Of a DNA stretch of 27,205 nt, positions 1-27,205 are shown piece after piece. The stretch is from a virus. Both the position numbers and the translations under genes were made by a program. Positions within the stretch are counted from its first letter, which is position 1; every line of letters begins with the position of its first letter. The DNA lies in the IMG/VR virus record IMGVR_UViG_3300035698_006116, positions 1-27,205 of that record; one strand, given 5' to 3'. Under the pieces are notes generated by a model, which did no database searches, was not told where the DNA came from, and was given only the letters and a program-made list of their open reading frames with translations.

Positions 1-168
1 GAAAAGGTACGCTGGGGTATCGACGAAGACAAAGACGTGGGTCGAGTGTTCAAAGTTCGGTACGAGTGTACTACAGTACATGGTCGCTTGAAGCATCCAC
101 GATTCGATTGCTGGCGTGATGATAAACCCGCAGAAGAATGCGTCTGTACGAAAGAGGATTTAGAATAA
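1..168 (+). CDS. 3' end of a hypothetical protein (5'-truncated by window)
   Basis: Frame 1 is open from the first base to a TAA at 166-168 and gives the last 55 residues of a charged protein with cysteines near the end (ECVCTKEDLE). Its start lies outside the window. No family is recognised. The dense charged composition and + orientation match the small early genes that follow, so I read it as the tail of another small phage accessory gene. The only alternative is a chance open frame; the codon choice looks coding. Confidence 0.6.
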   Translation, partial: EKVRWGIDEDKDVGRVFKVRYECTTVHGRLKHPRFDCWRDDKPAEECVCTKEDLE

Positions 169-229
169 TGATACTGTGGGTTCGAATCTCTCTAGCGTTG
201 ATGCATTACTTATTTTAACGGAGAATAGA

Positions 230-415
230 ATGAAAATTGAAATCAAATTAAGGTATCTAACAACGTACGACTCAAACGGCTACGATACCGGTCCTATTCT
301 TCAAATGTTCGATGGAGATACATGGCAAGATGTGCCGAACATCCGAGTGTCTGAACTTGACGTATGTAAAGTATGCGGTGACGTTGTTTGTGAGAATTCA
401 CTGCACGATGACTAA
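230..415 (+). CDS. Small hypothetical phage protein with C-terminal CxxC pair
   Basis: 61 residues starting MKIEIKLRYLTTYDSNGYDT. I chose the ATG at 230 over an upstream GTG at 176 because a clear Shine-Dalgarno (acGGAGaat) lies about 6 nt before it. The protein has an alternating charged/hydrophobic N-terminal half suggesting beta strands, and a C-terminal CKVCGDVVC cluster that could bind zinc. No family is recognised. It is the first complete gene of the early small-gene block. Confidence 0.65.
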   Translation: MKIEIKLRYLTTYDSNGYDTGPILQMFDGDTWQDVPNIRVSELDVCKVCGDVVCENSLHDD

Positions 416-438
416 ACCAACGGTTGTTGGGAAACCGA

Positions 439-566
439 ATGACTGATAAAAAGTTGATTCATACTGGGAAGAAAACGTTCTTGTGTGGACTTGTCCTGTC
501 TGTGAACACGTAAACCATGAAGACCAAGATGACGAGGATCCTTACAATGATTACGGTGATCTGTGA
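439..566 (+). CDS. Small CPVC zinc-ribbon-like ORF split by an apparent -1 frameshift
   Basis: An ATG at 439 begins MTDKK and then runs to a stop after 24 codons in its own frame. Shifting -1 after AAA-AAG (448-453) gives a convincing small acidic protein of 42 residues: MTDKKVDSYWEENVLVWTCP, then VCEH, an Asp/Glu-rich stretch and YNDYGDL, ending at TGA 564-566. The CPVC pair resembles half of a zinc ribbon. Either one A is missing from a run of five (sequencing or mutation), or ribosomes slip on T-AAA-AAG. Upstream of the join there is only a weak SD (ggga). Function unknown. Confidence 0.45.
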
Positions 567-608
567 TACGTCTGGTTCTTGTCAAGTGTGCGGGAGTTAC
601 GTCGAATT

Positions 609-1814
609 ATGAAACCAACAATATTAGTAACTAAACTCGGATCCGTTGGATACACAGAAGCGTATTCAATAGAGAAACGTACCAGAGCGCAGCGTGCGGC
701 CGGTGAGCAAGGAACTACTGAAGCAGTTGTTCGTCATCTTGCAAGCTTAAGTGACATTAATGTAGTGTACTTTGGTCAATGGCGTGGCGATGTACCTGAG
801 GGTGTGACGTACATTCCTTCAGATGTATCAGGCGTGACTGATTTAATGTCTGGCGATGAACAAAGGGCTCGTTTCGCGAATGATATAACTAAGTTGACTC
901 CATTTGACATTAGAGGGTTCGTGACAATAGCCGGTTACGCATCTAATAACTCATTCGTTGATAACGAGCTCTTTCTTTACTGTCAAGCGTGTGCCGTTCG
1001 CTACACAGCGCCTGTACTTAATGTTATAAAGCACTTTAAAATTCCTCGTGTAGTTATCCTTAATGATATACGTAACTACCCGAAGGAAAACGAAATGGTA
1101 TGGGATAGTGATTGGATTCGCCCACGCGCTTTGTTATCACAACGCGCGAAATCGTGGAAGAAAACAGTTCAAGGTAAACGATATGAAATCGAAGAAAGAT
1201 ATTGTGCCGCAGAGCACTGGCGACTATTCGACAAACGAATCCAACCTGAGAAAACAGTTGACTGTGCAGTCGTCGGTCACGCTCATATCGCAGACGGTAA
1301 GCGCCTTAAGTCCCATGACACAGCTTGGAGGAAAATCCTTAACAGCGAGCTGCCAGCAGATTTCAAGATCTACGGAAGCGGATGGGAGCACTTTAGTGAT
1401 TATAATCCCGAGGTTATGGTCGGTCTCGGAGATCCCAAAGAGATCTTTAGCAAAGCTAAATGCACTGTCGTGACTATCACTGGCGGTGAATTGTATACGA
1501 ATAAAGCTCGGTTTGCTTTGTCTTACGATTGCTTACCGTTATTCTACGGTCGCGGTGAACCGCATACAATGGATCCATTGGGTAAGTATTTATCTACCGA
1601 CAGCCGGTTTCGTATTTCATCGCCCAGATCATTGATAGAAAACGTAAAGTACTTCTGTGAGTACGAAGATGAACGCACTCAATTCATTAATAGTCTGTGG
1701 GAACGTACTATGCCTAATTGGCACATGCTTGACCGCTGCGTTTGCGACCTTGTAGATGGGCGTGATATTGAAACTGATTCATGGCGAAAGGATTACGGTG
1801 GATACTACAAATGA
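609..1814 (+). CDS. GT-B-like putative glycosyltransferase
   Basis: 401 residues from the ATG at 609; an in-frame TTG at 579 is less likely. The SD (cGGGAGtt) lies 12 nt upstream, a little far. The N-terminal half reads as a Rossmann domain with a conserved-looking RTRAQRAAGEQGTTEAVV stretch and VVYFGQW. The C-terminal half has hallmarks of GT-B folds: KIYGSGWEHF near residues 253-262, a PKEIFSKAKCTVV stretch, and GGELYTNKARFALSYDCLPL (about 292-311), which resembles the donor-binding region. Phage enzymes of this type glycosylate modified DNA bases, virion proteins or host surface sugars; which one applies cannot be told. It overlaps the next gene (ATGA) and precedes a UDG-fold gene, which mildly favours a DNA-related role (inference). 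Confidence 0.55.
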   Translation: MKPTILVTKLGSVGYTEAYSIEKRTRAQRAAGEQGTTEAVVRHLASLSDINVVYFGQWRGDVPEGVTYIPSDVSGVTDLMSGDEQRARFANDITKLTPFDIRGFVTIAGYASNNSFVDNELFLYCQACAVRYTAPVLNVIKHFKIPRVVILNDIRNYPKENEMVWDSDWIRPRALLSQRAKSWKKTVQGKRYEIEERYCAAEHWRLFDKRIQPEKTVDCAVVGHAHIADGKRLKSHDTAWRKILNSELPADFKIYGSGWEHFSDYNPEVMVGLGDPKEIFSKAKCTVVTITGGELYTNKARFALSYDCLPLFYGRGEPHTMDPLGKYLSTDSRFRISSPRSLIENVKYFCEYEDERTQFINSLWERTMPNWHMLDRCVCDLVDGRDIETDSWRKDYGGYYK

Positions 1815-2146
1815 GTGTTGAATTAGAAGTTCGTGGAGGCTATAGTGACTACAGTCGCTTAATTGAAACAGAAACACAGCAAGTAGTGTGTGTTTTCCCT
1901 ACAATAGAAATGCATAATAAATATGCTAAAGCGTTCAAGCAACTTGCGAGTACAGAGTACAGAGTATTCGTGACTGCTGACTACTCAGAACTTGAAGAAC
2001 GTGTAATTGCAAGAGAAGTAAAAGACGCATTCGAAAGTGGTGATCCAGATCCGTGCATGACTGTTGCGACTAAAACTGGCGTTGATCGTGGCATCATTAA
2101 AGATATTGTACACAAGGAGGCGAACAGTGATCTTAGCAATCGGTGA
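1811..2146 (+). CDS. Hypothetical protein with a PolA motif-A-like stretch
   Basis: 111 residues; the ATG at 1811 overlaps the TGA of the upstream gene in an ATGA, implying translational coupling. No whole-length family is recognised. Residues 56-67 read ADYSELEERVIA, very close to motif A of family A DNA polymerases (DYSQIELRVLA), followed by AFESGDPD, which also recalls the polymerase AF..G.D pattern but with a shorter gap. The protein is far too short to be a polymerase and no motif B or C follows, so it is either a fragment, a repurposed piece or a coincidence. It ends in a run overlapping the start of the next gene by 20 nt. Confidence 0.6.
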   Translation: MSVELEVRGGYSDYSRLIETETQQVVCVFPTIEMHNKYAKAFKQLASTEYRVFVTADYSELEERVIAREVKDAFESGDPDPCMTVATKTGVDRGIIKDIVHKEANSDLSNR

Positions 2147-2534
2147 GAGATTTAACCAGGCAGCGTGGGAGCCATGCTTTACCGATCGTGACTCTTTTAA
2201 GATACGTGTCACGATGGGGCTCTACAATAAAGGATCGCGCCGTGAGTTCTTAAATAACATGGGTGTGCATTGGACTCATGGTATCAATTTACTATGGCCG
2301 CACCCAGTACCAAGTGAGTGGGATCGCGACGAAGCTAATAGGGTCGCTGGAGTTCTATGGTCGTATGTTGATCAATACGATAAAGTGATACTGTTCGGCA
2401 AACGAGTGTGCGATGCTTTTGACGTACCGTTTAAGGTCGGTTATATTTTTGATAAGTATATTCCGTTACCCTATCCAATGGGCAGCGGTCAAGAGTGGCC
2501 TAAAGCTTGGATTAAAAGAGTGCTCGATGATTGA
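2127..2534 (+). CDS. Uracil-DNA glycosylase superfamily-like protein, degenerate active site
   Basis: 135 residues with a GTG start at 2127 preceded by AAGGAGG at 2114-2120, an ideal SD; a longer ORF from 2064 has no such signal. Layout matches the UDG fold: N-terminal LAIGERFN (like the vGE.PG strand-loop), NNMGVHWTHGINLLWPHP at 43-60 (the tNL strand), VILFGKRVCDAF at 87-98 (the v.lG..v strand), and LPYPMGSGQEW at 114-124 where active UDGs carry an HPS/HPSG motif. The catalytic-type His is Tyr here, so it may bind DNA or a base without classical uracil excision, or use altered chemistry. It could serve DNA repair, base modification or inhibition; fold assignment is inference from motifs. Confidence 0.5.
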   Translation: MILAIGERFNQAAWEPCFTDRDSFKIRVTMGLYNKGSRREFLNNMGVHWTHGINLLWPHPVPSEWDRDEANRVAGVLWSYVDQYDKVILFGKRVCDAFDVPFKVGYIFDKYIPLPYPMGSGQEWPKAWIKRVLDD

Positions 2535-2640
2535 TTTTCTATATGTTCTATTACTGTGGTATAACAGACCTCCTGCTGCTATCATATTATCAACTCAACG
2601 TAATTTAAAATTGAACGAATTCTTTTCAGGGCTCACTTAA
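2527..2640 (+). CDS. 37-residue hydrophobic peptide
   Basis: ATG at 2527 overlaps the end of the upstream gene by 8 nt (ATGATTGA). The product, MIDFLYVLLLWYNRPPAAII plus a polar tail, has a short hydrophobic N-terminus that could insert in a membrane. No SD beyond coding sequence of the previous gene, so expression would rely on coupling. It fills a gap that otherwise has no gene. Not recognised; may be a real micro-protein or chance. Confidence 0.4.
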   Translation: MIDFLYVLLLWYNRPPAAIILSTQRNLKLNEFFSGLT

Positions 2641-2648
2641 TGAATTAA

Positions 2649-2664
2649 GCGCTCGGGAGGGCGC
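2649..2664 (+). promoter_or_regulatory. RBS hairpin masking the SD of the next gene
   Basis: GCGCTC (2649-2654) pairs with GGGCGC (2659-2664, one G-T pair) around a GGGA loop. The stem and loop contain the only SD-like sequence (GGGAGG) of the gene starting at 2673. Folding would hide the ribosome site. Seen directly; the regulatory role is inference. Confidence 0.35.
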
Positions 2665-2672
2665 GACTTACT

Positions 2673-2939
2673 ATGATTAAGCGACGTGATATAGTATTCA
2701 AGATAGAAGAAAACGATGGCGTTTATAACGTTGTAGGGTTAGTGACATTTGCTGCGTCAGCGTACGTTACACCAGAAGAGTTGAAGAGTGATGAAGCGGG
2801 TATTAGACTTGAAGGCGAACGGTTACTCTTTCGTGAAGTGTACGGACCGTTGAAAGATTTAGCTGATAAGTTACTTAATGAAGAAATATGTATCGTTGAA
2901 TTTTATGAAAAGTTCATCGAAGCAATGATAGAAGAATAA
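2673..2939 (+). CDS. Small acidic hypothetical protein
   Basis: 88 residues, start MIKRRDIVFKIEENDGVYNV, rich in Glu/Asp and helix formers in the second half (EVYGPLKDLADKLLNEE). Looks like a soluble alpha/beta small phage protein. The SD GGGAGG is 12 nt upstream and sits in a hairpin. Its stop codon lies inside the left arm of a long inverted repeat (2935-2948), so the end of this gene and the predicted RNA structure overlap. No function is recognised. Confidence 0.65.
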   Translation: MIKRRDIVFKIEENDGVYNVVGLVTFAASAYVTPEELKSDEAGIRLEGERLLFREVYGPLKDLADKLLNEEICIVEFYEKFIEAMIEE

Positions 2940-3040
2940 AGAACTGGGTTGCCACGATCGACTTTTATCTATCTTTCCTCAAAGATATTAGACTACCTCG
3001 CGAATGTGTCATTTCATAGATCTGTGCCCAGTTCTTTATT
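2935..3040 (+). ncRNA. Predicted structured RNA with 14-bp closing stem
   Basis: AATAAAGAACTGGG at 2935-2948 is exactly complementary to CCCAGTTCTTTATT at 3027-3040, closing a 78-nt insert. Inside, CAC-GATC (2953-2959) can pair with GATC-t-GTG (3019-3026), and TATCTTT-cctc-AAAGATA (2970-2987) is a perfect 7-bp hairpin. The insert has no plausible gene. The 3' arm runs into TTATTTATTTT, so it could also end transcription. It lies directly before the SD of a secreted-protein gene. It could be a small RNA, a cis-regulatory leader or an elaborate terminator. Confidence 0.5.
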
Positions 3041-3060
3041 TATTTTAAGGAGAAAGCATT

Positions 3061-3474
3061 ATGAAACATCTAAAATGGTTACTATTAGTTCTAATGATCT
3101 CACCGATGGTTTTCAGTCGTGCGTTTTATGTCGTGCAACTACCAGTCTATGAGTTTGAAATGCGTGTCGGTGAAACAATGGAGGCAAACGGAAGTGCGAT
3201 CAACGATCCGAATGAAGCGTTACCGTATGATTTACTCGTCGAAACTAGCGGGCCGAATAACGCAATCTGGACATACTCCGAGGATCCGAACAAAACAGTT
3301 GAATGGTTGTTTACATGGTCGCCGACCAAGTTGCAGATCGGCGAACACAATTTTCTTATCACAGCTTCAGATAGCGCCGACTCGGTGGGAAGCGATAAAG
3401 TTATCCATGTTACAGTTCATCCGAAAAAAATGGCGCCTGTAATCAACGTGGGCGGGTGCAGAATCTTGAGATGA
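3061..3474 (+). CDS. Secreted Ig/cadherin-like domain protein
   Basis: 137 residues with a strong SD (AAGGAG, 3047-3052). Residues 1-20 form a Sec signal peptide (MKHLKWLLLVLMISPMVFSR: basic start, hydrophobic core). The rest contains the pattern FTWSPTKLQIGEHNFLITAS followed by DS...VIHVTV (roughly residues 82-117), typical of putative-Ig/dystroglycan-cadherin-like domains (He_PIG type), in which W.P and G.y.f.v..sD are conserved. A short C-terminal tail ends CRILR. An exported early phage protein may act in periplasm or outside the cell, for example in adhesion or superinfection exclusion (inference). No enzyme motif is visible. Confidence 0.65.
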   Translation: MKHLKWLLLVLMISPMVFSRAFYVVQLPVYEFEMRVGETMEANGSAINDPNEALPYDLLVETSGPNNAIWTYSEDPNKTVEWLFTWSPTKLQIGEHNFLITASDSADSVGSDKVIHVTVHPKKMAPVINVGGCRILR

Positions 3475-3485
3475 GTTTTAATAAA

Positions 3486-3500
3486 GGAGATAGTATTATG
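3486..3500 (+). promoter_or_regulatory. Repeated translation start module, copy 1
   Basis: GGAGATAGTA at 3486-3495 followed by two bases and ATG (3498). The same 10-mer with the same 2-nt gap precedes the ATGs at 4912 and 5080. It decides the start of the gene at 3498 against an upstream in-frame ATG at 3456. Confidence 0.6.
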
Positions 3501-3710
3501 ATGAAGAAACGCAGTAAAGGACATCTGTTAGTCTCACGATACAACGATGGGAAATCCGGTCAAAACATAAAGAACTGGCCTTGGTTTTATCGTCTCGACT
3601 TTAACAGTGACATTAAAATGAACATCGTTGAGCGGGGCTTCAAAACAGAGAAAGAAGCAAGAGGTATGGCCGCTAACGCTTATGACTGGTTATTAGCACG
3701 ACGCACATAA
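3498..3710 (+). CDS. Small basic hypothetical protein
   Basis: 70 residues. Start ATG 3498 (a second ATG follows at 3501) chosen because GGAGATAGTA precedes it; the in-frame ATG at 3456 lies inside the previous gene. Basic N-terminus (MMKKRSKGHLLVSRY), an aromatic NWPWFYRLDF segment, then GFKTEKEARGMAANAYDWLL, which resembles the helical half of small phage proteins that modulate host enzymes or bind nucleic acid. No family can be named with confidence. Confidence 0.6.
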   Translation: MMKKRSKGHLLVSRYNDGKSGQNIKNWPWFYRLDFNSDIKMNIVERGFKTEKEARGMAANAYDWLLARRT

Positions 3711-3721
3711 TAGCTATTCAA

Positions 3722-3823
3722 GTGAGTAAGTACACCCAATGTGCTGAACTTGAAGCAGAGTGCTATATCAATGATTTACCGTTCAAGTATTTAACAGCTG
3801 ATTATGCGTTCAGTTTAAACTAG
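3722..3823 (+). CDS. Possible 33-residue micro-protein (GTG start)
   Basis: GTG at 3722 begins MSKYTQCAELEAECYINDLP and runs to TAG at 3821. Amino-acid composition is natural-looking and it fills a 124-nt gap, but there is no clear SD. Kept as a weak candidate. Confidence 0.3.
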   Translation: MSKYTQCAELEAECYINDLPFKYLTADYAFSLN

Positions 3824-3834
3824 GCGATATAACT

Positions 3835-4017
3835 ATGAAACGGATTGAAACATGCCCAGTCTGTAAGCGAGTACCCAAAGACTTGACCGGTAGATTTATA
3901 AAATGCGACAACAGACTTTGCGCTATCTACGATACCGATATTCTCGCGAGTATGTGGCTCGGTGAGAAAGTAACGTATAAACCAATACGCGCTAAAAGAC
4001 AGAACATAACATTATGA
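3835..4017 (+). CDS. Lar-like zinc-ribbon protein
   Basis: 60 residues. CPVCKR near the N-terminus and CDNRLC about 17 residues later make a four-cysteine zinc ribbon. The layout, with two CxxC/CxxxxC knuckles followed by a short helix ending near a Trp (ILASMWLG), is that of the small phage/prophage Lar-type (restriction alleviation) zinc-finger proteins; Lar modulates host type I restriction, but most relatives are untested. It overlaps the next gene by ATGA. Confidence 0.55.
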   Translation: MKRIETCPVCKRVPKDLTGRFIKCDNRLCAIYDTDILASMWLGEKVTYKPIRAKRQNITL

Positions 4018-4268
4018 AAACGCCAAAAGGATATAGATTACTTAAAGTAGGCGAGATCGTTCCTGAAAACGATTCTATTGTTTGGAATTACGATCATTGG
4101 CAAAAGACACTTGCAGCAATGTGCGGCATACGTATTAATTCATGGTTCGCACCGGTCGCCGTGCTTACCACAGAACCCGCCGATTCGATAACTGGTGTTA
4201 TTGAATTCAACGGTGAGAAATATGATATTGTAGGTAGGCTACGGAACAAAGAATTGACGTGTTCTTGA
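4014..4268 (+). CDS. Small phage protein of the GYRLL..GE type
   Basis: 84 residues starting MKTPKGYRLLKVGEIVPEND, a start shared by many small phage proteins of unknown function (G-Y-R-L-L then G-E then acidic turn). ATG overlaps the upstream stop. The rest is a predicted beta-rich soluble protein with ITGVIEFNGEKYDIVGRL. No catalytic residues can be identified. Confidence 0.6.
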   Translation: MKTPKGYRLLKVGEIVPENDSIVWNYDHWQKTLAAMCGIRINSWFAPVAVLTTEPADSITGVIEFNGEKYDIVGRLRNKELTCS

Positions 4269-4275
4269 GGAAGAT

Positions 4276-4554
4276 ATGAAAGTTTGGTTCTTACAGATAA
4301 AGTACGTTCGTAACGACAAAGTTTATCTTGAGCGGGGTAACTACACTGAAGATCGTGCAAAAGACCTTGCTGAAAACTTAGGTGATAAATTAGATTGTAA
4401 TATCTTCTACACAGATGTGGAAGAGCGTGAGGTGTGCGTATCGAAGTACAACGAGTCGCGGCGCTGTGATTACTACAAGTGGAATGAGGTGGTTTCCGCA
4501 ATTTGCAAAATGCTATGTGTTGACTGGTATACAAAGAGGTGTAGATTCAAATGA
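4276..4554 (+). CDS. Hypothetical cysteine-containing early protein
   Basis: 92 residues with SD GAGGAAG just before ATG 4276. N-terminal strand MKVWFLQIKYV, a charged helix (TEDRAKDLAENLGDKL), then a C-terminal part with scattered cysteines (REVCVSK, ESRRCDYY, AICKMLCVDW). The cysteines are not in a regular CxxC pattern. Overlaps the next gene by 4 nt (ATGA). Unrecognised. Confidence 0.6.
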   Translation: MKVWFLQIKYVRNDKVYLERGNYTEDRAKDLAENLGDKLDCNIFYTDVEEREVCVSKYNESRRCDYYKWNEVVSAICKMLCVDWYTKRCRFK

Positions 4555-4907
4555 AACCGAAAAAGAAACTGGGTTATGCTCACAAGAAACGCGGAACTGT
4601 TATTCACAGTAGTGATCTCGTATGGTCAGGAACGCAGTGGGCTGATCTTATCTTCACTGGGCTTGACGCGAAGGTCGGTACAACATACAAGAGAGACATG
4701 CCGTTCATGCTCACGAGGAAGCGCATACGTAAACTATGGCTGCCGTTCTTACACTTTAAACTAGTGTTGCCACTGCTTAGTATTCGTACTAACGTGTTGC
4801 GTCAAAGTTATGAGACGGGCGCATTTTCGTATATCGCGCTAGGTGTAACGATATGGAAATGGAAATTCGAATTCGAGCTCTATGAACCACTCAGTTGGAG
4901 GAGATAG
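4551..4907 (+). CDS. Basic, partly hydrophobic hypothetical protein
   Basis: 118 residues, starts MKPKKKLGYAHKKRGTV (strongly basic). A central stretch RKLWLPFLHFKLVLPLLSIR is hydrophobic enough to associate with the membrane, and the C-terminal half is aromatic (FSYIALGVTIWKWKFEFELY). Possibly a membrane-associated early protein. Its last codons (TGG AGG AGA TAG) double as the SD of the next gene, so the two are tightly coupled. Confidence 0.55.
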   Translation: MKPKKKLGYAHKKRGTVIHSSDLVWSGTQWADLIFTGLDAKVGTTYKRDMPFMLTRKRIRKLWLPFLHFKLVLPLLSIRTNVLRQSYETGAFSYIALGVTIWKWKFEFELYEPLSWRR

Positions 4908-4914
4908 TACTATG
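4900..4914 (+). promoter_or_regulatory. Repeated translation start module, copy 2
   Basis: GGAGATAGTA at 4900-4909, two bases, ATG at 4912. The TAG stop of the upstream gene lies inside the module. Confidence 0.6.
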
Positions 4915-5040
4915 GGACGGCCTAAAGTTATCGCGTACCATAAGATTGAGACTATACAAAAAGCAGACGGTAGATCTACAAAAGGTTTTAACGCCCTCGA
5001 AGCTCTCGGTGTTGTAGAATGCGCGAGATGCACAGGCTAA
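4912..5040 (+). CDS. 42-residue protein with CxxC end
   Basis: MGRPKVIAYHKIETIQKADG, followed by a short helix and the C-terminal ECARCTG. It is preceded by the repeated GGAGATAGTA start module, which supports real translation. MGRPK resembles the minor-groove-binding GRP start of AT-hook-like peptides, but a single motif is weak evidence. Function unknown. Confidence 0.5.
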   Translation: MGRPKVIAYHKIETIQKADGRSTKGFNALEALGVVECARCTG

Positions 5041-5067
5041 GATTGTTCGTCGAGTGATTAAATCTTA

Positions 5068-5082
5068 GGAGATAGTATCATG
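5068..5082 (+). promoter_or_regulatory. Repeated translation start module, copy 3
   Basis: GGAGATAGTA at 5068-5077, two bases, ATG at 5080. Third copy with identical spacing. Confidence 0.6.
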
Positions 5083-5271
5083 CAGACACTACCCAACGGC
5101 CAAAAGGCTGAGTATCTAGGAGATGGCGTATATGCACTAAGTGATCCTCACATGGGCGGGATCTGGTTACACGCTAACGATCATCTTAATCCGACAGATC
5201 GCATTTACATTGACGCGAGTATCTTGGACGCGTTGAATCGTTTTAGTAAAGACGTGAACGATGCAAGTTAG
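5080..5271 (+). CDS. Small phage protein (LGDGVYA type)
   Basis: 63 residues, MQTLPNGQKAEYLGDGVYAL, a beginning seen in a recurrent small phage family of unknown function in which YLGDGVY is followed by a beta strand and a closing helix (here IYIDASILDALNRFSKDV). Strong start module upstream. The end overlaps the next gene by 11 nt. Confidence 0.65.
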   Translation: MQTLPNGQKAEYLGDGVYALSDPHMGGIWLHANDHLNPTDRIYIDASILDALNRFSKDVNDAS

Positions 5272-5413
5272 AGTAATGTACTGTCGTACTCGAAAAGTTA
5301 CATATAACTTCTTAGATGGAGCTAGTAATAAAACTATTAGTCGCGGCGTACGCAGATTCATGGAGATTCCATCGCGCGCTTGCATTGACATTCGCGGTTA
5401 CGAGAGCTTGTAA
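5261..5413 (+). CDS. 50-residue basic hypothetical protein
   Basis: ATG at 5261 lies inside the end of the preceding gene. The product begins MQVRVMYCRTRKVTYNFLDG and ends CIDIRGYESL, with a natural composition and a net positive charge. A different frame over the same bases (from 5316) gives a longer hydrophobic ORF, but that one has no start signal in this part; I take its real beginning to be 5421. Unrecognised. Confidence 0.5.
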   Translation: MQVRVMYCRTRKVTYNFLDGASNKTISRGVRRFMEIPSRACIDIRGYESL

Positions 5414-5420
5414 TAAAAGA

Positions 5421-5591
5421 ATGGAAGATTTGATGCTGATAATTAAAGATATAAATTACAGTGTGCCTGAGATGCTAAAGATGTGCAATTCAAGGGATGA
5501 AATCATTGTAGTGAGCTTACCAATCGATGCGCATAACGAACAGGAACGAAGTTCTTGTTTGCAAAGATGTCATTTCGCCGCATCATGGTAG
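5421..5591 (+). CDS. Small hypothetical protein with duplicated SVPEM segment
   Basis: 56 residues from ATG 5421, 7 nt after the stop of the previous gene; the longer ORF from 5316 overlaps a better gene. Contains YSVPEML, which recurs as HSVPEMP in the gene at 5616, encoded by an identical 18-bp DNA stretch. No clear SD (taaaag). The C-terminus CLQRCHFAASW has two cysteines. Function unknown; it may be a remnant made by partial duplication. Confidence 0.45.
   Translation: MEDLMLIIKDINYSVPEMLKMCNSRDEIIVVSLPIDAHNEQERSSCLQRCHFAASW
5458..5475 (+). repeat. 18-bp direct repeat, copy 1
   Basis: ACAGTGTGCCTGAGATGC, identical to 5794-5811, in the same reading phase (SVPEM) in both host genes. Confidence 0.8.
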
Positions 5592-5615
5592 GTGATGTAG
5601 GCTTGGAGAAAGGGT

Positions 5616-5906
5616 GTGATTGTGGAACAAGATAAATTCATGAAAGCTGTCCAAGAGCTGTCAACTATGATCGCAGGCGCTGCCTACACTCAATATAATG
5701 CGTACGTTGCTGCTGGGTTTGACGATGAGCAGGCGATGCACTTGACTGCTAATTTTGTTGAAATGCTACAAGAAAAGTTCATGGATCGTAATCACAGTGT
5801 GCCTGAGATGCCTAGATGCTACACTACTGAAGCGTGTGTCTCAGAGCAGACTGCTATTTGTGAAGCATGTGAATTTAATAAAACTTGTGCTAGGGAACTG
5901 AGCTGA
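5616..5906 (+). CDS. Helical hypothetical protein with C-terminal cysteine cluster
   Basis: 96 residues; GTG at 5616 with GGAG 7 nt before it (GTG 5622 is an alternative). Residues about 8-55 are helical (AVQELSTMIAGAAYTQYNAY, then GFDDEQAMHLTANFVEML), a pattern common in small phage proteins. The C-terminal third has CYTTEACVSEQ, AICEACEF and KTCAREL, six cysteines that could form a zinc site. The stop TGA overlaps the nuclease start ATG by one base. Not recognised by name. Confidence 0.6.
   Translation: MIVEQDKFMKAVQELSTMIAGAAYTQYNAYVAAGFDDEQAMHLTANFVEMLQEKFMDRNHSVPEMPRCYTTEACVSEQTAICEACEFNKTCARELS
5794..5811 (+). repeat. 18-bp direct repeat, copy 2
   Basis: Second copy of ACAGTGTGCCTGAGATGC, 336 bp after the first. 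Confidence 0.8.
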
Positions 5907-6340
5907 TGACAAAGGCTGGAAACCGTAAGTGGGGTGAAACTAAGTTCACTAAGCATTTCTGCAAGTGCATTGAACATTGTAACGGCGTTACGTTTGCTGT
6001 TGTGGGAAGTGCTATGCAACAATCTGGCTGGCCTGATAGATACATCTGTCATAGAAGGTGGCGAGGATGGATCGAATTCAAGATGGGGTATGCTTCTTTA
6101 AGTGAGATTCAACATAAAGTCATTACTGATCTTGTAGAACGTGGTGATGTCGTCTACGTTGGCAGGATTCGCTGCAATAACTTCTTTGAACTATGTCATC
6201 CGCTCAGCGGTCAGACTCTTATGGCAACTGATCTAACCCCTTTTTGTTTAGATGAACAACGATCTGGGATGGAGTTCCTACGGATGTTGACTGTTTGTAT
6301 GGCACTTAGAACTTATTCAGGTTCACCGTTGAGTCGCTGA
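5906..6340 (+). CDS. VRR-NUC-like PD-(D/E)xK nuclease
   Basis: 144 residues. The active-site pattern of the VRR-NUC/Holliday-resolvase-like nuclease superfamily is present in order: an N-terminal helix with E11 (GETKFTKHF), GWPDR (P43-D44), IEFK (E57, K59), then SEIQ with Q69 and a helix leading to GDVVYVGR. In phages such enzymes act on branched or nicked DNA during replication, recombination or packaging. It sits at the end of the early cluster and its stop codon is the first base of the repeat region that follows, so it may act at that region (inference). The C-terminal 60 residues are less typical. Confidence 0.7.
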   Translation: MTKAGNRKWGETKFTKHFCKCIEHCNGVTFAVVGSAMQQSGWPDRYICHRRWRGWIEFKMGYASLSEIQHKVITDLVERGDVVYVGRIRCNNFFELCHPLSGQTLMATDLTPFCLDEQRSGMEFLRMLTVCMALRTYSGSPLSR

Positions 6341-6354
6341 TTGTCAGTTATCCT
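6340..6354 (+). repeat. 15-bp iteron-like repeat, copy 1 (one mismatch)
   Basis: ATTGTCAGTTATCCT; differs from copies 3 and 4 by A for G at position 7. It forms an inverted pair with copy 2. Confidence 0.75.
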
Positions 6355-6360
6355 ACAAGA

Positions 6361-6377
6361 ATGTTTTTCAAAAACAT
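6361..6377. repeat. Perfect hairpin inside the inverted repeat pair
   Basis: ATGTTTTT-c-AAAAACAT, eight base pairs around one base, nested between repeat copies 1 and 2, so the whole 6340-6393 segment can form a cruciform or an RNA stem-loop. Confidence 0.7.
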
Positions 6378-6378
6378 A

Positions 6379-6393
6379 GGGATAACCGACAAT
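6379..6393 (-). repeat. 15-bp iteron-like repeat, copy 2 (inverted)
   Basis: The reverse complement reads ATTGTCGGTTATCCC, matching copies 3 and 4 over 14 bases. Confidence 0.75.
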
Positions 6394-6620
6394 GGTAAGT
6401 CTACAAATATTCTCTGATTCTCTCAGAATTAAGTACTACATTACAGGTATACCAATATAGAAGTATATATAGAGTAGATAAGGTAATTTGTTTTTATGTA
6501 TAAATATATATATATACTGTACTTACACTATATAGAATTGTTGTTTAGACGGTGACAATAGAGTGACATTGATGAACGTAGAAAAAACTGACTTTTTGAT
6601 CGGTGCCCTGTGGACTTGCG

Positions 6621-6635
6621 ATTGTCGGTTATCCT
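6621..6635 (+). repeat. 15-bp iteron-like repeat, copy 3
   Basis: ATTGTCGGTTATCCT, identical to copy 4. Confidence 0.8.
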
Positions 6636-6657
6636 TGTGCTTTCACTGTATTGTGGC

Positions 6658-6672
6658 ATTGTCGGTTATCCT
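6658..6672 (+). repeat. 15-bp iteron-like repeat, copy 4
   Basis: ATTGTCGGTTATCCT, 37 bp downstream of copy 3 and 18 bp before the next start codon, where a bound protein could also affect expression. Confidence 0.8.
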
Positions 6673-6689
6673 ATGAAAGAGCTTTTACA

Positions 6690-7034
6690 ATGATCAACGA
6701 TCCATCTATATTGAAACATTTACCCGAAGATATTCAAAAGACTAATCAAGATGAGAATGAATACCATACCATGAAAAAGGCGTGGGATGAGAGTTGGGCG
6801 GAGTATCAGCAGTTCAATCGGAAGAAAACGCGAGAAGCATTATTAAATGCGTTAGTTCCTGAGCGGTGCTGCCCGGTCTGTGAGCGCGTCTTTCTACGGT
6901 CGAGGTCCTGGGTGTTCATGACTCAGCGCCTCTTCTTCATCTTGAGAAACACTGAAAGAAACCCAGTTCAACGTGACATATTCATAGAAAAGAAGATCGT
7001 ATGTCGCAGTTGCTACTATAAATATTTTGTTTAA
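6690..7034 (+). CDS. Zinc-ribbon hypothetical protein
   Basis: 114 residues from ATG 6690; a longer ORF starts at 6603, but its first part is encoded by the 15-bp repeats and reads poorly. The N-terminal half is helical and charged (MKKAWDESWAEYQQFNRKKTRE). The C-terminal half has CCPVCERV and, about 45 residues later, CRSCYYKYF, a four-cysteine zinc-ribbon arrangement with a basic insert. Being the first gene after the repeat region, it is a candidate for a protein acting there, but nothing in the sequence proves it. SD is weak (GAAAGAG). Confidence 0.55.
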   Translation: MINDPSILKHLPEDIQKTNQDENEYHTMKKAWDESWAEYQQFNRKKTREALLNALVPERCCPVCERVFLRSRSWVFMTQRLFFILRNTERNPVQRDIFIEKKIVCRSCYYKYFV

Positions 7035-7057
7035 GGACTTGTAGATCATGAAAAACG

Positions 7058-7153
7058 GTGAAGCAAAAAATTGATCAAACGTTTACGATTCCGAAAGGTT
7101 ACTTTGTAACGCAAGTTAATCTAGATGCATTAAATCAGGACCATAGAATATGA
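7058..7153 (+). CDS. 31-34 residue protein, start unclear (possible frameshift)
   Basis: GTG at 7058 begins MKQKIDQTFTIPKGYFVTQV and ends at TGA 7151-7153, overlapping the next ATG as ATGA, which argues it is translated. There is no SD for the GTG. An ATG at 7048 with AAGGA 10 nt upstream is one base out of frame: removing one A from AAAAAC (7051-7056) would give MKTVKQKIDQTF. A homopolymer length error or a true mutation could explain this. Function unknown. Confidence 0.45.
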   Translation: MKQKIDQTFTIPKGYFVTQVNLDALNQDHRI

Positions 7154-7359
7154 GTGACATTTTTAAACTGTACGAGAAACGTTACACGTTAGATTCAGCT
7201 GCTTTGATCTCAGCACCTCTTGACGCAGAACTCACGTTAAGTGAATTTGCTTATCAAGCAGATTGGTCCACGAGTTACCAATGGAAACTTGAGAATGATC
7301 GGGTCAAAACTATCTCAGAAGAAACGAAAAAAGTTATTGACTCCGTACTGCAACTGTGA
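7150..7359 (+). CDS. Cro/CI-like helix-turn-helix protein
   Basis: 69 residues. The stretch LTLSEFAYQADWSTSYQWKL (about 29-48) followed by ENDRVKTISEETKKVIDSVL matches the HTH layout of XRE/Cro proteins: helix 2 (SEFAYQA), turn, recognition helix (STSYQWKLEN) and a closing helix after an IS.ET motif. It would bind DNA, perhaps the 15-bp repeats or the dyad before the terminase operon (inference). Its own 3' end carries the -35 of a strong promoter. Start ATG overlaps the upstream gene. Alternative: a divergent HTH-like fold without DNA binding. Confidence 0.5.
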   Translation: MSDIFKLYEKRYTLDSAALISAPLDAELTLSEFAYQADWSTSYQWKLENDRVKTISEETKKVIDSVLQL

Positions 7360-7365
7360 TATAAT
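7337..7365 (+). promoter_or_regulatory. Sigma70 promoter, predicted leaderless start at 7372
   Basis: TTGACT (7337-7342), 17-bp spacer, TATAAT (7360-7365). The usual start point, seven bases after the -10, falls on the A of the ATG at 7372. The -35 lies within the end of the HTH gene. Confidence 0.65.
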
Positions 7366-7371
7366 AGTACA

Positions 7372-7629
7372 ATGGACAAGGTACAGACAGCAATAGACGA
7401 AATTCGAGAAACTATGACTAAAGCTCGTAGTTCTACGTCGTCTTTTGTTCTATGTATTCTATGCGGAAACGACGAATACGTTGGATATCGACCGTTTGCT
7501 GAAACTACAGATTTAGAAGCCAATAATGTCGTATATAGTCTATGTGACCCACATCATCCTATAGAGCACTTACAACAGTCTGTTTTGCTTTCATTAATAA
7601 GTAGAATTAAAGTATATGGAGAAGTCTAA
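7372..7629 (+). CDS. Small zinc-binding-like hypothetical protein, probably leaderless mRNA
   Basis: 85 residues: MDKVQTAIDEIRETMTKARS helix, then CILCGNDEYVGYRP and, further on, LCDPHHPIEHL. The CxxC plus C..HH residues could bind zinc. No SD precedes the ATG; instead a consensus promoter is placed to start transcription on the ATG. The stop TAA overlaps the next ATG. Unknown function. It may be expressed independently of the upstream block, and possibly regulated by the HTH protein encoded just before it (inference). Confidence 0.6.
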   Translation: MDKVQTAIDEIRETMTKARSSTSSFVLCILCGNDEYVGYRPFAETTDLEANNVVYSLCDPHHPIEHLQQSVLLSLISRIKVYGEV

Positions 7630-7901
7630 TGGCAGAGTTTAAAGCAGCATATCGGCACGGTGACAAAGTTAGAGACGTTATCAGCAAGTTTGAAGGTATC
7701 GTTATCGCGATCACCTTTCACGCGACTGGATGTGTGCACTATGGACTATGTTCAACGAAGCTAGGTGAGTACGGAAAAATCACTGATTGGGAATGGTTCG
7801 ACGAGACTCGACTTACGATGATCAGTCCAAGTGCTGTTACTATTACTTTTGGTAAAAAGGAGAAGACCGGTGGCCCTAGTCAAGAGTGTCCAATCTGTTG
7901 A
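7629..7901 (+). CDS. Small phage protein of the GDKVRD...GIV type
   Basis: 90 residues: YRHGDKVRDVISKFEGIVIA, then TGCVHYGLCS and EWFDETRLTMI. This layout (G-D-x-V-x-D, F-x-G-I-V, T-G-C, W-F-D-E-x-R-L) is a recurrent small-protein family in phage and prophage genomes, presumably an SH3-like beta barrel, with no assigned role that I know. Ends QECPIC. TAATG overlap with the gene before it. Confidence 0.65.
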   Translation: MAEFKAAYRHGDKVRDVISKFEGIVIAITFHATGCVHYGLCSTKLGEYGKITDWEWFDETRLTMISPSAVTITFGKKEKTGGPSQECPIC

Positions 7902-7902
7902 T

Positions 7903-8076
7903 GTGATACGTCACAAGACGACACGAGTCGTGCATACTTATCAATCGTCAGAACGATGTCAGGGACGATCAGCTATATTTACTGTTATTGATGATCCCGA
8001 GCCATCATTTGAGACACGGGTAAAACTGCATGCGAACATGAATAAAAGGAAGTACGTTGAATCGAGGTGGATATAA
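7903..8076 (+). CDS. 57-residue basic hypothetical protein (GTG start)
   Basis: GTG at 7903, two bases after the preceding stop, gives MIRHKTTRVVHTYQSSERCQ and continues to TAA 8074-8076, which overlaps the next ATG. Positively charged with a predicted strand-rich middle (AIFTVIDDPEPSFETRVKL). No good SD, so coupled translation is likely. The open frame extends further upstream (7831), but that part overlaps the previous gene. Not recognised. Confidence 0.5.
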   Translation: MIRHKTTRVVHTYQSSERCQGRSAIFTVIDDPEPSFETRVKLHANMNKRKYVESRWI

Positions 8077-8345
8077 TGACAGGACTGTTTGCGTTATCAC
8101 CAGAAGCGCTTTTGCAAGAGCCAACAGTCAAGCAAGCTTGCAAAGAAATGGATATCGAAGTAAGTACGATATGCATTTATCATCTCGCGTTTATTATGCG
8201 AACTAAGATGATAGAATTCGGTTACCAAAGATACTGGTTCGGACATATGATGGATCAAGCTTTACCGATCTACATTAACGACTTCAGCCCGGTATGCTGG
8301 GTCGCAGCCGGAGTGACTACATATCTTGAAAGGTGCGTGTTATAA
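8076..8345 (+). CDS. Helical hypothetical protein
   Basis: 89 residues from ATG 8076 (TAATG overlap; GAGG-type SD close upstream; a GTG at 8067 is less likely). MTGLFALSPEALLQEPTVKQ, then several amphipathic helices with YHLAFIMRTKMIEFGYQRYW. No cysteine cluster or catalytic motif. It forms a three-gene coupled run with its neighbours. Unknown. Confidence 0.55.
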   Translation: MTGLFALSPEALLQEPTVKQACKEMDIEVSTICIYHLAFIMRTKMIEFGYQRYWFGHMMDQALPIYINDFSPVCWVAAGVTTYLERCVL

Positions 8346-8578
8346 TGTCTTGTCCAACGTGTGACCACACAATGCAAAACGTAGCACCCGAATTGTTCTG
8401 GTGCCTACGATGCGGCACACTACGAGACCGCACGCATGAGAACGATAGTACATCAATGCTTGTAAACCGTGTCGCGAATCTATTCGCGGTAATCAAAGAT
8501 GAATGTCATAAGACGATTCCACAGGTTGTAGACTACGCTCGTGTCATCGGGATATTCGAATCGGTTAGAAAGGAGTAA
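8345..8578 (+). CDS. Small zinc-ribbon protein
   Basis: 77 residues from ATG 8345 (TAATG overlap). CPTCDHTM near the start and CLRCGTLR about 17 residues later form a rubredoxin-like zinc knuckle pair; the rest is a helix. Similar zinc-ribbon heads are found on many tiny phage proteins. No SD beyond coding sequence of the previous gene. Confidence 0.6.
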   Translation: MSCPTCDHTMQNVAPELFWCLRCGTLRDRTHENDSTSMLVNRVANLFAVIKDECHKTIPQVVDYARVIGIFESVRKE

Positions 8579-8599
8579 AGTTAAGAAGTACGTAGTTAG

Positions 8600-8629
8600 T
8601 TGTCAAGTTGTTTAAATGGAACGTTTTAT
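8600..8629 (+). promoter_or_regulatory. Possible promoter before the outer-membrane barrel gene
   Basis: TTGTCA (8600-8605), 18-bp spacer, TTTTAT (8624-8629). Five of six and four of six consensus matches. Weak alone, but it sits in a 64-bp gap before a gene that also has a hairpin after it. Confidence 0.3.
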
Positions 8630-8642
8630 TAAGGAGAACGAA

Positions 8643-9221
8643 ATGAAGTTCACGTGGTTGTTGTCGGTTTTGTCTATCTTGATTCTTTGTACGCCGTGCA
8701 TGGCTGTTAACTTTTTGGTCGGTGGAAAGTACTTGGACACAGACCGTACGTCACCGTTCGATTACTCTGCAGGAGGCTACGTTCAACTTCGAGAGATTAT
8801 TAAAGATGACATTTCTCTCGGCATGAAATTGGGCTTTGATCGTACCAGTGTCAGCCCAGAGTCCAGTAAAGGACGACGATCCACAGAGAAGATATCTGGG
8901 AATGTGAAGACGTTTAATCTTGGTCTTTCTGCTATCTGGGAAATCAGATCTAATTGGGAACTCGAAGCAGGTGGAGCTTACAATTGGATTAACGACTCTG
9001 ATGTTCAAGAAGTTCAAACACAGTCCTGTCGACGTAGAACGAAGACCCGCACGTTGAACCATGAGTACAATGATTACATTACGGGATTCATCCAAACGAA
9101 TCTGATTAAACCGTTGAATGATGACACCGCAGTTCTGTTCGGTCTTGGTTATCAAATCCAAGAAGAGTTCCGAGACATGAACGGTGCTTACTGCACTCTT
9201 GCTGTCATGTTTAAACACTAA
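8643..9221 (+). CDS. Predicted outer-membrane beta-barrel protein
   Basis: 192 residues; ATG 8643 with a strong SD (TAAGGAGAACGAA). A Sec signal peptide covers about residues 1-21 (LLSVLSILILCTPCMA). The mature part alternates polar and hydrophobic residues in strands of 8-12 ending in aromatic girdles (YSAGGYVQLREI, ISLGMKLGF, FNLGLSAIW, WELEAGGAYNW, DYITGFIQTNLI, AVLFGLGYQI, YCTLAVMFKH), as in eight-stranded barrels of the OmpW/OmpX kind. Phage-borne barrels usually alter the surface of infected cells, blocking other phages or aiding the host. It stands apart from its neighbours, with a possible promoter before and a hairpin after. Confidence 0.6.
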   Translation: MKFTWLLSVLSILILCTPCMAVNFLVGGKYLDTDRTSPFDYSAGGYVQLREIIKDDISLGMKLGFDRTSVSPESSKGRRSTEKISGNVKTFNLGLSAIWEIRSNWELEAGGAYNWINDSDVQEVQTQSCRRRTKTRTLNHEYNDYITGFIQTNLIKPLNDDTAVLFGLGYQIQEEFRDMNGAYCTLAVMFKH

Positions 9222-9230
9222 CGGTTCACA

Positions 9231-9264
9231 ACGCTCCTAGCCCAGACCGTTGGACTAGGAGCGT
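9231..9264 (+). terminator. Perfect 10-bp hairpin after the barrel gene
   Basis: ACGCTCCTAG (9231-9240) and CTAGGAGCGT (9255-9264) pair exactly; CCA/TGG inside can extend the stem. Only a short pyrimidine stretch (cttggttt) follows, so termination may be partial. Confidence 0.55.
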
Positions 9265-9282
9265 CTTGGTTTAAGGCAAACA

Positions 9283-9444
9283 ATGGGACATCAAAGAAGA
9301 CTGAAGAAACTGTTGGCTAAAGCTGTTAACGGCCCGACGAAAGCCGTTCGAATCATAACAGATAAAAAAGGTAAAAAGGTAGGCATTGTGAAGTATAGTC
9401 TATTACGTTTTGCCAAGGTCCTTAACAAGAATAGAAAGGAGTAA
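9283..9444 (+). CDS. 53-residue highly basic protein
   Basis: ATG at 9283 with AAGG upstream. MGHQRRLKKLLAKAVNGPTK, then RIITDKKGKKVGIVKYSLLRF and a Lys/Arg/Asn tail. The strong positive charge suggests nucleic-acid binding; no named fold. Its last codons (AAG GAG TAA) supply the SD for the next gene. Confidence 0.55.
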   Translation: MGHQRRLKKLLAKAVNGPTKAVRIITDKKGKKVGIVKYSLLRFAKVLNKNRKE

Positions 9445-9447
9445 TGA

Positions 9448-9708
9448 ATGTCACGCGAAGAAGAAAAGCTACAGTTAGAACAATGCCTTGACGCTTTCGC
9501 TGAGACACTGCGAGCCCGAGTCATGGAACGATTTGAGCAACAATGGGTAGGATGGGACGATCCACGAATCGCAACGTCTGCGTTCGAAGGCAACGCCCAA
9601 CGATGCTTAATTGAAAACGACTTTGTAGATGCTGCAGGTTACGTGATGTTCCTATGGTATCGTGAACAAGCTGGCATGAACAGTACCGACTTAGCTGGAG
9701 GAGGTTAG
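9448..9708 (+). CDS. Small helical phage protein (GWDDP...DAAGYVMFLW type)
   Basis: 86 residues. QWVGWDDPRI followed by a helix and NDFVDAAGYVMFLWYREQAG matches a common phage pattern in which GWD and, later, D..DvAN..M.L are conserved; this is often found near nucleotide-metabolism or MazG-like genes, although its biochemical role is unproven. SD AAGGAG immediately upstream. The stop is directly followed by the radical SAM start. Confidence 0.6.
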   Translation: MSREEEKLQLEQCLDAFAETLRARVMERFEQQWVGWDDPRIATSAFEGNAQRCLIENDFVDAAGYVMFLWYREQAGMNSTDLAGGG

Positions 9709-10608
9709 ATGGTTTCATGGATGAAGATGGGTACGTTACCGCCGCTGTCTGTAGATGAGGAGTACCCGCCACCGACTCGAATGTCGATAGAGACGTCGAG
9801 TAAGTGTAATCGCAGATGCTCGTTCTGCCCAACAAGCACTGGGATCCGAGATCACGAGCAACGACTCATGACTGACAGTCTCTTTAAGCATATCGCTAGT
9901 CAAATACCTAAGGAAACAAAGATCATCCAACTGTTCCGCTTGAACGAACCGTTACTCGATCCGAAGCTTTGCAAACGAGCCGCATATCTTCGTTCTATTG
10001 GCTATAAAGGGACGATCTACGTTGCGACGAATGGTGACACGTTAACATCGCGCGATGATCTGGATTTCGCTATTGAAAAGATATGGGCTCTCAAGCGCGC
10101 TGGCGTCAACGTTCTTAGTGTGGACATTTACGATGACGAAACAGCTGAGAAACGTGTTAACCGAATGAACGAGCTTACTAAACTTTTGCTTAGGTTCAGC
10201 AGCCATTTCCGCTGGACAGACAGTCGGTACCAGAGCCACGCTCGTAAGTTCATGCATCTTAATGTCACTGACATGAGGCCCAACGCTAAACGAGACAAGA
10301 CTTCTCAATGGCACAACTTCGGTCTTGATATGAATGTGAAGGGAATTGAGGCTCGATGCGCTCGGCCTATGAGACATCAAGTTATCCTCTATAACGGTGA
10401 GGTCGAGTTCTGCTGTGCGACTAATCCCGGTGATAAGCGCTTAGAGCGTTGCGGCGATGCTAACCATACATCATTGAAAGAACTATGGAACTGTGAATTA
10501 ATGCATCGCTACCGCTTGAAGCTACAGACTGGTGACAGATCGTTACTGGGATGTGACATATGTGATCTGAAAACAGCGTACGCCCACATAACGAGGAGAG
10601 TGAAATGA
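9709..10608 (+). CDS. Radical SAM enzyme with SPASM-like C-terminal cluster
   Basis: 299 residues. CNRRCSFC at 33-40 is the CxxxCxxC motif that holds the radical SAM [4Fe-4S] cluster. The usual GGEP appears as RLNEPLLDP (78-86), and IYVATNGD (103-110) is the next conserved strand. C217, C235/C236, C248, C282 and C285 form a SPASM-like auxiliary iron-sulfur region (ILYNGEVEFCC is typical). Such enzymes use S-adenosylmethionine radicals to modify peptides, proteins, nucleotides or sugars. SD AGGAGG lies at the end of the preceding gene; ATGA overlap with the next gene. The substrate cannot be told; peptide or DNA-base modification are both possible. Confidence 0.8.
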   Translation: MVSWMKMGTLPPLSVDEEYPPPTRMSIETSSKCNRRCSFCPTSTGIRDHEQRLMTDSLFKHIASQIPKETKIIQLFRLNEPLLDPKLCKRAAYLRSIGYKGTIYVATNGDTLTSRDDLDFAIEKIWALKRAGVNVLSVDIYDDETAEKRVNRMNELTKLLLRFSSHFRWTDSRYQSHARKFMHLNVTDMRPNAKRDKTSQWHNFGLDMNVKGIEARCARPMRHQVILYNGEVEFCCATNPGDKRLERCGDANHTSLKELWNCELMHRYRLKLQTGDRSLLGCDICDLKTAYAHITRRVK

Positions 10609-10880
10609 CACCGCACGACACGTTAGTAGAGATCCAAGAAGTAAATGCACTGACTAAGGAGCTCAACGCTCGCAGACATCAGTTCCTACGAGCCGCAGGC
10701 TGGATGCACGGCTGCGATATGCCGTTAGGCCATCCTCGTTTGATATACTCCAAGAAGTTCGGAAAGAATCTTGTAGTAAAAAACGCAGTTGACGCTTTAA
10801 TGGTCGAGTATTCTATCGGGATGCTTATGGTGGGAAAGACTCCACCCGAAGAAGAAGAGGTCTTCCCAGAAGAAGCTTAG
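10605..10880 (+). CDS. Small protein coupled to the radical SAM gene
   Basis: 91 residues, ATG overlapping the stop of the radical SAM gene. N-terminal helix TLVEIQEVNALTKELNARRH, then a central GWMHGCDMPLGHP with the single cysteine, then a basic strand, a helix and a very acidic tail (TPPEEEEVFPEEA). The coupling suggests joint function, as partner, substrate or chaperone; a precursor peptide role would be speculation. Similar small phage proteins exist without radical SAM neighbours. Confidence 0.6.
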   Translation: MTPHDTLVEIQEVNALTKELNARRHQFLRAAGWMHGCDMPLGHPRLIYSKKFGKNLVVKNAVDALMVEYSIGMLMVGKTPPEEEEVFPEEA

Positions 10881-10900
10881 TTCATCCCAGTAACAACGAG

Positions 10901-10934
10901 ACGGCACACCTGTATTAAACGACGGGTGTGTCGT
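10901..10934 (+). terminator. Hairpin terminator-like structure
   Basis: ACGGCACACC (10901-10910) pairs with GGTGTGTCGT (10925-10934, one G-T pair) around 14 bases. A weak T-rich stretch (tttatattt) lies after about 6 bases. It separates the early block from the head operon. Confidence 0.5.
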
Positions 10935-10993
10935 AGTGCATTTATATTTGAGCAATTTGAGAAATTTTAAAGTGAACCAAGTGGTGCAAAAGT

Positions 10994-11016
10994 AATGTCA
11001 CTTAGGTGTTGACATT
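10994..11016. promoter_or_regulatory. Dyad overlapping the terminase promoter -35 (putative operator)
   Basis: AATGTCA (10994-11000) and TGACATT (11010-11016) are exact inverted half-sites with a 9-bp centre. The right half covers the -35 hexamer, a classic repressor position. The binding protein is not known. Confidence 0.45.
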
Positions 11017-11036
11017 GAGAATAATAAGTGTATAAT
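11009..11036 (+). promoter_or_regulatory. Strong sigma70 promoter for the head operon
   Basis: Consensus TTGACA (11009-11014), 16-bp spacer, consensus TATAAT (11031-11036). The predicted start near 11043 gives a leader of only about 17 nt that begins with the AGGAG ribosome site of the gene at 11060. Confidence 0.75.
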
Positions 11037-11059
11037 ACTTATAGGAGAAAAACACGAAC

Positions 11060-11686
11060 ATGCCAGCTCCAGTAGAAGGACATGCAAGACAATGTAAAGC
11101 GAAATCAACAGTCACGAAACGACGCTGTAGACGGTGGGCTTTAAGAGGTAGTGACTATTGCCAATTCCATGGAGGACGGCGTGCTGCATCGCAACAGTTT
11201 CATAGAAAGTGGTATCAAGTGCCAGGTTACTATTCTAAATTCCTAGGTCCTAGACTGTGCAAACAAGTTGAGGCTGCTCTTAATCAACCGCATGACGAAC
11301 AAGTATCACTGTACGAAGAGCTTGCAATAACTCGAGCTGCTGCGGTCCAAGCCTTACAACTGTGTGAAGTACTGTACGATCCTGAGAAATCTAAGAAGCT
11401 AGATGATGATACAAAAGCAGCTCTCGTACAGCTACAGCATTCAGCAATGATCAACGTTAAAGACATGGTCCTTGCTGCTGCTAAGATCGAGAAGGAATCA
11501 AAAGAAACAGTTAGTATCAAGACTATTAACTTGATCGTGACCCAGATCATTCTTGCCGTGAACGATGCATGCGGTGCTGACAACATTGAACTTGCAGACG
11601 CCATCGGCCTTGCTATAGACAACAGAGTGAGACTACCGTTGAACGATAAAATGTCACCGGAGATTGAACTCAACTTTTTATCTTAA
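11060..11686 (+). CDS. Putative terminase small subunit with HGG zinc-binding head
   Basis: 208 residues. The N-terminus has CKAKSTVTKRRCRRWALRGS then CQFHGGRR: a C-x(9)-C...C-x2-H-GG pattern found on several phage proteins near terminases. The rest is helical with KLDDDTKAALVQLQHSAMIN and an acidic middle. Location directly before the large terminase, at the head of the operon behind a strong promoter, is the main reason for the small-terminase call, which would recognise DNA and regulate TerL. No HTH is obvious, so an HGG-domain regulator is the alternative. Confidence 0.5.
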   Translation: MPAPVEGHARQCKAKSTVTKRRCRRWALRGSDYCQFHGGRRAASQQFHRKWYQVPGYYSKFLGPRLCKQVEAALNQPHDEQVSLYEELAITRAAAVQALQLCEVLYDPEKSKKLDDDTKAALVQLQHSAMINVKDMVLAAAKIEKESKETVSIKTINLIVTQIILAVNDACGADNIELADAIGLAIDNRVRLPLNDKMSPEIELNFLS

Positions 11687-11702
11687 CGTAATGGACTACG
11701 TT
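11685..11702 (+). promoter_or_regulatory. Hairpin in the gap before the large terminase start
   Basis: AACGTA (11685-11690) and TACGTT (11697-11702) pair around ATGGAC, ending two bases before ATG 11705. There is no SD for that ATG, so translation may depend on coupling or on this structure. Confidence 0.4.
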
Positions 11703-11704
11703 GC

Positions 11705-13582
11705 ATGCCAATCAAGCTTAACGTCAAAATTCCTGACCATTTGAAAGTTCTGTTCGAGAAACAGGATATGGTTGAGGTAAGAGGTCATGACGATAAGACG
11801 CATCAAGCACTCCTACTCTGGTTATGGTCTAAAGAAGATGGTATCTGGATTTCAAAACATCCAGATAAAGCATACCAACGTCTCGATGAGATGTTTGCTA
11901 TGTATCCCAAGCTTCCTCGAAATAAGATCACGTTCGCTGCTCCAAAAGATCTCGACTACAAAGACTTCACGCACTGCGTAATCGAGAGCCCCGATGAAAT
12001 GCCTGAGGCAGTAGCATGGACCCGTGAGCACGTCACCGGGGAACTTAGACTCTTGCTTCCCCACGCCGAGGACCAGATCGGCTCTTACATCGATACCTTA
12101 GGACTGACACTCACTGAACGTAAGGATCTTCTCCGGTCGGTTCGTTGCAGTGAGTGTTCGGATTATAATGAGCACGACCTAATCGCTTCAATCTCTCGTA
12201 CAGCTTTCTATGAGTTCGTTAAAGAGTTCTGGGCCGAGATCGTGCCTGAGAAATACGTAGACAACTGGCATATACGTTATCTCTGTGCTGAAATACAGCT
12301 TGTAGCAGAGCGCGTCTTTGATAACCGACCAAAGCTCTACGATCTGATCATTAACATAGCACCGGGTTCAACAAAGTCTCTTATCGCTTCGGTCTTTTTG
12401 CCTGCTTGGCTTTGGACTAAAATGCCGTCTCTTCGGTATATTGGCGGTTCATATGCGCATCCACTTGCCATGGATCTTTCTCGCAAGAGCCGCCAACTTA
12501 TTAAGTCTGCGAAATACCAACTTTGTTTCCCAGTTAAGATGCTTAAAGATCAAGATGCTAAGTCATTCTTCATGAATGAATCTGGCGGCATGCGCCTTGG
12601 GATGGGTACTGGTGGTATTGCTGGTTTTCACGCCCACCTTATTGTTGTTGACGACCCCTTGGACCCACAGAAGGCACTCTCCGATGCTGAGTTGCTTGCT
12701 GCTAATAAATGGATCAAAGAGTCACTGGCTCAGCGTAAGGTGGATCAACAGATCACTCCGATGATCCTTATCATGCAACGATTGCATGAGATGGATCCTA
12801 CAGGTGACATGCTTGATTACACTGAAGAAGGCCTAGTTAAGCATATCTGCATTCCTGCTGAATTGACAGATGACGTACGGCCGCGAGAGTTAATGTCCAA
12901 GTACGTTGATGGCTTGATGGATCCTGTTCGCTTGACTAGAGTGACATTGAAAGCCAAGCGGTTGCTGGGTAATTACATGTACTCAGGCCAGTATCTCCAA
13001 ACGCCGACAATGCCTTCTGGCGGTATGTTCAAGTGGGAGATGGTCAAGGTTGAAAGATGTAACGTCAAGTTCAAAAAGATTGTTCGATATTGGGATAAGG
13101 CCGGCACGCAAGACGACGGCTGTAAAACAGCCGGCGTTAAAATGGCGTTAGATGAGAACGATGAGATTTGGCTCTTGCACGTCGTGCTCGGTCAATGGGA
13201 CAGCGGTCTTCGTGAACGAATCATCAAACAGACTGCTGAATCTGACGGCAGGGGTGTCATCATCGGAATCGAACAAGAACCTGGTAGCGGTGGCAAGGAA
13301 TCTGCGCAAAACACTGTAAAGAATCTTCGTGGTTTCCGGGTTCGTGTTGACCGACCTACCGGAGATAAAGTTATTCGTGCTGACGCATATAGCACGCAAG
13401 TCAATGAAGGCCTCGTACACGCTTTGCCTGGTGAATGGTTGATACAATATCTAGACGAAATTAAGCTCTTCCCGCTAAGCAAGTTTAAAGATCAAGTTGA
13501 TGCTTCCAGTGGAGCGTACAAGCTACTAAGTGCTCAAGTGATCCGTGTCGGCGGTGGTGTTAATAAGAAGAGGTCAGCGTAA
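11705..13582 (+). CDS. terL: Terminase large subunit (ATPase and nuclease)
   Basis: 625 residues. Motor of DNA packaging: the ATPase drives DNA into the procapsid through the portal and the nuclease cuts concatemers. A Walker A variant NIAPGSTKS lies at about 217-225, Walker B LIVVDDP at 312-318. An RNase H-like nuclease domain follows, with RYWDKAGT (D464), IGIEQEPGSGGK (E523/E525) and KFKDQVDASSGA (D599). About 190 residues precede the ATPase, longer than usual, including CSEC at 148-151; that extension is unlike standard TerL and may be lineage-specific. No SD at the start. The stop overlaps the portal start (TAATG). Confidence 0.92.
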   Translation: MPIKLNVKIPDHLKVLFEKQDMVEVRGHDDKTHQALLLWLWSKEDGIWISKHPDKAYQRLDEMFAMYPKLPRNKITFAAPKDLDYKDFTHCVIESPDEMPEAVAWTREHVTGELRLLLPHAEDQIGSYIDTLGLTLTERKDLLRSVRCSECSDYNEHDLIASISRTAFYEFVKEFWAEIVPEKYVDNWHIRYLCAEIQLVAERVFDNRPKLYDLIINIAPGSTKSLIASVFLPAWLWTKMPSLRYIGGSYAHPLAMDLSRKSRQLIKSAKYQLCFPVKMLKDQDAKSFFMNESGGMRLGMGTGGIAGFHAHLIVVDDPLDPQKALSDAELLAANKWIKESLAQRKVDQQITPMILIMQRLHEMDPTGDMLDYTEEGLVKHICIPAELTDDVRPRELMSKYVDGLMDPVRLTRVTLKAKRLLGNYMYSGQYLQTPTMPSGGMFKWEMVKVERCNVKFKKIVRYWDKAGTQDDGCKTAGVKMALDENDEIWLLHVVLGQWDSGLRERIIKQTAESDGRGVIIGIEQEPGSGGKESAQNTVKNLRGFRVRVDRPTGDKVIRADAYSTQVNEGLVHALPGEWLIQYLDEIKLFPLSKFKDQVDASSGAYKLLSAQVIRVGGGVNKKRSA

Positions 13583-14955
13583 TGAATAAGGTATCACGAT
13601 TCAAACGAATGGTTGCAAACACGTTGACTTCGTTACGTCAAAATACCATTCGTAACTTGACTGGTGAAGGTCGCAATTATAACTTCGAATGCGGTTACCC
13701 AGATCTTATTGTTACAGAACAGTATCGGCAGTTCTACAATCGCATGGCTATTGCTCATAGAGCAGTACAAGTCTGGCCTGAGGAGTGCTGGCAGGTTATT
13801 CCAGATGTTTATGAGAATCAAGAAGGTGATGACACTGAGTTCGAGTTAGCATTAGCTAGTCTTGAGAAGCAGATTAAGTTGTCACAGTTTATGTCGCGTA
13901 TTGATATTCTCAGCGGCATTGGTAGATACGGTATCATGATTCTAGGCGTTGACGATGGCCAACTGCTGAATATGCCGTTAGAAGATAAGCCTGGTACAGT
14001 GACTCGCAAAATTCTGTATATCAAAGTTCTTGATGAGCAGTACGCAACGATTGCTTCAACTGAGAAGGATTCGAAAAGTGAACGGTTTGGGCGGCCTGTT
14101 TTGTACGACATACAACTTGAATCTGGCCAAAATCAATCAACAAATGTCAACGTGCATCACACTCGAGTGATCCACATTGCAGATAATCGAGAAACTGATG
14201 AGATCTTTGGCACGCCCCGCTTACAAGCACTTTATGATCATATTCACGATGTTCGCAAGGTCGCTGGCGGCGGGGCTGAGATGTTCTGGAAGGGCGGCTT
14301 CCCTGGTCTGAATATTACAGTTGATCCAAATCTTGATGTTGAATCTGTTGATATCGATGAGGACTCGCTTAAAGATGAGATGGAAGACTACTTCAATAGT
14401 CTTAAACGATACATGATTACAACTGGAGCTAAGGCTACAATGCTTGCTCCAGCTATCTCTGATCCTCGTGGCCACTTCGACATCCTAATGAAGCTTATTA
14501 CTATCGGCCTCGGTGTGCCACACCGCATTTTCACAGGTACAGAAGCTGCGAAGCTCGCTTCAGAGCAAGATAAAAATACTTGGGCTGGTAGAGTACGGAA
14601 GCGCCAAGATAACTATTTAACTCCGTTGCTCGTTCGCCCAGTCATCGATCGTTTTATCGAGATCGGTGTGTTACCAGAGACTGGACCTGATGGCTACGAA
14701 GTTGAATGGCCTAGTATCCTTGAATCATCTGAGAAGGACAAGTCTGAGACTGCAAAGACAATAACAGCTGCGATTTCGGAATACGTTTCTAAGGGAATGT
14801 CAGAGGTCATGGCGCCTCGGACTTACTTTAAACTTATTCACGATTTCAGTAAAGACGATATTGACGCCATTGAAAGTGAACTTACAGGCTTCCGTATCGA
14901 GACTGACGGTGATAATACTTTAGGAATTAAGGACGTCGATGAAACTGACGACTAA
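13582..14955 (+). CDS. Portal protein (DUF1073 type)
   Basis: 457 residues. Twelve copies would form the ring at the capsid vertex through which DNA passes. It fits the DUF1073 group (databases may attach an anti-CBASS Acb1 label to this family name, which does not mean that activity here). Evidence: position after TerL; an early YRQFYNRMAIAHRAVQ stretch; a VIHIADNRETDEIFGTPRLQ motif followed by a helix (VRKVAGGGAEMFWKGGFPGL); and IGLGVPHRIFTGTEAAKLAS in the second half, typical of these portals. The acidic C-terminus overlaps the minor head gene by 17 nt. Confidence 0.85.
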   Translation: MNKVSRFKRMVANTLTSLRQNTIRNLTGEGRNYNFECGYPDLIVTEQYRQFYNRMAIAHRAVQVWPEECWQVIPDVYENQEGDDTEFELALASLEKQIKLSQFMSRIDILSGIGRYGIMILGVDDGQLLNMPLEDKPGTVTRKILYIKVLDEQYATIASTEKDSKSERFGRPVLYDIQLESGQNQSTNVNVHHTRVIHIADNRETDEIFGTPRLQALYDHIHDVRKVAGGGAEMFWKGGFPGLNITVDPNLDVESVDIDEDSLKDEMEDYFNSLKRYMITTGAKATMLAPAISDPRGHFDILMKLITIGLGVPHRIFTGTEAAKLASEQDKNTWAGRVRKRQDNYLTPLLVRPVIDRFIEIGVLPETGPDGYEVEWPSILESSEKDKSETAKTITAAISEYVSKGMSEVMAPRTYFKLIHDFSKDDIDAIESELTGFRIETDGDNTLGIKDVDETDD

Positions 14956-17170
14956 CCAAGCTCTAAAGTATGATCCGACTCGCACTACTCAAATTAGAAA
15001 TTCGTTTTCTAAAGAGATGAAGCAGCGCCTGCGGGCACTGGTTAACTCTTTACAGTTACTTTTCAGTCAAGACTTGTTAGCACTTGACGAAGAGATCTCG
15101 ATCTTTGACAACCAAATAAGAGTGACATTTAATCTTGCTGCGAGATCGACGTATGCTTTTGCTAGTAACTCGACGAAGTTAACTGACTTCAACGCTTGGT
15201 TCAAAGAGCAAATCGATACCAATTTGCTATCTACCGACGCTATATCTGGGAAACCTTGGACACAGACTTACGTTGGTTCTTCTTATCGCAAGGGCATTCT
15301 TCGTGCTTACACTGACACTAACCAACAAAGCTTATCAAAGGGCTTGCCCGGCTATTCAGGATCAAAAGAAGACTTTCTTCGAGACGCTTTTTCTCAAGGC
15401 GAGATGCTTTCGAAACTCGAGCTAATTTCAACGCGCGTTTTTGAAGAACTCAAGGGTGTGACCGCAACAATGAGCCAGCAGATGTCGCGGATCATGGGGC
15501 AAGGACTTGCTGACGGCTTGAATCCGAAAACGATAGCACGTCAGATGTACAGCGATATTGGCAAATTAACTCGAACGCGCTACTTGACTATTGCACGCAC
15601 TGAAGTTATTCGGGCACACGCTGAAGGTCAACTCGATTCGTTTGAAGCACTTGGAGTCGAAGAAATTGGAGCCCAGGTCGAGTGGAGTACTGCCGGTGAC
15701 GACAGGGTCTGTGCTGAGTGTGCTAGCATGGAAGGCCAGATTTTCACTGTTCAAGAAGCCCGCGGCTACATCCCGCTCCATCCAAATTGTAGATGTGCTT
15801 GGATACCAGCGCCTGAGAGAAAAATTAAAGAACAGAAACGAGGACAAGAATCTATCTCTGATCCAGATGATCCGCAGAATACAAGAAAATCAATATACAG
15901 TGACATTGACGAAGCTTCAGGCGGCAAAGTCATCGGCAACCATGATCTCGTACCCGAGCTCTACAAGAAGTATAAGAATAAACCTAGAGTTTCGCAAGCA
16001 ACATGGAATCCGGCACTTCGTGGCGAGATTGACGTGGCGACTATTGCAAAGCTTAAGGACGAGATTGCAATAGACTTTCTTAAAGGTTTACAGTCTGGAG
16101 CAATCAAAGAGCACACGTTCTTACGTGTCGGAGCCAAGACAATTGACCCAATGCTGCGATCGCTGCAAGTAGCTCAAAAAGAAATTGATCTTGTTAATAA
16201 GCATCTGCAAGCTATTCTTAAAAAATCAGCTAAACCTGGAGTTAAGATAAGGCCGATTCCTAAACGGCCAACTATTCGGCTCGCAGAACCAGTATCTGCT
16301 CCAATTAAAGTGCCAACTGTGGCTACCAGTGAAGGAACTAAGTTTGCGACGGCTGAAGAGTACCGGCAGAACTTGCTTGACTTCGCAGCACAGTATCCAA
16401 GAGATACCGTCGGTCTTCGTAACGAGTTGTATCGACTTGGAAATGAACTTAGCGAAGCAAACAGTAAGTATCATCGGATACCCGTTAAGTTTTCAACAAG
16501 AGATGAGAGAACTGCTGCGTTTAAAGTTGTTGACAAATTAAACAAACAAGTAATGGCTTTACAGAAGAAAATAAAGCTTTCAGCGGAGAAACAAAGAACG
16601 TTGTTCGTTGAAGTTGAGAATAAAGCGGGCAATAACGTGATACGTGCAAGCTACAAAAGCGAAAAAGCAAATCCGAAATATATAAAAGCAGCTGATGAAG
16701 TAATGAGCTACATTCCTAAGACTAGAGAAACTCAGTTTGGGCGAGGCGTTGCAAAAGTAGGAGTCCAGCAAGATAAGCAGAATAGCAACTTGCTTGGCTC
16801 ATACAACAAGTACAGCGATGAGATCACAATGAAGACTAGCTCTGAAACTACGTTTACTCACGAGTTTACGCATCATTTACAGTATCAATTAAAAGGGTTT
16901 AAAGCAGCTGATACTGCGTTCTTTAAAGCTCGCACAGCTGGCGATAAGCTTGAGGAGCTTTGGAGTAACGTACAGTATAAAAAAGACGAATGGAGCAGGA
17001 TGGGTGCCAAAGCAGAATATGCGGGTCGAGTTTACGATAACGGATCTATTGGTGAAGTAGGAGCAGTTGCAATGGAGCTCTTTTGGGAAAACCCACTTAG
17101 TTTTGCAAAGAAAGACCCTGAATGGTTTAACTTTCTTATCTCTCAACTAAAAGGTATTCCTATATCATGA
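14939..17170 (+). CDS. Minor head protein (MuF/SPP1 gp7-like) fused to HEXXH metalloprotease-like domain
   Basis: 743 residues, about twice a plain minor head protein. Residues about 140-292 form the head-morphogenesis module: a helix ending TIARTEVIRAHAEGQLDSFE, then WSTAGDDRVCAECASMEGQI and PLHPNCRCAWIP, the canonical cysteine/histidine pattern. A Lys/Pro-rich, helical linker (about 340-540) leads to a C-terminal domain with THEFTHHLQY (H641-E642, H645; the HEXXH zinc motif) and EVGAVAMELF (E706 or E713, possible third ligand). MuF proteins in temperate phages are known to carry polymorphic effector domains; a virion-delivered protease acting in the host is inference. Overlaps portal and downstream genes. 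Confidence 0.75.
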   Translation: MKLTTNQALKYDPTRTTQIRNSFSKEMKQRLRALVNSLQLLFSQDLLALDEEISIFDNQIRVTFNLAARSTYAFASNSTKLTDFNAWFKEQIDTNLLSTDAISGKPWTQTYVGSSYRKGILRAYTDTNQQSLSKGLPGYSGSKEDFLRDAFSQGEMLSKLELISTRVFEELKGVTATMSQQMSRIMGQGLADGLNPKTIARQMYSDIGKLTRTRYLTIARTEVIRAHAEGQLDSFEALGVEEIGAQVEWSTAGDDRVCAECASMEGQIFTVQEARGYIPLHPNCRCAWIPAPERKIKEQKRGQESISDPDDPQNTRKSIYSDIDEASGGKVIGNHDLVPELYKKYKNKPRVSQATWNPALRGEIDVATIAKLKDEIAIDFLKGLQSGAIKEHTFLRVGAKTIDPMLRSLQVAQKEIDLVNKHLQAILKKSAKPGVKIRPIPKRPTIRLAEPVSAPIKVPTVATSEGTKFATAEEYRQNLLDFAAQYPRDTVGLRNELYRLGNELSEANSKYHRIPVKFSTRDERTAAFKVVDKLNKQVMALQKKIKLSAEKQRTLFVEVENKAGNNVIRASYKSEKANPKYIKAADEVMSYIPKTRETQFGRGVAKVGVQQDKQNSNLLGSYNKYSDEITMKTSSETTFTHEFTHHLQYQLKGFKAADTAFFKARTAGDKLEELWSNVQYKKDEWSRMGAKAEYAGRVYDNGSIGEVGAVAMELFWENPLSFAKKDPEWFNFLISQLKGIPIS

Positions 17171-17421
17171 TCGTCGTAGAAATATATGGAGTTCAAGCAA
17201 CGTTTGATAACGGAGAGTGGAGTAGTGACACTCTTCTTGAACGATCGTTGAACACTCTTACAGACATAGATGAAGCAGTACCAGCTGATGCCTTTGTCGT
17301 TAAGAACGGCATCTACGGGTTAGACGCTTTTGCAATAGACGCAATTAAACAGTTCGATCCAAAATTGATTGTCAATATCCCGAAAACACTTACAGATGAA
17401 GAGTTAGAAGTGTTATCATAA
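17167..17421 (+). CDS. Small acidic protein after the MuF-protease gene
   Basis: 84 residues, ATG overlapping the stop upstream. MIVVEIYGVQATFDNGEWSS, then SLNTLTDIDEAVPADAFVV and TLTDEELEVLS; strongly acidic. In this position phages often carry a small protein of unknown role with a V.G..A.Y..G.W start, which fits. Because a metalloprotease-like domain lies directly before it, an inhibitor or immunity role is a possible alternative, but nothing in the sequence demonstrates it. SD is inside the upstream gene. Confidence 0.6.
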   Translation: MIVVEIYGVQATFDNGEWSSDTLLERSLNTLTDIDEAVPADAFVVKNGIYGLDAFAIDAIKQFDPKLIVNIPKTLTDEELEVLS

Positions 17422-17430
17422 GGAGCAACT

Positions 17431-18849
17431 ATGCTTTATCAACAGTTAGTAAGAAACTTCAAACCGATCGTTCGCAATGACAAGATGCAAGGCAAAGAAT
17501 ATCTTGTAGTGCCTATGGTCATGATGATCGAAGGCGTATTAGCTGGCAACTGTGGCCCAGTTTACTATCCAGCTGCTGATATGGCTGAGATTCCATTAAC
17601 TTGGAATGCGAAACCCGTTGTCGTGTATCATCCAGCGTGCAACGGCGTGCATGGTTCTGCTTGTACTCCAGAAGAGCTAACTGCTCGCGGTATCGGTGTT
17701 ATCATGAATGCTGCGTTCGTACCTGCTACTGATGACAGTAAAGCAAAGTTGACTGCTGAAGCATGGATTGATCCTGAGAGAGTTGGAGTCATTGACGTTC
17801 GAGTGCTGGAAGCAGTTCAAAATCAAGTTATGCTTGAACTGTCAACTGGCTTGTTTATGGATGTTGAATCAGTTGAAGGCGAATTCGACGGCGTTGCATA
17901 CACCGGTATCGCTCATAACTTTCGTCCCGATCATCTTGCTGTCCTTCCTGATCTAGAAGGAGCTTGTTCGATGGCTGCTGGCGCTGGTTTCATTCGAGTC
18001 AATTCAAAAATGGCTGTAGAAAATGAGATTAGCTACGACGATACTCGCGCTCAACTACAAAGTCTTATTCGTCAAACTGATAAAGATAGTGAATGGACGT
18101 ACGTTGATGCTGTTTTCGAAGATTATTTTGTATACGATCGTGAAGACATACTTTATCAACAAGAATACACTAAATCACAGAATGGAGATATTGTTACGCT
18201 TAAAGGAATACCCGTTAAAGTTGTGCGGGTAATAACATATGAACTTGTTACTAACACAATGAAAGGGTCCGATATGGACAAGAAGAAAATTGTCGATCTG
18301 TTGATCGCAAACACCGCAGGACCGTGGTCTGAAGAAAACCGTGAAGCTCTCATGGGATTCAATGAAGCGACGCTTCAATCGCTCGTTCCGGCCGAAACTG
18401 ACGCCCCAACTGATGTTCAGAACGCCGCTGCTAACGGCGCCGCTGATCTGACTGCTGCTGCCATTGCTGCTGTCGCCGCTGCTTCTGCTTCTGCTGCTTC
18501 TGAAGGCGATCCAAAGATTCTATCGCTGAATGAACACATCGCCAGCCTACCCAAAGAGATGCAAGGTATGATTCGTCACGGTGTTACTGCTTACAACGCA
18601 GAGAAGAGCGCACTGGTCAAAACCTTGGTAGAGAACGATCGTTGTGCTCTTTCAGAAGAGTTCTTGAAAGAGAAGGACATTCCCGAGCTCAAAGCAATTG
18701 CCAACCTTGCAATTCCGGTTGCTGATCCGAAGCCTGATGGCGATTATCGCTTCACTCAAGACTTCTCTGCACAAGCTCCAGTTCACAATGTTGCACTTTC
18801 TAATGAAGAGCCTCTTGCTCTACCGTCAACTCAAGAAACAATTGCTTAA
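17431..18849 (+). CDS. Prohead protease (DUF2213 type) fused to scaffold
   Basis: 472 residues with SD AAGGAG. The first ~190 residues match DUF2213/U35-like capsid maturation proteases: PLTWNAKPVVVYHP (55-68), LELSTGLFMDVE (catalytic-type S138), GIAHNFRPDHLAVLPD (H168) and GACSMAAGAG (177-185). An Ala-rich linker (about 331-358) and charged helices to the end look like a scaffolding domain that the protease would cleave during capsid maturation. It precedes decoration and major capsid genes as expected. Between 200 and 280 there is a less typical insert (DAVFEDYFVYDREDI), which may be a separate small domain. Confidence 0.7.
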   Translation: MLYQQLVRNFKPIVRNDKMQGKEYLVVPMVMMIEGVLAGNCGPVYYPAADMAEIPLTWNAKPVVVYHPACNGVHGSACTPEELTARGIGVIMNAAFVPATDDSKAKLTAEAWIDPERVGVIDVRVLEAVQNQVMLELSTGLFMDVESVEGEFDGVAYTGIAHNFRPDHLAVLPDLEGACSMAAGAGFIRVNSKMAVENEISYDDTRAQLQSLIRQTDKDSEWTYVDAVFEDYFVYDREDILYQQEYTKSQNGDIVTLKGIPVKVVRVITYELVTNTMKGSDMDKKKIVDLLIANTAGPWSEENREALMGFNEATLQSLVPAETDAPTDVQNAAANGAADLTAAAIAAVAAASASAASEGDPKILSLNEHIASLPKEMQGMIRHGVTAYNAEKSALVKTLVENDRCALSEEFLKEKDIPELKAIANLAIPVADPKPDGDYRFTQDFSAQAPVHNVALSNEEPLALPSTQETIA

Positions 18850-18924
18850 ATCAAGCAGTTGCAGTACACTGCGTACAGTCCTAAGGTATTGAAGAAATCG
18901 TAAACTAAACGAAAGGAGTGCAAC

Positions 18925-19374
18925 ATGGCACTAGCTACACATCGTAGAATCGAGAATCGAGGCTACACTCTTCAGGAAGAAGCTCTTCTCGGAGAATCTG
19001 GAATTTATCCGGGTATGATTTGTGAATTGAATAGCGCCGGCTCTGCTATTAAGCATGCCACCGCTGAAGCATTAACTCCGATAATGATCCCATTGGAAGA
19101 CGCTCTTCAAGGTAAGAACGTTGGTACAGCATTCACTACGGCGAATCAAGCTTCGTTCATCTTCCCGTGCAAAGGCGCTGTCGTGAACGTTCTGGTTGCC
19201 AGCGGTGAATTGGTTTCAATCAACTCTAAGCTCTGCAGTGGCGGCGCTGGCTTGTTTGTTGTAGCCGAAGAACCGTCATCTGGTATTTCTGGTGAAGGCG
19301 TTCTGTGTGCGGCAATCGAAGGCCAAGCAACTGTGCTAACCGCAAACACTCTCGTTGCAGCACGCGTTATCTAA
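18925..19374 (+). CDS. Capsid decoration/cement protein
   Basis: 149 residues, strong SD (AAAGGAG). Pattern typical of phage head decoration proteins: IYPGMICELNSAGSAIKHAT, then IPLEDALQGKNVGTAFTTAN, and a C-terminal barrel-like part with GAVVNVLVASGE and LCSGGAGLFVV. Such proteins bind the outside of the expanded capsid lattice and stabilise it. Located directly before the major capsid protein. A hairpin with T-run follows, which may set the relative dose of decoration and capsid mRNAs. Confidence 0.7.
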   Translation: MALATHRRIENRGYTLQEEALLGESGIYPGMICELNSAGSAIKHATAEALTPIMIPLEDALQGKNVGTAFTTANQASFIFPCKGAVVNVLVASGELVSINSKLCSGGAGLFVVAEEPSSGISGEGVLCAAIEGQATVLTANTLVAARVI

Positions 19375-19377
19375 GCA

Positions 19378-19400
19378 AACAGCTTGCTTAGCTTGTTTTT
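19378..19400 (+). terminator. Hairpin with T-run before the capsid gene (possible attenuator)
   Basis: AACAGCT and AGC-t-TGTT (19378-19397) form a 7-bp stem with one bulge and a TGCTT loop, followed by TTTTT (19396-19400). A weak TAAAAT box is nearby at 19414-19419, so the capsid gene could have extra transcription; not enough to call a promoter. Confidence 0.4.
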
Positions 19401-19448
19401 CTTGGTTGTTTGTTAAAATCAATACCTGAATTCTGAAAGGATTCAATC

Positions 19449-20501
19449 ATGGACTATATTCTGAATGGAAACCCGAATGGCCAGGTTGCTGAAAAGCTCA
19501 TGGCTGTTAACTTTGATGTTGGAGCTCTACGCCCCTGGGCTGGCAAAGATGGTCGCACGTACATCACTGTCAACGATGGCGGGGCCTTGAAGAACATTCC
19601 TATTGCGAACACTACCACAACGCTTCGCCAGTACGATTGGAAGCAAATCGATGCAGCTATTGTCAAGGAAGCCAAACCTCGTCTGAAAGCTGTTGCAGAT
19701 CTTCGTGGTCGTGGCCTGACGTACAACATTCCTAACGGGATGTCACGCACTGTCCTTGAGACAGAGACTATGTCTGGTGCAAACGATGCACAAATCTCGA
19801 TGGACGGTGTTCACCGCGGTGCAAACGATCGCGTGCTCTTCGAAGCGAGTTCTCTGCCCTTGCCGATCATTCATTACGACTTCAGCTTCTCTGCTCGTCA
19901 GATTCAAGCTTCTCGTAATGGTGGATCTCCGCTTGACACTTCAATGGCTGAAGAAGCTGGCCGCAAGGTTGCTGAAGCTGCCGAAAAGCTTTTGCTTGGC
20001 AAGATGTCGGATTACACATTCGGCGGTGGTACGATTCAGGGCTATACTAACTGGTCTAGCGTTCTGACTCAAACGATCACCTCGCCTGCCACTTCAGGTT
20101 GGACCGGCCAGACGCTGCTCAGCGAGCTTCTTGCTGCTCGTCAATCTGCTTATGACGTCAATCACTTTGGTCCGTTCATGCTCTACACCGGCCCGAGTTG
20201 GGATCAGTACCTTGATCGTGACTGGAGTACCGCTAAGGGCGACAACACTGTCCGCGAACGTCTAGCTAAGCTCGAAGGCATCAGCGAAATCAAGACTCTT
20301 GATTATCTGACTGGTTACGAGATGGTTCTGGTTCAGATGACCAGCAACGTTGTTCGTTCTGTTGAAGGTTTGGACATCACCACGGTGCAGTGGGAATCCA
20401 ATGGTGGCTTCACCTTGAATTACAAGGTTATGGCGATCATTGTTCCTCAGCTTCGCACTGATCAATCCAGCCAAACCGGGATTGTTTACTGCTCTGTGTA
20501 A
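19449..20501 (+). CDS. Major capsid protein (HK97 fold)
   Basis: 350 residues, SD AAAGGA. Building block of the head. The order DUF2213 protease-scaffold, decoration, this gene is typical of the capsid module. Inside, GAND...LFEASSLPLPIIHYDFS, FSARQIQASRNGGSPLDTSM and AEEAGRKVAEAAEKLLLGKM are the recognisable stretch shared with encapsulin-like capsid proteins (the P-domain with R-x3-A-S-R and the long helix). The C-terminal half has WDQYLDRDWS and MVLVQMTSNVVRSVEGLDIT, as in this family. No delta-domain scaffold is seen within it, consistent with the separate scaffold upstream. Confidence 0.85.
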   Translation: MDYILNGNPNGQVAEKLMAVNFDVGALRPWAGKDGRTYITVNDGGALKNIPIANTTTTLRQYDWKQIDAAIVKEAKPRLKAVADLRGRGLTYNIPNGMSRTVLETETMSGANDAQISMDGVHRGANDRVLFEASSLPLPIIHYDFSFSARQIQASRNGGSPLDTSMAEEAGRKVAEAAEKLLLGKMSDYTFGGGTIQGYTNWSSVLTQTITSPATSGWTGQTLLSELLAARQSAYDVNHFGPFMLYTGPSWDQYLDRDWSTAKGDNTVRERLAKLEGISEIKTLDYLTGYEMVLVQMTSNVVRSVEGLDITTVQWESNGGFTLNYKVMAIIVPQLRTDQSSQTGIVYCSV

Positions 20502-20563
20502 TCATCACACAGTGTAGTACCCAACCTGATTGATACCCACTTAAGTAAGAAAGGAATTTTGCT

Positions 20564-20911
20564 ATGTTATTCCGTGTTATAAAAGGTGCACATTCTCAAG
20601 ACGGTCAATTGTATGAAGCTGGTACTGATCACGAAGTGGTTGATACGAGCATTGATTTGATCAAAGCTTTTAATAATAACGGTAAGTTCGAACGGGTGTC
20701 CGTTCCTCTCGATGAATTAAATGTACAAGCTGCCGTCGTGTTTGAAAACGACGTGACTGAACAGTTTGATGTAGCGGCTCAGGTGAATTGCAAAGTATAC
20801 CGCGAAAGTGGCCAATTCTTTATTGTTAACAACGACACTAACCAGCCGATCCACAAAACTAAACTCACAAGTATGGAAACCGTACGGCAGCTTCTTATAG
20901 GTTTAAAGTAA
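20564..20911 (+). CDS. Small head-neck region hypothetical protein
   Basis: 115 residues, SD AAAGGAA. MLFRVIKGAHSQDGQLYEAG and DLIKAFNNNGKFERV are typical of a short phage protein often found right after the major capsid gene. A C-terminal beta-rich domain (VYRESGQFFIVNNDTNQPIH) follows. The role is unknown; head completion is likely from location. TAATG overlap with the next gene. Confidence 0.6.
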   Translation: MLFRVIKGAHSQDGQLYEAGTDHEVVDTSIDLIKAFNNNGKFERVSVPLDELNVQAAVVFENDVTEQFDVAAQVNCKVYRESGQFFIVNNDTNQPIHKTKLTSMETVRQLLIGLK

Positions 20912-21546
20912 TGAAACCCGCAGCGTGGTTACAATCGAATCCGTTTGAAGATGGAGAAGTTTTCATTATCGGCGGCGGTTCATCTTTGAAAGATTTTAAC
21001 TGGGATCTTTTATCGACGCGCCATACGATCGGTTGTAACGATGCTTATAAGCATGGTGTTGACATTTGTAAAGTATGTGTTTTTGGTGATCTCGCATGGT
21101 GGAGAAAACATCACGAGAGACTCAAAAGTTACCGCGGCGTTGTAGTTACTAACACTTGCGGATTAGCAACAACGGCCAATAGACCAAGCTGGGTGCATTA
21201 CTTTAATCGCCAACCCTTCGGGTTACATTTAAATTCGTTAGGATGGAACGGACACACCGGTTCTGCAGCTTTAAATCTAGCTATTATCTTAGGCGCAACT
21301 AAGATACGTCTTCTAGGTTTCGATATGGGCATAAGAAAAGGTAAAACGAACTGGCACAGTGAGATTCTCAATCCCGGGGCCGTTTTACCTTCTTCTTATG
21401 CTATGTTTTTACAGGATTGGAAGAGCGTCACGAGTGATTTGATTTGCAAATTCAGTAACGTTGAAGTTATTAATATCAACGATAACGACTCTCTTCCTAA
21501 TATAAAGCACGTTGAACCTGAAACTTACTGGAAAGGCCTACAATGA
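20911..21546 (+). CDS. DUF115/sialyltransferase-fold-like protein
   Basis: 211 residues. EVFIIGGGSSLKDFNWDLLS at the N-terminus, NDAYKHGVDICKVCVFGDLA, a central NGHTGSAALNLAIILGATKI and LLGFDMGIRKG form the Rossmann-like pattern of DUF115/MptE-like and CST-I-type (GT42) enzymes, where GgGpSL binds the nucleotide. Such genes recur in phage structural modules. It may attach a sugar to virion or host surface, but the acceptor is unknown. Ends HVEPETYWKGLQ. Its location between capsid and connector genes is unusual and suggests use during late infection (inference). Confidence 0.6.
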   Translation: MKPAAWLQSNPFEDGEVFIIGGGSSLKDFNWDLLSTRHTIGCNDAYKHGVDICKVCVFGDLAWWRKHHERLKSYRGVVVTNTCGLATTANRPSWVHYFNRQPFGLHLNSLGWNGHTGSAALNLAIILGATKIRLLGFDMGIRKGKTNWHSEILNPGAVLPSSYAMFLQDWKSVTSDLICKFSNVEVININDNDSLPNIKHVEPETYWKGLQ

Positions 21547-22031
21547 AGAAGTTACTAGTATGGACAGTACTAGCAGTTATCGGATGCTTTCACCTTGTAG
21601 GATGTACTGAGGAACAAGCATCAAAAGCAGCTGATCCTAATAGTACATTTAATCAAACAGGCGATCAAGTCGCTGATAAAGCAGATGAAGTTGCAATCAT
21701 TCTTGGACTGCTTGGGCCATGGGGCGAAACTGCTGAAGGGCTTGTGACACTTGCTGGTTTCAGTTGGGGCGCTTGGCAAAAATCGAGACGCAAACTTGAA
21801 GGTATTGAAGCTGTTGGCACGTTGGGTAAAGTGACGAAAGTCACATCTGCCACAGTTATTGCTATCGAGGATCTTAAGGACGTTAAGATCAACAGTAATG
21901 GCGTTGAAACAACACTCGGTGAGCTTGTTAAAGACCGGATTAAAGCCAGACTCGAAGATAAAGATATCTATGAGCAAGGCAAAGCACTCATCACAGCTAT
22001 TAAAAATGGTCTTGATGATGTAAGGAGCTAA
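21543..22031 (+). CDS. Predicted lipoprotein
   Basis: 162 residues, ATGA overlap. MKKLLVWTVLAVIGCFHLVGC carries a signal peptide II lipobox LVGC with the modified Cys at 21, followed by a hydrophilic TEEQASKAADP linker. Then VAIILGLLGPWGETAEGLVTLAGFS is hydrophobic enough for a membrane helix, and a charged helical domain follows. Phage lipoproteins can act in lysis (outer spanin) or in blocking reinfection; the helix after the lipobox and the head-gene context make exact assignment impossible. Confidence 0.6.
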   Translation: MKKLLVWTVLAVIGCFHLVGCTEEQASKAADPNSTFNQTGDQVADKADEVAIILGLLGPWGETAEGLVTLAGFSWGAWQKSRRKLEGIEAVGTLGKVTKVTSATVIAIEDLKDVKINSNGVETTLGELVKDRIKARLEDKDIYEQGKALITAIKNGLDDVRS

Positions 22032-22034
22032 AGC

Positions 22035-22439
22035 ATGGCGCGTACCACTCCAGAAGCCGTAGCGCTTATAATCGAAGTTGATTCTAGCATTAGTATAACA
22101 CCGTTTATTGAAGTTGCTAACGATATAGTCACTGATTGTTGTTCTGCAGTAACTACGTACACAGCAGCAAAGCTTGAATTAATAGAACGATGGCTTGCAG
22201 CACACAGTTACAGCATTCGTGATCCTAGAACAGAGAGCGAAAAGGCTGGAAGTGTAAGTGAAAAGTTTCAGACAAAAGTTGATCTAGGTTTTGACGTGAC
22301 CCATTATGGCCAAATGGCGATGCGAATAGATACAAACGGTGGCTTAGCTAGATTAAATGAGAAAATTAAAGCGGGCAAGGCCGCAACTGTGAGCGTTTCT
22401 TGGCTAGGCAAAACAAAGACAGAAACTTTACAAGGCTAA
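22035..22439 (+). CDS. Head-tail connector-like protein
   Basis: 134 residues. VALIIEVDSSISITPFIEVA, then LELIERWLAAHSYSIRDPRT, are the recognisable pattern of a small phage head-completion/connector group (helical N-terminus with I-E-V-D and an L..IE..L..H.Y..RDPR stretch), expected to sit between portal and tail. Followed by further connector-like genes. SD GTAAGGAG upstream. Confidence 0.65.
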   Translation: MARTTPEAVALIIEVDSSISITPFIEVANDIVTDCCSAVTTYTAAKLELIERWLAAHSYSIRDPRTESEKAGSVSEKFQTKVDLGFDVTHYGQMAMRIDTNGGLARLNEKIKAGKAATVSVSWLGKTKTETLQG

Positions 22440-22443
22440 ATGT

Positions 22444-22755
22444 ATGGAACACGCAGATACAGGCATGATTATTGGGTGTTACGTCGCTATCATAGGTTGT
22501 TATATTGCAGTCATCGGATGTTACGTTTGGACGTTTAGACTTATTCAAGGACAAAAGGATATGTTGTTTAAACACGAAACTCAGTTAGACACACATCAAA
22601 GTTCAAAAGATTTAATGTTTAAAGATGTGTGTGACGAGCGCGTTAAGCGTATAGAAGATAAAATCAAAAACGTTCAAAGCGACGTCAGTGAAGTTAAAAC
22701 CGGCATGGATAGAGGCTTTAGCGAGATCAAAGCGCTGCTCAGAGGCAAAGTGTAA
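22444..22755 (+). CDS. Membrane protein with GCY heptad repeat and coiled coil
   Basis: 103 residues. The N-terminal membrane helix contains three consecutive seven-residue repeats (IIGCYVA-IIGCYIA-VIGCYVW), then RLIQGQKDMLFKHETQLDTH and a long charged coiled coil (RVKRIEDKIKNVQSDVSEVK). The overall layout of one TM helix plus coiled coil resembles XhlA/hemolysin-like and other phage accessory membrane proteins. The regular Cys-Tyr placement on the helix is unusual. Its stop overlaps the next ATG. Role unknown; holin accessory or virion membrane association are options. Confidence 0.55.
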   Translation: MEHADTGMIIGCYVAIIGCYIAVIGCYVWTFRLIQGQKDMLFKHETQLDTHQSSKDLMFKDVCDERVKRIEDKIKNVQSDVSEVKTGMDRGFSEIKALLRGKV

Positions 22756-23123
22756 TGGGTATCATTAGTCGAATGAGAAAGCAGACTGCTGTCTATTTTC
22801 CACTTGCTGGAGACGAATCGGGTCAGCAGGATTATGATGCGCACGGCCAACCTCAGTACGGAACGCCGTATGAGATCAAATGTAGATGGGAAGATGTTTC
22901 GGATCAAGTTATAGACGCTAAGGGCAACACCATTATGACAAAAAGTACGGTGTATGTGGATCAAGTTGTTAGAGCCGGTGGCATGCTGTATCTCGGTAAC
23001 TTAGTAGATGTTGGTCTAGATCTTGACGATCCAATAGGTAGTGACGGCGCTTGGGAAATCATTCGATTTGATACTCTTCCGAACCTTAAAAATACAGAAA
23101 ACTTATTAACAGCTTACGTGTAA
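22755..23123 (+). CDS. Head closure/neck-like protein
   Basis: 122 residues. RMRKQTAVYFPLAGDESGQQ, IKCRWEDVSDQVIDAKGNTI and STVYVDQVVRAGGMLYLGNL fit the phage head-closure/adaptor group that caps the portal-connector and links to the tail. The ordering with HK97-gp10-like completion next is typical. TAATG overlap at both ends. Confidence 0.65.
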   Translation: MGIISRMRKQTAVYFPLAGDESGQQDYDAHGQPQYGTPYEIKCRWEDVSDQVIDAKGNTIMTKSTVYVDQVVRAGGMLYLGNLVDVGLDLDDPIGSDGAWEIIRFDTLPNLKNTENLLTAYV

Positions 23124-23485
23124 TGGCCGGAATGATCAAAGTTACTGGAGTACAATCTATGATCAGTAAGCTTCATGCTGCTGACAAAACCCTAGGAGCG
23201 CGTCATGAGATCAACATGAAGAAAGCTGGACTTTATGTTCAACGTGAAAGTCAAAAGATTGTCCCAGTAGACCTTGGTAATTTGAAAAATACCGCTTTTA
23301 CTCGTAACGTCGGTGGGAAGGGTTGGCTCGCAAACATCATTGTAGGGTACACCGCTGTATACGCAATCTTTGTTCATGAGCGATCAGACTTAACGCATAA
23401 AGAAGGTAAGACTTATAAGTTTTTAGAAAAAATTATAAGAGGTCATCGCAAAACAATTTCACGAATCATTGCTGGAGTAAAGTAG
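23123..23485 (+). CDS. HK97 gp10-like tail completion protein
   Basis: 120 residues. ALY-type helix then GLYVQRESQKIVPVDLGNLK, ANIIVGYTAVYAIFVHERSD and a basic C-terminal helix are the gp10 family pattern (VPvdtG.Lk, VgY...YA.yvHE). The family members finish the tail end that joins the head. It overlaps the preceding gene. A long-tailed phage is therefore most probable, although no tape measure is in the window. Confidence 0.75.
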   Translation: MAGMIKVTGVQSMISKLHAADKTLGARHEINMKKAGLYVQRESQKIVPVDLGNLKNTAFTRNVGGKGWLANIIVGYTAVYAIFVHERSDLTHKEGKTYKFLEKIIRGHRKTISRIIAGVK

Positions 23486-23486
23486 A

Positions 23487-23711
23487 ATGACTGATTTAAT
23501 AGATGCTCAAGGTAAACCTAGTAGCATGCGAAAGAATTGTAGAGCGGCACTGTTCTTTTCCTTTGTGATGGCACTGGTGACGATGCTTGTTGCGTATCAA
23601 TCAGGACTTGAAGCGGCTTACACGGGGGTTTATTTTACTACTTTCTTTGGTCTGTGTTGCTTTTGCCCTCAGGCCATCCAGAAATTCGCTGAGAGGATGC
23701 CCAGCAAATGA
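23487..23711 (+). CDS. Two-helix small membrane protein
   Basis: 74 residues, ATG 23487 with GGAG upstream. Charged N-terminus (MTDLIDAQGKPSSMRKNCRA), first membrane helix LFFSFVMALVTMLVAYQSGL, second YTGVYFTTFFGLCCFC, then QAIQKFAERMPSK. This pattern (S-x-x-R then two helices ending near QK.AE) occurs in small phage membrane proteins of unknown function; holin is possible but no lysis gene neighbours it. Overlaps the beta-helix gene by 4 nt. Confidence 0.5.
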   Translation: MTDLIDAQGKPSSMRKNCRAALFFSFVMALVTMLVAYQSGLEAAYTGVYFTTFFGLCCFCPQAIQKFAERMPSK

Positions 23712-25591
23712 AACAGCTTACAATCATCTTAATCTTAGCCCTATCGTCCACAGTGATGGGGGCGACGTATTACGTTGCGACCAACGGGAACAACACGACT
23801 GGTGATGGATCTATTGGGACGCCATGGCTTACGATTGACTATGGGATATCCCAAGTCTATGCAGGTGATACACTTTATGTTCGCGGAGGGCGATACTATG
23901 AAGAAGTTACTCTTGTCAGAAGTGGAACGGAAGACAGCCCCATTACCATTAAGGCTTATCCAGGCGAAACCCCAATCATAGACGGCACTGAGCCAATCAC
24001 AGGCTGGACCCAATGCGTCTCTGATGAGACCCTTTTGACCATAGACGGGGTGACCAATCCAGACTATGCAAACATCTACAAGGCGAGAATAGATTCCGAT
24101 CTACTTCCAAGTACAGAGTCCACGTTTAAACTATTTGAAGACGGGGAACATCTCCGCATGGCCAGTTGGCCGGACCAGGAGCTAGGATATATTTATGATG
24201 TAAATTTATTTGTCCCTCTAGAAGCAGAGGCTGCGGGCGTAAAGTCTTATGTTTTGGATTCCGACCTTACTGAAGATGACGATTACTGGAATGGTGCATT
24301 CGTCAGAGTATGGCTGCACCTGGCAAACAATAGTATCAATACTCGGACTGTAACAGATTTCAATGATGGGTATTTGGTTCTCAGTTCTGACCTGTCCGAT
24401 GACATTTCAGTAACCGGAGGGACTAACCCAGATGCTTATGGCATTTATAACCATCCCCATGTACTTGATTCTGAGGGGGAGTTTTATTTCGTAGAAGATC
24501 CAAGCAACTCGGATTATACCTATGTTTTTGTATGGCCAGAAAACGTTGATAATTTAGCAGATAACATCGCAGTCACTGCAAAAGAGATCGGTATATATGG
24601 CTATGCTAAGTCTTATGTTACTATTGATGGATTTACAATTAGTAAATACACAGATCATGGTATCCAACTCAGAGCTGATGTATTAGATTCGAATATCAAC
24701 AATACTGGAACCAGAATACTGAATTGCTCACTCAGTGATTGTGCAAATTACACTATTGATTTAAAACGTGCGATTACATGTGAAGTGAACAACTGTTCTA
24801 TCAATCGCGGGGGCGATTCTGGCATACTTTTATCTATGTACAATACAGGTTCCGTTATTACCAACTGTACGATTACAAATTGCGCTGGCACTTCTATTGC
24901 CTTAAAGGATTCAGAGAACGTAATTGTGTCTCGTAACACAGTAGGAGGAGTTACCGGCACTCACGGGAATGGTTTCTCTTTTTACGACGACTGCGATAGT
25001 GTGTTGGTAGCCCACAATAAGGTCTTCCATGACAATACTTGTATCACAATGAATACTCCTAGCAATATATATTTTTTCGGTAACTTGCTTGTAACGGCTG
25101 ACGAAAAAGCCATAACCAATTGGTCTGCGATGGAAGATGATATTCATTTGATTCATAATACACTTGTTGAGGGAGTTGGTAGAGGGATTTCGTTAAAGCT
25201 TAACTATGAAGGGTATAATGCATATCAGGTAAATAATATCATTGAGGGACAGGTGTCCGACATACCCGCTCTGCTTGACAGGACTTATAACGTTTACACA
25301 GCAAAATCATACGAGCAGGGTGCCGGTTGGGAGTTGAGTACTGGGGAAGTCTATCAGCCAGATTTCGACGCGGTGTTTGCTGATTATGACAACGAAGACT
25401 ATTCACTCTGTGTCGGTTCTGCGGCCAAGCATGCAGGCACACCCTCTATAACGCTTCCAACAGCGAAGTTTCCCACTTATGATTTCAGTGTAGACCTTAA
25501 CAGCAATCCTTGGGCGGCAACACCATCGATTGGTGCCTATGAACTAACCGGAGCAGGGCCTAAATTTGGCCTAATACTGAGGACGCCATAA
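23708..25591 (+). CDS. Secreted right-handed beta-helix protein (pectate-lyase-like)
   Basis: 627 residues. Signal peptide at about 1-18 (MKQLTIILILALSSTVMG), then ATYYVATNGNNTTGDGSIGT and DTLYVRGGRYYEEVTLVRSG, typical of a DUF1565/parallel beta-helix start. Repeats of N/C-rich rungs (ILNCSLSDCANYTIDL, VITNCTITNCAGTSIALK, VIVSRNTVGGV) span about 335-500, and the end TPSIGAYEL is typical of such proteins. Beta-helix enzymes cleave or bind polysaccharide, so a depolymerase-type tail spike fits by fold, but the Sec signal is unusual for a virion protein. Codon usage differs (more GGG) from upstream. Confidence 0.7.
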   Translation: MKQLTIILILALSSTVMGATYYVATNGNNTTGDGSIGTPWLTIDYGISQVYAGDTLYVRGGRYYEEVTLVRSGTEDSPITIKAYPGETPIIDGTEPITGWTQCVSDETLLTIDGVTNPDYANIYKARIDSDLLPSTESTFKLFEDGEHLRMASWPDQELGYIYDVNLFVPLEAEAAGVKSYVLDSDLTEDDDYWNGAFVRVWLHLANNSINTRTVTDFNDGYLVLSSDLSDDISVTGGTNPDAYGIYNHPHVLDSEGEFYFVEDPSNSDYTYVFVWPENVDNLADNIAVTAKEIGIYGYAKSYVTIDGFTISKYTDHGIQLRADVLDSNINNTGTRILNCSLSDCANYTIDLKRAITCEVNNCSINRGGDSGILLSMYNTGSVITNCTITNCAGTSIALKDSENVIVSRNTVGGVTGTHGNGFSFYDDCDSVLVAHNKVFHDNTCITMNTPSNIYFFGNLLVTADEKAITNWSAMEDDIHLIHNTLVEGVGRGISLKLNYEGYNAYQVNNIIEGQVSDIPALLDRTYNVYTAKSYEQGAGWELSTGEVYQPDFDAVFADYDNEDYSLCVGSAAKHAGTPSITLPTAKFPTYDFSVDLNSNPWAATPSIGAYELTGAGPKFGLILRTP

Positions 25592-26382
25592 TGAAAAAGA
25601 CATTTATAACACTACTTGTATTGTTGCTACAGATTTCAGCAATTGCAGACCTGACTGATGGCTTAGTTTCTTATTGGGCTTTTGACGAAGCCATTGGTGA
25701 TGCTATTGATTCTAACAGTGTCACAGGCAATGATGGGACGGTTACTGGAGCCACGCCAGGATCTACCGGCATATTAGGTGACTGTTATCTATTTGATGAA
25801 ATAAATGACCGCATTGTTATACCGGACAGTGCAACGCTAACTTTGACAGGGGATTGGACGATTTCGCTATGGGTAAAGCTCGCCGACAACTCTGGATCCG
25901 ATTACCAGTATATTATATCTAATGGTGCAGCGGGTGATTACCCCAGCCTAAATTGGTATATTCATGAGGAAGACACCGCTACGGATCCCAATCAGTTGCA
26001 TTTTAACTACGGTGACAATGGCTCTAATGCCGCAAACCTAACGTCAACGGGAGACCCTGGTGCTAGCACAGCATGGCAGCATTTCATGATTGTCAAGATT
26101 GACAGCACGAATTCATTTACCCAATACATAAATAATTCATCCGACCCCTACGACTACGACACTTCAGGAGATATGGATGGCGGGGATTGGTATATTGGGG
26201 CTCGATCTGACCTAGACGCCGACAGATTTTATGGTGGGCTGATCGACGAAGTTGCGATTTACAACAGAGCAATCACTTCTGGCGAAAGAAGTTCACTTTA
26301 TAATTCAGGCGATGCGTTTAATCCATATGCATCATCTTCCGTAGTCCCAAAAATCCAATCACAACAGCGCAGGAGACGATAA
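25591..26382 (+). CDS. Secreted LamG/concanavalin-like lectin domain protein
   Basis: 263 residues, TAATG overlap. Signal peptide MKKTFITLLVLLLQISAIAD. Residues 22-235 show LamG_3/ConA features: LVSYWAFDEAIGDAIDSNSV, FDEINDRIVIPDSATLTL, DWTISLWVKLADNSG, GGLIDEVAIYNRAITSGE. This module binds sugars or is part of adhesins. The C-terminus is a basic PKIQSQQRRRR tail. In tail context it could bind host glycans; the signal peptide would place it in the periplasm or outside before virion assembly, which is odd. Confidence 0.7.
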   Translation: MKKTFITLLVLLLQISAIADLTDGLVSYWAFDEAIGDAIDSNSVTGNDGTVTGATPGSTGILGDCYLFDEINDRIVIPDSATLTLTGDWTISLWVKLADNSGSDYQYIISNGAAGDYPSLNWYIHEEDTATDPNQLHFNYGDNGSNAANLTSTGDPGASTAWQHFMIVKIDSTNSFTQYINNSSDPYDYDTSGDMDGGDWYIGARSDLDADRFYGGLIDEVAIYNRAITSGERSSLYNSGDAFNPYASSSVVPKIQSQQRRRR

Positions 26383-26383
26383 C

Positions 26384-27205
26384 ATGCGAAATTTACTAAT
26401 TCTTTTGGCCATCTTGGCTTGTGTGGCTCCTGTGTGGGGCATTGAACTAAGAGAAGACACTGCTGCTCAGATCGTACCTATCGGTCCATTTGTCGATCCT
26501 AGCACAGGTGCATTTGAAACGGCTCTCGTGTTCCGTGCAGCAGATATAGAGATCAGCAAGAACGGTGCGGCTTTTGGGGCAAAGAGCGATGCTACAGCTC
26601 CTTCTCATCTTGGGGAAGGGATGTATGCGGTCACCCTAAATGCAACGGATACATCAACGGCAGGGTTTATCACTATCAACGTTATTGACCCGAATATTGC
26701 GTCTGGTGCTTCTGATCCCAATGCTTTATTCACTCAGCCTTATGTTAATATTTTGACGAACAACTGGTATGACTCCAAATACGGAACAGATGAGCTTGAT
26801 ACAAGCGTAGTTCAGTGGCTTGGAACTGCTGCGGCCACACCAACTACCGCTGGCGTCCCTGAAGTAGACTCAACTTATTGGCATGGCGAACTTATACCAG
26901 ATCCAAACATAACTGGCGTGCCGGAAGTTGATGTCACTTATGTTGGTGGGGTAATTTATTCAACGGCGCTCATCACCTCTGCATCTAACCAAACAGATAC
27001 AATAGCTGCTTTGGGAACGTATACAGCTGTAACTACTGCTGATCTGTCTGCTCATGATGCCAATATGGTGTCGGCAGTCGCTGGTGCTGCTGGTGATCCT
27101 TGGACGGCCACACTACCCGGAAGCTATACAGGGAATCAGGCAGGCAAGATTCTAGCTGATATGAACAGTGTGGTATTACCAGCGATACAGACTGATTTAG
27201 ATAAC
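26384..27205 (+). CDS. Tail/baseplate-like protein with signal peptide (3'-truncated by window)
   Basis: 274 residues, open at the window end. ATG 26384 follows AGGAG and a stop 2 nt before. Signal peptide MRNLLILLAILACVAPVWG. Then IVPIGPFVDPSTGAFETALV, ISKNGAAFGAKSDATAPSHL, GMYAVTLNATDTSTAGFITI match the recurring phage tail-associated N-terminal domain in which GPF.D..dG, LsKnGa and G.Y...L.atDt..G are conserved. Later repeats (VGGVIYSTALI, PWTATLPGSYTGNQAGKILA) recall the collagen-free trimeric fibre segments with lPgsY..g.AG. With its signal peptide it forms a set with the two genes upstream. Confidence 0.7.
   Translation, partial: MRNLLILLAILACVAPVWGIELREDTAAQIVPIGPFVDPSTGAFETALVFRAADIEISKNGAAFGAKSDATAPSHLGEGMYAVTLNATDTSTAGFITINVIDPNIASGASDPNALFTQPYVNILTNNWYDSKYGTDELDTSVVQWLGTAAATPTTAGVPEVDSTYWHGELIPDPNITGVPEVDVTYVGGVIYSTALITSASNQTDTIAALGTYTAVTTADLSAHDANMVSAVAGAAGDPWTATLPGSYTGNQAGKILADMNSVVLPAIQTDLDN

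Follow-up and report, generated by a model that had tools for sequence, protein, structure and literature searches.

A mirror-symmetric repeat element with a weak AT-rich core precedes a zinc-ribbon gene in uncultured tailed phages and is a candidate replication origin

The stretch of DNA analysed here, referred to as the window, is the 27,205-bp virus record IMGVR_UViG_3300035698_006116, in which terminase, portal and head-protein genes are present by comparison with PHROG. The genes and features in and around its principal non-coding gap are as follows.

5906-6340, + strand: small standalone nuclease of 144 aa, predicted Holliday-junction-resolvase fold, VRR-NUC-like (PHROG, AF2, Foldseek, Pfam)
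6340-6354, + strand: repeat copy 1, outer, inverted relative to copy 2 and abutting the nuclease stop codon
6361-6377, no strand: 8-bp perfect palindrome ATGTTTTT-C-AAAAACAT, between copies 1 and 2
6371-6405, no strand: left arm of the long inverted repeat, containing copy 2
6379-6393, - strand: repeat copy 2, within the left arm, with one mismatch in the 15-mer
6406-6608, no strand: AT-rich core, in which the window's least stable 80 bp start at 6454
6609-6643, no strand: right arm of the long inverted repeat, containing copy 3
6621-6635, + strand: repeat copy 3, within the right arm
6658-6672, + strand: repeat copy 4, outer
6690-7034, + strand: zinc-ribbon protein (CPxC ... CxxC), the next gene downstream of the element
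7150-7359, + strand: small HTH-like protein, with synteny conserved in several relatives
11060-11686, + strand: gene in the terminase small-subunit position, named from that position by synteny
11705-13582, + strand: terminase large subunit (Pfam and PHROG scans)

The protein encoded upstream of the gap matches PHROG 93 (endonuclease, E 5.3e-5), and its AF2 model (pLDDT 85.0) aligns in Foldseek with the archaeal Hjc structures 2wiw and 2wcw (E 5.7e-4 and 6.9e-4), the VRR_NUC structure 4qbn being a weaker match (E 0.018). The Pfam VRR_NUC profile is matched by two of the 11 aligned members of the nuclease family (best 2.9e-4), the window protein not being one of these, while the alignment displays invariant PDR and ExK columns. 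As modelled, the neighbouring nuclease has the PD-(D/E)xK core and the resolvase fold of a VRR-NUC enzyme. The zinc-ribbon protein on the other side of the gap retains invariant C-P-x-C and C-x-x-C motifs in 11 aligned members. Seven members of its family (window, L005, L013, L086, L087, L089 and L092) gave no Pfam match over the cut-off and no convincing PHROG match, the family profile had no significant match among solved structures, and the model of the window protein (pLDDT 82.7) had no structural match with an E-value of 0.001 or lower, the weak matches being HNH-like. Four of the 12 proteins (L117, L122, L087 and L089) had no match in an annotated phage collection, and one profile scan of bacterial genomes returned no relative. 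The family appears to be previously undescribed. Homologues of the HTH-like protein in L089 and L092 gave weak HTH matches below the cut-off, and a sigma-70 region-4-like protein is encoded after the zinc-ribbon gene in L087 (below cut-off) and L091, with a similar ORF recognized by eye in L122. Further downstream, the window ORF at 9709-10608 has CxxxCxxC near its N terminus and resembles, by eye, a radical SAM enzyme; one protein of the relative G009 matches Radical_SAM/SPASM.

The initial annotation had described four 15-bp repeats in this region. All four copies of ATTGTCRGTTATCC are present with at most one mismatch, inside one non-coding gap region and nowhere else in the 27.2-kb window. 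A 14-mer scan of the whole window, allowing up to one mismatch, returned exactly four matches versus none for the reversed control pattern, showing that the motif is not scattered across the contig. With three mismatches allowed, 1.54 matches are expected and four were reached by 10 of 100 shuffles; the repeat count alone is thus unremarkable, and the weight rests on the near-identity and clustering of the copies. The proposed inverted pair at 6340 and 6379, enclosing a perfect 8-bp hairpin, was borne out by folding: copy 1, the palindrome and copy 2 form one hairpin in single-stranded DNA (z -3.86), with none of 200 shuffles as stable. The gap, 6341-6689, is indeed the longest internal gene-free stretch; the window end at 26383-27205, considered as a longer one, is actually occupied by an open reading frame that continues past the contig end. 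Copies 2 and 3 sit in a 35-nt inverted repeat that the initial annotation had missed, 83% complementary and with arms 203 nt apart. The two extra outer copies are found in the window only, a search of IMG/VR with two tandem motif copies returned no match, and the 15-mer pair was not seen outside this phage.

Neither the nuclease nor the zinc-ribbon protein identified any relatives when used singly as a query. A terminase search yielded 154, and 80 loci were retained. Among them, L005 and L013 display the order seen in the window (nuclease, gap, zinc-ribbon ORF, HTH gene, gene in the terminase small-subunit position), and the gap of each has an AT-rich core flanked by long inverted arms, the letters being mostly different. 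The set was enlarged with nuclease and zinc-ribbon profiles, first by L086, L087, L089, L091 and L092 and later by L117, L121, L122 and L141; L123-L125, which are near-identical to L122, were counted with it as one, and L001-L004, L088, L090, L096-L098, L115, L116, L118-L120, L137-L140, L142 and L143 were dropped as repeats of counted loci. In 12 of the 12 distinct phages carrying the zinc-ribbon gene an inverted repeat lies directly upstream of it, including the four (L117, L121, L122 and L141) that were found via the zinc-ribbon protein and inspected afterwards. In L087, L089 and L092 other genes separate the nuclease from the element, yet the element still adjoins the zinc-ribbon gene. The 12 phages are related through their zinc-ribbon, nuclease or terminase genes and are therefore not independent, and the element sequences all derive from virus contigs of public metagenome collections, several of which are fragments. 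The element thus defined is approximately 200-320 bp in length, comprises two inverted arms around an AT-rich core and is located upstream of the terminase block. Its arrangement is retained in relatives despite changing neighbours and changing letters. The label 'iterons', applied to the window repeats in the initial annotation, is not apt, because what is conserved is a single pair of inverted arms: the several direct repeats of one initiator site typical of an iteron origin were not found in the 10 other contigs, each of which has a single inverted pair at the element without extra copies beside it (up to two mismatches). Among the abstract starts of the open-licence PMC literature, the matches listed contained no description of this element. 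L121 encodes a tandem pair of the family's zinc-ribbon genes (5902-6443), and in L087 the gene between nuclease and element (1002-1835) matches the 5-hmdU DNA kinase helical domain (E 2.5e-23), which suggests that the DNA of that phage may be hypermodified.

Both components of the element are prominent within the contigs that carry it. Of all spaced inverted repeats in a contig, the element scores highest in 10 of 11 cases, the exception being G018 (15.0 versus 15.5 elsewhere), and the least stable 80 bp, calculated from nearest-neighbour energies, are inside its core in nine of 11. The exceptions to the latter are G013, with four weaker places, and the first of two element copies in G016, with 22; the weakest site of G016 falls in the second copy. 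In L141 the element ranks top on both repeat and stability, a comparison made within its 16.2-kb locus only. All 12 elements in a shuffle set of 11 phages plus the second G016 copy, with L141 left out, beat 300 of 300 dinucleotide shuffles. On a looser measure that includes compact palindromes, the element came first at five of eight element loci and second in the window, L089 and L092. The controls were 62 loci of at least 8 kb that the terminase and nuclease searches had returned and in which no zinc-ribbon element was identified; in this set, which includes near-duplicate contigs, top repeat and weakest site coincide in six, and with a score of at least 15 only in L016 and L093. These two look like further members. 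In L093 a 15-bp inverted repeat follows the nuclease and the contig ends before a zinc-ribbon gene could show, and the locus was left out of the count; L016, in contig G002, has the element without the zinc-ribbon gene and was kept apart from the 12. Two control loci with the nuclease and no detected zinc-ribbon gene, L085 and L095, displayed no repeat scoring 17 or more and no coincidence.

Six long contigs of terminase relatives lacking the zinc-ribbon gene were also inspected, and a clear element was present in G002 and absent from the other five; the element is not universal in the wider terminase-related group. The G002 feature (L016:8025-8183) is an element-like inverted repeat together with the weakest duplex of the contig, approximately 1.8 kb upstream of the terminase large subunit, with no zinc-ribbon gene detected. 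In G004 (the contig of L020) the best spaced repeat (15.0), at about 16741-16840 oriented, is also the second weakest duplex and lies approximately 1.5 kb upstream of the terminase, making this contig a possible weaker member. The second copy in G016 (the contig of L117), at 41518-41741 oriented, has TGGTAACTGATAAT arms, is located away from the zinc-ribbon gene, overlaps the 3' end of an ORF that by eye resembles a sugar-acid synthase and is one ORF upstream of an SNF2 helicase. In G011 (the contig of L089) a 135-bp palindrome of repeated GGCCTAGGAC-like units (37998-38132 oriented), unlike the element, is located upstream of an ORF that by eye is exonuclease-like. The element is less than 2 kb from a contig end in four of 11 contigs (G009, G010, G015 and G016, at 612, 1807, 955 and 1070 bp, respectively), possibly a sign of nearby genome ends or assembly breaks.

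The arms match each other within a phage and differ between phages. Within their first 60 nt the longest identical block is 14-33 bp, and in many cases the match resumes after an interruption by mismatches. Where the arms are separate, the spacers measure 88-203 nt; in L086, L087 and L117 imperfect complementarity continues to the centre of the element. A short motif, AACYGA, occurs at the same offset in both arms of seven of 13 elements (six of 12 phages plus the second G016 copy), compared with 788 of 25,125 random 60-mers (3.1%), and is contained in the 15-mer of the window. This is the pattern that drifting protein-binding sites look like.

Among the replication origins compared, herpes simplex oriS is the closest in layout. 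As described in the excerpted text of PMC12543377, it has an AT-rich spacer with inverted boxes on either side, together with a further box that forms a hairpin with the first. Within the window the order (copy 1, inverted copy 2, AT core, copy 3) is the same, and copies 1 and 2 could form a comparable hairpin; what the elements share as a group is the inverted pair around an AT-rich spacer, with the arms as putative binding boxes. The separation between arms of 88-203 nt contrasts with the short spacer of oriS, and the carriers are phages rather than herpesviruses; the similarity to the OBP/UL9 boxes is one of layout, not descent. UL9/OBP is a superfamily-2 origin-binding helicase; an SNF2-type helicase is encoded in six of the nine phage contigs searched, namely all six over 43 kb, a correspondence that does not imply a link to the element. 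In the Vibrio cholerae phage satellite PLE, semi-palindromic non-coding repeats are needed for replication, according to the excerpted text of PMC7145576. The likeness is that of repeats in a non-coding region of a phage-like element, whereas PLE has direct iterons bound by RepA_N and the window element has facing inverted arms. Lambda ori likewise has four repeats, and the lambda annotation places a junction nuclease (NinG/Rap) upstream of the late regulator Q, but the four O iterons are direct and inside gene O. When duplex stability was calibrated on phage genomes, the lambda origin was not among the weakest sites. The T7 primary-origin region, at the position we presume for it, is AT-rich and the third weakest site of its genome, the two weaker places being at the annotated promoters phiOL and phi6.5; the region itself, however, sits at two annotated promoters, and the best spaced inverted repeat of T7 is elsewhere. 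Weak duplex alone is therefore not diagnostic of an origin, and the T7 calibration favours a promoter as much.

The main rival to a replication origin is a transcription control region. In its favour, the zinc-ribbon gene is preceded by the element in every one of the 12 phages, and the helicase gene of G016 has the second copy nearby, perhaps at the head of another module. The core would then hold a promoter for the zinc-ribbon or late operon, and the arms would serve as paired operators at which a repressor or activator forms a loop; one of the proteins encoded just downstream (zinc-ribbon, HTH or sigma-like) might bind there. HTH-like or sigma-70 region-4-like genes follow the element in several phages, and the two weakest sites in T7 are at promoters. 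Against such a role, a consensus scan revealed no sigma-70-like promoter in the window core, and 13 elements displayed no preference for the direction of the gene: the best sigma-70-like match was on the strand of the zinc-ribbon gene in six, and matches equalled by at most 5% of shuffles occurred in one of 13 on that strand and two of 13 on the other, in a scan whose sigma weights are approximations and whose reach excludes phage-specific promoters. Furthermore, a one-way operon does not need a mirror-symmetric element. Control of transcription is a serious possibility, but one that we consider the less probable. We consider it quite improbable that the element acts as a long RNA hairpin, read from the direction of the nuclease gene and serving as a leader or in processing. 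The arms are complementary for up to 33 bp without a mismatch, but their mismatches, 32 of the G.U type versus 23 of the A.C type, show no clear bias to one RNA strand, and the outer copies 1 and 4 of the window run in the same direction and cannot pair together. Rfam returned no match at the gathering threshold, a search that a new RNA could escape.

The nuclease gene suggests another role, in which extruded arms form a cruciform that the resolvase-like enzyme would cut, generating ends for recombination-dependent replication or for packaging. This enzyme, with its resolvase fold, is encoded upstream in the same module, and standalone VRR-Nuc proteins cut four-way junctions, according to the excerpted text of PMC4103454. 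The complementarity that reaches the centre, imperfectly, in L086, L087 and L117 would fit extrusion, as would the proximity of four of 11 contig ends fit a cut site. However, the 88-203 nt spacers of the elements with separate arms are poor for extrusion, genes may intervene between nuclease and element, as in L087, L089 and L092, and the two G016 copies do not fit a unique packaging site, an interpretation that was dropped for that reason. We regard the cruciform or packaging role as improbable. In invertons, matching inverted arms surround a short invertible segment, and the inverted arms around approximately 90-200 bp of AT-rich DNA resemble this layout. An invertible promoter flanked by recombination sites is nevertheless highly improbable because no recombinase was found in the contigs searched, several of which are fragments: tyrosine recombinases were absent from 10 of 10 contigs (a set without the window and L005) and serine resolvases from eight of eight (a set without L117, L121 and L122). 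In addition, the four near-identical contigs L122-L125 all have the same orientation. Two other candidates were rejected: a mobile element, since the position is fixed relative to the zinc-ribbon gene, and DnaA boxes, since the TTATCC of the window, which we took to be such a box, is not kept in relatives.

The combination of symmetric arms, weak core and fixed position fits a replication origin best. The initial annotation had proposed a replication origin or control region, and this alternative survives, its origin half strengthened because a weak core between inverted sites is conserved; it is nonetheless unproven. Evidence against an origin comes from GC skew, which has no sign change at the element in the five contigs examined, although this is a weak test as nearly all genes run one way; from the T7 and lambda calibration; and from the three of eight loci at which the element is not top when compact palindromes are counted. 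On balance, the chances that DNA replication starts at this element, in a layout resembling that of herpes simplex oriS, are about even. In such an origin a phage initiator protein would bind the inverted arms as two facing sites, the bound protein would open the weak AT-rich core between them, and the phage replisome would be loaded at the opened core. The window would have the site, the 15-mer, twice per flank, and copies 1 and 2 could fold into a hairpin whenever that DNA became single-stranded. By its position directly downstream, the zinc-ribbon gene may encode a partner in origin opening. With respect to the replisome, the gene products of the relative G009 include a CHC2-finger primase-like protein, a family-A DNA polymerase, an SNF2 helicase and a ligase-like protein, the ligase match being below the Pfam cut-off. 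A more far-reaching proposal, which we put forward tentatively and think unlikely to hold in full, is that these phages have an undescribed class of tailed-phage origin: a mirror-image oriS-like module of constant geometry, in which the arm sequences evolve quickly together with the protein that binds them. This module would be coupled to a new zinc-ribbon family that acts there, and G016 at least would have it in duplicate.

Homology gives no guide to replication origins, which makes those of uncultured phages difficult to find. In this case an architecture, the best spaced inverted repeat together with the weakest duplex, upstream of a recognizable gene, locates the element where the letters hardly align. 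Should the element prove to be an operator, it would point to the late switch in a lineage of uncultured phages; should it prove to be an origin, it would provide a computable marker for the start of replication and a new initiation system to study.

Follow-up and report, generated by a model that had tools for sequence, protein, structure and literature searches.

Assembly of tailed phages is thought to take place in the cytoplasm. A run of phage genes that each begin with a Sec signal peptide (SP) therefore raises the question of whether their products are exported from the infected cell and, if so, where they act. A preliminary description placed such a run, in the tail region, at 23708–27205 of the IMG/VR record IMGVR_UViG_3300035698_006116, a tailed-phage fragment that was analysed whole (27,205 bases; hereafter, the window). 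Three consecutive open reading frames, P1, P2, and P3, are indeed present there on the + strand.

The recognizable gene order of the window is terminase, portal, Mu F-like head, DUF2213 (protease-like), decoration, capsid, head-tail connectors, and Neck1, followed by a 74-aa membrane protein and then by P1, P2, and P3. The major capsid protein (19449–20501, + strand; DUF6260/HK97-like, PF19774, E = 3e-22) was the query used for gathering and placing relatives. Also on the + strand are a predicted lipoprotein (21543–22031), which belongs to the same late block as P1–P3, the tail completion/Neck1 protein (23123–23485; phrog_5, E = 5.8e-8), which anchors the accessory slot, and the 74-aa membrane protein (23487–23711), which lies 5' of P1, overlaps it, and gave no family match above cutoff. 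The slot of P1–P3 is an accessory one between the neck and tail-terminator genes, outside the classic tail-tip region.

P1 (23708–25591, 627 aa), P2 (25591–26382, 263 aa), and P3 (26384–27205) all lie on the + strand; P3 has no stop before the contig end, and the protein is thus incomplete. The three genes are coupled, as had been proposed: Shine-Dalgarno-like sites precede P1 (GAGAGGA), P2 (TGAGGA), and P3 (CAGGAG), P1 overlaps the upstream stop, P2 overlaps P1 by 1 nt, and a 1-nt gap separates P3 from P2.

Several other genes of the window were noted. A Sialyltransferase/MptE-like gene (20911–21546) adjoins the capsid gene and has 60 homologous genes across the capsid relatives, many of them beside variable small SP or lipoprotein genes. 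The early region encodes a small SP-bearing protein (3061–3474) that may contain a putative-Ig domain (He_PIG, E = 0.03), and a Radical SAM/SPASM protein (9709–10608) shows weak matches to families of the metalloenzyme-maturase type. A predicted outer-membrane β-barrel protein with an SP, of the Lom-like kind, is encoded at 8643–9221 (Autotransporter β-domain, E = 2.4e-5, slightly below the cutoff). The predicted lipoprotein and β-barrel genes of the phage itself suggest a diderm host. A host genome scan returned six contigs from MAGs of six different groups, several of them short and possibly misbinned, and we therefore claim no host.

The β-helix and LamG identities given in the preliminary description were confirmed. 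P1, a right-handed β-helix protein, matched Beta_helix (PF13229) with E = 2.6e-15 and 56.8 bits against a curated cutoff of 25.9, and NosD with E = 2e-9. Its N-terminal domain resembles residues 3–85 of the GH120 xylosidase 3vst, as well as the N-terminus of the pectate lyase PelN, the latter match being partial and far under the curated cutoff. The structure model of P1 was poor (pLDDT 37) and was left unused. P2, a LamG/concanavalin-like lectin, matched Laminin_G_3 (PF13385) with E = 1.5e-18 and 67.8 bits against a curated cutoff of 27.6.

For P3, no Pfam match was obtained. Residues about 20–125 were modelled as an Ig-like β-sandwich (pLDDT mostly 76–90), the remainder of the model being unreliable. 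Searched against BFVD, the domain model gave a weak BppU match (E = 5e-3) and a best named tail protein at E = 8e-5, and against the PDB it gave generic Ig matches (best E = 6e-3). The tail/baseplate assignment made earlier for P3 has its basis in phage homologues and in weak structural similarity of the model rather than in a curated family, and "tail-type" is used here in that sense.

SPs were called by a home-made heuristic (not SignalP), which was tried on known proteins: it accepted OmpA, LamB, Bla, MalE, PelB, and Lpp (scores 6.4–6.9), missed PhoA, and rejected GroEL, LacZ, and a holin. P1, P2, and P3 scored 5.9–7.3, values that fall within or close to those of the accepted controls, in agreement with the earlier view that their SPs are convincing. 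The predicted SP of P1 (23708–23764, + strand) is MKQLTIILILALSSTVMG, followed by A, with cleavage predicted after residue 18 or 19; that of P2 (25591–25647, + strand) is MKKTFITLLVLLLQISAIA, with cleavage between AIA and D; and that of P3 (26384–26440, + strand) is MRNLLILLAILACVAPVWG, with cleavage between VWG and I. By the heuristic, all three have the sequence features of Sec/SPI substrates, namely a basic n-region, a hydrophobic core, small residues at -3/-1, and a correct translation start. P1 and P2 have no lipobox; P3 has as its alternative a weak one (ILAC, residues 10–13, Cys13), which was not called, and P3 of a related phage, L060, has none. No additional hydrophobic span was seen in mature P1, P2, or P3. 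The DNA similarity between the three SPs is 35–37%, a value so low that copies of one cassette look unlikely.

Could these SPs be chance calls or misannotated starts? In residue shuffles, an SP was called in 61 of 8800 cases, and this low false-call base rate (0.7%) is all that speaks for such an origin. Against it, SPs were called in three of three genes both in the window and in L060, and Shine-Dalgarno sites are present. Internal alternative starts of P1–P3 were rejected, since the mature N-termini have no Shine-Dalgarno-bearing start in the window. We consider chance or misannotation very improbable.

We compared the SP frequency in 80 IMG/VR loci gathered by capsid similarity, in all of which genes and SPs were called. 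No SP was found in the conserved structural-block genes (0/526; protease-like, decoration, capsid, connectors, neck, tail terminator, tail tube, and others), whereas of the accessory genes that lie from the connector to the tail tube and encode ≥200 aa, 8 of 45 carried one (7 of 44 before the addition of the L060 LamG gene, which the gene caller had skipped); these counts are approximate, as gene and start choices affect them. Within the clade, the SPs clustered by phage: with the window left out, 6 same-locus pairs were seen (permutation p = 0.003). Nearly all related phage proteins lack SPs, and export is as unexpected for proteins of this kind as the preliminary description had stated.

The same three-gene order, for which a search had been proposed, was found in L060, whose capsid is 57% identical to that of the window. 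L060 encodes a β-helix protein (914 aa), a LamG protein (from 9739), and a P3 protein (366 aa) in the window order, with an SP on each. Identities to the window proteins are 28–32% for the β-helix and 42% for the P3 domain; the LamG gene (9739–10572) is homologous to P2 with 31% identity over 186 aa (E = 6e-17). The L060 block lies on the opposite side of a connector gene relative to its position in the window, which indicates that the block moves as a unit.

Other relatives carry partial or differing versions. In L098, the trio consists of two proteins of β-helix type and a P3-related protein of 961 aa, each with an SP; the first has two possible starts, and an SP is obtained with either. Region 436–846 of the P3-related protein is 45% identical to an SP-less protein of L078. 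The slot of L058 contains an SP protein of 1121 aa that has a GDSL esterase domain, and an SP-less P3 relative comes next; in L072, an 835-aa SP protein adjoins the connector gene. SP-bearing phages are dispersed over the capsid tree, in which at least five label changes are forced by well-supported branches, although the bootstrap had not settled. The scatter reflects either several origins of the SPs or exchange of the block between phages. Another virus, L016, has two consecutive long SP-bearing genes in its structural region (5794–9986), the second with LamG domains. At 8767–10042 of L094, a 239-aa gene that looks like a homing-endonuclease-like insertion separates a connector gene fragment, which precedes it, from a full connector gene.

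Absence of SPs in relatives had been named in advance as counting against export. Most relatives do lack SPs, but those that carry the block keep them, and where the SP is lacking the protein begins close to the mature N-terminus. These results indicate that the SPs are derived additions rather than false calls.

The addition is clearest for P3. Its N-terminal domain has homologues in 41 further IMG/VR loci and in one cultured phage, and the homologues of L032, L078, and a Microcystis phage start within two residues of the predicted cleavage point in the window and L060. A scan with the P3-domain alignment gave 44 loci. The 43 examined, which include duplicate or nearly identical contigs, comprise L060 itself, one locus truncated by its contig end, and 41 whose start lies 1–6 residues from the reference position. 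In many, an in-frame stop lies a few codons upstream, so that no SP is possible there. The extra ~18–19 N-terminal residues occur within the family only in the window and L060. As judged from these sequences, the SP of P3 has thus been joined precisely to the front of a phage protein. It is unlikely to have been brought in with a secreted bacterial gene, since the P3 relatives found are all viral but for one phage-like genomic fragment. P3 gave no match on plasmids or in 395 genomes of one phylum (a search run without a positive control), and in 14 genomes of another phylum one showed a short phage-like match.

For P1 and P2, the SP could have been acquired along with a secreted bacterial gene. 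Cellular homologues of P1 occur on plasmids, with homology from residues 18–22, past the SP of P1. The SP-less P1 homologues of L078, L029, and L179 begin at the domain, which in L078 and L029 corresponds to the predicted cleavage point of P1. Single-protein scans of IMG/VR with P1 and with P3 gave no match, because this search finds close relatives only.

An unrelated podovirus-like contig, L145, was met through P3. Its gene at 7032–9923 encodes a core podovirus tail protein (phrog_376, E = 6e-151) with an SP-like N-terminal stretch of ~24 residues; the homologues of BcepC6B and a Pelagibacter phage start without such an extension, and a viral scan for tail proteins of this type gave one distant relative, L187, which is SP-less. 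The β-helix gene of L145 is also SP-bearing, and other SP genes lie near 7032–9923. This one contig supports recurrent SP-like additions to phage structural genes. As its tail protein must be built into the virion, an SP-like N-terminus is insufficient for a claim of export, and on this example it need not by itself mean an exported, non-virion protein.

L145 accordingly bears on the explanation that P1–P3 are virion proteins assembled in the cytoplasm, with an SP-like N-terminus that goes unused as a poor substrate, an internally trimmed segment, or a hydrophobic docking segment. Consistent with this explanation, the slot and the domains are common to SP-less relatives in the virion block. 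However, each of the three SP regions (n, h, and c) is as expected for Sec SPI and matches E. coli SPs, a docking segment needs no mimicry of a cleavage site, and three different genes per phage carry an SP in several phages, with significant clustering. An unused N-terminus is thus a rather unlikely explanation, if the strongest of the alternatives. As the trio recurs with its SPs in the distantly related L060, it is probably a real adaptation and not an accident.

We propose that P1–P3 form an accessory block whose glycan-binding proteins, phage-derived and of secreted type, would now be under Sec export and act outside the cytoplasm, a reading based on sequence to which we give about even odds (roughly 0.5). 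During infection, P1–P3 would pass the inner membrane via Sec, the SPs would then be cleaved, and soluble mature proteins would work in the periplasm, or in the medium after secretion or lysis. There, the β-helix, the lectin, and the Ig-like partner would bind or process surface or extracellular polysaccharide, and the Ig/BppU-like domain of P3 may dock the set or hold it together. Sec export is favoured by the SPs of P1–P3 together with their ribosome sites, the three-SP order in L060, the L098 trio, the SP-bearing esterase of L058, the clustering of SPs by phage, their scatter on the capsid tree, and the start of SP-less P3 homologues at the mature N-terminus. Glycan-directed action is favoured by contents of surface-glycan type (β-helix, LamG, and esterase), and soluble mature forms by the lack of a membrane anchor in mature P1–P3. 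Conversely, SP-less relatives occupy the same slot, indicating that the module can function without export, which counts against Sec export.

Where exported proteins would end up allows two further explanations. P1–P3 might join virions once exported, either in the periplasm or following lysis, so that the particle would carry adhesins matured outside the cell. BppU/tail-type domains elsewhere hold fibres on baseplates, and the modelled Ig-like domain of P3, with its weak BppU and tail matches (E = 5e-3 to 8e-5), would suit such a role, as would the position of SP-less relatives in the virion block. However, there is no cultured member, and the virion content of the P3 family is itself deduced from gene position and homologues; we regard attachment after export as improbable. 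Alternatively, P1–P3 might be displayed on or near the surface of the infected or lysogenic cell and, like Ltp or Lom, block other phages or divert them. Exported phage proteins of such a sort exist (PMC3952083; PMC12309495), and the window also encodes the SP-bearing β-barrel protein at 8643–9221. P1–P3 nevertheless have neither a membrane anchor nor a convincing lipobox, and lie in the late structural block rather than in an immunity region; no lysogeny genes were seen among the open reading frames examined in this record, which is a fragment. Surface display is still less probable than attachment after export.

More broadly, and as a tentative extension of Sec export of P1–P3, several tailed-phage lineages may have independently placed under Sec export an adhesion/fibre set that formerly took the cytoplasmic virion route, the set maturing outside the cytoplasm and serving as free secreted factors or joining virions after lysis. 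If the recurrent, exact addition of SPs is true, some adhesins of phages would have their site of action or maturation outside the cytoplasm, which would bear on superinfection, on the ways in which phages deal with biofilm and capsule, and on telling "host" from "phage" genes in metagenomes. In a survey of variable phage proteins, the SPs of bacterial counterparts were absent from the phage proteins, and this absence was used to argue that adhesins came from phages (PMC6199706). Among the open-licence papers searched, none describes an SP-bearing adhesin set of a tailed phage, a scope that limits any claim of novelty. The domains and the export signal are already known; their combination is unusual and recurrent.

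The comparison with known systems delineates this combination. P3-type phage proteins (XAN61292.1 of Microcystis phage Mvi-Yong1342-1 and those of L117–L182) share the phage-encoded N-terminal Ig-like domain but begin at it, SP-less, whereas P3 of the window carries an SP. Phage lectin and β-helix proteins with like domains occur in structural regions (the LamG protein of Psychrobacter phage Y8A and the β-helix protein of the Manatee Spring podovirus, L029); the latter and most LamG proteins in viral loci are SP-less, in contrast to P1 and P2. Secreted bacterial β-helix enzymes (the pectate lyase PelN and the GH120 xylosidase) have the N-terminal β-helix cap seen in P1, but the homology spans part of P1 only, and an enzymatic role of P1 is putative. 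Finally, the Ltp superinfection-exclusion lipoproteins (PMC3952083) and lambda Lom (PMC12309495) are likewise phage-encoded and exported by the host. These are lipid-anchored or β-barrel proteins, whereas P1 (β-helix), P2 (LamG), and P3 (Ig-like domain) are not β-barrels of the Lom type and form a coupled set of tail-type adhesins.
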